Assembly (NCBI GenBank): GCA_016763855.1
Contig: JAESSY010000005.1
Location: 1 to 64,000 of the forward strand
Source: Pseudomonadales bacterium
Lineage (GTDB): Bacteria > Pseudomonadota > Gammaproteobacteria > Pseudomonadales > Azotimanducaceae
DNA length: 64,000 nucleotides
Direction: 5' to 3'
The notes below the pieces were generated by a model, which had not been told where the DNA came from, searched no databases, and saw nothing but the letters and a program-made list of their open reading frames with translations. Shown here piece by piece: positions 1-64,000 of the stretch (position 1 is the stretch's first letter; each line of letters begins with the position of its first letter). Made by a program: the position numbers and the translations under genes.

Positions 1-265
1 GAAATTAGCAGCGAAATTTGCTGTTAAAAGAGCTGCTTTAAAGAAGACTATCGCGGATCCAACAGCATCTGATGAAGATCGCTGGGAAGCGCAGCTGAAA
101 TTGCAAGCGTTACCACGAAATGCAAGTCCTACAAGACAAGTACGTCGTTGTAATTTAACCGGTCGTCCGCACGCAGTTTATCGTCGTTTCGGATTGGCTC
201 GACAGAAATTAAGAGAAGCAGCCAACCGCGGCGATGTGCCTGGTTTGGTTAAGTCTAGCTGGTAG
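1..265 (+). CDS. rpsN: 30S ribosomal protein S14 (5' end outside window)
   Basis: Partial gene; reading from base 2 gives 87 C-terminal residues ending KSSW before TAG. S14 sits in the head of the small ribosomal subunit. The '[20 protein letters not shown]' block is the S14 signature. The sequence is the zinc-independent, roughly 100-residue type, with no CxxC pairs. It is followed 15 bases later by rpsH, as in the standard spc operon. Confidence 0.96.
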
Positions 266-280
266 GGGAAACAGACACTC

Positions 281-673
281 ATGACTATGCAAGATCCATT
301 GGCAGATATGTTGACACGTATTCGTAATGCGCAAACTGCCCGTATTGAAGAAATTGAAATGCCTTCATCTACAGTTAAAACTGCGGTAGCGCAGGTGCTT
401 AAAGATGAAGGGTATATCGTTGACTATTCAGTTGATAGTGATGCCAAGCCTCACTTGAAGATAGCGTTGAAATATCATAACGGTCAGCCAGTCATCGAAG
501 AAATCAAGCGCGTAAGCCGACCAGGCCTGCGTCAGTATAAAGGTAAGGATGATATTCCTAATGTAAAAGGTGGTTTGGGAATTATTATTTTATCTACAAA
601 TAAAGGTTTGATGACCGATCGTACTGCTCGCGCAGCGGGACTTGGCGGCGAACTGATTTGCTCAGTATTTTAA
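281..673 (+). CDS. rpsH: 30S ribosomal protein S8
   Basis: 130 residues, full length for the family, starting [18 protein letters not shown] and ending GGELICSVF. The C-terminal '[20 protein letters not shown]' stretch is the conserved 16S-rRNA-binding region. S8 is a primary binder of the 16S central domain and in Enterobacteria also represses the spc operon mRNA; whether it does so here cannot be told. It lies between rpsN and rplF in canonical order. Confidence 0.98.
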
Positions 674-729
674 ACTGCCCTACTTATTATATGAAATTTA
701 AGTTTGCAGAGAACAAAGGTTTATAGAAT

Positions 730-1263
730 ATGTCGAGAATTGCAAATAGCCCGGTTGAGATTCCTTCAGGCGTCGAAGTTACGCTTGGTGCTGGGTCAAT
801 AGCCATAAAAGGTAGCAAGGGTAATCTGAGCGTCGATATACACGAGGCTGTTGTCATTAAACAAGAAGATAACTTGTTAAAGTTTTCTACTTCTGTAAGT
901 GGTAAAAAGCCGATTGCATTGTCAGGTACTTTTCGAGCCATAGTCAGCAACATGGTTGAAGGTGTGACAAAGGGTTTTACAAAAGAGCTGACTTTGATTG
1001 GTGTTGGTTATAGAGCCAAGGTTGCTGGAAATAAATTAACCTTGAGTCTGGGTTTTTCACATCCCGTTGTATATGAAATCCCTGAAGGTATTCAAATTGA
1101 AGGGCCGAGCAATACTCAATTATTTATTAAGGGTGTTGATAAGCAATTAGTCGGTCAGGTAGCTGCGGACATCCGTGCTTACCGACCACCAGAGCCTTAT
1201 AAAGGTAAGGGCGTTCGATATGCTGACGAGTACGTCAAGCGAAAGGATGCTAAGAAAAAGTAA
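730..1263 (+). CDS. rplF: 50S ribosomal protein L6
   Basis: 177 residues, the usual length, with the two tandem alpha-beta halves of L6. The C-terminal signature '[20 protein letters not shown]' is visible. L6 binds 23S rRNA near the elongation-factor site. The start ATG follows a 56-base gap from rpsH with an AAAGG-type ribosome site ahead of it. Confidence 0.98.
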
Positions 1264-1319
1264 TCAAACCAGATTTGATTAAGTTAAACGAACTGGTACA
1301 AGTATTTTTTGAGGAAAAT

Positions 1320-1670
1320 ATGAGCAAGAAGAATGACGCTCGATTGAGAAGAGCAAGAAGAGGCAGAAAGCATATAGAAAAGCTTGAAATGCCAAGACTA
1401 TGTGTTTACCGATCGCCTCGGCATATTTATGTGCAGGTGATATCGGCCTCTGGAAACGTAGTTGAAGCCTCAGCATCATCTGTTGAGAAAGATCTTCGAT
1501 CTGACACAACGGGCAATGTTGACAGTGCAACTCAGGTTGGCGCGCTCATTGCTGAAAGAGCGAAAGCCGCAGGTATTGAGCAAGTCGCATTTGATCGATC
1601 AGGTTATAAGTACCATGGTCGTGTAAAAGCATCAGCAGAAGCAGCCCGTGAAGGCGGACTGCAGTTTTAA
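1320..1670 (+). CDS. rplR: 50S ribosomal protein L18
   Basis: 116 residues from the ATG at 1320 ([14 protein letters not shown]...), matching the family length. A longer in-frame reading from 1275 adds 15 residues unlike any L18 and is rejected; TGAGGA lies just upstream of 1320. The basic N terminus and the ending '[20 protein letters not shown]' are typical. L18 binds 5S rRNA with L5 and L25. Confidence 0.96.
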
Positions 1671-1688
1671 GGCTGTAGAGGAATAGAC

Positions 1689-2192
1689 ATGGCGTATAAC
1701 GATCAAGATAACGAAGAAGGCATCCAGGAAAAGCTGGTTCAAGTAAACCGTGTAGCCAAAGTTGTAAAAGGCGGTCGGATATTTGGTTTCACTGCCTTGA
1801 CTGTCGTTGGTGATGGTAACGGTAAAGTGGGCTATGGACGTGGTAAGGCTCGCGAAGTGCCATTGGCTATTCAAAAGGCGATGGAAGCAGCAAGACGTAA
1901 TATGATCGACGTTGATCTAAAGGGTACAACGATTCAGTACCCCATTACTGCTCGACATGGCGCATCAAAAATATTCATGCAGCCTGCATCAGATGGTACT
2001 GGTATTATTGCTGGTAAGACGATGCGTGCGGTATTAGAAGTAGCCGGTGTACAAAATGTACTGGCTAAGTGTTACGGGTCAACAAATCCCGTAAACGTTA
2101 TTCGAGCGACCTTTGAAGGTTTGCAGAACATGCGGGCTCCAGCAAGTATTGCTGAGAAACGTGGCAAATCTATTGAAGAGATAACAGGATAA
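1689..2192 (+). CDS. rpsE: 30S ribosomal protein S5
   Basis: 167 residues, normal for gammaproteobacteria. It has the N-terminal double-stranded-RNA-binding fold ('[19 protein letters not shown]') followed by the S5 C-terminal domain ('[20 protein letters not shown]'). S5 contributes to decoding accuracy and mRNA helicase activity in the small subunit. It lies 18 bases after rplR and 8 before rpmD. Confidence 0.98.
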
Positions 2193-2200
2193 GCAGCGTC

Positions 2201-2389
2201 ATGGCAAAGCAAAAGACAATTAAAGTTACCTTGACTAAAAGTACCATTGGTCGACTCAAGAGCCACAAGGCTTGTGTCGCCGGTCTTGGTCTTAAGAGAA
2301 TACGCCACACAGTTGAAGTGATTGATACGCCAGAAAATCGCGGCATGATCAACAAAGTTTCATACATGGTCAATGTCGTAGGCGAGTAG
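2201..2389 (+). CDS. rpmD: 50S ribosomal protein L30
   Basis: 62 residues, the compact bacterial form, with the conserved '[20 protein letters not shown]' core and the '[11 protein letters not shown]' segment. It is a small, basic 23S-rRNA-binding protein in canonical position between S5 and L15. Confidence 0.97.
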
Positions 2390-2399
2390 GAGCAACAAA

Positions 2400-2834
2400 A
2401 TGCAATTGAATTCATTAAGTCCGGCTGACGGCAGTAAAACTAACAAGAAGCGTGTTGGACGTGGGATTGGTAGTGGCACAGGTAAAACTTGTGGGCGCGG
2501 CCATAAAGGCCAGAAATCCAGAACAGGTGGTGGCATTCGTCCAGGATTTGAGGGCGGTCAACAGCCTTTGCAAATGAGATTGCCTAAGTTTGGCTTTAAT
2601 TCGAAAAAAGCACGGGTTACTGCTGAAGTAACCTTGTCTGAAATTGCGAATGTTGACGCAGATGTTATTGATCTGCAGGCGCTTAAAGAAGCCGACATTA
2701 TTGGAGAAGGTATGATGCGCGCCAAGGTAATGTTGTCGGGTAAAATTGAAAAATCAGTAAAGCTCAAAGGACTTGGTGTTACTAAAGGTGCTAGAGCTGC
2801 AATTGAAGCCGCTGGCGGCAGCATAGAAGCTTAA
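2400..2834 (+). CDS. rplO: 50S ribosomal protein L15
   Basis: 144 residues. The glycine- and arginine-rich N-terminal extension ('[20 protein letters not shown]', '[16 protein letters not shown]') is characteristic and threads into 23S rRNA. The C-terminal globular part ends '[16 protein letters not shown]'. It ends 23 bases before secY, the usual arrangement coupling ribosome and translocon expression. Confidence 0.98.
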
Positions 2835-2857
2835 GTAAAGAGAGCGTACAGATACAA

Positions 2858-4192
2858 ATGACCAGTTCACTGGCACAAAGAGCAGGCGGAGCGGTAGGCG
2901 CAGGTGGCGGATTATCAGAGTTACGCCAGCGTTTATGGTTTGTTTTTTTGGCAATCGTTGTTTACCGAATTGGAAGTCACATACCCATTCCAGGTATTGA
3001 CCCCGAACGCTTGAGATTGTTATTTGATCAAAATCAGGGCGGCATCCTAGATTTGTTTAACATGTTTTCCGGTGGTGCGTTGGAAAGGATGAGTATTTTT
3101 GCATTGGGTATCATGCCGTATATTTCGGCATCAATTATCACCCAATTGCTGGTTGCAACGACACCATCGTTACAACAATTGAAGAAAGAAGGTGATGCAG
3201 GACGGAGAAAGATAGCCCGGTACACCCGGTACGGTACTTTGTTGCTTGCAACAGTGCAGGGGTTTGCCTTTAGTAGCGGTTTGTCTGCACAGGGTTTGTC
3301 CTACACAGGAAATTTCGCCTTTCATTTTGTGGCGATTTCAACCCTGGTGACGGGCGCGATGTTCCTGATGTGGTTAGGGGAACAGGTTACTGAGCGAGGT
3401 ATTGGAAACGGTATTTCTGTAATTATTTTTGCTGGTATTGTTTCAGGCTTCCCAAGTGCGATCGGGCAGTCCTTTGAGCAAGCAAGGCAGGGTGAGATCC
3501 CCATTATTGGTTTGTTACTGATAGCCGTGCTCGCCATTTTAGTAGTCGCTTTTGTTGTCTATGTAGAAAGAGGGCAGCGACGTATAACGATTAATTACGC
3601 TCGGCGCCAACAGGGTAGAAAGATGTACCAGGCGCAGAGCAGTCATTTGCCATTAAAAGTGAATATGGCTGGTGTCATACCGGCGATTTTCGCCAGTAGT
3701 TTACTGCTATTTCCTGCTTCATTAGGGCAGTGGTTTGGACAGTCACCCGGTATGGAGTGGTTGCAGGAATTGAGCTTGCAAATTGCCCCAGGGCAGCCCT
3801 TGAACATTATTTTGTTTTCAATGGGAATTATATTTTTCTGCTTCTGGTACACGGGCTTGATGTTTAACCCAAAAGAAGTAGCAGATAATTTGAAAAAGTC
3901 TGGTGCATTTATTCCAGGTTACAGGCCAGGTGAACAGACAGCGAAGCATATTGATACGATTTTGACGAGACTGACGTTATTTGGCTCGTTATACATGACA
4001 GCGGTATGTTTATTACCACAGGTATTGGTGGTGCAGTTTAACGTCACCTTTCAGTTAGGTGGTACAGCCTTATTGATTGTTGTAGTTGTTGTGATGGATT
4101 TTATATCACAAATTCAGACACATCTGATGTCAAATCAGTATGAGTCATTAATGAAGAAGTCCAATTTACAAAATTTTGGACGTAATAAGTAG
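2858..4192 (+). CDS. secY: protein translocase channel SecY
   Basis: 444 residues, full length, with about ten hydrophobic segments. It is the central pore of the SecYEG inner-membrane translocon. Family landmarks include '[14 protein letters not shown]' near the first membrane segment, '[17 protein letters not shown]' and the cytosolic loop '[17 protein letters not shown]' that contacts SecA and ribosomes. Its position between rplO and rpmJ is standard. Confidence 0.98.
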
Positions 4193-4208
4193 GAAAGCGG
4201 AGCAGATT

Positions 4209-4322
4209 ATGAAGGTTAGAGCTTCAGTAAAGAAGATGTGCCGAAATTGTCGAATTATCCGACGCAGAGGGGCTGTCAGAGTGATCTGTTCAGAACCAAA
4301 ACATAAACAGCGCCAAGGTTGA
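4209..4322 (+). CDS. rpmJ: 50S ribosomal protein L36
   Basis: 37-residue gene beginning [15 protein letters not shown] and ending KHKQRQG. Cys11, Cys14, Cys27 and His32 form the zinc-ribbon ligand set, so this is the zinc-binding version. It sits 16 bases after secY and 13 before rpsM, as in most gammaproteobacteria. Confidence 0.97.
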
Positions 4323-4335
4323 TAGGAGCGTCTGA

Positions 4336-4692
4336 ATGGCTCGTTTAGCTGGAATTAATATTCCTGATCACAAACATACAGTAATTTCACTGACATACAT
4401 TTATGGTATCGGTGCAACTACTGCGAAACAACTTTGCGATTCAACGGGCATTGCCCCTGACGCGAAGATTCAAGATCTCGATGAAGGTCAGCTTGACCAG
4501 CTTCGTGCTGAGATTGCAAAATTACCTGTTGAAGGTGATTTGCGACGAGAGGTTCAGCTCAATATTAAGCGTTTGCTTGATTTGGGTTGCTACCGCGGCA
4601 TTCGGCATCGTAGAAATTTACCGATGCGCGGGCAGCGTACGAAAACTAATGCCCGTACACGGAAAGGTCCTAAACGACCCATCCGCCGGTAA
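4336..4692 (+). CDS. rpsM: 30S ribosomal protein S13
   Basis: 118 residues with '[16 protein letters not shown]' (helix-hairpin-helix region) and the basic tail '[20 protein letters not shown]' that reaches the P-site tRNA. First gene of the alpha operon (S13-S11-S4-RpoA-L17). The 79-base gap to rpsK contains a short hairpin (4724-4744, nine pairs including one G-U), of unknown significance. Confidence 0.98.
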
Positions 4693-4771
4693 GTATCTTT
4701 CGATAGAGAGCGCGAATAAAAATTTCTCGTCAATTTGATGAGAACAAACATAAAAGAGCGAAGTGACTAAT

Positions 4772-5170
4772 ATGTCTGAAGAAGAAACAACACCAACACC
4801 GGCGAAGCGTAAAGGCAAGCGCCAGGTGGTCGATGGTTTGGCTCATATTCACGCGTCATTTAACAATACGATCATTACGATAACCGATCGGCAAGGTGGT
4901 GCGCTGTCATGGGCGACTGCTGGAGGATCTGGTTTCCGTGGAGCAAGAAAGAGCACGCCTTTTGCGGCACAGGTTGCGGCAGAAAGAGCGGGCAACGCGG
5001 CGCTGGATTTTGGCTTGCAAAGCCTGGAAGTGTTCGTTAAGGGTCCCGGTCCTGGTCGTGAAGCAGCAGTTCGAGCACTAAACAGTGTTGGATACAAAAT
5101 TACTAACATTACTGACGTAACACCTATTCCACACAATGGATGTCGTCCACCTAAAAGACGTCGGGTGTAA
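4772..5170 (+). CDS. rpsK: 30S ribosomal protein S11
   Basis: 132 residues from the ATG at 4772 ([16 protein letters not shown]...). A GTG nine bases earlier is in frame, but the AAGAG ribosome site fits the ATG better. The core '[18 protein letters not shown]' and the ending '[18 protein letters not shown]' are diagnostic. The acidic, proline-containing first ten residues replace the usual basic start. S11 forms part of the platform and mRNA exit region. Confidence 0.96.
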
Positions 5171-5185
5171 CAGAGGAGATCGATT

Positions 5186-5803
5186 ATGGCCAGATATCTC
5201 GGCCCTACATGTAAATTAGCAAGAAGAGAAGGCACCGATCTGTATCTAAAGAGCGGTGTTAGACCTATCGAATCAAAGTGTAAGATTGATAATGTACCGG
5301 GGCAACATGGCGCTCGTCGTACACGTCTTTCAGATTACGCTGTTCAGTTGCGTGAAAAGCAAAAGGTACGTCGTATCTACGGTGTTCTTGAAAAGCAATT
5401 CCGTAACTATTATAAGAAAGCCGATCGTCAAAAGGGTGCAACAGGTGAAAACTTGCTGGTTATTCTTGAGCGTCGCCTCGACAATGTTGTTTACCGTATG
5501 GGCTTTGGTTCAACACGTGCTGAAGCCAGACAGCTTGTTTCTCACAAAGCAATTTTGGTCAACGGTAATATGATCAACATTCCTTCCTTCCAAGTGGAAG
5601 CCGGGGATACGGTTTCTATTCGGGAAAAATCCAAGAAGCAATTGCGGATACAAGGCGCATTGTCAATCGCGGCTAACCGTGTAGTAGATTGGGTTGAAGT
5701 GAATAAAGAAAAACTGGAAGGCGTGTTTCGCTCTTTTCCAGAACGAGATGAGTTGCCTGCTGAGATTAATGAGAATTTAATCGTCGAGCTCTACTCTAAG
5801 TAA
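5186..5803 (+). CDS. rpsD: 30S ribosomal protein S4
   Basis: 205 residues, full length, beginning [19 protein letters not shown]. The S4 RNA-binding fold lies around residues 95-160 ('[20 protein letters not shown]'). S4 nucleates 16S rRNA folding and in Enterobacteria represses the alpha operon. The second position is the zinc-free type, without the four-cysteine N-terminal knuckle. Confidence 0.98.
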
Positions 5804-5871
5804 TTGATAAAAACTTTTTTGAAAAAGAAAGTAATTGAAACCATTCGGAATATTTCTTTAAAGGTATATTT

Positions 5872-6873
5872 ATGGCCCATTCGTCATTAGAGTTTTTAAC
5901 GCCTAAGCATATCCAGGTAGAACAGGAGAGCATCACGAAGGCGAAAGTTGTACTTGAGCCCCTAGAACGCGGCTTTGGTCATACTCTAGGTAATGCCCTG
6001 CGTCGTATCCTCTTGTCATCTATGCCAGGCGGTGCGATCACAGAAACTGAAATTGAAGGCGTGCTTCATGAATACAGTGCGATTGACGGTGTCCAGGAAG
6101 ATGTCATTGAGATCCTGCTTAATTTGAAGGGAGTTGCCATCCGATTGAACGAGGCGGATGAGACAGAACTTGTTATTGATAAGCAAGGACCTTGTGTTGT
6201 AACAGCTGCAGACTTCGTGCTCGATCACGATGTTGAAATTTTCAATCCCGAACATGTTATTGCGACTTTGAATGAATCCGGTAGTCTTAAGCTACGTGCC
6301 AAAGTAAGTCGTGGTCGTGGTTATGAGCCAGCTGATCTTCGTAAATCAGCGGACGAAGATGGCCGGATCATTGGAAGTTTATTACTGGATGCCTCTTATA
6401 GCCCGGTTAGCCGAGTGTCCTACAAAGTAGATAGTGCTCGCGTAGAGCAAAGAACTGATCTCGATAAGCTTATTATCGACTTAGAAACTAACGGTACAAT
6501 TGAGCCGGAAGAAGCTATCCGCAGAGCAGCGACTATATTACAACAGCAAGTAAGTGTATTTGTTGACTTGCAAAGCGAAAAAGAACCAGAGCCAGAAGAG
6601 CAGGAAGACGAGATCGATCCTATCTTGTTACGGCCTGTTGATGATCTTGAGTTAACCGTAAGGTCGGCAAACTGTCTTAAAGCTGAAAATATTTATTACA
6701 TCGGTGATCTTATTCGACGTACAGAAGTCGAATTGCTGAAGACACCAAACTTGGGTAAGAAGTCACTGACAGAAATTAAAGACGTATTGGCATCTCGTGG
6801 GCTGTCACTTGGCATGCGTCTGGAAAACTGGCCGCCTTCTAGCCTTCGCGGTGATGACCGACTCTTAGGTTAA
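5872..6873 (+). CDS. rpoA: DNA-directed RNA polymerase subunit alpha
   Basis: 333 residues. The N-terminal dimerisation and assembly domain contains '[20 protein letters not shown]'. The C-terminal domain, from about residue 250, contains '[20 protein letters not shown]' and '[20 protein letters not shown]', which contact UP elements and activators. An acidic linker ([12 protein letters not shown]) separates them. AAAGG sits eight bases before the ATG. It is followed by rplQ, as usual. Confidence 0.98.
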
Positions 6874-6913
6874 GCCTTTATATTATTGATTAGCGACATC
6901 AGGAAATTATCTC

Positions 6914-7312
6914 ATGCGCCATAGAAAAAGTGGTAGACAACTAAATAGGAATTCATCGCACAGAAAAGCGATGTTCCGTAATATGGCCTGTTCATTGTTC
7001 GAACATGAAGTCATTAGAACAACTTTGCCAAAAGCAAAAGAGCTGAAGCGAGTTGCAGAGCCTCTGATTACGCTAGCGAAGTCCGATTCTGTTGCAAATC
7101 GTCGTTTGGCTTTTTCAAGAACAGGTAGCAAAGACGCAGTGGGTAAATTGTTTACTGATCTTGGTCCTCGTTATGCCGAACGTCCAGGTGGTTACACTCG
7201 AATCTTAAAGTGTGGATTTCGTACCGGTGATGCAGCACCAATGGCTTATATTGAACTTGTTGATCGACCTATCGTTGATGATGAAGATGATATCGAGGAA
7301 GATGAAGAATAG
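6914..7312 (+). CDS. rplQ: 50S ribosomal protein L17
   Basis: 132 residues: the conserved '[20 protein letters not shown]' start and '[20 protein letters not shown]' motif define L17. An acidic tail ([11 protein letters not shown]) extends past the minimal family length. Last gene of the alpha operon; a strong terminator follows 38 bases downstream. Confidence 0.98.
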
Positions 7313-7350
7313 AGGTTTCTTTTTTCTGAGGAACTCTAAGCACTCATTTT

Positions 7351-7386
7351 AAAAAGGCTCGCCAATTGGCGGGCCTTTTTGTTTTT
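7351..7386. terminator. bidirectional intrinsic terminator rplQ / uvrA
   Basis: The arms AAAAAGGC and GCCTTTTT enclose an inner CGCC-AATT-GGCG hairpin, giving a long GC-rich stem flanked by A-tracts on the left and T-tracts on the right. It lies between convergent rplQ (+) and uvrA (-), so either strand would give a stem plus U-run and it can stop transcription from both sides. Confidence 0.93.
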
Positions 7387-7438
7387 ATCTAGCCCTGACT
7401 CTTTATTTGGCCCCGACTCTTCATTTAGCCACGGCGCT

Positions 7439-10285
7439 TTAAGCTTGTTTTGCTAATTTTCTGGATAGTACCGGAGCAAGGTATTGACCTGTAAATGAAG
7501 CATCTATCTCTGCCAGATCCTCCGGTGTACCTTCGGCGATAATTTTTCCACCGCCGCCGCCGCCTTCAGGACCCAAGTCGATGACCCAGTCTGCGGTCTT
7601 GATGACATCTAAGTTGTGCTCAATGATAACGACTGTATTTCCCTGATCTCGTAACTTATGTAGCACCTGAAGCAATTGCTCAATATCATGAAAGTGTAAG
7701 CCCGTCGTAGGTTCATCAAGAATATAAAGTGTTTGCCCTGTGCCTCTTTTTGAAAGCTCCCTTGATAGTTTGACTCGTTGGGCTTCACCTCCTGACAAGG
7801 TGGTTGCACTTTGCCCTAATCGAATATAACCCAGTCCTACATCAACCAAGGTTTTTAAACGACGTTCTATCATGGGAATTGCAGAGAAAAATTCATGTGC
7901 ATCTTCCACTGTGAGTGACAGTACGTCGTCGATGCTCTTTCCTTTATAGAGTACTTCTAAAGTTTCTCGATTATACCGACGCCCTTGACATTCATCGCAA
8001 GTAACGTAGATGTCTGCCAAGAAATGCATTTCGACTTTGATTAAACCATCTCCTTGACAGGCTTCACATCGCCCCCCCTTGACATTAAAACTAAATCGAC
8101 CGGGTTTATATCCCCGCGATCGAGCTTCATGTGTTGCTGAAAACAATTCGCGAATGGGTGTGAAAATATTAGTATAGGTTGCAGGATTCGAGCGCGGCGT
8201 CCTACCAATAGGGCTTTGATTAATATCGACGACTTTATCCAATTGTTCCATTCCGACAATGGATTCGTAAGGAGATGTTTTTGGATTCAATGCGCCGTTA
8301 AGTTGTTTAGCAGCGATAGGATATAGGGTGCTATTGATGAGAGTAGATTTACCCGAACCTGAGACCCCAGTAATACAGGTCATCAAACCCAGAGGGATGC
8401 AAAGATCTACTGATTGTAGATTATTGCCCGTAGCTTTTAGCAGGTGTAGTAGTTTGTCTGGATTGTAAGCGTGCCGTCTTTCGGGGATTTTTATTCCGCG
8501 GCGTCCCGATAGGAATTGCCCTGTTACAGATTCCTTGGATGAAAGAATATCCTTTAGTTGACCTTGGGCGACAATCTCTCCGCCATGAATACCAGCACCT
8601 GGTCCAATATCAATGATGTAGTCGGCTGCCCGTATTGCTTCTTCATCATGCTCGACGATGATCACGGTATTTCCAATATCTCGGAGATGATTCAAGGTAT
8701 TCAAGAGCCGTTGATTGTCTCTCTGATGTAAATCAATGGATGGTTCGTCAAGAATATACATGACCCCCACAAGCCCCGCACCAATTTGACTGGCTAATCT
8801 GATTCGTTGGGCCTCTCCCCCACTCAAGGTGTCAGCGCTTCTGGATAAGGTCAAATAATTCAGGCCGACATCTTTGAGAAAGCTCAGTCGTGCACAAATT
8901 TCGCTTAGTATTTTTTCCGCAATCTGGGCTTTTTGTCCTGCAAGCTTTAGGGTCGAAAAATATTCATGGGCGGTAGAGATGGACCAACTTGTCATCGTAG
9001 GAAGTGACAAGCCTTCAATGGTGACTGCTCTAGAATCCTTGCCGAGGCGTGTTCCCTTACAACTTGGACAATCATGGGTACTTAGAAATTTACCTAGGTT
9101 CTCACGGACCACGTTCGATTCGGTATCCTTATACCGTCGTTCCATATTGGGAATAATGCCTTCAAAAGAATGAGCACGGGTGTATTCATCACCTCTGTCA
9201 TTCACATAGTGAAACTGAATATGTTCCTTGCCTGTACCGAATAAAATAGCGTCTCGTTGAGAGGCTTGTAAATCTTGAAATGGTGTATCAATTTTGAAGT
9301 TGTAATGCCGTGCCAGAGAGTTCAGCATTTGAAAGTAGTATATATTACGCCGGTCCCAGCCTTGTATTGCCCCCTCGGCCAGTGACAACTCTTCGTCGTG
9401 GACTACGGTACTCAAATCAAAAAATTGTTTATGTCCCAATCCGTCACAGGTACTACATGCTCCAGCAGGATTGTTGAAAGAGAATAATCTTGGCTCTAGT
9501 TCTTGGATTGAGTGGCCGCATTCGGGACAGGCAAAGCGAGCTGAAAATATAATGTCTGCTTCCGTTGAATCGTCCATGTAGGCAATGGTTGCAAGTCCAT
9601 CGGAAAGTTGAATAGCAGTTTCAAAAGAGTCTGCCAATCTAATATTCAAATCCTCGCGAATTTTAAATCGATCGACAATGGCTTCAATGGTGTGCATTTT
9701 GTTCTTTTCAAGTGCCGGAACTTCATCGAGGTCTGTCACAATGCCATCGATTCTTGCTCGAACAAATCCCTGAGTACGTAATTGGTTGAAGAGATGAAGG
9801 TGTTCGCCTTTGCGTCTTTTCACCAAAGGCGCTAATAACATCACCCGAGTTCCTTCGCCGATGTCCATGACGTGATCAACCATTTGAGAAATGGATTGAG
9901 CCTCAAGTCGAGTGCCATGTTCTGGACAATGTGGTTCCCCTACACGGGCGAATAGTAAACGTAGATAGTCATAGATTTCGGTAATTGTCCCGACCGTCGA
10001 ACGTGGATTATGACTAGTCGATTTTTGCTCAATTGAGATAGCAGGGGAGAGCCCGTCGATATGATCAACATCGGGCTTTTCCATCAATGAAAGAAATTGC
10101 CTTGCATAGGCGGAAAGGGATTCAACATATCGCCGCTGACCTTCAGCATACAATGTATCGAAGGCAAGCGAAGACTTTCCAGAACCAGACAAACCGGTAA
10201 TGACTACAAGCTTTTCTCTGGGTATGTCCAGATTAATGTTTTTGAGGTTGTGTGTTTTGGCACCTCGTATCGAAATGTAGTTCAT
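7439..10285 (-). CDS. uvrA: excinuclease ABC subunit A
   Basis: 948 residues, full length. The UvrA2B complex scans DNA for bulky lesions and loads UvrB. There are two ABC ATPase halves: Walker A 'GLSGSGKSS' at residues 31-38 and 'GVSGSGKST' in the second half. Both halves have 'LSGGEAQR' signatures and 'YILDEP' Walker B. Zinc-finger cysteines are visible at 'CPECGH...CSTCDG' and 'CEACQGDG...CDECQGRR'. It is transcribed divergently from the MFS gene. No clear LexA box was seen upstream. Confidence 0.98.
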
Positions 10286-10587
10286 AGAGGTACGTATTTA
10301 CCAAGATTGATTAGGGCTTTGTCGATTATTAACGTCATCCCTTTGATGAAATATGTGTAAGCATAGACCTAATTTGTTATTATTACTTTTGTAATTAAGT
10401 CATCCTACTTTGATACCCTCGCGATCCGACAGGAGTCATCGCGAGCAATGCGAATAATATAATTTTGTCTCCCTGTAATCAAAGTAGATATGTCCCTCTC
10501 TCGTAAATAATGTATTAAAAGCTGAGATAAATGTAGTTTCTGCTTGGGTCCCTGAATGAATATACCTCTTAGTAATAGAGTGTCTGA
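10286..10587. other. uvrA / MFS divergent intergenic region
   Basis: 302 bases between two divergent start codons. It must carry both promoters, but no confident -35/-10 pair or CTG-N10-CAG LexA box was found. The notable content is a nested inverted repeat at 10405-10487, listed separately. No coding potential was seen. Confidence 0.6.
10405..10487. repeat. nested inverted repeats upstream of the MFS gene
   Basis: The outer arms CTACTTTGAT (10405-10414) and ATCAAAGTAG (10478-10487) are perfect complements. The inner arms CTCGCGAT (10418-10425) and ATCGCGAG (10438-10445) are also perfect. The unit could fold as a long hairpin with a 12-base inner loop and a 32-base bulge on one side. It may be a small palindromic mobile repeat or a structured leader; no T-run follows, so it is not an obvious terminator. 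Confidence 0.7.
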
Positions 10588-11955
10588 ATGAGCAGGCTGG
10601 AATTAAGCGCTACTTTATCCATCGCAATGCTCTACGTCGTGCGTATGCTCGGTTTATTTATGATCTTGCCCGTATTGCCTCTGCTGATGGATGAACTTTC
10701 CTTGGCAACGCCCTTTCTCATTGGTTTGGCTTTGGGGGTTTATGGCTTGTCCCAGGCTGTATTACAAATCCCTATGGGTCTCTTGTCGGACAAAATAGGT
10801 CGCAAGCCAGTCATTTTCATCGGCTTGAGTATGTTTATTGTTGGTAGTCTGGTGGCTGCGTATGCAACAAATATTTACGGAATCATTGCAGGGAGATTTC
10901 TTCAGGGTTGTGGCGCCATTGCCAGTACCCTGCTTGCCCTCTTGTCGGACGTCACTCGTGTAGATAATAGATCCAAGGCAATGGCGATTGTCGGCATGAG
11001 CATTGGGGCGTCTTTTGCCATTGCGCTTATTCTAGGGCCCTTGGTAAACAGCCTCTATGGAATAGAGGGCATCTTTTTTGGGACGGCAATTGCCGGGTTA
11101 CTTGGGATTGCTGTTCTGCATTTTTTTGTCCCTGTTCCTAAATTGGGCAAAAGTAAAAATGAACCCAAAGCTCAACTTGCGAAAATGTGGGCGTTGGCAA
11201 AAGATCCAAGTCTAAAAAGAGTCACTTTCTCAGTCTACTGTCTGCACTTTTTGTTGATGTCGAGCTTTGTTGCGTTTCCCGGTGTAATGCAAGCTACGGG
11301 CGAGATCGCTGTAGCTGACCACCATTGGATCTATCTAAGCGTGTTACTCACAACTTTTGTTTTAATGGGTCCTTTTATGTGGTTGGCCGATAAGAAAGGA
11401 ATGGCTAAAACCATGATGCTGACGATGGTAGCTGTCTTTGCGTTGTCCGCTCTTATTATGTCTGAGAGCACAGCTTTTTATCCTGTAGTGATCTCATTGA
11501 TCCTATTTTTCATGGCCTTCAATTTACTTGAAGTCATTTTACCTGCCCTTGTATCGAGCTTGTCACCTGCGGGTTCACGAGGTGCAGCGATGGGTGTTTA
11601 CTCAACAGCGCAGTTTGCAGGTGCTTTTTGTGGCGGTGCAATTGGAGGATACGCCCTCGGTTTAGGGGATATATCCCAACTCATGTACGTCAATATCGCA
11701 CTTTGTCTTTTATGGTTGGTTGTTGCAAAGGGCCTGCCAAAAATAGGTAATATCAAAAGCATGACATATTCATTGGCAGAGAATGACAATCGCTGTGCAA
11801 ATTCACAGCTGAACGCGTTATTATCTGTGGAAGGTGTTATTGAAGCGGTGCTGATTGAAGCGGAGGATATTGTCTATTTAAAAGTGGATTCGGATGTGTT
11901 GGATAAGAATGCATTAGACGAATTAAGGCAAAATAGCGTGGTACCTGCTGTTTGA
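10588..11955 (+). CDS. MFS transporter, YajR-like with C-terminal YAM domain
   Basis: 455 residues with about twelve hydrophobic segments. The MFS loop motif 'GLLSDKIGRKPVIFIGL' lies between segments 2 and 3. After the last membrane segment (near residue 380) a soluble tail of about 65 residues, including 'GVIEAVLIEAEDIVYLKVD', resembles the small ferredoxin-like YAM domain of E. coli YajR, which has the same total length. It is a proton-driven exporter of unknown substrate. The uvrA / MFS / ssb order is shared with Pseudomonas. The YajR assignment is from pattern only. Confidence 0.85.
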   Translation: MSRLELSATLSIAMLYVVRMLGLFMILPVLPLLMDELSLATPFLIGLALGVYGLSQAVLQIPMGLLSDKIGRKPVIFIGLSMFIVGSLVAAYATNIYGIIAGRFLQGCGAIASTLLALLSDVTRVDNRSKAMAIVGMSIGASFAIALILGPLVNSLYGIEGIFFGTAIAGLLGIAVLHFFVPVPKLGKSKNEPKAQLAKMWALAKDPSLKRVTFSVYCLHFLLMSSFVAFPGVMQATGEIAVADHHWIYLSVLLTTFVLMGPFMWLADKKGMAKTMMLTMVAVFALSALIMSESTAFYPVVISLILFFMAFNLLEVILPALVSSLSPAGSRGAAMGVYSTAQFAGAFCGGAIGGYALGLGDISQLMYVNIALCLLWLVVAKGLPKIGNIKSMTYSLAENDNRCANSQLNALLSVEGVIEAVLIEAEDIVYLKVDSDVLDKNALDELRQNSVVPAV

Positions 11956-12120
11956 GGTGTTCGTGCAGGCGAGCGCTCAATAAGTGCACTTAATAGCATC
12001 TGCAAGATCAGAGCGGCTTAACAGACTAAGATACGAAACTATATTTATTTACGCGAAGTACACAAGAAGTACAAACGAAGAAAAGAACCAAAAAGAAATC
12101 AAAATTTAGGAGGAGGCCTC

Positions 12121-12588
12121 ATGGCTAGAGGTATTAACAAAGTAATCCTGGTAGGAAATTTAGGTAACGATCCCGATACGCGATACTTGCCCAACGGTGA
12201 CGCAGTCACAAATATTAGCATTGCGACATCTGAAAGTTGGAAAGACAAGCAAACCGGGCAAAATGTCGATCGAACAGAATGGCATCGAGTCGTCTTTTTT
12301 AGACGTTTAGCAGAAATCGCTGGTGAGTATCTGAAAAAGGGATCGAAGGTTTATGTAGAAGGTAAACTTCAAACTAGGCAGTGGGAAAAAGACGGTCAAA
12401 AACATTACACCACAGAGATTGTCGCAAATGAAATGCAGATGTTGGACAGCCGTGGTGATATGGGTGGTGGTGGATTTAATCAAGGCTCCAGCAATCAAGG
12501 CTCAAGTAATCAGGCGAGTTCACAATCTCCCGGTACTTCCTTTGATGCCCCCCCTCCTGAAGATTTTGACGACGATATTCCGTTCTGA
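12121..12588 (+). CDS. ssb: single-stranded DNA-binding protein
   Basis: 155 residues: an N-terminal OB fold ('[18 protein letters not shown]', '[20 protein letters not shown]'), a flexible Gly/Ser/Asn/Gln linker with a repeated NQGSS unit, and the acidic tip DFDDDIPF that recruits repair and replication partners. The ribosome site is unusually strong: AGGAGGAGG in 12110-12118, just before the ATG, suggesting high expression. Confidence 0.98.
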
Positions 12589-12678
12589 CAGTTACCATAA
12601 GCTATAGTGTAAATGATTTCATTGAGGGTCCCGCTTATTGGGGCTTTCATGATTTTAACGGTAGGACTTCTTAAGTTA

Positions 12679-14364
12679 TTACCGTGCAAGGTGAAATTGA
12701 TCCACCAATCCCTGAAGTTTCGATGCCAATCTAGCGAGCTCTTGTCCCGCAACCGTGACTTCCTCGACACTTGCTGCATTTTGTTGTGACATGTCGTTGA
12801 TAAAGCTGATACTACTGACAATCTTGTTTGCGACAACACTTTGTTCTTCTGCGGAGGATGCAATTTGAGTGCTCATTACGTCGATTTCCTTCACGCCAGT
12901 TGAAATGGATTCCAGAGTTGAACCAGCGGTGGTTGCTTTGTCGATGACAGCGCGACTTTGGTCTCGGCTATTTGTCATTGATTTAGTTGCTGTTTTGGCT
13001 CCTGACTGTAGTTTCTCTATGATGCTATTAATTTCTATTGTTGATACCTGAGTCCGACCTGCGAGAGTGCGAACTTCATCTGCAACTACAGCGAACCCGC
13101 GACCCTGTTCGCCCGCCCGTGCAGCTTCAATTGCAGCGTTTAGTGCTAACAAATTTGTCTGTTCTGCGATGCTTCTGATGACCTCAAGGACTGCACTGAT
13201 ATCTTCGCTACTTTGTTCAACCTGATAGATCACATTTGCTGTTGTATCTATTTGAAGTGCAAGCTTTTGAATTTCACTAATTGTTTCAGTTACAATTTGC
13301 TGACCTTTAGTCGCTTCGGTATTAGCGATAGCAGTGGCGCTGGAGGTTTCGGCAATCTTCATGGATACACCTTCCATAGTGCGGGTCATTACTTTAACGG
13401 AAACTGACGCTTCTGCTGTCGCTACTTGTTGTTCTTGGGTGTTGGCTGCGGTTTGCTCCATTGTTGTTGCTATTTCTTCAGATGCGCTGGCTAATTCTTG
13501 GGAGGTTGAATTGACCTCTTCCAAAATATCGGAAAGATTACATTGCATAGTTTCTATTGATTGTAATAATTTGCCTATTTCATCATTGCCATCTATGTAA
13601 TGCTTCTAGTTAAATCTCCGCTTGAAATTATTTCGAGGTTGACGGAAGCAGTTTGAATGCGCTGTATGATGTTCTTTGATACAGCCAAGCTGGTAGGGAC
13701 GCCAATAAAAATTGTTGCGGCGGTCATGAAAGCTAGCAATGTCATAGCGCGCTGCTCGTGCTCTAGTGCGCGCGAGCTAGCTCGCTGGATGAATTTACCA
13801 AGTTTAAATACTAAGGATATAAGCTGCTCATTCAGTTTGGCGCCTTTCAACTCTATCGTCCTAACGTTTTCTGTCACTAAGTCAACTTGATCTGTTGAAA
13901 ACAATGAAAATGTTTCGAGGACAAGATGTTCATAATCTCTGTGGGCGGTACCAATTAGCGCTATGGTGTTGGCAAACTGGATAAGCATCTTTGAATTATC
14001 TTCTGTTCCTGATGATGTGACGGAACTTGTGAGCAATTTCTGGGCATCTTCTAGCTCAGAATCAATTTCATGGCTAAGCCTGCTAAAGGTAGCGATTTCT
14101 ACATCAAGGTTTTTCTGCGTCTCAGGGTCTGCTAATGAAAGCCCGTACCGAATGCCGCGCTCAATGTGGATATTTTGTTCGAGTTGATGTTCTGTTATGG
14201 TCGAAATTTTCCGCAGTAATGGAACACCATAATTAGATATGCCATCTAGTTCGTTGCTAATCAATACGCATTGAATTCAGCGATATGCTTGCAATAATGA
14301 ACAGGAAAACTAACAATAAGATAGAGTTGCCAGCAACTTTGAATTTAATGGATAAGTTATTCAA
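12679..14364 (-). pseudogene. methyl-accepting chemotaxis protein, broken by two frameshifts
   Basis: Three reading-frame pieces make one chemoreceptor. (1) From a TTG near 14364: 'LSIKFKVAGNSILLLVFLF' gives an N-terminal membrane anchor, running into a stop near 14258. (2) 14264-13593: periplasmic helical sensor region ('TITEHQLEQNIHIERGIRYG'), a second membrane segment, and the start of HAMP ending GDLTRSIT then TAG. (3) Past 13593 the HAMP resumes in another frame ([13 protein letters not shown]), followed by the signalling hairpin with tip '[20 protein letters not shown]'. The second junction lacks one base; the first has one extra (or two missing). It is either a true pseudogene or sequencing error. 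The signalling domain is well conserved, so any decay would be recent. No chemotaxis kinase genes adjoin it. Confidence 0.88.
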
Positions 14365-14464
14365 TGCCGTAGTCTTTTTTTCGCCTTCATATTCCCATAT
14401 TATTGCGCTAATAAAAGGGTAAATAAAATATGCTCACCCCAAGTATAGAACCTGTTGGTTTACA

Positions 14465-14986
14465 TTAAAGTGACCTTACAAATGAGATACCATAGACCGA
14501 GGAACTTTTACCGTTCACGCTATCAAAATTGATGGAGGGTTCAATTCCAATTCCGCCGATATGAAATGCATAAGCTATACCCAGTCTATATAAGCTTTCT
14601 GTGAAGGGATGCGATCCTCCTACCTTTTCTTTACCTGCACCCAAACCTATACGCCACCCTCCATAGGGATGGTAGTAGAGAGCCGCGATACGAGAATTAA
14701 TACCGTCGCCGTTATGGGCATCTTTAGCATTTTCGTACAAAACACCAACACCAAATATTTTATTAATCCGGTATTCATATTCAATCCCTATAATAGAATC
14801 AGTTTTCCCCGTATCCAGTACGCCGACAAAAAAACCCAGATGATGCTTCTCGTCATGTCCAACGTGACCTTCACTTTGATGTCCATCTGCCGCGAATGTG
14901 GGCTGACAAAGCGCTAAAGTCGTTGTTAGATATAGCATGAATCGCAAATTTCGGTTGATTTTTGAAATGATAATGAACCTAGTCAT
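14465..14986 (-). CDS. secreted outer-membrane barrel-like protein, function unknown
   Basis: 173 residues. An N-terminal signal peptide (hydrophobic 'FMLYLTTTLALCQPTFAADG', probable cleavage after FAA) is followed by a His-rich stretch (GHQSEGHVGHDEKHH). Alternating Gly/aromatic strands follow ('IIGIEYEYRINKIFGVGVLY', 'WRIGLGAGKEKVGG'), and the ending FVRSL resembles an outer-membrane beta-barrel C terminus. This suggests a small eight-stranded barrel. The His-rich segment might bind metal. Related to no specific named family that I can recognise. It lies just upstream of, and in the same direction as, the broken chemoreceptor. Confidence 0.75.
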   Translation of the reverse strand: MTRFIIISKINRNLRFMLYLTTTLALCQPTFAADGHQSEGHVGHDEKHHLGFFVGVLDTGKTDSIIGIEYEYRINKIFGVGVLYENAKDAHNGDGINSRIAALYYHPYGGWRIGLGAGKEKVGGSHPFTESLYRLGIAYAFHIGGIGIEPSINFDSVNGKSSSVYGISFVRSL

Positions 14987-15300
14987 GGCTTGCTCCCAGC
15001 AAAGGAAAGTTTATTCTGAAAGATACTGTCCCAAGCCATGATGTATGACGTGTGCCAATTCAGTCTTACTTTGTATCTAGGGCATCAAGATCATTTAGAT
15101 AAAGTTCTTTCCTGCATTCAGGGGATACCACTGACGAGAGCTAGCGACAATGGGTAATTTTTCAGTGAGATAATGATGCGTTACTCTAATAAAACTAGCA
15201 CAATCTTGAGATTATGCAATATATGTACATTTGTTGATGGACGATATCAAAGTGATGGTATGTACGAACGGCACGAGTGTAGAGAGCAAATCAGGGTTTC
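14987..15300. other. intergenic region, no gene seen
   Basis: 314 bases between the barrel-like gene and uppP, both on the minus strand. No open reading frame with a family-like product, RNA gene or strong hairpin was found. It presumably holds the promoter of the barrel-like gene near its left edge. Confidence 0.5.
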
Positions 15301-16095
15301 TTAAGAGATGACCAGTATCAAGAACACACCGAGTAGTAACCTGTAGATAACAAAAGGAGTGTAACCCAAGGTGTTAATAAGGCTCAGAAAAATCTTGATG
15401 CATAAGTAGGCGCTAACAAAGGAAATGGCAGACGCTATTGCCAGGTTTAACCAATCAACAATCGCTTCTTGTTGCATCAGATCTATCGTTTTCAATGTCG
15501 TAGCTCCGGCAATGGCGGGAATAGAAAGCAAAAAAGAAATTCTGGCAGCGCTCTCTCGTGTGTAGCCAAGTATGAGTGCTAGGCTAATCGTGATCCCAGA
15601 ACGAGAAGTTCCTGGAACTAATGCTAAACATTGAGCAAAGCCGATGACTAGCGCGTCTTTCCAATCCAATAAACTTTCAACCTTTTGCTTCTTTCCTACT
15701 TTATCGGCGATATAGAGTAATACGCCAAATATGATCGTCATTAGAGCGATGACATGGGTGCTGCGTAATTCACTTTCGATCATTGGTTTTAAAATCAGAC
15801 CTACCGGAATTATTGGAATACTAGCGATCAGCAGGTTAATTGCGAATTGACCTTCCTTGCTGGTGTTGCCTCTGATCTCATGGGTGAATGCGAGCGTAAG
15901 AGAGTGAATATCTGCTTTGAAATACCACATGACAGCTAGCAGCGTGCCTAGGTGTACAGCGGTATCAAAAGCCAACCCTTGATCAGGCCATCCAAAGAGT
16001 GTCGAGGGTAGTATTAAATGGGCAGAGCTCGAGATGGGGAGGAATTCTGTCAGGCCTTGAATCAAAGCCAATATGATTGTTTGAAAATAATCCAA
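15301..16095 (-). CDS. uppP: undecaprenyl-diphosphatase
   Basis: 264 residues from the TTG at 16095 (DYFQTIILALIQGLTEF...), the BacA/UppP family start; an in-frame ATG at 16152 would add 19 residues with no family match. It dephosphorylates undecaprenyl pyrophosphate at the periplasmic face, recycling the lipid carrier for peptidoglycan and O-antigen. Both signature loops are present: 'LTEFLPISSSAHLILPS' and 'LVPGTSRSGITISLALILGY'. About eight membrane segments. Confidence 0.93.
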   Translation of the reverse strand: MDYFQTIILALIQGLTEFLPISSSAHLILPSTLFGWPDQGLAFDTAVHLGTLLAVMWYFKADIHSLTLAFTHEIRGNTSKEGQFAINLLIASIPIIPVGLILKPMIESELRSTHVIALMTIIFGVLLYIADKVGKKQKVESLLDWKDALVIGFAQCLALVPGTSRSGITISLALILGYTRESAARISFLLSIPAIAGATTLKTIDLMQQEAIVDWLNLAIASAISFVSAYLCIKIFLSLINTLGYTPFVIYRLLLGVFLILVIS

Positions 16096-16300
16096 TATGT
16101 CTTGTGTCAATTGAAGAGAATAGGCAGTGTAGCTATGCCAAAGGACAATCACAAAGTTATAATGAAATTTAGTTTAGTAGTCGAGTTCTATGAGAGTATT
16201 ACCCTGCCTGAATTCAAGTAATAAGTACTCGGCTTCTTTAGAAATCGGTGATAGCGCTCATGGATTCAACTTATTCACTTACTGGTCTAGCATTAAATAA

Positions 16301-16894
16301 ATGAACAAAATAAGCCTGTTCCCGCTTCCCTTGGTGATTTTTCCTGGAGGAAGATTGCCGCTTCAGATTTTCGAGAAGCGATATCTAGATATGATCAAAA
16401 GCTGTTTGCGAGAAGGCAAAGGTTTTGGTGTCATTATGATCGAATCTGGGGATCAGGTGATAAGAGACTCGATACAGAAGTCTGCGCATATTGCGAGGCA
16501 GGGCACTTATTGCAAGGTCATTGATTTTGATCAGCAAACCAATGGCTTGTTACAAATAGTGCTGATGGGTGAAAAAAAGTTTAGGGTGGAATCCCTTTCT
16601 GAGAATGATGATCGCTTACAAGAAGCTAAGGTCAATTTTCTGAATCTCGAAACTGATACGCGCGTTCCGGCAGATAAAAAACACCTCGTGGAATTATTAA
16701 ACACGCTGGTCAGCCATGTATCGACTCAAGGTTTGGCGTTTAATGAGGAGAGCGCAATCGACGTGGGCGCGCGACTTTCGGAATTACTCCCTTGCGCGAA
16801 TCAGTTTAAACAGGAAATGCTTGAGCTTGAAGATCCACTCATAAGGCTGGAATTAATAGAGGAGAAAATCCAGCGTATGCAGAAGGAAGTTTAG
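16301..16894 (+). CDS. LON substrate-binding domain protein
   Basis: 197 residues made entirely of the N-terminal domain found in Lon protease ('ISLFPLPLVIFPGGRLPLQI', 'FEKRYLDMI'). There is no ATPase or peptidase domain, so it is a stand-alone LON protein (YcbZ/PUA-like family), not Lon itself. The C-terminal helical part 'LLPCANQFKQEMLELEDPLI' completes the fold. Function is poorly known; a substrate adaptor role is inference. It stands alone between divergent uppP and proA. Confidence 0.88.
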   Translation: MNKISLFPLPLVIFPGGRLPLQIFEKRYLDMIKSCLREGKGFGVIMIESGDQVIRDSIQKSAHIARQGTYCKVIDFDQQTNGLLQIVLMGEKKFRVESLSENDDRLQEAKVNFLNLETDTRVPADKKHLVELLNTLVSHVSTQGLAFNEESAIDVGARLSELLPCANQFKQEMLELEDPLIRLELIEEKIQRMQKEV

Positions 16895-16940
16895 ATAAGC
16901 GAGACTTAATCAGAGGTACCTTAGCGCTGTTTGATTCAGG

Positions 16941-16946
16941 TATAAT
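16941..16946 (+). promoter_or_regulatory. possible -10 element upstream of proA
   Basis: A perfect TATAAT lies 119 bases before the proA start. The matching -35 position (16918-16923) reads ACCTTA, a poor match, so this is only a weak candidate for the promoter of the proA-nadD run. Confidence 0.35.
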
Positions 16947-17065
16947 ACTTGTTTTCAGCGCTCCAAACCAATATCTCAAATTAATCATCGCGTTCTTTTT
17001 TTAAGTAAGGAAATGGGAAAGGGTTTAGAGCGAGACGTTCACCAGAAAAACATGAATAAATACCA

Positions 17066-18322
17066 ATGAAGATTAGCGAACTAATAAATTCGATGGGCAT
17101 TGCTGCCCAAGAAGCGGCGAAGACCATTAATAAGGCGAGTACAGGTCAGAAAAATGATGCCCTGGAGGCAATAGCTTGCGAGATTATTAGTCAGCGCGAA
17201 ACATTGATGGCCGAAAACAAAAAGGATCTGGTAAATGCCGAAAAAAACAACATCGGTGAAGCTTTGTTGGATAGGCTGAAATTCACTCCTGCTCGATTCG
17301 ATTCTATGGTTGAAGGCTTGCGCCAGGTTGCAGCGCTTGACGATCCTGTTGGAGAGATTACTAATCTCGCATTTCAGCCCAGTGGTATCCAAGTGGGTAA
17401 AATGCGAGTGCCCCTCGGTGTTATTGGTATCATTTATGAATCGCGCCCAAATGTAACCATCGATGCTGCAAGCCTCAGTTTGAAATCAGGAAATGCAACT
17501 ATACTTCGTGGCGGCAGTGAGGCAATTCACTCAAACAAGGCCTTGGCAAAATGCATACAGAGTGGTCTCAAAGTGGCAGGGCTCCCAGCTGATGTTGTGC
17601 AACTTGTACCAATAACTGACAGGGAAGCGGTGGGGAAGCTCATCACCCTAAAAGAATACGTCGATATCATCGTTCCCCGAGGTGGCGACAGTCTAATCGA
17701 GCGTGTTTCTCGCGAGGCTACTATTCCTGTTATTAAACATTTAGATGGCATTTGCCACGTGTACATCGACGAGGAAGTTGACAGGCAAATGGCTATCGAT
17801 ATTGCTTTTAATGCTAAGTGTAATCGCTATGCTGTCTGTAATGCGATGGAAACATTATTAATAGCGCAGTCTCAAGCACAAATTATTTTGCCAGAGTTAA
17901 CGAAACTGTACTTGTCTGAAGCGGTTGAATTAAGAGGCTGTGAGAAGACAAAGAAAATTGTCGCTGGACTAAATACAGCTGTTGAAGAAGATTGGAAGAC
18001 TGAATATGTGGCTGCAATTTTGTCTATTAAAATCGTTGAAAACATAGATGAAGCAATCGAACATATTAATCGCTATGGTTCGAAACATACTGACACCATC
18101 GTGACCGATAGTTACAAAAATAGCATTCGCTTTTTACGTGAAGTTGATTCCAGCTCCGTTATTGTAAATGCGTCGACCAGATTAGCAGACGGGTTTGAAT
18201 ATGGATTGGGTGCCGAAGTCGGTATCTCAACTGACAAATTACATGCCCGCGGACCTGTTGGTTTGGAAGGGTTGACCTCTCAAAGATACGTGGTGTTAGG
18301 GACAGGGCAAGTTCGGCAATGA
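17066..18322 (+). CDS. proA: gamma-glutamyl phosphate reductase
   Basis: 418 residues, full length. It reduces gamma-glutamyl phosphate to glutamate semialdehyde with NADPH, the second step of proline synthesis. An aldehyde-dehydrogenase fold: '[20 protein letters not shown]' is the nucleotide-binding region and '[18 protein letters not shown]' includes the catalytic cysteine. The stop overlaps the nadD start as ATGA, implying coupled translation. proB is not here. Confidence 0.97.
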
Positions 18323-19002
18323 CTTCTGTTTCAGAGATGCCGGTTTCAGCGACCGCAGCACCAGCGCTAGCGATGTATGGCGGTACCTTTGATCCGATTC
18401 ATTTTGGACACCTGAGATCAGCAATCGAAGTGGGTGAAGTCTTAGGTGTAAAAACGACTAAACTACTCCCGTCCTTTATTCCACCCCATCGTTCCAAGCC
18501 GGAAACCGAAACTGAGCATCGCTTGCAAATGCTGAATTTAGCCGTTCAGAATATTAAGAGTTTGGAGGTGGATACGCGGGAGCTAGATCGGGCAGGGACT
18601 TCCTACACAATAGATACCCTGAAGACATTCAGAGATGACTTAGGAGTGCATGCACCTTTGTATCTTGTGATAGGTCTGGATGCATATTTACTTCTTCATG
18701 AATGGCATGAGTGGCAAAAGCTCACAGATTTGGCGCATTTGGTCGTCATTGAAAGACCAGGTTATGAAAATCAAGAACCCCAAAAGACCGTGAAGCAATG
18801 GGTAGAGAACAAGTTAGCCGAAAAGCCTTGTGACTTGAAAAGATGTGCTGCAGGCTTTGTTTGCCGTATAAAACTACGCCAAATGGATATTTCCGCTACG
18901 ATGATCAGAGAGGCTTTAAGAGAGAATTTATCCGTTGATTGTTTATTACCGGAAGCAGTGATCAAATACATTAAACAAAACCAATTGTATCAATACTCTT
19001 AA
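18319..19002 (+). CDS. nadD: nicotinate-mononucleotide adenylyltransferase
   Basis: 227 residues. It forms deamido-NAD from nicotinate mononucleotide and ATP. The nucleotidyltransferase motif '[16 protein letters not shown]' (T/HxGH type) is near residue 20, with the '[11 protein letters not shown]' ISSTxxR-type motif near the C terminus. The first 18 residues before ALAMYGG are rich in Ala, Ser and Thr; a later start is possible, but the ATGA overlap with proA favours this one. Confidence 0.96.
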
Positions 19003-19044
19003 TCACTTTCTTTAATAAAGATATTTACTAAAGAAAGTGATTAA
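18999..19044. repeat. 16-bp perfect inverted repeat at the nadD stop codon
   Basis: Arms TTAATCACTTTCTTTA (18999-19014) and its exact complement (19029-19044) flank a 14-base AT-rich loop. The left arm covers the nadD stop codon. It could act as an attenuator or an mRNA-end stabiliser, or be an operator for a dimeric protein. It is AT-rich and not followed by a clean T-run, so it is weak as an intrinsic terminator. Confidence 0.8.
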
Positions 19045-19105
19045 AAATAGTTAAGATTAATCGGGTACGAATGAGTGATTGTGAGTACCGAACATAAGGA
19101 AACCT

Positions 19106-19480
19106 ATGCCAGACCCTTTAAAAGACATCGACATTAAAAAACTCGCCATAGATGCACTTGAAGATTTAAAAGCCCAGAATATTCTATGCCTTGATGTTAG
19201 CGATAAAACAGATATTACTGATTATATGATCGTCGCCAGTGGTACCTCTAGTCGCCATGTGAAGTCTCTCGCAAACAACGTAGTCGCAGAAGCCAAGCGT
19301 CGGGGCCTTCAACCTATTGGTGTCGAAGGCATGGACCAGGGCGATTGGGTATTGATTGATTTAAATGCTGTTATTGTTCACTTAATGCAACCTCAGGTTC
19401 GGGACTTTTACGATATAGAAAGTTTGTGGTCTCTTAGTCCGAACGCGCTCAATGAAAGCGTTAATCAGAAGGATGATTAA
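19106..19480 (+). CDS. rsfS: ribosomal silencing factor RsfS
   Basis: 124 residues, with the family core 'KTDITDYMIVASGTSSRHVK' and 'DWVLIDLNAVIVHLMQPQVR'. It binds L14 and blocks subunit joining when nutrients are scarce. It sits between nadD and rlmH, the classic neighbours in gammaproteobacteria. Confidence 0.97.
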   Translation: MPDPLKDIDIKKLAIDALEDLKAQNILCLDVSDKTDITDYMIVASGTSSRHVKSLANNVVAEAKRRGLQPIGVEGMDQGDWVLIDLNAVIVHLMQPQVRDFYDIESLWSLSPNALNESVNQKDD

Positions 19481-19948
19481 TTGAACATTGAGATAGTAGC
19501 CGTTGGCACTAAAGAGCCTGATTGGGTTACTACGGGTGTGAAGGAATACCAAAAACGTTTGCCAAAAGACTGGCAAATTAAGATAAGGGAACTTAGCGTT
19601 TCCAAACGACACAAGGGCGAACCTATAGAAAAACATATCTCCGATGAGGGGAGGCGGATGATGCCAATGTTAAATACAAGCGGTCGGATTGTCGCCATGG
19701 ATAGTCGAGGATCTAATTGGAGTACCCTTGAATTATCCAAGAAGTTTGAAGCCTGGCAATATGATTTTAAACAGGTACAATTTTTAGTTGGAGGGCCCGA
19801 TGGATTATCTGATACGTGTCTTTCAACTGCCCATGAGTCCTGGGCACTTTCCCGGTTGACCTTTCCCCATTTTATTGTTCGAATTCTACTTGCAGAGCAA
19901 ATTTATCGGGCATGGTCAGTCTTAAACAACCATCCCTACCACAAATAG
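19481..19948 (+). CDS. rlmH: 23S rRNA pseudouridine-1915 N3-methyltransferase
   Basis: 155 residues, a SPOUT methyltransferase. The knotted SAM site is seen at 'VQFLVGGPDGLSD' and the conserved tail 'RILLAEQIYRAWSVLNNHPY' ends HK. The start is TTG immediately after the rsfS stop, agreeing with the family N terminus (NIEIVAVGTKEPDWV), so translation is probably coupled. Confidence 0.96.
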   Translation: MNIEIVAVGTKEPDWVTTGVKEYQKRLPKDWQIKIRELSVSKRHKGEPIEKHISDEGRRMMPMLNTSGRIVAMDSRGSNWSTLELSKKFEAWQYDFKQVQFLVGGPDGLSDTCLSTAHESWALSRLTFPHFIVRILLAEQIYRAWSVLNNHPYHK

Positions 19949-19954
19949 GTCAGG

Positions 19955-21847
19955 ATGCCAGAACCATTAGCTTTCAAGGATCACAGTGGCGAGAGTCGAA
20001 TTTATTTTGATCGCGTAGTTGTGGCCTTTGCTTTGTTATTGTTAGCAACGCTCTTTCTTGTAGCGAGAATGTTCTATTTACAAATTATTCAACATGATTT
20101 GTATTCAACCCTCTCAGATAAAAATCGTATTCATGTAGAATCTGTGCCTCCAGTTCGTGGTTTGATCTTTGATCGCCATGGCGAATTACTAGCGGATAAT
20201 ATTCCTTCCTTTCGATTGGCCATTACTAAAGAGCGTGTCAAAAATCTAGATGACACCATTGCCGAAATTAATAAACTGATTGGCGTCAGTGACGATCGAA
20301 TTAAGTCCTTTAACCGGCGACAATCCCAACGTCGTCGCCCCTATGAATCCGTGCCAATAAGATTACGATTATCGCAGGAAGAAATCGCGAAAGTAAGCGT
20401 CGCTCTCTATGATCTACCGGGAGTTGAAGTAGAGGCAAAATTGATTCGGCACTATCCAATGGGTGAGCTCATGGCTCATGCCGTTGGCAGTGTACGGCGC
20501 ATTAATGAATCGGATGCCAAGAGAATAGATAGGATTGCATACTCTGGAACAGACCATATAGGGAAAATCGGTATTGAAAAATACTATGAAGACCTTCTTC
20601 TGGGCAAGGTGGGTTACCGACGAGTGGAAACTGATGCCCGTGGTCGAGTCATGAAAATACTTGATTCCACCCCTTCATCTCAGGGCAAGAATTTGAAGCT
20701 TCATATTGATGCGAACCTTCAAAAAGCGGCGAGTGATGCGTTGGGAGATCGTCGAGGTTCTATTGTTGCAATTGATCCAAAAACTGGTGGTATATTGGCG
20801 ATGGTGAGTAAGCCATCCTATGATCCGAATTTATTTGTGAACGGAATTGATTTTGCAACCTATGCCGGTTTACGCGATTCCATTGATGTGCCTTTGTTCA
20901 ATCGAGCTGTGCAGGGGCAATATGAACCGGGTTCAACAATAAAACCTTTTGTGGCACTAACGGGTTTAATCACCGGCGCCACTAATGAAGAATATAAGGT
21001 AAAAGACCCTGGTTGGTTCAAGCTCCCTAAAAGCAATCGCCTTTATCGCGATTGGAATTGGACGAAGGATGGCACCGGTGGTCATGGCCTAGTGAATATA
21101 ACCAAAGCGATTTACAGATCCTGTAATATCTATTTCTACGAATTAGCGGTTAAGCTTGGCATAGATCGCCTTCATGAAAATCTTGCTATGTTTGGTTTTG
21201 GGAAAAATACCGCGGTAGATCTGCCCGAAGCAAGAAGTGGATTGCTACCCTCTAGAGAATGGAAAATGGGAGCTCGGGGTGAGATTTGGTATCCAGGAGA
21301 TACCGTTAATATCGGCATTGGCCAAGGTGATATCTTAGTGACGCCATTGCAGCTAGCAAGTGCAGTAGCGGTTCTGGCAAACAGGGGTAAAGTACTTGCG
21401 CCAAGATTGTACATGGATATTTCAGATGATGATCTCGTTCCACCACAAAAACAAAATGATATTGATTTAATACCTGATCATGATTGGGATCTAATCATAG
21501 GTGCGATGGAAAAAGTTGTGCACCGTGGAAATCAAGGTTTTGGCGAAAATGGAACAGCATGGGCCTATATCGGTCGTGGTATAAAATATCGTATGGCAGG
21601 TAAATCTGGAACGGCACAGGTTGTAGGCATTGCTCAGGGGGAATTGTACGATGAGGAACTATTGACTGAACGTCAACGAAAGCATGCATGGTTTGTGGCG
21701 TTTGCACCTATCGAAGATCCTGTTATTGCCTTAGCTGTATTGATAGAGAATGGAGGGGGAGGCTCTAAAAATGCCGCGCCGATAGTTCGTGAAGTGCTCG
21801 ACTATTATTTGATAGAAGGCCATGGGAAGAGGGTGGCAAAAAAATGA
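19955..21847 (+). CDS. mrdA: penicillin-binding protein 2 (elongasome transpeptidase)
   Basis: 630 residues. It cross-links peptidoglycan during rod elongation. One N-terminal membrane anchor (about residues 20-42), a PBP dimer domain with 'VPPVRGLIFDRHGELLADN', then the transpeptidase domain with SxxK in 'YEPGSTIKPFVAL', SxN in 'YRSCNIYFY' and KSGTAQ in 'MAGKSGTAQVVG'. Overlaps rodA by ATGA. Confidence 0.97.
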   Translation: MPEPLAFKDHSGESRIYFDRVVVAFALLLLATLFLVARMFYLQIIQHDLYSTLSDKNRIHVESVPPVRGLIFDRHGELLADNIPSFRLAITKERVKNLDDTIAEINKLIGVSDDRIKSFNRRQSQRRRPYESVPIRLRLSQEEIAKVSVALYDLPGVEVEAKLIRHYPMGELMAHAVGSVRRINESDAKRIDRIAYSGTDHIGKIGIEKYYEDLLLGKVGYRRVETDARGRVMKILDSTPSSQGKNLKLHIDANLQKAASDALGDRRGSIVAIDPKTGGILAMVSKPSYDPNLFVNGIDFATYAGLRDSIDVPLFNRAVQGQYEPGSTIKPFVALTGLITGATNEEYKVKDPGWFKLPKSNRLYRDWNWTKDGTGGHGLVNITKAIYRSCNIYFYELAVKLGIDRLHENLAMFGFGKNTAVDLPEARSGLLPSREWKMGARGEIWYPGDTVNIGIGQGDILVTPLQLASAVAVLANRGKVLAPRLYMDISDDDLVPPQKQNDIDLIPDHDWDLIIGAMEKVVHRGNQGFGENGTAWAYIGRGIKYRMAGKSGTAQVVGIAQGELYDEELLTERQRKHAWFVAFAPIEDPVIALAVLIENGGGGSKNAAPIVREVLDYYLIEGHGKRVAKK

Positions 21848-22983
21848 GTCAGGATTTTGTGCGAAGTATGCATCAGGCTGACTACTCTTTAAGTCGGCGC
21901 CCTGGTCCCAGTAGTCTCTTTCATATCGATGTTCCACTGTTAATGATTCTTACTGTCATCATGACCTATGGCCTCATTGTTTTGTACAGTGCTGTGGAAC
22001 AACACAATGCGCCGATGATTTCCCAAGGCATAAAAATTGGAATTGCCTTTGTTGTCATGGCTGTGATGGCTCAGATTTCACCTGTTTTTTATTTAAGACT
22101 AGCACCCTGGTTATACCTTGTTGGTGTTATTTTATTGGTCTTAGTGCTTTTCTTTGGATATTCAGTCAACGGTTCACAACGTTGGTTACGCATACCCGGT
22201 CTGTTTTCTTTTCAACCTTCTGAAATAATGAAACTGGTCCTACCGATGATTCTTGCCTGGTACTTTCATGACCGGCACCTACCTCCCAAAATCAAGCATT
22301 TGTTTTGGGCGGCGGTGATGATTTTGATACCAGTTTTATTGATAGGGCGACAGCCAGATCTGGGTACAGCTTTAATTATAGGTACCTCGGGCCTGTTGGT
22401 CTTATTCTTGGCAGGTATCCCTCTTAGATATGTTCTTGGTGTTATTGGCCTCGCGATTGCGGCGGCCCCGGCCCTTTGGTTTGTCATGCGAGACTATCAA
22501 CGCCAACGAATTTTGACGCTCCTCAATCCAGAAAGTGATCCATTAGGTGCAGGATGGAATATCATTCAGTCAAAAACCGCAATAGGATCTGGGGGATTGA
22601 TGGGCAAAGGTTTGTTCCAAGGGACGCAATCCCATCTCGATTTTTTACCTGAGAGCCAGACTGATTTTATCATAGCTGTTTTGGCAGAAGAGTTAGGATT
22701 AGTGGGCGTGATGTTTTTGCTTATTCTGTATATTCTGCTTTTAGGGAGAGGGGTGCTTATATCCGTTCAGGCTCAAGATACTTTCGGTAGGCTGTTAGCC
22801 GGTACAATCACTTTCACTTTTTTTGTTTATGTCTTTGTTAATATCGGCATGGTTAGCGGTATACTACCGGTCGTTGGCGTACCTTTGCCGCTGGTGAGTT
22901 ACGGTGGAACATCTATTCTGACTCTGTTTGCGGGATTTGGCATTATTATGTCGATTAATAGCCATCGTCGCATCTCTATGTAA
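21844..22983 (+). CDS. rodA: peptidoglycan glycosyltransferase RodA
   Basis: 379 residues and about ten membrane segments, SEDS family. It polymerises lipid II with PBP2 under MreB guidance. Signatures include 'KTAIGSGGLMGKGLFQGTQS', 'DFIIAVLAEELGLVG' and 'PVVGVPLPLVSYGGTSIL'. Here rlpA follows directly; the lytic transglycosylase gene (mltB) often found between rodA and rlpA is absent. Confidence 0.97.
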   Translation: MSQDFVRSMHQADYSLSRRPGPSSLFHIDVPLLMILTVIMTYGLIVLYSAVEQHNAPMISQGIKIGIAFVVMAVMAQISPVFYLRLAPWLYLVGVILLVLVLFFGYSVNGSQRWLRIPGLFSFQPSEIMKLVLPMILAWYFHDRHLPPKIKHLFWAAVMILIPVLLIGRQPDLGTALIIGTSGLLVLFLAGIPLRYVLGVIGLAIAAAPALWFVMRDYQRQRILTLLNPESDPLGAGWNIIQSKTAIGSGGLMGKGLFQGTQSHLDFLPESQTDFIIAVLAEELGLVGVMFLLILYILLLGRGVLISVQAQDTFGRLLAGTITFTFFVYVFVNIGMVSGILPVVGVPLPLVSYGGTSILTLFAGFGIIMSINSHRRISM

Positions 22984-23071
22984 TCAGAGACGGTGTAAAG
23001 AAACTAAGTAAACAGACGGTGTAATTAGAGATCGTTCTTAGAATCAATAGGAAATATTTCAAGGAGAATTT

Positions 23072-23869
23072 TTGTTTAAGTTTGCATTTCTGCTCCAGTA
23101 CAAGAGAGTGGGACAAATCCTAATCCTCTTGATGCTAATCAGTGCTTGTCAAAGTGAGTTTGTGCTTGAAAGTGTGCCAGAACTCAAGCCCCAGAGTAAT
23201 GCTCCCTTTACAAGGGGTAATAGATCACCCTACGTGGTATTTGGTAAAACTTATGAGGTGATGCCAGATAGCCTGGGTTACCGAGAGATTGGTATCGCGT
23301 CCTGGTATGGAAAAAAATTCCATGGCAGGCTGACTTCCAATGGTGAAGTCTATGATATGTATGAGATCAGCGCGGCTCATAAGTCATTGCCCCTGCCGAC
23401 AAAAGTTAAGGTGACCAATCTTGATAATGGCAAAAGTATTGTTATTCGTGTCAATGACCGAGGTCCATTCCATGATGACCGGGTCATCGATTTGTCCTAC
23501 CAAGCTGCTATGGCGTTAGGTTTCGTAGAAAGAGGAACCGCACCCGTTGTTGTCGAAGCAATAGATGAACTCAATTTTCCAAACAGAGAACCCGAGTCAG
23601 ATCCAGAGCACTATTATCTCCAGATAGGTGCATTCTCAAAGCTTCTCGGTGCGAAAAAACAGGTAGCAGAAATAAAATCGCTCCTTACCAATCGACAACT
23701 TCCAATACTAGAAGTGAATATCTTAGCCAATGAAACAGAATCTCAAACCCTCCACAGAGTATGGCTTGGCCCTATAATAAGTGAAAGCACGCGAGATCAA
23801 GTTATAGTGTTGGTTCAGCAAGCTAGGCTTGGGGACGCGATTCCTATAAAGACGAATAGAATCAAATAG
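23072..23869 (+). CDS. rlpA: rare lipoprotein A, septal lytic transglycosylase
   Basis: 265 residues from TTG, preceded by AAGGAG eight bases upstream. Lipoprotein signal ending 'LMLISAC'. The double-psi beta-barrel includes 'GIASWYGKKFHGRLTSNGE' and 'VRVNDRGPFHDDRVIDLS'-like catalytic-site residues (E of NGE, H, D). A C-terminal SPOR domain ('YYLQIGAFSKLLGAKKQV') binds denuded glycan at division sites. In Pseudomonas, RlpA cleaves naked glycan strands. Confidence 0.95.
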   Translation: MFKFAFLLQYKRVGQILILLMLISACQSEFVLESVPELKPQSNAPFTRGNRSPYVVFGKTYEVMPDSLGYREIGIASWYGKKFHGRLTSNGEVYDMYEISAAHKSLPLPTKVKVTNLDNGKSIVIRVNDRGPFHDDRVIDLSYQAAMALGFVERGTAPVVVEAIDELNFPNREPESDPEHYYLQIGAFSKLLGAKKQVAEIKSLLTNRQLPILEVNILANETESQTLHRVWLGPIISESTRDQVIVLVQQARLGDAIPIKTNRIK

Positions 23870-23928
23870 GAACTAACACTAATGAAGCTAAACAGCTTCG
23901 TACCCATTCAACATTATATAGAGTAAAA

Positions 23929-25113
23929 ATGATCAAACAAAAATTAGTCAATATCACAGTACTTATTGCCAGCTTGTTTTGGCTGACCTCAAGTATGGCT
24001 GCACCGCAAATCATACCGGCTGCCCCGCAACTAGCAGCTGAAGGTTACTTACTCATTGATGCCGATACCGGTAAGGTTTTAGTTGAATACAATAGTCAGC
24101 AAAGACTACCTCCGGCGAGCCTTACGAAAATAATGACTTCCTATATAGCATCGAGTGAATTGATCAACGGTACGCTGAAGCTGAATGAAGATGTGGACGT
24201 CAGCGAACGAGCCTGGAGAACTGGCGGATCCCGTATGTTTATACAGGAAGGAACGAAAGTTAAAGTCGAGGATTTGTTAAACGGCATTATTATCCAATCT
24301 GGTAATGATGCGAGTGTGGCGCTGGCAGAGCATATTGCTGGCAATGAAGATGCCTTTGCAGACGTAATGAATCAACAAGCGCAGTTGTTAGGCATGACGG
24401 ACACGCACTATATGAATGCAACAGGTCTGCCGAACGAAGAGCATTACACTACTGCGGCAGATCTCGCGAAATTGACAATTGCTTTGATCAAAGACTATCC
24501 GGAATACTACAAGCGATACAGCGAAAAATATTTCACCTACAATGATATAAGGCAACCCAATCGAAATCAGCTTTTATGGAGAGATAAGTCGGTAGACGGT
24601 GTCAAGACGGGTCATACTAGTGCTGCAGGGTACTGCCTTGTATCTTCAGCGGTAAGAAATGGCATGCGCCTTGTTTCGGTTGTTATGGGGTCAAAATCAG
24701 AAGAGGCAAGAGCAGTTGAAAGCCAGCGCTTACTCTCTTATGGATTCCGATATTATGAAACTCTAAATCTATACAAGGCAGATGAAACCTTAAAGACTGT
24801 TCGGGCATGGCGTGGTCAAGTGTCAAATATTGATTTGGGTTTGGCCGAGGGAATAACAATAACCATTCCTCGGGGGGCAAAGAAAAACTTGGAAGCATCT
24901 ATGGATATTCAGCAGGTTATTAAGGCGCCCATAAAAAAGGGCCAGGCTGTCGGTAAGTTAACGATCATGAGTGGTGAATTACTTGTAGCTGAAGTGGATC
25001 TTGTTGCGCTGGTTAACCTTGAAGAAGGTGGTTTTTTTAGTCGATTATGGGATGCTATTGCATTGTTTTTCACCGAGCTGTTTTCCGGAGATACACTGAC
25101 GGCTACTACATAG
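23929..25113 (+). CDS. dacA: D-alanyl-D-alanine carboxypeptidase (PBP5/6 family)
   Basis: 394 residues. Signal peptide to about residue 24. Catalytic SxxK in 'PASLTKIMTSYI', SGN in 'IIQSGNDASVALAEHI' and KTG in 'GVKTGHTSAAGYC'. A C-terminal beta-sandwich is followed by an amphipathic anchor (FFSRLWDAIALFFTELF) that holds it on the periplasmic face of the inner membrane. It trims pentapeptides to regulate cross-linking. Confidence 0.97.
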   Translation: MIKQKLVNITVLIASLFWLTSSMAAPQIIPAAPQLAAEGYLLIDADTGKVLVEYNSQQRLPPASLTKIMTSYIASSELINGTLKLNEDVDVSERAWRTGGSRMFIQEGTKVKVEDLLNGIIIQSGNDASVALAEHIAGNEDAFADVMNQQAQLLGMTDTHYMNATGLPNEEHYTTAADLAKLTIALIKDYPEYYKRYSEKYFTYNDIRQPNRNQLLWRDKSVDGVKTGHTSAAGYCLVSSAVRNGMRLVSVVMGSKSEEARAVESQRLLSYGFRYYETLNLYKADETLKTVRAWRGQVSNIDLGLAEGITITIPRGAKKNLEASMDIQQVIKAPIKKGQAVGKLTIMSGELLVAEVDLVALVNLEEGGFFSRLWDAIALFFTELFSGDTLTATT

Positions 25114-25153
25114 CGAAGATAGCGTGTGAGGGTAGGAATTTAAGAGTAAAACA

Positions 25154-25432
25154 ATGGACAAACTAACTGAGGCAGGCCAATCAAAAATTGAATTTCCCTG
25201 CAACTACCCGGTGAAGGTAATTGTCGAAGTGAATGCAAATATAATTTCCGACGTCACCGCCATTATAGAAAAACATGATGCTCGCATGTCTCCGGAAAAG
25301 ATGGAGCAGAACCCAAGCCGAAACAGCAAATTTATTTCCCTCAGGTTTATGTTGTGGGCGACAGGGACAGCACAACTGGAAAAACTCTTCGAAGACCTTA
25401 AGCAGTGTGACGCTGTAAAGATGGTTCTATAG
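25154..25432 (+). CDS. ybeD: YbeD-like DUF493 protein
   Basis: 92 residues, ending 'LFEDLKQCDAVKMVL'. A small ACT-like ferredoxin-fold protein conserved between dacA and lipB in gammaproteobacteria. In E. coli it is structurally like the regulatory domain of PGDH; its role is not established. Its last base pairs overlap the lipB start (TAGTG). Confidence 0.9.
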   Translation: MDKLTEAGQSKIEFPCNYPVKVIVEVNANIISDVTAIIEKHDARMSPEKMEQNPSRNSKFISLRFMLWATGTAQLEKLFEDLKQCDAVKMVL

Positions 25433-26064
25433 TGAATTCACAATTGCGCGTGAGGCATCTGGGTATGAGTTCATATCAGGATGTTTGGCAACAGATGAAA
25501 GAATTCACCCATAGTAGAAATAATGACACTTGTGATGAGGCTTGGGTGGTTGAGCATCCCCCGGTTTTTACTCTGGGTCAAGCAGGGAAATCGGAACACA
25601 TCCTCGCGGCAGGTGATATCCCTATTGTGAAAAGCGATCGAGGAGGGCAGGTAACCTACCATGGCCCAGGACAACTAATTGTTTATTTACTCATCGATAT
25701 TCGACGTTTGGGTATCAATGTCAGGCAGCTCGTAAGTGGAATCGAAGTGTCCATTGTTAATCTCTTAAATACATATAACGTTGTTGCCGCAGCGCGTAAA
25801 GACGCACCGGGTGTTTATGTCGACGGAAAAAAAATAGCAGCACTTGGACTTAGAATTCGAAAAGGATGCAGCTATCATGGATTGAGCCTGAATGTGGATA
25901 TGGATATGGAACCTTACAGTCAAATTAATCCTTGTGGTTATGCAGAAATGGAAATTATTCAATTACGAGATCTGGGCGTTACTCAGAGCTTAATGCAAGT
26001 ATCTGAATTATTGCTTACTCACATACAAGGTCAGTTCAGCTATACTTCACTTATACAAGACTAG
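25432..26064 (+). CDS. lipB: octanoyl-[ACP]:protein N-octanoyltransferase
   Basis: 210 residues from GTG overlapping the ybeD stop. It transfers octanoate from ACP to lipoyl domains. Visible signatures: 'RGGQVTYHGPGQLIVYLLID', the lysine in 'GKKIAALGLRIRKGCSYHG' and the acyl-thioester cysteine in 'SQINPCGY'. lipA follows 9 bases later and completes the pathway. Confidence 0.97.
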   Translation: MNSQLRVRHLGMSSYQDVWQQMKEFTHSRNNDTCDEAWVVEHPPVFTLGQAGKSEHILAAGDIPIVKSDRGGQVTYHGPGQLIVYLLIDIRRLGINVRQLVSGIEVSIVNLLNTYNVVAAARKDAPGVYVDGKKIAALGLRIRKGCSYHGLSLNVDMDMEPYSQINPCGYAEMEIIQLRDLGVTQSLMQVSELLLTHIQGQFSYTSLIQD

Positions 26065-26073
26065 TTTTTTACT

Positions 26074-27036
26074 ATGACCAGAGATCCCAAAAATAAACTT
26101 GTCCAAGGCATAAAGCTGCGTGGTGCCGACAAGGTTCGGCGCATTCCAATCAAGGTTGTACCTAGCGATGAATTGCTACGCAAGCCGGATTGGATCCGGG
26201 TTCGAATTCCTGTTAGTGCGGAAATTGGTCGAATTAAAAATGTCTTACGACGCAGAAAGCTAGCCTCAGTTTGTGAAGAAGCAAGTTGCCCTAATCTGGG
26301 CGAATGCTTTGATCATGGCACAGCGACCTTCATGGTGATGGGAGAAATATGTACACGTCGATGTCCTTTTTGTGATGTGGGGCACGGTAAGCCAAACCCT
26401 CTGGATCCCGATGAACCTCGCCAATTAGCAGAAGCCGTGGCAGAAATGCAGTTGAAGTATGTCGTCGTGACTTCTGTTGACCGAGATGATGTAAAAGATA
26501 GTGGCGCGTCCCACTTTGCCGAATGTATTAATCAAATGCGATTACTTAATCCCAATACGAAAATAGAAGTTCTGGTACCAGATTTTAGAGGGCGGATGGA
26601 AATAGCGTTGGAACGTTTGTCTGCCTATCCGCCGGATGTCTTCAATCATAATCTTGAGACCGTTCCTCGTCTCTATAAAAAGGCACGACCTGGTGCGGAT
26701 TATCAATGGTCATTGAGCCTGCTGAAACGGTATAAGGCCGTTCGACCTGAGGTAACGACTAAATCGGGTTTAATGCTGGGTCTGGGCGAGACAATAGAAG
26801 AAGTAAAAGAAGAACTAAGAGACATGCGAGCCCATGATATAGAAATGCTAACGCTCGGGCAGTACTTACAACCTAGCCGTGAACATTTAAAGGTGGAGCG
26901 ATATGTCCATCCTGATGAATTCGCAGCACTAAAAGAATTCGCAGAGGCTTTGGGTTTTCACCAGGTTGCCAGTGGTCCACTCGTTAGATCTTCCTATCAC
27001 GCAGACTTGCAGGCAAAGGGCGAAGAAGTCCGATAG
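26074..27036 (+). CDS. lipA: lipoyl synthase
   Basis: 320 residues, radical SAM enzyme inserting two sulfurs into protein-bound octanoate. The auxiliary cluster cysteines [12 protein letters not shown] (CX4CX5C) and the radical-SAM CX3CX2C in '[13 protein letters not shown]' are intact. The C-terminal RSSYHAD serine that ligates the auxiliary cluster is also present. Confidence 0.98.
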
Positions 27037-27067
27037 CTCCCAAATTAATGAAAGGCTGAACTGAAGT

Positions 27068-28518
27068 TTGAGCAATTCTTTGAAAATAAATCGTCGAACA
27101 AAAATTGTCGCCACCATTGGTCCTGCGAGTCAATCTGAAACAGTGATTGGTCGTTTGATAGATTCAGGCGTTAATGTCTTTCGTCTCAATTTTAGCCATG
27201 GCTTAGCTTCAAATCATATTGACGTCGCTAAACGCATTCGCAGTTTGTCTGCTAATCGAAATCTTCATGTGGGTATTTTGGCTGATTTGCAAGGGCCAAA
27301 AATAGAATTGGCGGCTTTAGTGAAAGTAGTGTCACAATTTCCAGGGGTGATAGCTTTACATTGGATCTGGACTGTGACGAGAATTCAGGAGATCAAAGCT
27401 GTGTTGGTCTTGAGTATAAAGACCTGTGCAAGCAAGTTTTCCCAGGAGACATACTCTTGCTGGATGATGGCAGAATTCGCTTAGAAGTGGATGAGGTTGC
27501 TGACAGGACCGTATCAACCACTGTGGTAGTCGGGGGGACACTGAGCTCAAGAAAGGGGATTAACCGACTTGGTGGCGGCCTTGCAGCGTCGGCACTGACA
27601 GACAAGGATAGAGCGGATATTAAAAGCCTTGCAGAGGTAAATCCAGATTTCGTTGCAGTATCATTCGTTAGCTGTGCTGAGGATGTAAAGATAACGAGAG
27701 CCCTACTAGCAAATGAAGGGCTAACACCCGCCATTATTGCCAAAATTGAACGGGCCGAAGTGGTTGCTGATGATCAAATTTTGAGCGCGATTTTGGTGGA
27801 AGCGGAAGGCGTTATGGTTGCCAGAGGCGACTTAGGGGTTGAAGTAGGGGATGCGGCCCTAATTGGTATCCAAAAAAACCTGATTGCCCGAGCCCGAAAA
27901 ATGGACAGGGTAGTGATAACAGCCACCCAGATGATGGAGTCCATGATCTCGGCTTCCATGCCCACTCGGGCAGAAGTGTTTGATGTCGCCAATGCAGTGT
28001 TGGACGGCACCGATGCCGTCATGCTATCGGGTGAAACCGCGGTAGGGGAATATCCCGTTGAAGTGGTGACGGCTATGTCCGAAACTTGCCTAGGAGCCGA
28101 ACGCCATCCCACTATCAGATCCTCTCATCACCGTGTTGATCGGAAATTCACGAGTGCACAAGAAACGATTGCCATGTCAGCCATCTACGCTGCGAACCAT
28201 TATGCCGACGTGCGAGGGATTGCCTGCCTGACGGAATCAGGTAAAACGCCTTTATTAATGTCGCGTTTGAGTTCCGGATTACCCATTTTTGCCCTGAGTT
28301 TCAGCGCTAAGACTCTTCAAAAACTGAGTCTTGCTAGAGGTGTTATTCCTTTGTATTTTGACTTTAATGCCTATGCAGCAAGTGAAATTGATTCACGCGC
28401 GATTACCTTTTTGAAAGAAGGGGGGTATCTGCAAGCGTCAGATTCAATCTTAATGACAAAGGGTGTGACTATTGGAGAGCAGGGCGGCACGAATATTATG
28501 CAAATACTCAGGGTTTGA
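27068..28518 (+). pseudogene. pyk: pyruvate kinase, interrupted by a one-base frameshift
   Basis: The first frame (TTG start, 27068) reads 'TKIVATIGPASQSETVIGRL' through 'GILADLQGPKI' and then turns into unrelated sequence. The second frame continues the enzyme: 'IGGFSESSVTISRGDSFTL', 'GDILLLDDGRIRLEVDEV', the active-site 'MVARGDLGVEVG' and 'TATQMMESMI', to the end at 28518. One base is missing right after 27304 (CCA AAA ATA then GA ATT); restoring it gives about 483 residues, normal for the short pyruvate kinase type. Pyruvate kinase makes ATP and pyruvate from PEP. All catalytic motifs are conserved on both sides, so the break is either very recent or a sequencing error. I cannot tell whether a second copy exists. 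Confidence 0.9.
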
Positions 28519-28530
28519 GCGTCTAGTCAG

Positions 28531-28548
28531 AGTGCTAGATATAGCACT
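28531..28548. terminator. small hairpin between convergent pyk and moeB
   Basis: AGTGCTA and TAGCACT form a seven-pair stem around a four-base loop in the 53-base gap between two convergent genes. No strong T-run follows on either side, so terminator function is plausible by position but weak by sequence. Confidence 0.45.
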
Positions 28549-28571
28549 TCATACAAAAGAAACCATAGGTC

Positions 28572-29342
28572 TTATTTTGTGCTGCTGCAGGCATGACATT
28601 TAGGATTTTTAGGTAGTCGAAGCTTTCGCCAGCTCATATCAATACCGTCAAAAACCTGTAGGAACCCCGCTGAACTCTTACCAATATCGCTTAGAAGGCG
28701 AAGGGCTTCCATAGCTTGCATTGTGCCAATGATCCCAACGATAGGGGCCGCTACACCATTTTCTGCACAATTAAGTGTTTCGTTCTCGAGCTTGCCATAC
28801 AAACACTCATAGCATGGTGAATCAGGATCTGCGTCATAAACTAAAATTTGGCCTTCTAGCCTGATGGCGGCTCCAAAGATGACAGGGGTTGCGGTTTCGA
28901 GACTGAGCTTGTTAATGACTATACGGCTATCAAAATTATCAGTAGCGTCCATAATCAGATCGACATTTTCTAGCTCGAGGCGAAGACGCTCTTCCGTAAA
29001 ACGCACTTTTCTGGTTTCGACATAGGTGTTTGGATTGATGTCTAGAAGCGCACGTTTTACTGAATCAACTTTATAGTCGCCAATATCCTTTGTACCGTGG
29101 GCAATTTGTCGTTGAAGGTTACTCAGATCGACAATGTCATCATCGGCAATAATGAGATGGCCCACACCAGCCGCCGCAAGATAGAGTGCGATAGGACAGC
29201 CAAGACCTCCCAATCCGATAATTAACACACAGGCGTCACGCAATTTTTCCTGACCTGCAATTTCGATTTCTGGCAGCATGATTTGCCGACTGTAGCGAAG
29301 CAATTCGTCATCTGTCATCTCGCTCGCTATCTTATCGTTCAT
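28572..29342 (-). CDS. moeB: MoeB/ThiF/HesA-family adenylyltransferase
   Basis: 256 residues from the ATG at 29342 (MNDKIASEMTDDELLRYSRQ). In-frame starts at 29366 or 29375 would overlap prmC by up to 20 bases. E1-like fold: nucleotide loop 'VLIIGLGGLGCPIALYLAAA' and adenylation region 'DATDNFDSRIVIN'. Zinc pairs are CYEC and CHAC. MoeB adenylates the C terminus of MoaD for molybdopterin synthesis; ThiF does the same for ThiS. The hemA-prfA-prmC neighbourhood favours MoeB, but ThiF activity is not excluded. Confidence 0.9.
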   Translation of the reverse strand: MNDKIASEMTDDELLRYSRQIMLPEIEIAGQEKLRDACVLIIGLGGLGCPIALYLAAAGVGHLIIADDDIVDLSNLQRQIAHGTKDIGDYKVDSVKRALLDINPNTYVETRKVRFTEERLRLELENVDLIMDATDNFDSRIVINKLSLETATPVIFGAAIRLEGQILVYDADPDSPCYECLYGKLENETLNCAENGVAAPIVGIIGTMQAMEALRLLSDIGKSSAGFLQVFDGIDMSWRKLRLPKNPKCHACSSTK

Positions 29343-29355
29343 GACATTACTTCTC

Positions 29356-30255
29356 TCATTTGGCATCCGGTCCATAAGCCAGAATGACTCTATCTTGCCC
29401 GTTCAAATCTTTCAATTTCTCAATACCAGAAAAACCATATTCGACTAGAATACCCTCGACCGCCGATTGCTGATCATATCCATGTTCAAGAATGATCATG
29501 CCACCTTTGCGGAGTTTTTGTTCTGCTGATGAAATGATCTTTCTGAAATCACCGAGACCCTTCTCATCTGCAACAAGGGCGTTATAAGGTTCGTGTTTGA
29601 GCGATTCAAGGTGTTTGTCATCGGCTTCAACATAGGGTGGGTTGCTGACGATTAAATCGAACTGACCGTCTTCGAATGCTGTTAACCAATCGCATTGTAC
29701 AAAGACAACTTTATTTGACGACACTTGCTGACTATTGCGTTGTGCTGTGCAGAGGGTGTCAAACGATCTGTCTGTAGCGACGATCTTAAAGTGTTTTCGC
29801 TCGCTGGCAAGGGAAATGGCAATAGGGCCTGCCCCCGTACCAAGATCGATTACCTGTACCCTGCCTTTTGAATGATCCTTTTTTGTGTCGGGCGGAAAAC
29901 GATCCAATATCGCCTCAATTAATAATTCTGTTTCAGCTCTCGGAATGAGAGTGGATTGATTGACGGTGAATCGAAGGCTCCAAAATTCCTGTTCTCCGAG
30001 AATGTAAGCAATAGGTATCCCTTCCTTGCGTTGCTGAAAAGCGGAGAAATAAGAGGCTGATTCGGATGTACTTAAAATGTAATCATCGTGAGCGAGTAAC
30101 CAGGATCTTGGTTTACCTAAAGCTTGTCCAAGCAACAAATGACAATCAAGGAGCGGAGAATCACTTTGGGTTAACTGAGTTTGAGTCTTCAGCGCTTCCT
30201 TGACACTAATATATTTTTCGTTGTTGGATTGCTTCTGGATAACGCTCTCGCTCAA
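29356..30255 (-). CDS. prmC: peptide chain release factor N5-glutamine methyltransferase
   Basis: 299 residues. It methylates the glutamine of the GGQ motif in RF1 and RF2. SAM motif 'VIDLGTGAGPIAISLASER' and catalytic NPPY in 'LIVSNPPYVEADDKHLES' are present. Its substrate gene prfA lies directly upstream in the same operon. Confidence 0.96.
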   Translation of the reverse strand: MSESVIQKQSNNEKYISVKEALKTQTQLTQSDSPLLDCHLLLGQALGKPRSWLLAHDDYILSTSESASYFSAFQQRKEGIPIAYILGEQEFWSLRFTVNQSTLIPRAETELLIEAILDRFPPDTKKDHSKGRVQVIDLGTGAGPIAISLASERKHFKIVATDRSFDTLCTAQRNSQQVSSNKVVFVQCDWLTAFEDGQFDLIVSNPPYVEADDKHLESLKHEPYNALVADEKGLGDFRKIISSAEQKLRKGGMIILEHGYDQQSAVEGILVEYGFSGIEKLKDLNGQDRVILAYGPDAK

Positions 30256-30294
30256 ATACCTAAATACAGCTTAATGTTCAGTGTTTTTTTGCGT

Positions 30295-31386
30295 TTAGCT
30301 TGCATTTTGCCCCAATTGGCTAAGCAAGTCAGCCTGATGCTCCTGAACCAGTTGATCGATAATGGGTGAAAGATCCCCTGTCATCGTTTGTGCTAAACGG
30401 TGCAGCGTTAAGTTGATTCTATGGTCTGTCACTCTACCGTCAGGGAAATTATAGGTTCGAATTTTTTCTGATCGATCACCACTGCCGACAAGAGACCGGC
30501 GCGTTTCAGCTTGTTCTGATGCGCGTTTTTGTTCTGCGGCATCATTTAGTTTGGCTTGAAGAAGCCCCATAGCGCGGGCTTTGTTCTTGTGTTGGGATCG
30601 TTCATCCTGACATTCCACAACAATGCCCGTTGGAATATGCGTTAAGCGGACTGCAGAATCGGTTTTATTCACGTGCTGACCACCTGCACCCGAAGCGCGA
30701 TAGGTATCAATGCGAAGATCGCCTTTATTAATTTCGATTGCATCCAAATCCTCAATTTCGGCCATGACAGCAACAGTACAAGCTGATGTGTGAATGCACC
30801 CTTGTGACTCTGTTTGGGGGACGCGCTGTACGCGGTGTGCGCCAGATTCAAATTTCAATTGACCGTAAACATCTTTGCCGTCGATTCGGGCTACTATCTC
30901 TTTGTATCCCCCGTGGTCTCCCAAACGCTCAGTGATGATTTCAACCTTCCATTTTTTTGTTTCAGCAAAACGGCTATACATTCTAAAGAGATCCCCCGCA
31001 AAAATAGCTGCTTCGTCTCCCCCTGTACCGGCGCGAACTTCAAGAAAAACGTTGTGACTATCGTTGGGGTCTTTCGGCAGTAAGAGCATTTGTAATTCAC
31101 TATCCAGACTTTCTATCTCGGCACTGAGGCTGGAAAATTCTTCTTCGGCCATTTCTCTAATGTCGGCGTCGTCGTCCTTGAGCATTAATTTGGTTTCTTC
31201 TAGTTCATGGCTATTTGCTTCAAATTTTCGAAAGCAAAGCACAACCGGCTCAATTTCTGCATATTCCTTCGAATAGGCGCGGAAAAGATCTTGATTGTTA
31301 ATGGTTTCGCTGTCACTGAGCAATGCGCCGAGTTCACCATAGCGTTCTAGTAGCTGATCGAGTTTGGTTTTTAGTGAAGCTTTCAT
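30295..31386 (-). CDS. prfA: peptide chain release factor 1
   Basis: 363 residues. It releases peptides at UAA and UAG. The GGQ tripeptide is in '[20 protein letters not shown]'; the codon-recognition region lies between about residues 180 and 200. The upstream hemA ends 17 bases away, the common hemA-prfA-prmC order. Confidence 0.98.
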
Positions 31387-31403
31387 GGTGGGTTCATCTA
31401 CTG

Positions 31404-32681
31404 CTAAGACTCATCTGAATTAAGTTGAAACAAAGTCGAAATCGCAATCAGGACTTCGTCTCGCCCCTCTATTTTTGCCTGTTTCATTTGAATGCTGGGT
31501 GTGTGTATTATTTTGTTGGTTAACTGATTGGCAAAATTAATAAGAACATCTTGGGCTGCGTCCCCAGCTTCCAATCTCTTTAATGCCTTATCCAGCTCTG
31601 TGGTTTTGATGTCTTCGTGCTTGCGCCGAAACTTCACTAAGGTATCCACGACGGAGAGAGAAAGATCTGTTTCCTGAAAATCAATCACCGCCTTTTCAAT
31701 TATTATTTCTGCTTCACTGGCTGCTTCTTCACGAGATTGCTGATTCTGATTAATAATACTTTGCAGATCATCAAGGGTGTAGAGATAAACATCACGCAGA
31801 TCGTTAACTTCGCTTTCAATATCTCTGGGAACGGCTAAATCGACCATGAATATGGGTTTGTGGCGCCGAGCTTTAATTGCGCTCTCGACTATGCCTTTAC
31901 CGAGAATCGGAAATTGGCTCGCAGTTGAAGCAATCAGGATATCCGTGTCAATGAGATGATCGCTTAGGGCTGAAAGCGGGATAACTTTGGCGTCCAGTTC
32001 CTTTCCAATGCCTATTGCATTTTCAATTGTTCTATTAGCAATGACGATTTGTTTGACATGACTGTTTTTCAAATGACGTCCAACCAGCTCGATAGTTTGC
32101 CCGGCGCCAATGAGCAAAACATTGCAAGTTTTAAGATCGGCGAAGAGTTGGGATGCCATCACCACGGCGGTGGAAGCGACAGAAACAGAATTTTTCCCAA
32201 TTGCTGTATCAGTTCTGACTTTTTTCGCAACGCGATAGGTATTTTGAGATAAGCGGGTGAGGTGTTTACCCATGACCTGATTAGACTGCGCTGAGGTAAA
32301 GCTGTCTTTTAACTGCCCTAGAATTTGAGGTTCACCTAAGACCATAGAGTCGAGCCCGGCCGCGACCCTAAGAATATGTTTTATCGCACTTTGGCCAAAT
32401 AGTGAGTAGATACTGTCGCTGAAACTGCTAGAGGGTATATCGTGGTATCTAGCCAGCCAATTTACTATCCCTAATTTAACTTCGTTCTCAGGGCTGTCCC
32501 TTTGTTTTATGGCATAAATCTCGGTTCTATTGCAGGTACTTAAAATTGCCAGCTCGTCCAAAGACTGGTCCGATTTTAAGTTTACTAAGGCGTCATCAAG
32601 CTGATCTTGCGTAAAAGCGACCTTCTCTCGAAGGGCAATTGGTGCAGTGTTGTGATTGATGCCTACAATTAATAAATCCAT
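31404..32681 (-). CDS. hemA: glutamyl-tRNA reductase
   Basis: 425 residues. First step of the C5 heme pathway, reducing glutamyl-tRNA to glutamate-1-semialdehyde. The catalytic cysteine is in '[15 protein letters not shown]' near residue 50; the NADPH domain has '[18 protein letters not shown]'; a C-terminal dimerisation helix follows. It is transcribed divergently from the TPR lipoprotein gene. Confidence 0.97.
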
Positions 32682-32898
32682 TAATTAATTTCGGTAAGAA
32701 CTAATTATTAAAAATCTGATATTTTACCCTCTATTTAGGGAATGATCAGATGACTTTTGTGGTCTCGTAAAAGTAGAATGAACCCTTTCGAATACATGCC
32801 GTACTCAGCTAGAGTGATTTGTATCATTTTCTCATCATTAGAGTACGTTACGTTTTTGTGTATTGTACGTTGGTTGTCTAGTCGAATATAGGTATTGT

Positions 32899-34665
32899 GT
32901 GAAGCTTCGAATCCAAATTAGATCCTTTCTATTAGCTTGTGGCCTTTTAATTATAGGTGGGTGTGCCAGTAATGCACCTCAGCAAGGCACTGAAGTGTTT
33001 GCTGAGTCTTCGCAAGAAAACGTGAAGGAAGCTGAAGTAACGCTAAAAAAGCGCCCTAAACCCCCAGAATATCCTGTGGCCCCCTTTGAGGATGATGCGC
33101 TTTATCAGCTTTTAGTCGCCGAGGTTGCGGGGTATCGACAAGATTACGAAACAGCCCTGATTAAATATATGGAAATGGCAGAGCAGACACGGGATGCAGG
33201 TGTTGCGGCCAGAGCGACCCGACTCGCCAATTACCTTAAACGTCACGATATGACACTAAAAGCCGCGCAGATCTGGGCTGAAGTTGAGCCAGACAATATC
33301 GATGCACATCGACATTCTGCAGATCAGCTTATGAGAAGCGGCGATCTCGAAGGTGCGGTGCGACATATGGAAGCGGTGATGAATTTAGGTGGATTGGCAA
33401 ATTTTGATGTTTTTGCCTATCGAGCTGCCAATCTTGATGATCTATCTAGAAATTCACTACTAACTGCGATGACGGAGTTATTAGAGCGCCATCCGGATAA
33501 TCTTCAACTAAAGTTTGCCAGGGGTGTACTGCTTGAGCAAAAAGGAGAGTTGGAAGCAGCGCTCGCTGTGGCTGATGAACTGCTGGAAAATAGAACATCG
33601 ACCAATGTCATCACATTGAAGGTGAATGCCTTAAAAGGACTGCACCGAACTGATGATGCAATTTCTTTCCTTAAAAATATCATTGGTGACGGCGAAGGCA
33701 ATATTCGCCGCCTGCGTTTAATGTATGCACGCTTTCTCTTTGAGGCAGCTCGCCTTGATGACGCTAGAGTCCAGTATGAATTTGTCCTAAAAGAAACACC
33801 TAATGACGGGGATGTTCTTTTTGCTCTGGCTTTGGTCGCTATGGAGCAAAAGAAAGACGATAAGGCAAAAAGCTACTTCCAGCAAATGATTAGCTGGAAT
33901 CGCCGGGTAGGTGAAGCACATTTTTATCTGGGGAGTCTCGCAGAGAAAAATGGCCAGACACCCGAGGCCCTCAGAGAATATCGCCAAATTCGCCAGGGCT
34001 ACGAATTCTTACCTGCCCAGGCAAGAATCGCTCGCTTGATGTTAGACCAAGGCCGATTGGAAGAGATGCAAAGCTATTTTAAGAATTTGCGAGCAAGGAG
34101 TCCTGCCCAGGCAAATCAGCTTGTGATGATAGAAGTCCAAGCATTAAGCGTGAGAGCGCTGTCTACGGCTGTATTTGAACTGCTCGATGCAACCGTTGAT
34201 GCTGATCCAAATAATGTCGAGCTGCTCTACTTCAGAGCCATGACGGGTCAGAGGCTTGGGTTTTTGGATGTGCTTGAGCGGGATTTGAGAACCGTGATTG
34301 CATTACAGCCTGAAAATAGCGAAGCCTTAAACGCCCTTGGATATACTCTAACCGACCAAATGGGTCGCCATGAAGAGGCACTTGAGTTGATTCAGCGAGC
34401 GCTTTTGATAAAACCTGACGAACCTGCTTTTATCGATAGTATGGGATGGGTTCAGTTTCGACTCAATAATATTGAAGAAGCCATCATTCAACTTCGTCGT
34501 GCCTTAGACTTATTTGTCAATGATGAGGTCGCTGCACATTTGGGTGAGGCGCTCTGGGTAGCGGGTGAAAAGATTGAAGCCAATAAGGTATGGCTGAAAG
34601 CACTCGATTTAAAACCTGACAGTAAGATTCTTAAAGAAGTTATTGAACGGCTAACCGGAAACTAG
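32899..34665 (+). CDS. TPR-repeat outer-membrane lipoprotein
   Basis: 588 residues from GTG at 32899, which gives a clean lipoprotein signal (KLRIQIRSFLLACGLLIIGGC); an in-frame GTG-type extension from 32863 would spoil it. At least ten TPR helix pairs follow, the clearest near the C terminus: 'ALNALGYTLTDQMGRHEEAL' and 'PAFIDSMGWVQFRLNNIEEA'. It is placed directly before lolB-ispE, as in Pseudomonas. A scaffold role is inferred from the repeats; no enzyme motif is seen. Confidence 0.9.
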   Translation: MKLRIQIRSFLLACGLLIIGGCASNAPQQGTEVFAESSQENVKEAEVTLKKRPKPPEYPVAPFEDDALYQLLVAEVAGYRQDYETALIKYMEMAEQTRDAGVAARATRLANYLKRHDMTLKAAQIWAEVEPDNIDAHRHSADQLMRSGDLEGAVRHMEAVMNLGGLANFDVFAYRAANLDDLSRNSLLTAMTELLERHPDNLQLKFARGVLLEQKGELEAALAVADELLENRTSTNVITLKVNALKGLHRTDDAISFLKNIIGDGEGNIRRLRLMYARFLFEAARLDDARVQYEFVLKETPNDGDVLFALALVAMEQKKDDKAKSYFQQMISWNRRVGEAHFYLGSLAEKNGQTPEALREYRQIRQGYEFLPAQARIARLMLDQGRLEEMQSYFKNLRARSPAQANQLVMIEVQALSVRALSTAVFELLDATVDADPNNVELLYFRAMTGQRLGFLDVLERDLRTVIALQPENSEALNALGYTLTDQMGRHEEALELIQRALLIKPDEPAFIDSMGWVQFRLNNIEEAIIQLRRALDLFVNDEVAAHLGEALWVAGEKIEANKVWLKALDLKPDSKILKEVIERLTGN

Positions 34666-34798
34666 GTCTGGGCCTTAACTTGATTAATCGCCGTGAATCT
34701 CTAATAGTACCGCGCCTTTTTGTGCAGAGCGTGCAGCTTCTGTTATCCTTTTATTTCTCTCCAGTTGTGTCAGCACACCGGAGCTTTCTCGTGGCAAG

Positions 34799-35350
34799 GT
34801 GGTTAGTGACAAGATAACGACAACAGGTGGTTGGAGTCTTAAAGGTCGTGTGGGACTCAAGATGCCCCAGAAATCAGGCAGTTTTAATATCAATTGGGCG
34901 CAACAGGGAGATGGCTTTGAAATTTACATTACCAGCACGCTCGGTTTGTCCATTGCTCATCTCAAAGGAAGCGGCAGAGGTGATTCTCGGCGCGCGAGCA
35001 TTGATATTCCAAAGCGAGGTCATTTTGAAGCAGCCAGTGCAGCATTGTTATTGAAAGATCATACGGGTCTCGTTATCCCGATAGAATCCTTGCAATATTG
35101 GGTGCGGGGAGAACCTGCTCCCGAGTCTATCTTTGAGAAGAAAAAAGACTTTAAAAATCAAGAAGGCTTTGAGCAACAAAAAGACATCTTGATTCAATCA
35201 GGCTGGGTAATCGAATATCTGGCCTATGAAGATGAATTACCTGTTCGAATCAAACTGGCTCGGGGAGAGGTCAGCGTGATGCTTATCATTAAGGAATGGA
35301 AAGATATTAAGGTAAGGAAAGATGCTAAGGCATGGGAAGGCACCACTTGA
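34799..35350 (+). CDS. lolB: outer-membrane lipoprotein receptor LolB (N terminus in doubt)
   Basis: 183 residues from GTG match mature LolB: 'GGWSLKGRVGLKMPQKSGSF', 'LVIPIESLQYWVRGEP' and a final strand 'PVRIKLARGEVSVMLIIKEW'. LolB takes lipoproteins from LolA and inserts them in the outer membrane, and is itself a lipoprotein. The same frame continues upstream to about 34697 and contains a lipobox (VILLFLSSSC), but has no NTG start there. A TTG-started piece in another frame (34680, INRRESLIVPRLFVQS) looks like its missing basic N terminus. One base may therefore be missing near 34725. Position before ispE supports the call. Confidence 0.85.
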   Translation: MVSDKITTTGGWSLKGRVGLKMPQKSGSFNINWAQQGDGFEIYITSTLGLSIAHLKGSGRGDSRRASIDIPKRGHFEAASAALLLKDHTGLVIPIESLQYWVRGEPAPESIFEKKKDFKNQEGFEQQKDILIQSGWVIEYLAYEDELPVRIKLARGEVSVMLIIKEWKDIKVRKDAKAWEGTT

Positions 35351-36189
35351 ACGATTCATTTACATTGCCAGCCCCCGGTAAACTCAATCTTTTCCTCAAT
35401 ATCACAGGTCGGCGAAGTGACGGTTATCATGAACTCCAAACTGTTTTTCAACTGATATCTGAATGCGATGAGTTGACTTTCGAAAAATCAGACCAAATTG
35501 AGGTGGTTGCTCCGGCAGAAATCAAGACAGAAGAAAATCTGATATATCTCGCTGCAAAAGCACTGACAACCCACGTTGGAATAGCGTCCGTTGGGCAAGT
35601 CAGAGGCGCGAAAATCACCTTGCGCAAAACCTTACCCATGGGTGCTGGTATGGGAGGAGGGAGCTCGGATGCTGCTACCACCTTGGTGGGCTTAAACAAG
35701 CTCTGGGATTTGAACTTAAGCCAGAAGAAACTCTTATCCATAGGGCGTACCCTTGGGGCTGACGTGCCTGTTTTTATCCTGGGTAAGTCCGCGTGGGCAG
35801 AAGGCGTTGGGGACCAGCTATCCCCCGTGATTCTGCCAAAACGTTACTATCTGGTCATGCAACCTAATTGTTTTATTTCTACTGCTGAAATCTTTTCACA
35901 TTCCCAATTGACAAGGGACTCCCCACCTATCACAATAGCGCGCTTTTTAGAGGTCGGTTCAGGTAACGATTGCGAGGCGATTGTTCGCAAACACTACCCT
36001 GAAGTTGATCAAGCCCTCATCTGGTTAAACCAAAGAGGCCCTGCTAAAATGACAGGCACGGGATCTTGTGTTTTTTTGTCTTTTGAAGACAAGAAAACAG
36101 CTGAAGACGTCAAAAGGGAAGTTCCCGGCAATTGGCGTTCTTTTGTAACGGAAGGGTTGAATGAATCGCCTTTGCTGGCTGCGTTGTAA
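35347..36189 (+). CDS. ispE: 4-diphosphocytidyl-2-C-methylerythritol kinase
   Basis: 280 residues from the TTG at 35347, overlapping the lolB stop as TTGA with GGGAAGG six bases ahead. An ATG at 35332 is in frame but has its Shine-Dalgarno too close. GHMP kinase of the MEP isoprenoid pathway: 'LPAPGKLNLFLNITGRRSDG', the ATP loop 'PMGAGMGGGSSDAATTLVGL' and 'AKMTGTGSCVFLSF'. tRNA-Gln and prs follow, as in Pseudomonas. Confidence 0.95.
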   Translation: MNDSFTLPAPGKLNLFLNITGRRSDGYHELQTVFQLISECDELTFEKSDQIEVVAPAEIKTEENLIYLAAKALTTHVGIASVGQVRGAKITLRKTLPMGAGMGGGSSDAATTLVGLNKLWDLNLSQKKLLSIGRTLGADVPVFILGKSAWAEGVGDQLSPVILPKRYYLVMQPNCFISTAEIFSHSQLTRDSPPITIARFLEVGSGNDCEAIVRKHYPEVDQALIWLNQRGPAKMTGTGSCVFLSFEDKKTAEDVKREVPGNWRSFVTEGLNESPLLAAL

Positions 36190-36250
36190 CAAGTAGCAGA
36201 AAGCATCGCAAAAGTTTAAAAAGTAAAAGTTAGTCATCAAGCGTAGAAAT

Positions 36251-36325
36251 TGGGGTGTCGCCAAGCGGTAAGGCACAAGGTTTTGATCCTTGCATGCGCA
36301 GGTTCGAATCCTGCCACCCCAGCCA
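36251..36325 (+). tRNA. tRNA-Gln (anticodon TTG)
   Basis: 75 bases including encoded CCA. TGGGGTG pairs with CACCCCA in the acceptor stem. The anticodon arm reads CAAGG-TTTTGAT-CCTTG and the T arm contains GGTTCGAATCC. Located between ispE and prs. Confidence 0.97.
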
Positions 36326-36400
36326 TACGTTTGATGTAGAGCATGAAGGCGCAGAAAGAAAGCGCATATTGAAATGTAAGCCAACGTCTGGAATTGATTT

Positions 36401-37369
36401 ATGGCTGAACTGAAAATTTTCACTGGCAATGCACACACCGTTCTCGCAAATCGAGTTGTTGATCGATTGCGGATGGAGTTAGGTACCGCTGACGTAGGTC
36501 GCTTTAGTGACGGCGAGGTCAGTGTAGAGATAAACGACAATGTGCGCGGTAAAGATTGTTTTATTATCCAGCCAACTTGTGCGCCGACTAATGATAATTT
36601 GATGGAGCTGATCGTGATGGCAGATTGCCTGAAACGCGCATCAGCGACGCGGATAACCGCAGTTATCCCATACTTCGGATATGCAAGGCAGGACAGGCGG
36701 GTTAGATCTTCTCGGGTCCCAATCACAGCGAGAGTGGTTGCAGACATGCTGAGTAGCGTTGGAATAGATCGCGTATTAACGATTGATCTACACGCAGATC
36801 AGATACAGGGTTTTTTCGATATCCCTGTTGATAACATTTATGCAACACCCGTCTTGTTGTTAGATATTGAAAGAAATGAATATGATAATTTGATGATTGT
36901 GTCCCCTGATGTAGGAGGTGTGGTTAGAGCTCGCGCCGTAGCGAAGCAGTTAGATGATGCAGACCTTGCTATAATTGATAAAAGGCGCCCTAAAGCAAAT
37001 CAATCAGAGGTTATGCACATCATCGGTGATGTTGAAGGTCGAACGTGCCTGTTGGTTGATGACATGGTCGATACTGCAGGCACCTTGTGTGCTGCAGCTG
37101 ATGCTTTAAAAGCAAGTGGTGCGATCAAGGTCATCGCCTACTGTACCCATGCGGTATTGTCAGGAAATGCACTGCAAAATATAGATGGATCGACATTGGA
37201 CGAATTGGTTGTTACCGATACGATTCCCTTGTCAAAGGAAGCGAGTTCTAATCCTAAGATTCGGCAACTGAGTATTGCTGATGAATTAGCAGAATCGATT
37301 AGACGCGTAAGCAATGAAGAGTCACTCAGTGCACTTTTTGCTAAAAGAATTCAACCAGCGCTTTTCTAG
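36401..37369 (+). CDS. prs: ribose-phosphate pyrophosphokinase
   Basis: 322 residues. It makes PRPP from ribose 5-phosphate and ATP for nucleotide, His and Trp synthesis. Signatures: '[20 protein letters not shown]', '[10 protein letters not shown]' and the PRPP loop '[20 protein letters not shown]'. Class I length. It ends in front of a terminator. Confidence 0.98.
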
Positions 37370-37431
37370 AACTTGTTCTTGTTGTAAAAGAGTAAAGAGC
37401 GTTGGTTAAATGAGCTCTTCGGGGCATAAAC

Positions 37432-37469
37432 GCCGGGTATTATGGTCGCAGTAATCTCGGCATTTTTTT
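37432..37469 (+). terminator. intrinsic terminator after prs
   Basis: GCCGGG(T)ATTA pairs with TAATCTCGGC (one G-U, one bulge) around a nine-base loop, followed by CATTTTTTT. It lies 63 bases after prs and 58 before rplY, separating the two genes. Confidence 0.7.
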
Positions 37470-37526
37470 GATAGCGAGGAAGGGTCGACACATTCCCTTA
37501 TTAGCTGTTTTTTTTGGAGAACAATT

Positions 37527-38189
37527 ATGTCTAACGAATTCGATCTTGACGTCGAGTTGCGAACCGATTTAGGGAAAGGTGCGAGCCGCCGCCTACGTCG
37601 CAACGCTAACTTGGTGCCAGCAATATTATACGGTGCTGATAAAGACCCTGTTTCATTATCAATTGCGAGCAATGTTCTGAGCAAAGCTTGCGAGAATGAA
37701 GCATTTTTCGCTCACATTATTAAGCTGAAAGTAGCAGGCAAAGCAGAAAACGCGATTGTCAAAGCCCTACAACGGCATCCCGCTAACAACCGCATTATGC
37801 ATGCTGACTTTCAGCGAGTTCAAATGGATCGCGAGATCAACGTCGACCTACCACTGCACTTTCTCAATGAGGATCTGTGTGTTGGTGTTAAGCAAGACGG
37901 TGGTATGGTGTCTCACACAATGACCTCCATACAAATTACTTGTTTGCCAGGTGATTTACCTGAGTACATTGAAGTCAATGTTGAGAATATGCTCCTAGGT
38001 GATTCACTGCATATGAGTGACTTGATCTTGCCTGAAGGGGTTACGATTCCTGAATTGGCTCACGGTGAAGATCATGACCAAGTCGTCGTTTCGGTAACTG
38101 CTTCTCGTGCTGCGATAGAAGAGGAAGATGCAGAGACTGATGAAGAGACACTTGAGTCTGATGATTCTGCTGAGTCTGAAGAAGACTAA
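37527..38189 (+). CDS. rplY: 50S ribosomal protein L25/general stress protein Ctc
   Basis: 220 residues, the long Ctc-type form. The N-terminal 5S-rRNA-binding domain begins 'FDLDVELRTDLGKGASRRLR'; the TL5-like C-terminal domain includes 'PLHFLNEDLCVGVKQDGG'. The last 25 residues are almost all Asp, Glu and Ser (EEEDAETDEETLESDDSAES). GGAG precedes the ATG. Confidence 0.96.
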   Translation: MSNEFDLDVELRTDLGKGASRRLRRNANLVPAILYGADKDPVSLSIASNVLSKACENEAFFAHIIKLKVAGKAENAIVKALQRHPANNRIMHADFQRVQMDREINVDLPLHFLNEDLCVGVKQDGGMVSHTMTSIQITCLPGDLPEYIEVNVENMLLGDSLHMSDLILPEGVTIPELAHGEDHDQVVVSVTASRAAIEEEDAETDEETLESDDSAESEED

Positions 38190-38245
38190 GGAACGTCTGA
38201 TTTAAGTGGCAATAGACCGTAATCAGGCGCTTTGTAGAGGCAATT

Positions 38246-38836
38246 GTGAGCTTGCTTAAGCTCATTGTAGGAATAGGCAATCCCGGTGAACAATATGCCA
38301 GAACCCGTCACAATGCGGGGGTCTGGTTCGTTCATCGTTTTGCTGAGCTACAAGGCGCAATATTCAAAACAGATAAGAAATTTCATGGGCAGATAGCGCT
38401 TACGCAATTTGCTGGCCATGAAATTCGCTTGCTCGTGCCCAGCACTTATATGAATGAGAGTGGCAAAGCGGTTGGTGCCATTGCTCAATTTTACAAAATC
38501 ACGCCTGAAGAAATCCTTATTGCACATGATGAGCTCGATTTGCCGAGCGGCAGCGTTCGATACAAGCAAGGGGGAGGGCTCGCGGGTCACAATGGACTTC
38601 GGGATATCACCCGATCACTTGCGGGCCAACAGAATTTCAACCGATTGCGTATTGGCGTGGGTCACCCTGGTAATAAGTCAAATGTGACCGGGCATGTACT
38701 AGGCAAAGTGAGTCGGGAAGATGAAATCATGATCAACGACTGTATAGAAGAGGCAATCCGATATTTGCCGCTTGCGGTAGAGGGTGATTGGCATCAGGCG
38801 ATGACCTCATTGAATGGGTTTAAAGCAAACCCCTGA
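38246..38836 (+). CDS. pth: peptidyl-tRNA hydrolase
   Basis: 196 residues from GTG. It recycles tRNA from drop-off peptidyl-tRNA. Conserved '[20 protein letters not shown]' carries the Asn and catalytic His; '[13 protein letters not shown]' and '[20 protein letters not shown]' supply the others. Its last codons form one arm of the terminator that follows. Confidence 0.97.
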
Positions 38837-38858
38837 GAGGTTTGCTTTTATATTTTTT
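38822..38858 (+). terminator. terminator overlapping the pth stop codon
   Basis: AAAGCAAACC (38822-38831, inside pth) pairs perfectly with GGTTTGCTTT (38839-38848) around a loop holding the TGA stop, followed by TATATTTTTT. A ribosome finishing pth would cover the left arm, so the stem can only form after release. ychF follows 17 bases later. Confidence 0.85.
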
Positions 38859-38874
38859 AGGGCAGGAGAAAGAA

Positions 38875-39966
38875 ATGGGTTTTAATTGCGGAATTGTGGG
38901 GCTGCCAAATGTAGGCAAGTCGACCCTATTCAATGCATTGACCAAAGCTGGGGTTGGCGCTGAAAATTTCCCTTTCTGCACGATTGAGCCAAATGCTGGC
39001 ATCGTCGCCATGCCAGATCCTCGCCTGGATCAATTGGCTTCGATTGTAAAACCCCAAAATGTAATCGCGACAACCATGGAATTTGTGGATATTGCAGGTT
39101 TGGTAGAAGGTGCTTCGAAAGGAGAAGGGCTGGGCAACAAATTCCTTGCGAACATCCGGGAAACAGATGCGATTGCGCATGTGGTTCGTTGTTTTGAAGA
39201 TGAGAATGTCGTTCATGTTTCGAATAGCATTGATCCGGCTAGAGATATTGAAATTATCGACACAGAATTGCAGTTAGCTGATCTCGAAGGTATTGAGAAA
39301 GGTATATTGCGATATGGCCGCGTTGCTAAAAGTGGTGATAAAGAAGCCATTGCGAACAAGGCATTTCTTGAAAGCCTTCAAGCGCATATCAATGAAGGAC
39401 AGCCTGCTCGTTCTTTTGAATTTAACGATGATCAACGACAAATGATCGGAGAATTACACCTCTTAACGATGAAACCAGTGCTTTATATCGCCAATGTTGA
39501 TGAAGAGGGTTTTGAAGATAATGCCTTTTTGGATGTGGTTGTGAAGATCGCAAAAGAAGAAGGGGCCGAAGTTGTTGTCATTTGCAATAAGCTTGAAGCC
39601 GAGATTGCAGAGTTAGAGGACGATGAGAAACTAGAGTTTCTTTCAGACTTGGGTATGGAAGAAGCGGGTTTAGACAGAGTGATTAGAGCAGGGTACGCGC
39701 TTTTAAATCTGCAAACCTATTTCACTGCGGGCGAAAAAGAAGTACGTGCTTGGACTGTTCGTCAAAAAGCAACTGCACCACAGGCAGCTGGCGTGATCCA
39801 CACGGATTTTGAAAAAGGCTTTATTCGCGCCGAAGTCATTGGTTTTGACGACTTTATTGAGCACCAAGGTGAAAGTGGTGCCAAAGACGCAGGAAAATGG
39901 CGTTTGGAAGGCAAGGAATACCATCTCCATGACGGGGATGTTATTCATTTTAGGTTTAATGTCTAG
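38875..39966 (+). CDS. ychF: redox-regulated ATPase YchF
   Basis: 363 residues from the ATG at 38875, preceded by GCAGGAG; the in-frame extension from 38842 falls inside the terminator and is rejected. P-loop '[18 protein letters not shown]', switch region '[20 protein letters not shown]', and a C-terminal TGS-like domain. An Obg-family protein binding ATP rather than GTP, associated with ribosomes. The pth-ychF pair is conserved. Confidence 0.97.
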
Positions 39967-40067
39967 GGTAGAGATTTAGGGGCTTAGCTCCCTTTGCTGC
40001 CTTGACAAAAGTGCCCTGAAAATGGAGAATGCGCACGCCTTTTAGGGGCGAGAAGTAAGTAGGATAT
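39967..40067. other. ychF to tRNA-Met spacer
   Basis: About 100 bases with no gene; presumably contains the tRNA promoter, but no convincing -35/-10 pair was identified. Confidence 0.4.
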
Positions 40068-40144
40068 GGCTATGTAGCTCAGCTGGTTAGAGCACAGCAT
40101 TCATAATGCTGGGGTCGGTGGTTCAAGTCCACCCATAGCTACCA
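40068..40144 (+). tRNA. tRNA-Met (anticodon CAT, elongator type)
   Basis: 77 bases including CCA. Acceptor GGCTATG pairs with CATAGCT (one G-U), D arm AGCTCAGCTGGTTAGAGC, anticodon arm CAGCATTCATAATGCTG and T arm GGTTCAAGTCC. The normally paired first base pair argues against the initiator. A tandem stem-loop repeat follows immediately. Confidence 0.96.
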
Positions 40145-40146
40145 AA

Positions 40147-40335
40147 TCCGGGGCTTTTGCCTTTGGCAAAAACACGGATGCCGGCAGTGTTTTCCGCTTG
40201 CGGAAAATCACGAGAGGCGCGAACCCTAAATCTACCCCAATCTTGCGTTTTTGCCTTCGGCAAAAACGCAAAGGCCGGCAGGGTTATCCACGAAGTGGTA
40301 AATCCCGAGAGGCAACAAACTTCCAGAATACCCAC
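40147..40335. repeat. two tandem ~94-bp double-hairpin units
   Basis: Two diverged copies lie 94-95 bases apart. Each begins with a hairpin TTTTGCC-TTY-GGCAAAA (40155-40171; 40243-40271, where it grows to 13 perfect pairs). Next comes GCCGGCAG-n-GTT-n-TCC (40180-40195; 40274-40289), a second hairpin (40190-40207; about 40283-40301), and finally ATC-n-CGAGAGGC (40207-40218; 40302-40313). The second hairpins differ in sequence but both stay paired, which suggests selection on structure. Short ORFs cross it on both strands but show no protein-like character. Possibly a dispersed intergenic repeat family or a structured RNA. Confidence 0.85.
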
Positions 40336-40401
40336 ATCCGAATCAACTCGAATCAAACCTAATGGTGACCCCGTAACCCCACAGCATTATTCCTATAAAT
40401 G

Positions 40402-42192
40402 CTACTCCCTATGACACCAAAACGTATACATATTCGCAAAGCTTCTGAAATCTTTTTCCTCAAGTTTTTCAAGTTTTTTAAATGAACGATAAGCTTTTGG
40501 ATCTACTTTGCCCTCAACGTTTGAATGCTCCATTCCTATAAACTTCATTTGGCGAGCTTGTAGTGCTTCAGCGATTTCAGGGATAGAGCTTACATGCTCG
40601 TTACGAGCGCATATCATATCTGCAAAGGTATGCAGGTTATAAAAGTCTTTGAATAATTTGACCTCTTCAAAGTGGTAGAAGTGAGCATCACTCTTATGTT
40701 CGAGAATCTGTTTTCGATTTTCAGTCAGAATATCATTGGAAAGTAAGCGGTCAGGCATGCCGGTGTGATCGTCAATAGCTTGGGCAATTAAATTCCAGAT
40801 CGTTCTCACCTCGGAAGCTGATCCCGATTTTAAGTGACCCTGATCCCAGAGTTTCAACCTAAATGCGCTATCAACTATCCGCGCAGCTAGGCTATAAATA
40901 CCGATCCTCATATACCCTTGTGGTTTGAGATTCCTAGTAAGTTGATCAAATGAATGCCAAATGTCTTGGGTATGCTGAAGCACGCCGACGCATTCAATGA
41001 TATCAAATTGCACCCCAGAGGCTGAGAAGTGCTCGATATCATTAAGCTCAATCCGCAGGTTCTGAATATTAAGCGCTTTTTGTTTTCGGATTGCATAGGC
41101 CAAGGCTCGGGGGCTTACATCATAGGCGACAACGGTAGCATCAGGGTTTGCAATCGCCACTTCAATTGCATGCTTTCCTGTACCGCAACCTGCGATTAGG
41201 ATATCCAATCCTTTTTTTCGTAAGTCTTCGTCCTTGTGCCCGAAAAATTTAAGTATTTGATATGTATTTCGGACAATATTGTCTAATTCCTTCCATTTGG
41301 GATAGGGATAGTCCAAATACATTTGTTCAAAATCACCATTCAATAGAGGGGTGTTTGTTGTGAGTTGGTCTACAATTTTTTGCTCCGTTTGGATGAAATC
41401 AAATGATTTCAAAACGAGTGGGTTTTTGAGCTGAGTTTTTATGTGCGGTAGTGCAGAGAGCGTCTCAGGATCACTAATATCATTGATAGGCATAAACATC
41501 GCGATGATCCACAGGCAAATTCGACCGTCATTGGCATTAAGGGTCGATGATAGAAATAGATCCTGCAGGATTTGAAGATTTACCGTGTCCTGATCATTTT
41601 TTTCAAAAAGATAATCGTTCTCAGAACATTGTGCCGCAATAGCTTCAATAATGGGTTCGAGGTCAATAAAATTCTGTAGGTTCGGATTGGCACGCTCTAG
41701 GATAAGTCGAATTATCGTATTTAAAAATAATATTATACTAATGTTGGTAATTGGCCCCTGCTTTAACATCCAAAGGAAGAGCTTGTCGTCTTGGAGTAGC
41801 TGTAGAGTACTCAACAAGTTACTTTCGTTGAGTTTGCTAGGCTTCCAGTGGAAACCAAAATAGCGTTGGTTTTGGATTATTGCTGTTAGATTCTCTGAGT
41901 ATAGATTTCTATCTATGGCTTGCTGGCAGGCAAAATCTAGTATGGGTTCGTGAGAATTAAGATTTGACCAAGTAATGACCTCACCCATTCTTTCAACTGA
42001 CTTCTTCGTGATAAATTCTGTACACCAGGTTATCGCAAATTCTACTGCCTCCTTTTTATTGCCTAACTTTTGGTGGCAGCGAGTACCGTAATCCAAATAT
42101 TCTGCTCTAACCTGACCTTCTTTATCAACAATTTTTGTATACATGAAATTCAATGCAGCTTGATATTTTTGTTGTTGATACAAGGACTTCAA
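40402..42192 (-). CDS. large SAM-dependent methyltransferase with helical N-terminal half
   Basis: 596 residues. The first 290 are helical, TPR-like, without a recognised family signature ('YQAALNFMYTKIVDKEGQVR'). After 'MYLDYPYPKWKE' comes a class I methyltransferase domain: motif I 'LDILIAGCGTGKHAIEVA' (about residues 329-346), 'VVAYDVSPRALAYA' and 'FDIIECVGVLQHTQD'. A helical tail follows. The substrate is unknown; similar architectures appear among tetratricopeptide methyltransferases of surface-glycan loci, but that is inference. It is the third gene of a minus-strand cluster, 107 bases after the VanZ-like gene. Confidence 0.82.
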   Translation of the reverse strand: MKSLYQQQKYQAALNFMYTKIVDKEGQVRAEYLDYGTRCHQKLGNKKEAVEFAITWCTEFITKKSVERMGEVITWSNLNSHEPILDFACQQAIDRNLYSENLTAIIQNQRYFGFHWKPSKLNESNLLSTLQLLQDDKLFLWMLKQGPITNISIILFLNTIIRLILERANPNLQNFIDLEPIIEAIAAQCSENDYLFEKNDQDTVNLQILQDLFLSSTLNANDGRICLWIIAMFMPINDISDPETLSALPHIKTQLKNPLVLKSFDFIQTEQKIVDQLTTNTPLLNGDFEQMYLDYPYPKWKELDNIVRNTYQILKFFGHKDEDLRKKGLDILIAGCGTGKHAIEVAIANPDATVVAYDVSPRALAYAIRKQKALNIQNLRIELNDIEHFSASGVQFDIIECVGVLQHTQDIWHSFDQLTRNLKPQGYMRIGIYSLAARIVDSAFRLKLWDQGHLKSGSASEVRTIWNLIAQAIDDHTGMPDRLLSNDILTENRKQILEHKSDAHFYHFEEVKLFKDFYNLHTFADMICARNEHVSSIPEIAEALQARQMKFIGMEHSNVEGKVDPKAYRSFKKLEKLEEKDFRSFANMYTFWCHRE

Positions 42193-42299
42193 TTGCCTGA
42201 GATGTTTGTTGGGTTTAACTTGTTTACTGATGGTATTTCTCTTTGTTTGTTAATGGTTTGCTGATGGCCTACATGGGCTATTAGGTATGTGTCTAAAAT

Positions 42300-43166
42300 T
42301 TATTGCTTAGCTAAGTATTTCTCAATTGCATAGGGAAAAACAATAGCGATACACAAGAATATATAGATCCATTGAATTGGCCCAATCACAAAGTACAAAT
42401 CCGATGAGAAAGATTGATGCCAATGCCCTAAAAGGTTGGGTGCTCTTTCTAGAAAGAAAATTGTCCTTTCGCCGACATCCATTAATCCACCGGGGGGAAT
42501 AGATTGCTGAGTGGCGAGTCTAAGATAGTCAAAATAGAAGAGAAGCGCTGCTAGTGAGAATGCCACGCCATAGAGCGTCATCACAGAAACCCTCAGCAAG
42601 TCGTTCTCCGAGCGAATTTTAGAACCAAGTTGATGATAACTTCCGTAATAGAGAGTTAAACCGCAAACACTGCCAATTTGGTTAAGGATGAAATCGTTGA
42701 AATCCAAATAGCTGCCGTAATCTCTAGTTAAGTAAACGTACTGATAAAACTCATCCAATATTCCCAATGCTGTACTAATCAAGATTAACGCTAGAACGAT
42801 GCTTTGTCGGTAACTGCTATCGATACTGTATGCCAATAGCCAGGCGATAATGCCGTATTGAAGAAAGTGAATATTTTCGAGGGGTGTTGTGAGCAAGGCT
42901 AAATTGATAACCCAGATGATGAACGATATTGTGACCCAAATTACAATTAATGGTGTTTTGTTCTTCGTTCTCGATAATTGATAAGAAATCAGCAAAACTG
43001 TACAGAGACCAAAAAATATAAAAATTTCCCAAGAGTAGTTTTTGGGTTGGAAGGTGATGCCGAAGATTTCTCGGGTTGAAGAAATCCAATGAGAAAATGT
43101 TAAATGATATTTTACGGTAAGTAGCCAAAAAGAGAGTGCCAAAACAAGTCCCAATATCTTTCTCAC
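42300..43166 (-). CDS. VanZ-like integral membrane protein
   Basis: 288 residues with about eight hydrophobic segments. The stretch 'ENIHFLQYGIIAWLLAYSI', then 'ILDEFYQYVYLTRDYGSYLD' and 'FNDFILNQIGSVCGLTLYYG', is the VanZ family pattern (E..H...YG, DE..Q, D..D...N..G). VanZ proteins are implicated in glycopeptide tolerance and surface-polymer handling, with no defined reaction. The GTG start overlaps the TGA of the repeat-protein gene (GTGA), so the two are translationally coupled. Confidence 0.8.
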   Translation of the reverse strand: MRKILGLVLALSFWLLTVKYHLTFSHWISSTREIFGITFQPKNYSWEIFIFFGLCTVLLISYQLSRTKNKTPLIVIWVTISFIIWVINLALLTTPLENIHFLQYGIIAWLLAYSIDSSYRQSIVLALILISTALGILDEFYQYVYLTRDYGSYLDFNDFILNQIGSVCGLTLYYGSYHQLGSKIRSENDLLRVSVMTLYGVAFSLAALLFYFDYLRLATQQSIPPGGLMDVGERTIFFLERAPNLLGHWHQSFSSDLYFVIGPIQWIYIFLCIAIVFPYAIEKYLAKQ

Positions 43167-45097
43167 TTGCTTAACCTGCTATCTGCAGAGACTGCCCGCT
43201 TACACTGTTGATCTAGCAATGCTTTTACTGAGCTGAATACTTGGTCTGTTATGTTAATCGTTAACGTATATTTGGACCCTTCTTCTAGTCGACATAAATT
43301 TTCAACCTCATTTCCCTGAGCATCAGCTTTAAGCAAAATTGAAAGATTTGGTGCTCCCTTTCTGCTTTCGGTGTTTTTTATGCTTTTAAATTGATTGTTT
43401 TTTGAGTGGTCCGAAAAAATTGACATTGATCCATGAGCGGTTGATCCAAAACTGAATTCTCCAAGTTGATAGTGATTATTACCAGATAAATCAAAGAAGG
43501 TGGCGATACTATGATCCCAAGCTGCACCTGCATTTGCTGACCCTAGACTGCGATAGTCATCTGCACCGCCCTGTTCAATGAAAAACCCTAGCCCTGCATG
43601 AGCGGCCCAACCAAGTTGATAACGTGCCCCAATGTACGAGTCGCTTTGCTTACCGAGATCAATTAGCGCACCTGTACCAAAAAAGTAACCACCGCCTTGA
43701 GAAAAAGACGTCGATTGATATTGATCTCTGCCGTGATGATCGATAAGCAAGCCTATGCCGCCTCTGGCATAGGGCCTGATTCCGGCACCTACACCTTGGG
43801 ACCAAGCGTCAGATATCCCAGGTGTTCCGTAGCTTGTTGGTGTAAAACCCTGTGCGATAAATACATCGTCTCCAGAAAGATCTTGTAAAATTCCTAGGCC
43901 ATTGCTTAAACCTACACCTTGACTCAGTCCTCGGCTCTTGAAGGTGTCATTCCCCGCTATGTCAAGAATTTCTCCTGTACCATAGTGCGCAAATCCTTGG
44001 GACATGAGCCTGGCGTTATATGCGTCGTCACCTTCTAGATCAATCAAAATGCCGTGGCCAACGAGTCCTGCCCCTTGAGAAAGTTGATCTCCCAAATAAA
44101 TATCATTCCCAGAATAATCAATCGCAACAGCAACTCTGCCAATACCAGAGGCAATGCCACCTATATGAGAAGATTGGTAAACATCATCACCACTAAAGTC
44201 GACAATGAGCTGAGGAATACCCGTGAACAGCGAGCTAGAGGAGTTGTTGTAATGATTATTACCCCCTAGACTGGCGATAAATAAAATGTCATTTGCAGAA
44301 ATACGCTTGTCAGCCTTTCCACCGAAAATAATCTTGCCGTATTCAGTTTCAATTTCTAAAATTATTGCGTTACCAGCCCTGCCGTGAGCATTCATCAGTT
44401 TGTATATATGGCTTAGCCATGCAGGATCTGCGAGGTTTAACCATACCTCCCGGCTACAGAGCCCCTGATTCAAATCAACATTATTGAGAATTCGAATTAC
44501 CTTTTTCGTCTTATAGCGTTCAAACCACGATTGCTTTGTAGATGTGAAGGACAGGAGGGATGCGTTTAATAACGCGCTTGCATGTTTTTGTAGGTATCTC
44601 CAAGAACGTGAGTTTAAAGACTGGAGCATGTGCCTTTTGGATTCAGAAGCGTGATCCTCTATTTGCTTAGCAGCTAATTGTAAATTGGCGGGCTTTAGTA
44701 GGGCGGAATTTTCGCACGCGTTGCTTAACCTGTAATTCAAGCGGTATATTTGACTAGTATCTCGGATTCGTTCTGACCATGCAGTTGCTATAAGCGTTGA
44801 GCCATAGGATGTTGGTTCTGTGACTGTTTCAAAATATTTCATGGGGAAATTGTTAAAATGACTCTCTATGGGATTCTCGAACGTGTTAGTAAAAACTAAG
44901 GGAGAAGTGCCTAAGAGCTTACGGTTCTTCGCTAATGCTTTTTTGAGGTAGGGTCGAAAGTTAGATTCAATGTCTTCTGTTATTTTTTTTACAGTGGGAG
45001 CAGGTTCAACTTGACCTACTATAGCTAAATTCAACATACAGAGACTTGTAGTGATAAAACATTTGATTGTTGTGTTTTTGACAAGAAATTTAATCAA
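43163..45097 (-). CDS. secreted repeat protein, probable beta-solenoid, unknown function
   Basis: 644 residues. Signal-like N terminus (IKCFITTSLCMLNLAIVG), then a helical region of about 230 residues. From about residue 272 to 572 there are ten or so repeats of 25-30 residues with consensus [IL]-x-D-x-x-G-x-D-x-Y-x5-SQG-x-G-x3-G-x-G, for example 'LIDLEGDDAYNARLMSQGFA' and 'AIDYSGNDIYLGDQLSQGAG'. Regular Asp/Gly turns point to a stacked beta-solenoid, perhaps metal-binding like RTX repeats, but the RTX nonapeptide GGxGxDxLx is not met. Three cysteines lie near residues 128, 214 and 602. I do not recognise a named family. Confidence 0.8.
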   Translation of the reverse strand: MIKFLVKNTTIKCFITTSLCMLNLAIVGQVEPAPTVKKITEDIESNFRPYLKKALAKNRKLLGTSPLVFTNTFENPIESHFNNFPMKYFETVTEPTSYGSTLIATAWSERIRDTSQIYRLNYRLSNACENSALLKPANLQLAAKQIEDHASESKRHMLQSLNSRSWRYLQKHASALLNASLLSFTSTKQSWFERYKTKKVIRILNNVDLNQGLCSREVWLNLADPAWLSHIYKLMNAHGRAGNAIILEIETEYGKIIFGGKADKRISANDILFIASLGGNNHYNNSSSSLFTGIPQLIVDFSGDDVYQSSHIGGIASGIGRVAVAIDYSGNDIYLGDQLSQGAGLVGHGILIDLEGDDAYNARLMSQGFAHYGTGEILDIAGNDTFKSRGLSQGVGLSNGLGILQDLSGDDVFIAQGFTPTSYGTPGISDAWSQGVGAGIRPYARGGIGLLIDHHGRDQYQSTSFSQGGGYFFGTGALIDLGKQSDSYIGARYQLGWAAHAGLGFFIEQGGADDYRSLGSANAGAAWDHSIATFFDLSGNNHYQLGEFSFGSTAHGSMSIFSDHSKNNQFKSIKNTESRKGAPNLSILLKADAQGNEVENLCRLEEGSKYTLTINITDQVFSSVKALLDQQCKRAVSADSRLSK

Positions 45098-45556
45098 TTC
45101 CTAACGGTTCCCTTTCTAATGTGAAATGAAAAACGGAATATTTGTTACGTACGCAGATTAAAGGGTTGTATCGGTGTTGCCAAAGCTCAAAAATTGTCAG
45201 CGGCAAGTTTGTATTTTAAGCTAGTCAAGTAATCTGAAAGTGCAGATTCTACGTATGTTTGAGTACAAATCGATGTTAAATTGATGTGTAAATAATGTAC
45301 ACTGAATTTATCGTCAGAAGACTGGTATTTCAAAGAATACTTGTCTACACTTCGGTTTATTCTACTTGTGGTCAGAAATTACAATTTTCTTAGGTAGAAT
45401 CAGCTATTTAGGCTTGATAAGTAAAGCGACATGGTATAACTTCCATTTTGCTTTACGAGCTTCATGGAAAAGCATGTGGCGCAATTGCTATAGTAACAAG
45501 AAAAAATAAAGCCCTCCTTGGTTTGGCGGGGTATCTAAAATTAAGGAAGGGATTAA
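45098..45556. other. long leader / divergent intergenic region
   Basis: 459 bases between the minus-strand repeat-protein gene and the plus-strand S-layer-like gene. A GTAAAGC...GCTTTAC inverted repeat (45421-45427 / 45450-45456) encloses an inner ATGG...CCAT pair. A possible Shine-Dalgarno-sequestering pair lies at 45512-45551. The short ORF 45448-45633 crosses the signal-peptide region out of frame and is not believed. Confidence 0.6.
45512..45551 (+). promoter_or_regulatory. possible Shine-Dalgarno-sequestering hairpin
   Basis: CCCTCCTT (45512-45519) is complementary to the ribosome site AAGGAAGGG (45543-45551, one bulged A) across a 23-base loop. In mRNA this could hide the ribosome site of the S-layer-like gene. 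Whether it is regulatory is inference. Confidence 0.5.
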
Positions 45557-47004
45557 ATAATAATCTTTACGAAACAAAAACTTGCGGCTATCGTATCGGG
45601 TGCCGCGCTACTAGGAACCGCGCAAATGGCTAGCGCTGTGATCAATGTTGATGCGACCACAACTGCAACTGCCGTTTTTGCATCAGAAATTTCTCAAACA
45701 ACAACTGGACTAATTAAATTGTCTGACGGTGGAGCCGCTGGAACAATTGACCTGACTGGTATTTTGAACCCAAATAACACACCTGCAAGTACTGATGTTC
45801 GTGTCACTTTAACGCTTGGTGGTGGTGCTACATTTACTGCAAATCCGACAATGGCTGCCATCAATGATCAAGCTGGGGCGCCAGTCGCTCAATCATTTCC
45901 AATTTTGTCTGGCGGAGCGGGTACTTCGGCGGTAACTTTCACGGGTAACTCTGGTGCTGGTTTTGTCGCAGCAGATACTTTCACAATTGCTGTTGAAGGT
46001 ATTGATGCTACAGGTACTGGCGCAATCACTGGCCAAGTTTTGGTCCAATCTGCTGATAACTTTGGTGCAACAACACTAAAAGATACTGGCGCTAAAACGA
46101 TTTATTCGTTTTCTGCAGCTTTAGCAGTGACTTTCCCAGCTACACCTACTGTAGATGCAATTGACGTTGAAAATGATTCCAAGCGATTCTTGTCTGGAAC
46201 CACAGGCTCAACTGCAACAGCTGATTCTGGTGATATCGTAACAACAATGACTGCACGATTAGCTGCTAATAGTGCTGCGTTAACAACAATCAACCAAATC
46301 ATCGCTAGCAGTATCTTTACTGTAACCGGTGCAAACGGTTTGGCTGCTTTTAGTCAAACAGGTGGTAGTGTCACTGTCGGTGGTGCTGCAACTACGATTA
46401 CAGGTAATGATGCGGTTACTGGTGCCGTAGCTGCAACAGCAGTTGCAACTACTACTAGCCAGGTACTTTTCACAGTGCCGGGTACAAATGCTACTATCAT
46501 TGATGAGACTACTGTGAACGTTGCAGTTGCTACAACAGCTCAATCTGGTTATAGCAATACTACGTCTTCACAGACTAGTGCTTTGGGTGCATAGCGCGTA
46601 ACGGTTCAACAGACAGACTTACTTTTGTACTGACGCCTGGTGGACAGTATGCAAACATCCTACGTATTACTAACCCATCTGCGATTGCTGGTGACGTTAC
46701 GTTTACGTTAACCAATGATGATGGTACTTCATCTACAGCGGTTGGTCTTGGATCTGTGGCTGGTATTTCTTCTGATAATTTGGGCGCTGGTGCAAGCACA
46801 CCTAATCTAACTGTTCAAGCGTTGTTTGATGCAGCTGTAGCAGCGGATGCGACATTCGCATTAGGTGCAGGTAGTGACAAGCTTCGAATAGATGTAACTG
46901 CTGAGTTCGGCGCAACCGGTTCAACAACTGGGGTTATCGTTAACGCCTTTACGCTCTCTAAAGACACTAACTCGTTTGGTGTGATGAACAATGTAAACAA
47001 CTAA
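45557..47004 (+). pseudogene. S-layer-like secreted protein; no NTG start and one frameshift
   Basis: The frame opens after a stop at 45554 with ATA ATA ATC TTT ACG AAA and at once encodes a good signal peptide (FTKQKLAAIVSGAALLGTAQ, cleavage near MASA^V). There is no ATG, GTG or TTG before ATG 45626, which would remove that signal. GGAAGGG at 45545-45551 is well spaced for ATA 45557 or 45560. Ala/Thr/Gly-rich, cysteine-free beta-type sequence continues to a TAG at 46592; it resumes one frame over (RNGSTDRLTFVLTPGGQYAN) and ends NSFGVMNNVNN at 47004. Restored length is about 482. A strong terminator follows, suggesting high expression. The S-layer call rests on composition only. Confidence 0.7.
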
Positions 47005-47023
47005 ACGTTGGATACATGAAGAT

Positions 47024-47051
47024 AAAAGGGTGGCTTAGCCACCCTTTTTTT
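47024..47051 (+). terminator. strong intrinsic terminator after the S-layer-like gene
   Basis: AAAAGGGTGGC and GCCACCCTTTT pair perfectly over 11 bases with a TTA loop, followed by further Ts. Flanking A- and T-runs would also let it act on minus-strand transcripts from wzt. Confidence 0.95.
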
Positions 47052-47228
47052 GTCTACGATTTATGGAATTTTAATGGTCAACGATGTGAAATATTTTGTA
47101 TTCAGTCCGACAAATTGCCATACCCTAAGGTTTAATCCAAAATAGGTGGAGACAATTGAAAGTGGTGATAGGGCTTAGAAGCCAAGAAAATGAAGACCCT
47201 AGGAAATTAGGCGCTATGAATTTAAGTG

Positions 47229-48611
47229 CTACGAAATTAAGGTATAGGTGTTGACGGATTGAAAATCCACCATCCCAGTTGGTGACAAATCGTTCTCCGA
47301 TAGGACGCGAAACATAGCGATATCCAAGAGCCGATGTAAATAGTGTTGCTCTCCTTGTCTATCACCGAGGACGCCAGCGTTAAGAAAGTAGACAGCCGGA
47401 TTAAGGTGGCAACAAAATCTAAACTCAACCATGAATTCTTCTCCGGCCTGTGCAGTATCTATAGAAGCCTTGTGGGTCGAATTTGATGCAGCACCACCTA
47501 AGGTAATGCCTGTTAAACCCTTTATCGCCATTCCGAAATTTACGCGTTGGGCAGGTTCTGTAAACTTTACGCAATATTGATACCGATACTCCCGACCACC
47601 TTTCAAGTTATTGACCTGTCGGCCATCTAAAGTCAGAATTTTTGGGCTGTGTATCGTTGCTCCTTGCGCTTCATAGCTAATGGTGCTCTTTGGAACCAGT
47701 TCAGGGTCATAGGTCTCTAGATCATCTTGATCCTTCAATGTTTTCTCTTCAGGTTGGTTTGTACCGGCTACTTCAGGATCGCTGTGGCGGCCATCTCGAA
47801 TTTGACAACGAATTTCTTCTACTTTGTCCGCAGGGGCATAAAGCAATCTTTGGTAGTTTCCGACAACAGTTTTTGGTGAACCTATCGCTAACAATTCCCC
47901 TGAGTCAATTAGCAAAACTCTGTCGCAAAGTTCAATTATTGTGCCTGCAGCATGGCTAACAAAAAGTATCGTTGCGCCTTTATTCTTAATCTCTTCTATT
48001 CTCGAGAAACATTTTCGCTGGAATCTTTCATCTCCAACGGATAAGGCTTCGTCAACCACAAGAATTTCTGGATCGACACTAATTGATATTGCGAACGCGA
48101 GTCTTAACAGCATACCACTGGAGTAGGTTTTGGTGGGCTGATCAATAAAGTGCCCAATCTCCGCAAAATCCAAAATTGAATCTAAACGAAACTCAATCTC
48201 TTTAGTGGTAAGACCCAAAATGCTCGCGTTGACAAAGACATTTTCACGGCCCGTAAATTCAGGATTGAATCCGGTTCCTAGTTCCAATAGTGCTGCTATC
48301 CTGCCATTTGTCTCCACGCTACCTGAGGTCTGCGTCATCGTGCCGACAATGATTTGTAATAAAGTAGATTTTCCGGAACCATTCCGGCCCGTTATTCCTA
48401 TTACCTCACCTTTGTTAACCTCAAAGGAAATTTTATCTAGTGCGCTAAATTCCTCAAAAAATTGTTTTTTCCCTCGATAGACCCCTTGCATTAACCGATG
48501 GTGTGGCTTCTTGTATATTTGAAACTTTTTACAGACATCAGTAACGCGAATTGCTGGTTGGTCCATACCATCTTGGATAGATAAAAATGGGCTAAATGAA
48601 CTAGAGGACAT
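47229..48611 (-). CDS. wzt: polysaccharide ABC exporter, ATP-binding subunit (Wzt type)
   Basis: 460 residues from the ATG at 48611, which overlaps the permease stop by 11 bases; a longer in-frame start at 48662 lies inside the permease. ATPase domain: Walker A 'GITGRNGSGKSTLLQIIVGT', signature 'YSSGMLLRLAFAISI' and 'ILVVDEALSVGD'. After a linker of about 60 residues a C-terminal beta-sandwich ('FTEPAQRVNFGMAIKGLTGI', 'VEFRFCCHLNPAVYFLNAGV') matches the Wzt carbohydrate-recognition domain that selects capped O-chains. Exports lipid-linked glycan with Wzm. Confidence 0.93.
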   Translation of the reverse strand: MSSSSFSPFLSIQDGMDQPAIRVTDVCKKFQIYKKPHHRLMQGVYRGKKQFFEEFSALDKISFEVNKGEVIGITGRNGSGKSTLLQIIVGTMTQTSGSVETNGRIAALLELGTGFNPEFTGRENVFVNASILGLTTKEIEFRLDSILDFAEIGHFIDQPTKTYSSGMLLRLAFAISISVDPEILVVDEALSVGDERFQRKCFSRIEEIKNKGATILFVSHAAGTIIELCDRVLLIDSGELLAIGSPKTVVGNYQRLLYAPADKVEEIRCQIRDGRHSDPEVAGTNQPEEKTLKDQDDLETYDPELVPKSTISYEAQGATIHSPKILTLDGRQVNNLKGGREYRYQYCVKFTEPAQRVNFGMAIKGLTGITLGGAASNSTHKASIDTAQAGEEFMVEFRFCCHLNPAVYFLNAGVLGDRQGEQHYLHRLLDIAMFRVLSENDLSPTGMVDFQSVNTYTLIS

Positions 48612-49419
48612 CTGCGAATCCTGGCCTTGTTTTTTGGAAGATGTAATATCCAGCTGAAGCAATGGCTAAACTAGAAGCAAAAGAAGCGCCTAAATGCTTC
48701 CAACTAGGAACATGCCCCCATAATAAAACTTCTCGAGCTTGTTCTACGATTACAGTGAGGGGGTTAAGGTACATATAAACCTGAAAAGTTTCGGGCAGCG
48801 TAGAGATAGGATAAAAAATGGGGCAGAGAAAGAGTAGGACAGTTGCCAATATACCTGTGATCTGGCCGATATCTCTGAGGAAAACGCCCATAGCCGCGAA
48901 CATCAATGAAAATCCTATTGAATATAAGATGAGTGGAACAAGTACAAGTGGCAGAAACAAAGCTGTCCAGTGGAAAGTTTGATTGACGATGAAATAAAAT
49001 GTAGCCCATACCAAAAGACTAATGCCTGAATGGAAAAGGGTTGTGCCAAGTGCGACCCAAGGCAAAACCTCTAGCGGGAAAACGACCTTTTTGACATAGT
49101 TTGCATTGCCGATAATAAGTGAAGGTGCGCGGCTAATGTTCTCTGCTAGTAGGCTATGGGCTATCATGCCGATAAATAGGACGAGTGCGAAATCAACTTT
49201 GTTCTCTGAGCCGGTATCCCATCGTGCTTGGAAAACAAAACTAAACACAAAAGTGTAGATGGCTAACATAACAATCGGGTGGAAGAGCGACCAGAGCATG
49301 CCGATAGCAGACCCTTTGTACCGCGCTTCTATGTCGCGTTTAACGAGTTGATAAATGAGTTGGCGATTGTGAAGTATGCCCGTGATCATCGTTACTGGGT
49401 TTTTTGAATTCGTTAACAT
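48601..49419 (-). CDS. wzm: polysaccharide ABC exporter, permease subunit (Wzm type)
   Basis: 272 residues, six predicted membrane segments. The N-terminal interface 'LVKRDIEARYKGSAIGMLWS' and 'FSLMFAAMGVFLRDIGQITG' are ABC-2 O-antigen/teichoic-acid permease features; 'LNPLTVIVEQAREVLLWG' is near the end. It forms the channel with the downstream ATPase. No glycan synthesis genes lie between this pair and the nearby S-layer-like gene; the glycosyltransferases start at 59.7 kb. Confidence 0.93.
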   Translation of the reverse strand: MLTNSKNPVTMITGILHNRQLIYQLVKRDIEARYKGSAIGMLWSLFHPIVMLAIYTFVFSFVFQARWDTGSENKVDFALVLFIGMIAHSLLAENISRAPSLIIGNANYVKKVVFPLEVLPWVALGTTLFHSGISLLVWATFYFIVNQTFHWTALFLPLVLVPLILYSIGFSLMFAAMGVFLRDIGQITGILATVLLFLCPIFYPISTLPETFQVYMYLNPLTVIVEQAREVLLWGHVPSWKHLGASFASSLAIASAGYYIFQKTRPGFADVL

Positions 49420-49601
49420 GCTGCGTTAGTTTCTGTCTACAATCAAGGCTTTGCTTATTATAGCCTGTATAGAACAGGTAACGTGAGATAAACCAAAGTG
49501 CATTGCCGCGACAAAAAGGTTTGATGGAAGCGGGCACAAGTTGAAACTTAACCCAAATTAGCATAAGTCCTGTAGAATTAACCTATAGCCGTGTTTTAAA
49601 T

Positions 49602-51287
49602 GTGAGACTAGAATTGGATGAAAAACTCATTGGTGAGCTTCTAGTTGAAAGGAAGCTTGTCCAAACAGAAGATATTGATAAAGCCCTTGTATTGCAAGCA
49701 TCAGTGGGTGCGCGTTTAGGCAGTCTATTAATTCGGCTTGGCGCTATCTCAGAAGACGCATTGTTACCGGTTCTAGCTTGCCAGTTAAACCTACAACAAC
49801 TTAGTGATAGTGAACAACCAGAACTATTAGCCACTTATCATTTTATGAGTAAATCAAATATAAATTTTGAGTGGTATTTATCTCAAAATGTTGTCATATG
49901 GCCAAAGACAGATCAGGTGATTCTCTGCATTGCACGAGATATTATTGATCCACATTTGAAAGAAGTGATGAACTTTCATTTTGCCCAGGAAAACATCATC
50001 TACCGTCTTGCAACCAGTTCCCAGTTAGATCGACTGCTGGATTATCTAGAAAAAGAACATTCTGTTGATAGCCTATTAAACGGTGATGGAGATGCCCGGC
50101 ATTTAAAAGAGCTTGCTGAAGAAGCGCCGGTAATTGAGCTCGTCAATAACGTTATGGCTCAAGCTGTTGATGCAGGAGCATCAGATGTGCATGTTGAGCC
50201 GCAGGAAAATACCTTCGCGGTAAGACTGAGGGTAGATGGCGTGTTGCAGGAACAAATGACACAACCCATTGAACGATTTGCCGCGGTCGCATCTAGAATC
50301 AAACTCACATCAGGGTTAGATATCGCAGAGCGTAGATTACCGCAAGATGGACGGAAGACGTTACGCATCAGTGGTCAAGAAATGGATATTCGCGTATCGA
50401 CCGCGCCAGGTGTGCATGGAGAATCTATTGTTATGAGGCTTTTACCAAAGGATCGGGATGATTTGTCTCTAGAAAATCTAGGGATGGAGTCGGATCACTT
50501 AGCTCTCATGTACGAATGGATGAGTTTAAGTAACGGTATTGTGTTAGTAACAGGGCCCACAGGATCAGGTAAGTCCACAACTTTGTACAGCTCTCTTGCA
50601 GCAACTAATGATGGTTTCAAAAAAGTGATTACAGTTGAAGATCCTGTAGAATTTCAGCTCAATGGCATAACTCAAATTCAAGCCCACGCCGATATTGGTT
50701 ACACCTTTGCACGTGCATTGCGCGCTATCTTACGACAAGATCCTGATGTCATTATGATCGGCGAAATTCGTGATCTTGAAACTGCTGATATTGCAATCCA
50801 ATCCGCGTTGACGGGCCACTTAGTGTTATCAACCCTACATACCAATGACGCTATTTCTTGTTTTAATCGCTTAACTGACATGGGCGTTGAACCTTACCTT
50901 GTTGCGGCTCCGATAAAAGGTGTGCAAGCCCAGAGGCTAGTCAGAAGAGTTTGCCCCTCCTGTTGTAAGTCTTCAGAAGTCCCTTTTGACATAGTAGAAG
51001 AAGTTAAGAAATTGCCTCAAGCACTCGTAGGTAAATCTTGGGTTGAAGCCGTGGGTTGTGATCGCTGTTCAGGAACGGGTTATAAGGGTCGTATTGGTAT
51101 TTATGAAATGATCGCTGTCTCGGAGAAAATGCAAAATCTTATTGTCGCTAGCGCTCCGTTGAATGATCTTAAGCATCTTGCAGAGCAAGAAGGATACAGA
51201 GATCTTTATCAAGATGGATTAATCAAAGCTTCAAAGGGCATAACGACCTTGGATGAAGTTATGCGTGTCGCGAAGGGGGAGCACTAA
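49602..51287 (+). CDS. gspE: type II secretion ATPase GspE
   Basis: 561 residues from GTG. Cytoplasmic hexameric motor of the secretion system. N1E-type domain first, then Walker A 'LVTGPTGSGKSTTLYSSLAA', Asp box 'EDPVEF', Walker B 'DPDVIMIGEIRDLETADIA'. The zinc-binding CPSC...CDRC ('RVCPSCCKSS', 'GCDRCSGTGYKGRIGIYEM') is intact. First gene of an operon in Xanthomonas xps order. Confidence 0.96.
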   Translation: MRLELDEKLIGELLVERKLVQTEDIDKALVLQASVGARLGSLLIRLGAISEDALLPVLACQLNLQQLSDSEQPELLATYHFMSKSNINFEWYLSQNVVIWPKTDQVILCIARDIIDPHLKEVMNFHFAQENIIYRLATSSQLDRLLDYLEKEHSVDSLLNGDGDARHLKELAEEAPVIELVNNVMAQAVDAGASDVHVEPQENTFAVRLRVDGVLQEQMTQPIERFAAVASRIKLTSGLDIAERRLPQDGRKTLRISGQEMDIRVSTAPGVHGESIVMRLLPKDRDDLSLENLGMESDHLALMYEWMSLSNGIVLVTGPTGSGKSTTLYSSLAATNDGFKKVITVEDPVEFQLNGITQIQAHADIGYTFARALRAILRQDPDVIMIGEIRDLETADIAIQSALTGHLVLSTLHTNDAISCFNRLTDMGVEPYLVAAPIKGVQAQRLVRRVCPSCCKSSEVPFDIVEEVKKLPQALVGKSWVEAVGCDRCSGTGYKGRIGIYEMIAVSEKMQNLIVASAPLNDLKHLAEQEGYRDLYQDGLIKASKGITTLDEVMRVAKGEH

Positions 51288-51289
51288 AT

Positions 51290-52483
51290 ATGCAGTTTCG
51301 ATACGAAGCTGTCAGCGCGGAAGGTGCGACAGTCGTTGGTGATTTAGAAGCAGACAATAAAATTGCAGCGGTGAAGAAATTGGAATATCAACAATTAACC
51401 GCAATAGACCTTAAAGAAAGTTCAGTCCTTCAGCGATCAGGTAGAAAGAAAAAAGCAAGCTCGCAAGAGAAATTAATCGCCTTGCATGAGTTAGCAACAT
51501 TGTTAGAGTCAGGGGTTGGCATAGCGGATGCCATTGAGTCTCAGAGCTGTGCAGACTACGCCGTTGATTTACATTCAGCTTTTCTATCGATTGGCACTGA
51601 CTTGAAAAGAGGATCTAGCTTCTCTGAATCCCTGCGTGGATCAGGATTTTTGTTGCCAGAGTACGTCTTTCAACTAGTTCAAGCAGGGGAGATTACAGGC
51701 AAGCTGGGTGCTAGCTTAAGAAATGCGGTTAACCAGATGGAATATGATCAGAAACTTGCTGGGGAGTTCAAGGCTGCATTGATATATCCTTCAATTCTGG
51801 TTGTTTCAGGAATTCTAGCAGTCATGCTTGTTTTTGTTTTTGTAGTACCAAAATTTGCTTCACTGGTCGAAAAAAACGACGATTTACCTTTGCTCGCTGA
51901 AATAGTACTCAAAGGTGGCATTTGGTTCAACGAGTATAGTTGGTGGCTAGCGGGATTCATCGGATTGTCAATCGTATTAGTCGTCACTCTCTTTAAGGAG
52001 CCTGCCGTTAGACAAAGAGCGTTAGACATTATGTCTGGTCTACCGCTCCTTGGTGCTTGGATTGGAGAAACTGATACCGCTAAATGGTCTGCGATCATGT
52101 GTGCATTACTGACAAGCAAAGTAGAATTACTCGCCGCATTAGAACTGGCTCGAATTGGCGTAAGTACCAGTGCACGTCGAGAAAAACATAGCCGGGTGAT
52201 TGTATCTATTCGTGGGGGGAAATCTTTAGCCGACTCCCTAGAAGAGGCACAGGTACTAACGCCTACCGGTTACAACTTAGTTCGCGTTGGCGAGAAAGCA
52301 GGTAAACTACCTGAAATGATGAAGTCTCTTGCAAAACTCTATGATGAAAGTGGCAGGAATCGAATGCAGACAGTTCTCGCTCTAATAGAGCCGATTGCTA
52401 TTCTGACAATTGGGAGTCTGATTGGCGTCATCATTTTAGGTGTGATACTCGCTATTACAAGTGTTAATGATGTGGCATTTTGA
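51290..52483 (+). CDS. gspF: type II secretion inner-membrane protein GspF
   Basis: 397 residues with two homologous cytoplasmic helical domains and three membrane segments (near 165-190, 220-240 and at the C terminus, 'LTIGSLIGVIILGVILAITS'). Typical 'ELATLLESGVGIADAIESQ' and 'SGFLLPEYVFQLVQAGEITG' blocks. Couples the ATPase to the pseudopilus. Two bases after gspE. Confidence 0.96.
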   Translation: MQFRYEAVSAEGATVVGDLEADNKIAAVKKLEYQQLTAIDLKESSVLQRSGRKKKASSQEKLIALHELATLLESGVGIADAIESQSCADYAVDLHSAFLSIGTDLKRGSSFSESLRGSGFLLPEYVFQLVQAGEITGKLGASLRNAVNQMEYDQKLAGEFKAALIYPSILVVSGILAVMLVFVFVVPKFASLVEKNDDLPLLAEIVLKGGIWFNEYSWWLAGFIGLSIVLVVTLFKEPAVRQRALDIMSGLPLLGAWIGETDTAKWSAIMCALLTSKVELLAALELARIGVSTSARREKHSRVIVSIRGGKSLADSLEEAQVLTPTGYNLVRVGEKAGKLPEMMKSLAKLYDESGRNRMQTVLALIEPIAILTIGSLIGVIILGVILAITSVNDVAF

Positions 52484-52501
52484 TGCCGTTAGAGAGTAAT
52501 T

Positions 52502-52933
52502 ATGTTGAGATATAGAATGAAAAAACCACAATCAGGTTTTAGCTTAATAGAATTGTTAGTGGTGCTGGTCATTATGGGAATGTTAGCAGGCCTTGTTGGA
52601 CCTCGACTGTTTGGAAAGGTGGACAGTTCTAAAGTGAGGACTGCTGATACGCAGGTCAAAATGTTGAAAACTGCCCTGCAGACATACAGGCTTGATGTTG
52701 GAACCTACCCGACATCAGAGCAAGGTTTAGCTTCATTGATTAGCAAACCCCAAGACGTCAAATATTGGAATGGACCTTATCTAGAAGACGAAATCCCTTT
52801 GGATCCTTGGAAAACACCTTTTGTCTATCAAAGTGGCGTGGATAATTTACAGGGATTTGCCCTTTATTCATACGGTGCGGATAACAAGGCAGGGGGTTCA
52901 GGGTTAGATGCAGATGTTGGATATTTACCCTAG
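52502..52933 (+). CDS. gspG: major pseudopilin GspG
   Basis: 143 residues. Prepilin site at 'KPQSGFSLIELLVVLVIMGM' (cleavage G^F, Glu5 present). C-terminal calcium-site region 'LDPWKTPFVYQSG' and 'LYSYGADNKAGGSGLDADVG' is characteristic of GspG. It forms the shaft of the pseudopilus. The prepilin peptidase (gspO/pilD) is not in this window. Confidence 0.97.
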   Translation: MLRYRMKKPQSGFSLIELLVVLVIMGMLAGLVGPRLFGKVDSSKVRTADTQVKMLKTALQTYRLDVGTYPTSEQGLASLISKPQDVKYWNGPYLEDEIPLDPWKTPFVYQSGVDNLQGFALYSYGADNKAGGSGLDADVGYLP

Positions 52934-53357
52934 GTACGAATCAAACTTAGTGCGTAGAGGGCTAAGTTGTGGCTTTAGTTTGCTGGAATTGTTAGTTGTC
53001 TTGAGCTTGTTGGCGTTAGTTACATCTTTAGCTTTGCCTAATCTCTCTAAAATGTATAACAGTTTTTCAAGTGCCTTACAAATGGATGAAGTCGTTCGTC
53101 AAATTAATGGGATAGGCTATCAAGTACACAATCAAAGACAGGAATACTGGTTTCGGGATATTGTAGCTAAAAAAGCTATACAGGCTCGATCAGGAATTGA
53201 TGTTCATCTACCCGAAGGCTGGAGTCTCGTTGTAGAAAAACCATTCAGATATGCTGAAAATGGTGCATGCATGGGCGGCTTTGTTAGAATTTTTTTTGAG
53301 GAAGAGCTCCTACAAACTGTTCAGCTAGAGGCGCCGTTTTGCCAAGTCAATTTGTAA
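52908..53357 (+). CDS. gspH: minor pseudopilin GspH
   Basis: 149 residues overlapping gspG by 26 bases. Prepilin motif 'SCGFSLLELLVVLSLLALVT'. From the first ATG the leader is 20 residues, long for a pseudopilin; GTG at 52950 would give a leader of about 8, so the true start is uncertain. C-terminal beta domain ends with a cysteine pair (ACMGG, APFCQ). Confidence 0.9.
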   Translation: MQMLDIYPRYESNLVRRGLSCGFSLLELLVVLSLLALVTSLALPNLSKMYNSFSSALQMDEVVRQINGIGYQVHNQRQEYWFRDIVAKKAIQARSGIDVHLPEGWSLVVEKPFRYAENGACMGGFVRIFFEEELLQTVQLEAPFCQVNL

Positions 53358-53782
53358 GCAATAATAAGCAAGGTGGATTTACGCTACTTGAAGCTATTGT
53401 AGCATTAGTGATATTGGCTACTAGCAGTGTGAGTATTTATCTCTGGTTGGGGACTTCCTTGGATAGCCTCGGACGAGTGAATAAAACAATAGCAATGGCT
53501 CAGCTAACTGACGATCTCGATGCCTACTTTCGGACTCTGAAACTAGAAGGTGAAACGAGCCGAACCTTTAAACTTAATGGTTACCAAATTGATTGGAGTG
53601 CCCGACTTGTGGAGCCCAAGCGTGTTGGCCTTCATGGCTCTGGGGCAACTAGTGATTATGAATTAGGTTTGTATGACGTAGATGTTTCGATCTCTCGTAA
53701 TCAAAGTGTGGTCGGTAGTTTTGAAACTAGACTGGTATCATACAAATATATCCCTCCGCCTAGTGCGAATCCGGTTTTTTGA
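53339..53782 (+). CDS. gspI: minor pseudopilin GspI
   Basis: 147 residues from TTG overlapping gspH. Prepilin motif 'KQGGFTLLEAIVALVILATS' with Glu5. With GspJ and GspK it forms the tip of the pseudopilus. Short for the family at its C terminus but with the usual beta-strands. Confidence 0.9.
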   Translation: MPSQFVSNNKQGGFTLLEAIVALVILATSSVSIYLWLGTSLDSLGRVNKTIAMAQLTDDLDAYFRTLKLEGETSRTFKLNGYQIDWSARLVEPKRVGLHGSGATSDYELGLYDVDVSISRNQSVVGSFETRLVSYKYIPPPSANPVF

Positions 53783-53791
53783 TCACGAGTG

Positions 53792-54400
53792 ATGAAATAT
53801 TCAGCTAAATCATTTTTCTCACATCAAAACGGAATTTCCTTGTTGGAAGTTTTGGTGGTCATTGTTTTGACTGGTCTGACTTCAACGATGTTATTACAAG
53901 CCACCACCTTTACATTAGCAGCATTTGAAAAAAACAAAGGATATCAAAGCCGTTACCAACGAGAAATATTGTATTTAAGTTGGATGAGGGATTCGATTGA
54001 AAATATGATGGCATCCCACGATGCAGAGTTCTCAATGAATGGGAATGCGTCGAAAATTGAAGGATATTCCCTTGCCCCTATTTATAAAAAGTCAGGGGAA
54101 TTGGTTCACGTAACCTGGTTCATTGAAAGACAGAGCGAAAAAAATAAACTTTGGTATAAAGAAAACAACGGGAAAAATGCGTTAATGGCTAGCTGGCAGG
54201 CTGACGATGTCCATTTTTCTTATGTTGATATGAGCGGTGCTGAATACAGTCAATGGCCCGCTGGTGACAATAAATCTGGTCATATACCCGCCCAAGTGAA
54301 GCTGAATATTGAAGACGACTTACCGGAGGCAAGGCGCACCATCATAATGGCTAACAGAATTCGGCTTCAGCCAGTATTTGATTATAGAGATTTTCTGTGA
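53792..54400 (+). CDS. gspJ: minor pseudopilin GspJ
   Basis: 202 residues from the ATG at 53792 (a GTG just before it is in frame). Cleavage G^I in 'HQNGISLLEVLVVIVLTGLT', Glu5 present. Sequence between the pilin helix and the C terminus is divergent; identity rests on position between I and K and on size. The stop overlaps gspK as GTGA. Confidence 0.88.
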   Translation: MKYSAKSFFSHQNGISLLEVLVVIVLTGLTSTMLLQATTFTLAAFEKNKGYQSRYQREILYLSWMRDSIENMMASHDAEFSMNGNASKIEGYSLAPIYKKSGELVHVTWFIERQSEKNKLWYKENNGKNALMASWQADDVHFSYVDMSGAEYSQWPAGDNKSGHIPAQVKLNIEDDLPEARRTIIMANRIRLQPVFDYRDFL

Positions 54401-55437
54401 GCGTTGATAAACACAAAGGGTTTGTATTGGTTTCTACTTTGTGGGTATTGGTTGCGATGACGCTGTTCGTGAGTTATTTCTCGATTGTAGTATCGGATAG
54501 TCAAGAACAAGCTTTTGAGATGAAGTCTCGATTACAAGCGAGTCTAGATCAGCACTCAACGCTATCTACCCTATTGTATTTGATGTCAACTAGGTCCATG
54601 AGTTATGCGGGCATTAGAATGGAAAGGCAAAAAATGAAGACTAGCGCTGAACTTTTTTCCGGTCCTAATCCGTATTTACCGACTGGTAATGAGATAAAAC
54701 TTGATGGCCGATGGTACCACGGTAGAGGGAAGAGCCTTTTTAGTATACAAGATGGAGGAAGCCTTATTAGTCTAAGAGGGAGAAACTTAGATCGTTTAAA
54801 AAAATATCTTGCGATGTCAGATGTTGATAACAGGGCGCAGGTAAAATTAATTGCAAGCTTGTTAGATTACGCTGACCGGGATGTTCAAAGAAGCCTTGAT
54901 GGAGCAGAAAAGGCGCAATATAGAAATAAAGGTCTAATACCACCTACTAACCGTTTTTTGGTTAGTCCACGACAAATCTACAATGTCTTGAATTGGCGTG
55001 AACAGATGAACGAGGTGCAGCTCGAAAAACTATTTGAGCAAATTTCTATTTATACTGGGAATAATGAGAACTACAACTCTATGACTGCTGACGGCATGAA
55101 GACTATTAATGTTGAGGAAAGAGACATAGAAGAAATTATTGCTCACCGGCTAGAGGATACATTTGTCAGCGTATCTGAGATAAATCAGCTAACGGGAAGT
55201 CTGATACGAGACGACCCTTTTACGCAGGCCTTCTTCCCAAGTAATTATTTGCGCATTTCGATTGGGCAGTTAGGCCAAGAACAAGTAGAATGGATAGGCG
55301 TCTCATTGACACCGAAATCAAATATGGCGCCGTGGCAAATTGATTACCGTCTATATAAAAAGAATACAGCCTTAAGGTCTATGCATAGTAATGCAACAAG
55401 CACTATTAAAAATACAGAAACGCCTCTTCTCAACTAA
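54397..55437 (+). CDS. gspK: minor pseudopilin GspK
   Basis: 346 residues from GTG. Prepilin-like 'KGFVLVSTLWVLVAMTLFVS' lacks the Glu5 of other pilins, as is normal for GspK, the tip-capping subunit. It carries a large helical insert ('IASLLDYADRDVQRSLDGAE'). Overlaps gspL by 47 bases. Confidence 0.92.
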   Translation: MSVDKHKGFVLVSTLWVLVAMTLFVSYFSIVVSDSQEQAFEMKSRLQASLDQHSTLSTLLYLMSTRSMSYAGIRMERQKMKTSAELFSGPNPYLPTGNEIKLDGRWYHGRGKSLFSIQDGGSLISLRGRNLDRLKKYLAMSDVDNRAQVKLIASLLDYADRDVQRSLDGAEKAQYRNKGLIPPTNRFLVSPRQIYNVLNWREQMNEVQLEKLFEQISIYTGNNENYNSMTADGMKTINVEERDIEEIIAHRLEDTFVSVSEINQLTGSLIRDDPFTQAFFPSNYLRISIGQLGQEQVEWIGVSLTPKSNMAPWQIDYRLYKKNTALRSMHSNATSTIKNTETPLLN

Positions 55438-56446
55438 GCATTATCATCAACTGAGAGATGAAGTAAAGGTTTTTGAGGTCACAGGCAGAACATGTCTTTG
55501 GGTGGTTTCTCGAGGTTGCTCGATATTTCGACGCGTTGATTTTAAGCATGTACCGCCAACGAAACGGCGGGCTGCTTTAGAACAAAAGCTTCCGCTTATC
55601 TCTCCATTTAAAAATCCAGGTTATTGGGTCGATTGGCAAAGTGGCTATGCGAATATTTGGCTTTGGGATGCTGAACAACAAAAAAAACTAATGGGTGACT
55701 TTTTTGAGCTTGAGTCTAGAGAAGTAGAGGCAATTCCTGAGAGTGCATTTGCAGAGAAAGAGACAGAGGGCGGAAGGTTATGGCAGGGTAGTGATGGCTA
55801 TATTGGGCAGTATTGGTCTAATAACGAACTTTTAGGGGAAATGTGGTGTCAAAGTCCTCCGTCAGATGATGATTGGTATGTTTTTCTAAAGGGCTTGTCG
55901 GTGGCTAATGTACCGATCCCCCAATGTGAAACCCTTAAAGTTGTGGGGGGAATTCACTGGAAGAGCGCTCAACATGGTCAGCTTATTTCAGGTGCGAATG
56001 AAAAGATTGTAATGTGGATTGCAGTTGTGATTTTTGCACTAACTGTCAGTTATCAGTTCACAGGTGTAACCCGTTTGTTATGGCATAGTGCTGTCGTAAA
56101 GTCAGAAATAGAAAATTTGTCCCCGCAAGCCGAAAAAACGATTGTAGTGCGAGATCAATTTTATTCTCTTAGAAATCAAAACAGAGAATATGCATCAATT
56201 GCAGGTAGAACTCAGCTTGATCTGATGTCTGAGATTGGCGATATTTTGGTGAAATCTAAGGTTAAGATACTGGTTTGGATCTACGAAAGCCCAGAGCTAG
56301 AAATGATCATTGCTGATGCTTCACCAGAGTTAAGCAAATACGTAAAAGAGTTTGAGGCCTTAGGTTGGATGACAGACATCAGAATTGATCGTCGTCAAAA
56401 TAAAAAGGAAATCACTATTCGAGCCAATGTGGTGTTAGGTCTATGA
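55391..56446 (+). CDS. gspL: type II secretion protein GspL
   Basis: 351 residues. N-terminal cytoplasmic actin-like domain (weakly conserved), one membrane segment near residue 215 ('IVMWIAVVIFALTVSYQFTG'), and a periplasmic ferredoxin-like domain at the end ('IRIDRRQNKKEITIRANVVL'). Anchors GspE to the membrane. Divergent; assigned from topology, size and order. Stop overlaps gspM as ATGA. Confidence 0.85.
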   Translation: MQQALLKIQKRLFSTKHYHQLRDEVKVFEVTGRTCLWVVSRGCSIFRRVDFKHVPPTKRRAALEQKLPLISPFKNPGYWVDWQSGYANIWLWDAEQQKKLMGDFFELESREVEAIPESAFAEKETEGGRLWQGSDGYIGQYWSNNELLGEMWCQSPPSDDDWYVFLKGLSVANVPIPQCETLKVVGGIHWKSAQHGQLISGANEKIVMWIAVVIFALTVSYQFTGVTRLLWHSAVVKSEIENLSPQAEKTIVVRDQFYSLRNQNREYASIAGRTQLDLMSEIGDILVKSKVKILVWIYESPELEMIIADASPELSKYVKEFEALGWMTDIRIDRRQNKKEITIRANVVLGL

Positions 56447-57039
56447 GCGAGCTATTGCACATTCTTGCCCAGTTTAGAGTCGAGATTGTTGCCAATCAAA
56501 GACTTCGTTGGGGGCTATTTTTGATTGCCGTAATAGCGGGTTTCTATTTCGTTTTAGTCGTTGACGATTATCGTGTGGAATTGAATGCAGAATTTGATAG
56601 TTTGAATATGCGCAATGATGAGTTACTTTCTTTAGAGTCAGAGTCTGTATGGCGTGAACGAATGATAATTGAAGAGAATGCGCTGAAAGAAATGGAGGTA
56701 GCAACTTGGCAGGCAGAAAGTGAATCACTTGTACGAGCTGAAATGCAATCTACAATATCTAGCTTTGCCCAGAAGGCAGGTCTGGAAAAATTTAACTTAA
56801 AGGTGGGGTCGTTCCAGCCTCATCCTGTCTTGTCAGATGTGAGCGTTGTTCGTTTTGAATTGGATGCAGCTTTTACAGATGATAGTATGCTTGATTTCGT
56901 GAGTGACCTTGAATCGAATACACCCATATTCAAAGTCTCAAGTATGACTGTAAGGTCTGGAACAAAAAGAAGTAGGCTTCAGATGATGATATTAGCCTAC
57001 TATAACACTCGACCAGCTAATGGTGAGCTGCATGACTGA
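56443..57039 (+). CDS. gspM: type II secretion protein GspM-like
   Basis: 198 residues: short cytoplasmic N terminus, one membrane segment ('WGLFLIAVIAGFYFVLVVDD'), a coiled-coil-like stretch, and a ferredoxin-like periplasmic domain with 'SVVRFELDAAFTDDSMLDFV'. Partner of GspL in the inner-membrane platform. Sequence is divergent; position and topology decide. Confidence 0.82.
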   Translation: MSELLHILAQFRVEIVANQRLRWGLFLIAVIAGFYFVLVVDDYRVELNAEFDSLNMRNDELLSLESESVWRERMIIEENALKEMEVATWQAESESLVRAEMQSTISSFAQKAGLEKFNLKVGSFQPHPVLSDVSVVRFELDAAFTDDSMLDFVSDLESNTPIFKVSSMTVRSGTKRSRLQMMILAYYNTRPANGELHD

Positions 57040-57538
57040 GGCGCTACATTGGTTTCTCAATATTGAAGTGAAGTGGCGACTAGCTGTCGCAATGGTATTT
57101 GTCGCCTTACTGAATCCTGTTTTTGATCCTTTGACTCAGGAATTGAGCGGTCCTCCAAATGCGGTCGAGCATCGTGTAATTCGAGCGACATTCGCGAGGA
57201 ACTACGCTCCCGTGATAAAGCGATTGAGGGACCAATCGATTTGGATTGAAAAAAAGCAGATAGCGCCTGTGGTAGTTGAAACTACATTGAGTGCAGCAGA
57301 CTTGGAAAATCTTGCGGCGCAAGCACGTGCAAGTCAAAATTGGATACTGATAGGTCTGATTCAAATTGGTGATGAAAGGCGTGCAGTTTTAAAACGAGGA
57401 AATGAATACTTTCACGATCTTAAGGAAGGTGATGAATTGCCTTCAGGTGAACGGATAGTCTCCATCAATCAGGATACAATCTTATTGGCGTTGTCAGATG
57501 GTAAAAGGCAACTTGTGTTATATCCAAAAGATTATTGA
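57032..57538 (+). CDS. short GspC/XpsN-like HR-domain protein
   Basis: 168 residues from the ATG at 57032, overlapping the gspM stop (ATGACTGA). One membrane segment ('WRLAVAMVFVALLNPVF'), a linker, then a periplasmic beta domain 'ILIGLIQIGDERRAVLKRGN' ... 'LKEGDELPSGERIVSINQDT' that resembles the HR domain of GspC and PilP. There is no PDZ domain. It stands where Xanthomonas has xpsN, between M and D. It probably links the inner-membrane platform to the GspD secretin. Confidence 0.78.
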   Translation: MTEALHWFLNIEVKWRLAVAMVFVALLNPVFDPLTQELSGPPNAVEHRVIRATFARNYAPVIKRLRDQSIWIEKKQIAPVVVETTLSAADLENLAAQARASQNWILIGLIQIGDERRAVLKRGNEYFHDLKEGDELPSGERIVSINQDTILLALSDGKRQLVLYPKDY

Positions 57539-57571
57539 ACTGATGATATTACAAATTATTATGTTGGGCTT

Positions 57572-59620
57572 ATGAAATCAAATAGAATATGGAATAGAAA
57601 TTTAATGGCTGGAGGTCTAACAATTCTACTATTGTCGTCCTGTACCACTTTGAATAATATTGAAAAAGGTTCCAGTGCGGTATTTGTAAAGCCGCCCCTG
57701 CTGAGGGAGACGACTGAGTCCAAGAATCAGTCGGAAACAACGATTATTGATGGCCAAGATGACTCAAAGCCAGAGTTAGTTGTGAGTGATACGCCTCAGG
57801 CTGTATTTGGAGATTCAACATCATCTGTATCGGATAACAGTCTAGGGTTAGCGGATGGCCCGCCAATCTCTGTTAGCTTCAATCAACTTCCTTTGCCCGC
57901 CTTTATTAATGAAGTTTTTGCTAAGCAACTAAATTTATCTTATGTCATAGACCCTGCCTTGAGCGCAACAAAGGACCTGGTTACTTTAAATTTAGCAAAA
58001 CCACAGTCTCCTATTGATTTATATCGTACAGCTAAAATGGTGTTAGCCGATTATGGCATCAGTGTGCGTCAAGGAGGAATGGTGTTAAGGATCGTTGCCG
58101 ATAAAGAAGCGTCGGGTACAACTGTCCCTCTGCTGATAAATGGAGCAACATTACCAGATGTTCCCCCTAGTCATAGACCAATCTTTGCCATTATACCTTT
58201 GTCAGTAGTGCGTAATACACAAGTGGCACAATGGCTGAGACAAATATTTAATGGAGTATCGGTTCAAACCTTTGAAGATCCCGACAGGAATGCCATTCTA
58301 GTAAAAGGTAAGTCTGCTATTGTTGCGCAGGTAGTCGATGCTATAAAAGTGCTAGATCAACCTTTGATGAAAGGTCGCTTCGCAAAATCACTGACACCTT
58401 CTTATATGAGTGTGGATAAGCTTGCGGATTCCATCGTTACAGTGTTACGTGCTGAGGGTTATGCAGCATCATTATCTCCGCCTATTGGTAGTATTCTGGT
58501 TATACCGTTAAAGAATGCCAACAGAATCGTAGTGTTTGCAGGAACGCGAGCGATCCTGGATCACGTCATTGACTGGGCAAGGGAGCTCGATCAAAGGCAT
58601 CAAGAAGAGATTGCAGATGGCATCTTCAGCTATGAAGTTCAAAATGTTCAAGCCAGCCATATAGCTGATTTGCTACTGTTGTTGGAAGGAGGTAGTTCGC
58701 AGTCGTCGAGCGGTGAAAATCAACAGGCAGCACAAAGCGGAGGAAAGGTGACAGGCGGCTCATTGGTTGTAGATGAAAACCTGAATATTCTATATCTTAA
58801 AGGTAGTGGTAAAACATGGTTGGGTTTATTACCCTCCATTGAAAAAATGGATAAACCTGTTCCGTCAGTTTTGCTGGAAGTGGTAATTGCAGAGGTTTCA
58901 TTGGATGATCAAGAAACTTCCGGTATCGAATGGTTGTTCAATAGTAAGGGGTTTGATAATTTAAGCTTAACTGGCAGTACTCAAAGCGGCCTAGATCTAG
59001 GCGGAAGCGGTCTAACGCTCACCTTTGATAGTGCGGGGGTAACTAGAGCAGCAATCAATGCATTCTATAGAGACACTAGGGCGGTAATAAAGTCGTCTCC
59101 AAAAATTCTTGTGAAGAGTGGTGAAGAAGCTACCATCGAAGTGGGCAATGAAATCCCGATTATCACGTCAAATTCTCAATCTATCAGCGGCGGCGACACG
59201 CCGGTTATTCAAACTATCCAATATAGAAAGACAGGCGTATTGTTGACGGTAAAGCCGATCGTACAAGCTAGCGGCCTGGTTGATATTGAGATTAGCCAAG
59301 AGCTAAGTGAGCAGCAAATAGCAAGCGCTGGCGCTGGCGGCTCTCCAATAATACTAACGAGAAAATTTCAAACAACCCTAACCCTGAGAGACGGAGGATC
59401 AGTTTTATTGGGGGGCTTGATTTCTTCCTCTCAAAGCGAAGGGGAATTTGGAATTCCCATTTTAGGTAAAGTGCCGCTACTGGGCAAACTTTTTCGAACT
59501 AACTCGGTCAATTCTGCGAGAACAGAATTGCTTGTACTAGTCATCCCTTATGTCATTAGAAATAATCAAGACGCGATCGATATAACAGAAGCTTTCCGTG
59601 AACGGCTGAGTATTGAGTAA
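57572..59620 (+). CDS. gspD: type II secretion secretin GspD (lipoprotein)
   Basis: 682 residues. Lipoprotein signal ending 'LTILLLSSC', so outer-membrane targeting may be pilotin-independent. N0-like domain near 95-170, N1-N3 repeats, then the secretin core with 'SVLLEVVIAEVSLDDQETSG', 'GNEIPIITSNSQSI' and the C-terminal 'LLGGLISSSQSEGEFGIPIL', 'VPLLGKLFR'. It forms the outer-membrane gate and closes the operon, which is 18 bases or less between most genes. Confidence 0.95.
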   Translation: MKSNRIWNRNLMAGGLTILLLSSCTTLNNIEKGSSAVFVKPPLLRETTESKNQSETTIIDGQDDSKPELVVSDTPQAVFGDSTSSVSDNSLGLADGPPISVSFNQLPLPAFINEVFAKQLNLSYVIDPALSATKDLVTLNLAKPQSPIDLYRTAKMVLADYGISVRQGGMVLRIVADKEASGTTVPLLINGATLPDVPPSHRPIFAIIPLSVVRNTQVAQWLRQIFNGVSVQTFEDPDRNAILVKGKSAIVAQVVDAIKVLDQPLMKGRFAKSLTPSYMSVDKLADSIVTVLRAEGYAASLSPPIGSILVIPLKNANRIVVFAGTRAILDHVIDWARELDQRHQEEIADGIFSYEVQNVQASHIADLLLLLEGGSSQSSSGENQQAAQSGGKVTGGSLVVDENLNILYLKGSGKTWLGLLPSIEKMDKPVPSVLLEVVIAEVSLDDQETSGIEWLFNSKGFDNLSLTGSTQSGLDLGGSGLTLTFDSAGVTRAAINAFYRDTRAVIKSSPKILVKSGEEATIEVGNEIPIITSNSQSISGGDTPVIQTIQYRKTGVLLTVKPIVQASGLVDIEISQELSEQQIASAGAGGSPIILTRKFQTTLTLRDGGSVLLGGLISSSQSEGEFGIPILGKVPLLGKLFRTNSVNSARTELLVLVIPYVIRNNQDAIDITEAFRERLSIE

Positions 59621-59682
59621 ACTATCGTGAATTTAACAAACTCAAACATTACGATTGAGATAGATTAGCGAGTTGAGCTGAA

Positions 59683-60879
59683 GTGCGCATACTCCATATC
59701 GGGAAGTATTATCAACCGTTCTCCGGCGGGATTGAAAATTTCATGAAAGCTTTGATGGAAGAGAGTGTATCTCAAGGCCATCAGGTGGCAGCTATTGTAC
59801 ATGACCATACGGGTGGAGAGTTATCCGATTTTGAAGTATGTAGTAATGTCGATATCTATCGCGCTAAGTCCTTAGGTCAATTTCTATATGCGCCCATAGC
59901 GCCATCCATTCCCTCATTGATTCGAAGAGTAATTCTTAGTTATCAGCCGGATATTTTGCATTTACACATGCCAAACTTAACGGTATTTTTTTTATTGCTA
60001 ATGAGCGTGGCGAAAAAAATACCGTGGGTGGTTCATTGGCATTCTGATGTGGAGTTTAATAAAGATCAGTTTGTCCCTCGGCTAGCCTACACATTGTTCT
60101 ACTCAAAGTTAGAGTCAAAGGTACTAAAAGCAGCGAAAAGAATAATTGTGACCTCGCCACCCTACTTAGAAACAAGTAAGGCACTTTTGCCCTTTGTTGA
60201 AAAATGTTCGGTGATACCGCTTGGATTGGCCCCGGATGAAAAGAAAGAAAACGGAGGTGAAAAACAAAAGGTTCCTGATGCTCACGATGCTGACAAAGTC
60301 GGCGTGATAAAGCTGTTAACTGTTGGGCGATTGTCTTACTACAAAGGCCACAAAACTTTATTGGCGGCATTGTCTCAAATATCGCAGGTAGCGAATCATT
60401 TTCAGCTAGATATAGTTGGTACGGGAGAATGTGAATCTTTACTATTAGCGCAAATAAAAGATTTGAGACTTGATAAATGTGTCCGCCTTAGAGGGTACAT
60501 ATCTGATGAGAAAATAGATCAATATTTTCATAACTGTGACATTTTTTGCCTCCCATCGATCAATCGATCCGAAGCTTTTGGACTTGTTCTGCTTGAAGCT
60601 TTTAGAGCAGGAAAGCCATGTCTTGTTAGTAATGTTACGGGTTCCGGTATGAATTGGGTTGTTGGAGATGGTGTAGAAGGCTGGCATTTTAAGCAAGAGA
60701 ATGTTGAAAGCCTGATAGAAATGCTTAGCTATCTTGCCTCCCACCCGAAAACTATTTCTGAACTTGGTGATAATGCGCGTAAACGTTACAATATGGTTTT
60801 TAAAATTGACCAAATCTATAGGCTAATTGATCAAGAATATCTTTTAGTTCTGAATAGTACTCAGGAAATTGAAGCTTAA
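59683..60879 (+). CDS. glycosyltransferase family 4
   Basis: 398 residues from GTG. GT-B fold. N-terminal 'IGKYYQPFSGGIENFMKALM' is the acceptor-side loop of family 4; the C-terminal donor domain has 'LLTVGRLSYYKGHKTLLAAL' and the EX7E motif in 'SEAFGLVLLEAFRAGKPCLV'. The donor and acceptor sugars cannot be told. Cytoplasmic or membrane-peripheral. Starts a cluster of four genes two to 25 bases apart or overlapping. Confidence 0.92.
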   Translation: MRILHIGKYYQPFSGGIENFMKALMEESVSQGHQVAAIVHDHTGGELSDFEVCSNVDIYRAKSLGQFLYAPIAPSIPSLIRRVILSYQPDILHLHMPNLTVFFLLLMSVAKKIPWVVHWHSDVEFNKDQFVPRLAYTLFYSKLESKVLKAAKRIIVTSPPYLETSKALLPFVEKCSVIPLGLAPDEKKENGGEKQKVPDAHDADKVGVIKLLTVGRLSYYKGHKTLLAALSQISQVANHFQLDIVGTGECESLLLAQIKDLRLDKCVRLRGYISDEKIDQYFHNCDIFCLPSINRSEAFGLVLLEAFRAGKPCLVSNVTGSGMNWVVGDGVEGWHFKQENVESLIEMLSYLASHPKTISELGDNARKRYNMVFKIDQIYRLIDQEYLLVLNSTQEIEA

Positions 60880-60881
60880 GT

Positions 60882-61577
60882 ATGTCTCATCAATTGTTAA
60901 TCGCTATTCCTGCGCATAATGAATCTGAGAGTGTCGCTCAAGTTGTCTCATCGCTAATTACTCAGCATTATGAGGTCTTAGTTGTAGATGACGCCAGCAC
61001 TGATGATACTGCGAGAATTGCTCGAGAAAAGGGAGCCAAGGTCATGTCCCTAGTAAATAATCTAGGCGCGTGGGGTGCAACCCAGGCAGGCTTAAGATAT
61101 GCAAATAGGAAATCGTATAGCTTAGTCTTAACTATGGACGCTGATGGGCAACATCTTCCTAATTCTATACCCGACTTTTTAGCAGAACATGGGGAAAGTA
61201 AACTTGATGTCTCCATTGGTGCCTACCCAGAAAGAGGAAGTAGCGCACGGAAAATTGCGTGGCATTTTTTTCGTCGGCTATCCCGGCTTACCATTGTTGA
61301 TCTGACGTCTGGATTAAGAATTTATAATAGGCATGCAATTGAATTGTTAAGTTTGCCAGCAGCAAGTTTGATGGATTATCAAGATGTTGGCGTGTTAATT
61401 ATGCTTAATAGATCTGGTCTTGCCCTTGGGGAAGTGCCAGTAAAAATGGAAAAGCGATCTGCCGGGAAGTCTCGAATTTTTGGTTCTTGGTGGAGCGTAT
61501 TTTTCTATATGTTGCATACAACAATTTTGTGCTTAATCAAATTCAACTTTTCAAAAAAGAGGCAAAATGCCTATTAA
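60882..61577 (+). CDS. glycosyltransferase family 2, DPM1-like
   Basis: 231 residues. GT-A fold with 'LVVDDASTDDTARIAREKGA' and the metal-binding DxD-like 'LTMDADGQHLPNSIPDFL'. C-terminal hydrophobic segment 'VFFYMLHTTILCLIKFNF'. Resembles dolichyl/polyprenyl-phosphate mannose synthases that charge lipid carriers for membrane glycosyltransferases. A likely supplier of sugar to the TPR membrane protein three genes on. Confidence 0.9.
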   Translation: MSHQLLIAIPAHNESESVAQVVSSLITQHYEVLVVDDASTDDTARIAREKGAKVMSLVNNLGAWGATQAGLRYANRKSYSLVLTMDADGQHLPNSIPDFLAEHGESKLDVSIGAYPERGSSARKIAWHFFRRLSRLTIVDLTSGLRIYNRHAIELLSLPAASLMDYQDVGVLIMLNRSGLALGEVPVKMEKRSAGKSRIFGSWWSVFFYMLHTTILCLIKFNFSKKRQNAY

Positions 61578-61929
61578 TCTCGTTACTGGCATTGCAGCAA
61601 TTTTAGTTGTGATAACGATTACCTATCTGATTAGAAAAGATCACCTGCACGTTAAATATAGCGTTTGGTGGTTATTGTTAACTGCGCCTATTTTAGTATT
61701 AGGTGTGTTTCCAGAAGCAAATGATGTTGTAGGGGCCAAACTCGGCATTTCATATCCTCCTATATTACCTGTGATCGTTGCGATACTTCTCCTGTTGATT
61801 AGATCGTTAACCACAGATATAGAATTGTCAAAGAAAAGCGTGAGAATCAATAGACTCGTTCAGCGTATGGCGATACTTGAACAAGAATTGTCAGATCTCA
61901 AAATTTCCGGCCGGGATGAAAATACTTAA
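61567..61929 (+). CDS. DUF2304 membrane protein
   Basis: 120 residues, overlapping the GT2 gene by 11 bases. Three membrane segments ('VTGIAAILVVITITYLI', 'YSVWWLLLTAPILVLGVF', 'PPILPVIVAILLLLI') and a coiled-coil tail ('LVQRMAILEQELSDLKI'). DUF2304 proteins regularly accompany DPM1-like glycosyltransferases; a helper or anchoring role is inference. Confidence 0.85.
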   Translation: MPINLVTGIAAILVVITITYLIRKDHLHVKYSVWWLLLTAPILVLGVFPEANDVVGAKLGISYPPILPVIVAILLLLIRSLTTDIELSKKSVRINRLVQRMAILEQELSDLKISGRDENT

Positions 61930-61953
61930 GGCAATTTTTGATATGAAACTGAA

Positions 61954-63756
61954 ATGTTAAGATGGCTTAAGGCATTTGATTCTGATTTTACGAAAGTTGT
62001 ACTTGTAATATTGGCAGGTATCGCTGCATATGCTCATACCCTAGATATACCCTTCTACTTAGATGATATTGCTTCAATTGTTGATAATCCAGCCATTGTA
62101 GAATCGTCTAACATTCGAGCTATTTGGGATTTTTCGCCTTTACGCTTTATTGGTTATTATAGTTTTGCGCTTAACTTTGCGGTTCATGGAAGTGATGTAT
62201 TGGGTTATCACATTGTTAATATTTCGATTCACCTTCTAACTTCAGTTGTTATATATTTAATAGTCTCACGGTTTCTACAGCTACAAAATGTGGGAAAGGT
62301 TCCGAATCAAAGTGAATTAGCAATTGCAAAATATGTCCCTTTTGTCGTTGCCTTGTTTTTTGTATTGCATCCCCTAAACACTCAGGCGGTAAGCTATGTG
62401 GTACAGAGGTTGGCATCGATGTCGGCGCTATTTTATCTCTGTACTCTATATTTTTACCTTAGCGCAAGGATGTCTTCTCGGCTCAGTAATCAGTTAGTGT
62501 TGTATGCTCTGACGATACTATTAATGATCTTTGCCTGCCTAACAAAACAAAATGCCTTTACTTTGCCTCTCGCTATAATATTGATGGAAGCGTGCTTTTT
62601 TGCCAAGACTGGGAGCGAAGCTAAGCGCTTGCTAATTTACATTTCAAGTTTGTTTTTGTTGGCGCTTGGATTGTTAACAGTAATTCTCTGGATAGGTGTT
62701 GTAGATGTTGGAGACATTGATCGAAGCCTACGAGAGACTGATACGATTACAAGGAAAGACTATTTAACCGCTCAAATACTGGTTGTTTGGAAGTACATTG
62801 GGTTATTTTTTTGGCCTCATCCGTTAAATTTGGATTATGACAACAATGCAATCGCGACGACTTTTTCTGTGGCAACTGTTCTAGGCTTGTTAGGACATAT
62901 TAGTTTAATTGGTTTTTCTATACTTCGATTGAGAAAATTGCCCTTGGTCGCGTTTGGAGTATTGTTTTATTACCTAACCTTAAGCGTGGAATCGAGTGTG
63001 ATTCCTATTCGCGATCTTATGTTTGAGCATCGAACCTACCTGCCTAACTTTGGTCTATTGCTTGCCGTGATTTACCTTTTATTCTCATTGAAAGTGTTTT
63101 CATGTCGCTTCAGAATGATAGTTATTCTCTCTGTTACAATTATATTGGGGACCTTATCTTGGCAGCGTAACGACTTATGGCGACATCCAGTTGCCTTCTA
63201 CGATGCGGCAATTAAGAATTCTCCTGGGCAATCCCGAAATTGGGTTGCACTTAGCCAAGTTTACTTTAAGTATAATGAAGATGAGAAAGCCTTAAGCTTA
63301 CTCCGGAAAGAATTGAGACAGAACCAAATAGAGAATGACGGAGTGATTGATGAACCTTTGTATGTACTGGCTTTTTGGTCTCAGTTGTTAAGGGCGAATG
63401 GTCTGAATGAAAAGGCCAATCGTGTTGAAAGAACTTATGGCATCAATAAAGACAACAAAACGAGACAAAGAATGTTGCTTGAACGGGGAAACAATGAACT
63501 GCTTAAATCGCGCTATATGGAAGCTGCCAAGTTTTACCAAGAGATCCTTGTACTCAATCCAAATCATGAAAATGCACAGATCAATCTCGGTGTAGTAGCC
63601 ATGATGGAAGGGAGGCTAGATGAAGCTGAATTGATATTTTTACGCTTTCCAAACAATAGTGTATCTAGATCGAACCTACCGCTCATTCTAGACCTACGAA
63701 GGGGTGATACAACAATTGGTTCCATGAAAAGGAAAGTGTTTGAAAAAACACAATAG
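61954..63756 (+). CDS. multi-pass membrane protein with C-terminal TPRs (TMTC-like)
   Basis: 600 residues: about ten membrane segments to residue 400, then TPRs ('WVALSQVYFKYNEDEKALSL', 'AAKFYQEILVLNPNHENAQI'). The first loop carries 'FYLDDIASIVDNPAI', the acidic pair seen in GT-C O-mannosyltransferase-type enzymes, and 'HPLNTQAVSYVVQRLASMSA' is typical of the TMTC/DUF1736 group. This suggests a polyprenyl-phosphate-sugar-dependent protein glycosyltransferase. Activity is inference from the fold and from its DPM1-like neighbour. Confidence 0.83.
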   Translation: MLRWLKAFDSDFTKVVLVILAGIAAYAHTLDIPFYLDDIASIVDNPAIVESSNIRAIWDFSPLRFIGYYSFALNFAVHGSDVLGYHIVNISIHLLTSVVIYLIVSRFLQLQNVGKVPNQSELAIAKYVPFVVALFFVLHPLNTQAVSYVVQRLASMSALFYLCTLYFYLSARMSSRLSNQLVLYALTILLMIFACLTKQNAFTLPLAIILMEACFFAKTGSEAKRLLIYISSLFLLALGLLTVILWIGVVDVGDIDRSLRETDTITRKDYLTAQILVVWKYIGLFFWPHPLNLDYDNNAIATTFSVATVLGLLGHISLIGFSILRLRKLPLVAFGVLFYYLTLSVESSVIPIRDLMFEHRTYLPNFGLLLAVIYLLFSLKVFSCRFRMIVILSVTIILGTLSWQRNDLWRHPVAFYDAAIKNSPGQSRNWVALSQVYFKYNEDEKALSLLRKELRQNQIENDGVIDEPLYVLAFWSQLLRANGLNEKANRVERTYGINKDNKTRQRMLLERGNNELLKSRYMEAAKFYQEILVLNPNHENAQINLGVVAMMEGRLDEAELIFLRFPNNSVSRSNLPLILDLRRGDTTIGSMKRKVFEKTQ

Positions 63757-63894
63757 GATACGCTAAACATTCATAGTAGATTTCATGACTAGTCGTTGCA
63801 GTTCTTGTTAGAATACCTTTCATTTGAACGTTGTAGTATTCTTCTGTTTAAGGCGAGGTTTCAAAGTAAATAATCCACGGTATAGCCTAAAAGA

Positions 63895-64000
63895 ATGAAT
63901 GAAACATCCAATAAATCCCTCCAAAGCATAGCCAACTTTTTCTTGATACTCAGCGTCTTACTGCTTTGTGTGATTGCTCTCTTGATATTCGACATCGTTC
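63895..64000 (+). CDS. start of a membrane protein (3' end outside window)
   Basis: ATG at 63895 opens a frame reading MNETSNKSLQSIANFF then a hydrophobic helix 'LILSVLLLCVIALLIFDIV'. Only 35 residues are visible. Its position after the glycosyltransferase cluster suggests a polysaccharide or O-antigen-related membrane protein, but this cannot be established. Confidence 0.5.
   Translation, partial: MNETSNKSLQSIANFFLILSVLLLCVIALLIFDIV

Follow-up and report, generated by a model that had tools for sequence, protein, structure and literature searches.

A dispersed double-hairpin repeat, probably a small mobile DNA element, at gene 3′ ends in the Azotimanducaceae

Introduction

Bacterial REP and BIME repeats are associated with RAYT transposases and fall into GTAG and CGTC super-families (PMC3733652, PMC2817692); REPs usually number more than 100 copies per genome (PMC2817692). 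A REP hairpin carries an unpaired GTAG or CGTC tag at one of its ends, and the gene for the cognate RAYT often lies next to a REP. In anatomy, the repeat described here comes closest to the double-hairpin elements found in the mitochondria of Allomyces, which are very small hairpin elements, optional among close relatives, and whose mechanism of movement is treated as unsettled (PMC2800124, PMC7218506). GC clusters, in the same accounts, have short flanking direct repeats.

Here we analyse a 64,000-nucleotide stretch of DNA from a Pseudomonadales bacterium (hereafter the window; assembly GCA_016763855.1, contig JAESSY010000005.1, positions 1 to 64,000 of the forward strand), in which a tRNA-Met gene is followed by two copies of a double-hairpin unit, apparently a small mobile element of a type that has not been described before. 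The unit shares with REPs and BIMEs its short, mostly intergenic DNA hairpins, their occurrence as dimers and in tandem groups, stems that vary while pairing is kept, and the presence of Y1/RAYT genes in almost every carrier genome. It differs from them in having no GTAG or CGTC tag beside hairpin 2 (127 rows tabulated) and instead a GRCA/GAGA loop, a 4×4 internal loop with a covarying 3-bp stem to close it; in being made of two head-to-tail hairpins; in its few copies (1 to 23 matches per carrier genome); in its placement at tRNA 3′ ends and stop codons; and in that no RAYT gene was found beside it in 40 Y1 gene stretches. Unlike the Allomyces elements, which are mitochondrial, it is bacterial, and flanking direct repeats of the kind described for GC clusters are not evident at it. 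MITEs are marked by terminal inverted repeats and a target-site duplication; the present unit shows two separate hairpins in place of one pair of terminal repeats.

The rtT repeats behind tyrT of E. coli are also arranged in tandem directly behind a tRNA gene and carry a piece of the tRNA 3′ end, two features that the present repeat shares. They occupy one locus, have a unit longer than the present one and, to our knowledge, are not dispersed. The core boxes of integron attC sites read GTTRRRY and RYYYAAC. In the open PMC papers searched we found no description of a repeat family such as this one.

Results

Two double-hairpin units follow tRNA-Met in the window

A first-pass annotation of the window, made from its letters, had described a two-copy double-hairpin unit with common sequence blocks behind tRNA-Met. 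The unit is present as described, with a spacing of 94–95 bp: the block GCCGGCAG lies at 40180-40187 and again at 40274-40281, the block CGAGAGGC lies at 40211-40218 and 40306-40313, and the whole units, of ~75 bp each, span 40146-40218 and 40243-40313, 3′ of the CCA of tRNA-Met. The features are listed below; R1 is a covariance model of the hairpin 2 core (39 positions, from 10 aligned cores, alignment A3, chosen by eye), and both window cores were among its seeds, so that the bit scores given for them come from seed sequences.

40068..40144, plus strand: tRNA-Met(cat) gene with encoded CCA (ARAGORN; Rfam tRNA model, 70.3 bits)
40146..40179, plus strand: copy 1, hairpin 1, with outer stem ATCCG/CGGAT and inner stem TTTTGCC/GGCAAAA, starting 1 base past the CCA (read from the sequence)
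40180..40218, plus strand: copy 1, core GCC-GGCA-(hairpin 2)-GAGA-GGC with a bulged T on the 3′ arm (R1, 58.5 bits; exact pattern)
40219..40242, plus strand: spacer between the copies, inside which repeat family D1 starts
40243..40271, plus strand: copy 2, hairpin 1, with 13 perfect pairs and a TTC loop (inverted repeat I3)
40274..40313, plus strand: copy 2, core GCC-GGCA-(hairpin 2)-GAGA-GGC (R1, 53.5 bits; exact pattern)

The claimed growth of hairpin 1 from 7 to 13 perfect pairs between the copies can be read directly in the sequence; in copy 1 the 7 pairs lie inside, and a 5-pair outer stem follows beyond an internal loop. Hairpin 2 likewise keeps its pairing despite changed letters, as had been noted, a T-A pair near its base being replaced by G-C (GTG/CAC to GGG/CCC). 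The unit had, on the other hand, been placed three bases after the CCA, which is wrong: the last base of the CCA is 40144 and the first of the hairpin is 40146, which leaves 1 base between them. The spacer's ...CTACCCCAATC resembles the 3′ end of tRNA-Met and its trail, ...CTACCAAATC (the longer likeness being judged by eye).

The 191-nt repeat stretch folds better than 200 of 200 shuffled versions (z = -3.56). By itself GCCGGCAG is not rare (2 occurrences in the window against 1.39 expected), whereas the composite pattern has just two occurrences in the 4.14-Mb genome (207 contigs), both at tRNA-Met, and its reversed control does not occur. No intrinsic terminator (a hairpin with a T run) was reported in 40145-40600 behind the tRNA-Met gene, and for want of a T run the unit is rejected as an intrinsic terminator. 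When the Rfam covariance models were run on this part of the window, the tRNA alone reached its gathering score, and a permissive search within the units gave a single match, to CRISPR-DR33, at E = 8.3, far under threshold.

The unit belongs to a dispersed family

We searched the DNA of 58 genomes, that of the window included, with the tRNA and its trail. Some matches ran beyond the tRNA, and inspection of the tRNA 3′ flanks in 70 loci revealed the two-hairpin unit behind tRNA-Met and tRNA-Phe genes in several genera. At E ≤ 0.1, R1 matched 12 of these 58 genomes, with 10 places in the window's own genome (G000), 23 in G033, and one weak match (E = 0.0986) in G038, which lies outside the family; under strict filters, carrier genomes have 1 to 23 R1 matches each at this threshold. 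Within the family, R1 detected the unit at E ≤ 0.001 in no fewer than 34 of 206 genomes, the window's own among them, and in 10 of 37 genera. This count is a lower bound, because the stricter filters of the larger search missed G008, which has a unit behind tRNA-Lys (E = 1.3e-6 in the 58-genome search) and which enters the Fisher tests below as a non-carrier.

Among 390 genomes sampled from the order, three matches were found, all of them in family members, with no convincing copy outside; among 369 genomes sampled from the class, the sole other match, in G490, looked by eye like a chance match in coding sequence and was dropped. A scan of the genome_contigs collection with a loose pattern gave 118 stretches, on all of which R1 was run (80 and 38). 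Three were accepted, namely L176 and L203, near-identical stretches from gammaproteobacterial records, and L175; weaker R1 matches (E from 0.0019 to 1) were left out of this set. L175 is an alphaproteobacterial MAG contig (Rhodospirillaceae), which may be mis-binned, with a unit behind tRNA-Arg(acg). Just past that unit lies a degenerate tRNA-Arg-like 3′ end, of which 10 nt match strictly. Neither two exact patterns run on viral_contigs nor blastn of the window copies against phages and plasmids gave a match, and a viral or plasmid carrier is ruled out to the extent of these searches, which diverged copies would escape.

The repeat is thus a dispersed family and not a single-locus RNA, and a single-locus RNA gene is ruled out by the 10 places in its own genome together with the family-wide count. 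The first-pass annotation had named a genome search as the way to tell a REP/MITE-like family from an RNA; what the search returned is a dispersed family, but one with few copies per genome.

Many units begin exactly at gene ends

To locate the units relative to genes, R1 was run on 100 loci, to which 6 further loci with 9 matches were added; repeats of one place were left out. Also dropped were 3 matches shorter than 31 nt, where hairpin 1 had been taken for hairpin 2, and 2 array starts whose upstream sequence was too short. All of the resulting 108 array starts have enough upstream sequence; they are not independent insertions, because the tRNA-Met units of many species are near identical. 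A script that checked genes on the unit's own strand placed 40 of them behind a tRNA gene (ARAGORN), 19 at the stop codon that closes an open frame of 80 codons or more, and 10 behind a CCA; the remaining 39 fell elsewhere, and some of these may be false R1 matches (for example L101, L102 and L106). Eight more of the starts in the last two groups, including 2 of the 39, proved to follow tRNA 3′ ends, two of them cut by a contig end (L099, L304) and six 5′-truncated (L100, L103, L176, L308, L333 and L358, that at L103 being only 14 nt), so that 48 of the 108 lie behind a tRNA. The tRNA lists of the carrier loci contain no adjacent tRNA on the opposite strand. The tRNA 3′ end, which the first-pass annotation had remarked on as a common landing site, is the commonest position of the units and a very exact one: hairpin 1 starts exactly 1 base past the tRNA in 26 of the 40 cases and at an offset of -1 to 4 in 4 (including tRNA-Arg(cct), which lacks the CCA), and in the other 10 the script's hairpin call was weak or ran into the tRNA. 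Eleven anticodons are represented, namely Met(cat), Phe(gaa), Val(gac), Leu(gag), Leu(cag), Ala(tgc), Lys(ttt), Pro(ggg), Asp(gtc), Arg(cct) and Arg(acg), the last in L175.

Among the 76 non-tRNA units, 19 lie at a stop codon at their true place, against 0–6 of 76 at nine shifted places. At 35 non-tRNA junctions, with boundaries set by eye, YA or YAR precedes hairpin 1 in 31, which we take as a hint only, because stop-codon cases make up about half of these junctions.

The exact junction at the CCA is also what would be expected if a transcript of tRNA and element were reverse-transcribed and re-entered the genome, often 5′-truncated in the tRNA. Units behind 5′-truncated tRNA pieces of 14 to 63 nt (the 14-nt case being weak) fit such a route, and an RNA route has been proposed for the Allomyces hairpin elements (PMC2800124). 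However, an island integrating in a tRNA would push the old downstream flank away and leave the same truncated pieces, and the stop-codon copies are not at RNA ends; we consider an RNA intermediate quite improbable. The truncated pieces themselves, 14–63 nt long, precede units at the six loci named above and at L320 (second copy), and could be either displaced island ends or the sign of an RNA route.

Tyrosine integrases target tRNA 3′ ends, and the unit might accordingly be the end of an integrative island and no separate element. Four carrier loci (L370, L371, L373 and L374) were inspected for integrases, with none noticed by eye among the first 60 residues of their open frames and none found by Pfam in six frames. 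The neighbours that Pfam did recognize were threonyl-tRNA synthetase after tRNA-Val (G087), YchF by tRNA-Met (G202) and adenylosuccinate synthetase by tRNA-Leu (G087). That no integrase was noticed at these loci suggests that the repeat itself, and not an island end, is the insertion; units are found at stop codons and in arrays as well. We have set the island-end explanation aside on the integrase results and regard it as very unlikely.

Units are optional at one orthologous place and occur in tandem

Behind ybhL, occupied and empty places can be compared directly. Of 16 genomes searched, 12 gave 13 matches, of which 11 were read. In G160 a unit directly follows the TAA stop codon, with an assembly gap within the array and, behind the unit, a terminator that is rich in G+C and has a T run. 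In G157, which belongs to the same genus, a decayed piece of the unit is present. The other nine of the 11 have no unit; they are G161 and G159, also of that genus, and G086, G087, G088, G033, G163, G011 and G162. A target-site duplication was not evident by eye at ybhL, where the empty sites are diverged.

Behind tRNA-Val(gac), three genomes of genus g8 (G085, G086 and G087) all have arrays that start 1 base past the CCA, with outer stems that differ among them (GTCCGTG/CACGGAC, GTTCACG/CGTGAAC and GTCCATG/CATGGAC, respectively). Elsewhere, tandem units are identical (L126) or have identical cores (L310).

Several variants of the arrangement were also observed. Hairpin loops at L123, L125, L126 and L131 (G033), and likewise at L313, L344 and L352 (G086, G087), contain a further small palindrome rich in G+C (for example GACGGTCCGCCGCCGCGG), a repeat nested in the repeat. 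One stop-codon site is occupied in two species (L324 in G157 and L343 in G158), L324 being an array with a longer unit (GCTTAAGCTTCGTGG...) on the same hairpins. A different tandem repeat, with a terminator-like hairpin and a T run, lies directly behind tRNA-Ala(tgc) at L067 and L069 (G003, G004), and its unit duplicates the tRNA 3′ end; L429 (G003) has a similar arrangement behind tRNA-Met.

The hairpins look to be kept mainly as DNA

In an alignment of 127 distinct cores, 95.2% of cells are paired, and both sides vary in 12 of 13 pairs. The covariation score is 0.491, against 0.108 for shuffles (0 of 500) and at most 0.058 for slid versions; R1-based covariation leans towards the modelled structure, because the seeds were picked by eye, a bias that the slid controls offset in part. 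Around hairpin 2 the 4×4 internal loop GRCA/GAGA is strongly conserved and has a 3-bp closing stem. Before the hairpin stand a G, then G (87 of 127) or A (32 of 127), then C and A; the letters after it are GAGA, with G as the third letter in 109 of 127; the other loop letters are conserved in at least 121 of 127.

We asked whether mismatches in the stems favour G.T, counting those flanked by Watson-Crick pairs on both sides with a scoring neutral to G.T. Across 113 copies of hairpin 1 and 126 of hairpin 2, the G.T:A.C ratio was 46:28, an excess of G.T with a one-sided p of 0.024. (Note that this count varies with the method: an alignment-based version gave 33:31 for hairpin 2 only, and unbiased scoring gave 25:11 for hairpin 2 and 26:24 for hairpin 1; we adopted the cleaner version, 46:28.) In 51 tRNAs from the same loci, which are related to each other and for which all acceptor-stem and T-stem mismatches were counted, the ratio was 39:1 (Fisher p = 1e-5 against 46:28). 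That G.T exceeds A.C only slightly in the hairpins, compared with the tRNAs, suggests that the hairpins are kept mainly as DNA, whereas the residual G.T excess leaves room for a minor constraint at the RNA level. Both selection by a DNA-binding enzyme and template-switch repair of imperfect palindromes could produce such a mismatch pattern.

These data bear on the possibility that the unit is a structured RNA at transcript 3′ ends, in a tRNA trailer or a 3′ UTR, that serves to protect or process the RNA, was copied by recombination and is kept for its RNA function. Placement at the 3′ ends of tRNAs and reading frames in the same direction, the strong covariation, the slight G.T excess and the lack of an intrinsic terminator behind the window's tRNA-Met are all consistent with such an element. 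Weighed against them are the mismatch ratio, so different from that of tRNA, the nine ybhL loci without a unit together with the normal terminator that remains behind the G160 unit, and the lack of any Rfam match other than tRNA at gathering scores. We therefore judge an RNA element to be unlikely. The earlier suggestion of selection on structure holds insofar as the covariation is real, but its RNA reading is poorly supported by the mismatch counts.

Y1/RAYT proteins are a candidate class of mobilizing enzyme

Of the 34 carrier genomes, 32 have genes of the RAYT-type Y1 family (PF01797), compared with 71 of the 172 non-carriers (Fisher p = 2.7e-9). A RAYT subgroup of ~280 aa (alignment A6, built from carriers only), detected at E < 1e-100 in 50 of the 206 genomes, occurs in 26 of the 34 carriers as against 24 of the 172 non-carriers (p = 1e-12); shared descent may suffice for both associations, because both track the clade. 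G000 itself has no member of the subgroup at that threshold. When R1 was run on 40 Y1/RAYT gene stretches (with flanks of up to ~2 kb, as contigs allowed), no unit was found (best E = 0.28), and a RAYT gene adjoining the unit is ruled out for these 40 stretches.

In 17 of 19 subgroup proteins read, a histidine stands at the position of a tyrosine in related proteins, a position set by aligning a related G000 protein to the YIYINP stretch of TnpAREP and placing the subgroup by eye. The tyrosine aligned with YIYINP is presumably the catalytic one, and the histidine at its place makes the ~280-aa protein look as if it had been domesticated. This RAYT-like protein is conserved across genera (L454-L469, L290, L296 and L297), and its C-terminal part is helix-turn-helix-like, with a weak match to Lac repressor. 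Among possible mobilizing enzymes, a Y1/HUH (REP-associated) transposase that acts in trans is the likeliest candidate class.

Discussion

We observe dispersed copies, an exact position, presence and absence at one orthologous place, tandem arrays and a conserved structure, and from these we infer movement: the repeat is probably a REP-like small mobile double-hairpin DNA element of ~70–75 bp that lacks REP tags. Such an element would have its hairpin 1 where the gene ends and its hairpin 2 framed by the GRCA/GAGA loop and the 3-bp stem, and would insert as a unit, in the same direction as the preceding gene, after the encoded CCA or at the stop codon; once inserted, it would often multiply in tandem. 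The mobilizing enzyme may recognize the hairpins in single-stranded DNA, and the target may be 5′-YA(R) just before hairpin 1 (CCA|A, CTA|G, TAA|). More tentatively, and with the odds somewhat against it, the family may home to exact gene 3′ ends through this short YA(R) target, sparing the gene.

A tiny element whose landing place is fixed at the ends of genes offers a simple case of safe-site targeting and, if the homing reading is true, could spread without harm to the gene that it joins. With dozens of natural copies and with filled and empty places to compare, the family provides a test bed for the movement of REP-like and mitochondrial double-hairpin elements. For this bacterial family, it accounts for hairpins behind tRNA genes that are easily mistaken for RNAs or terminators.
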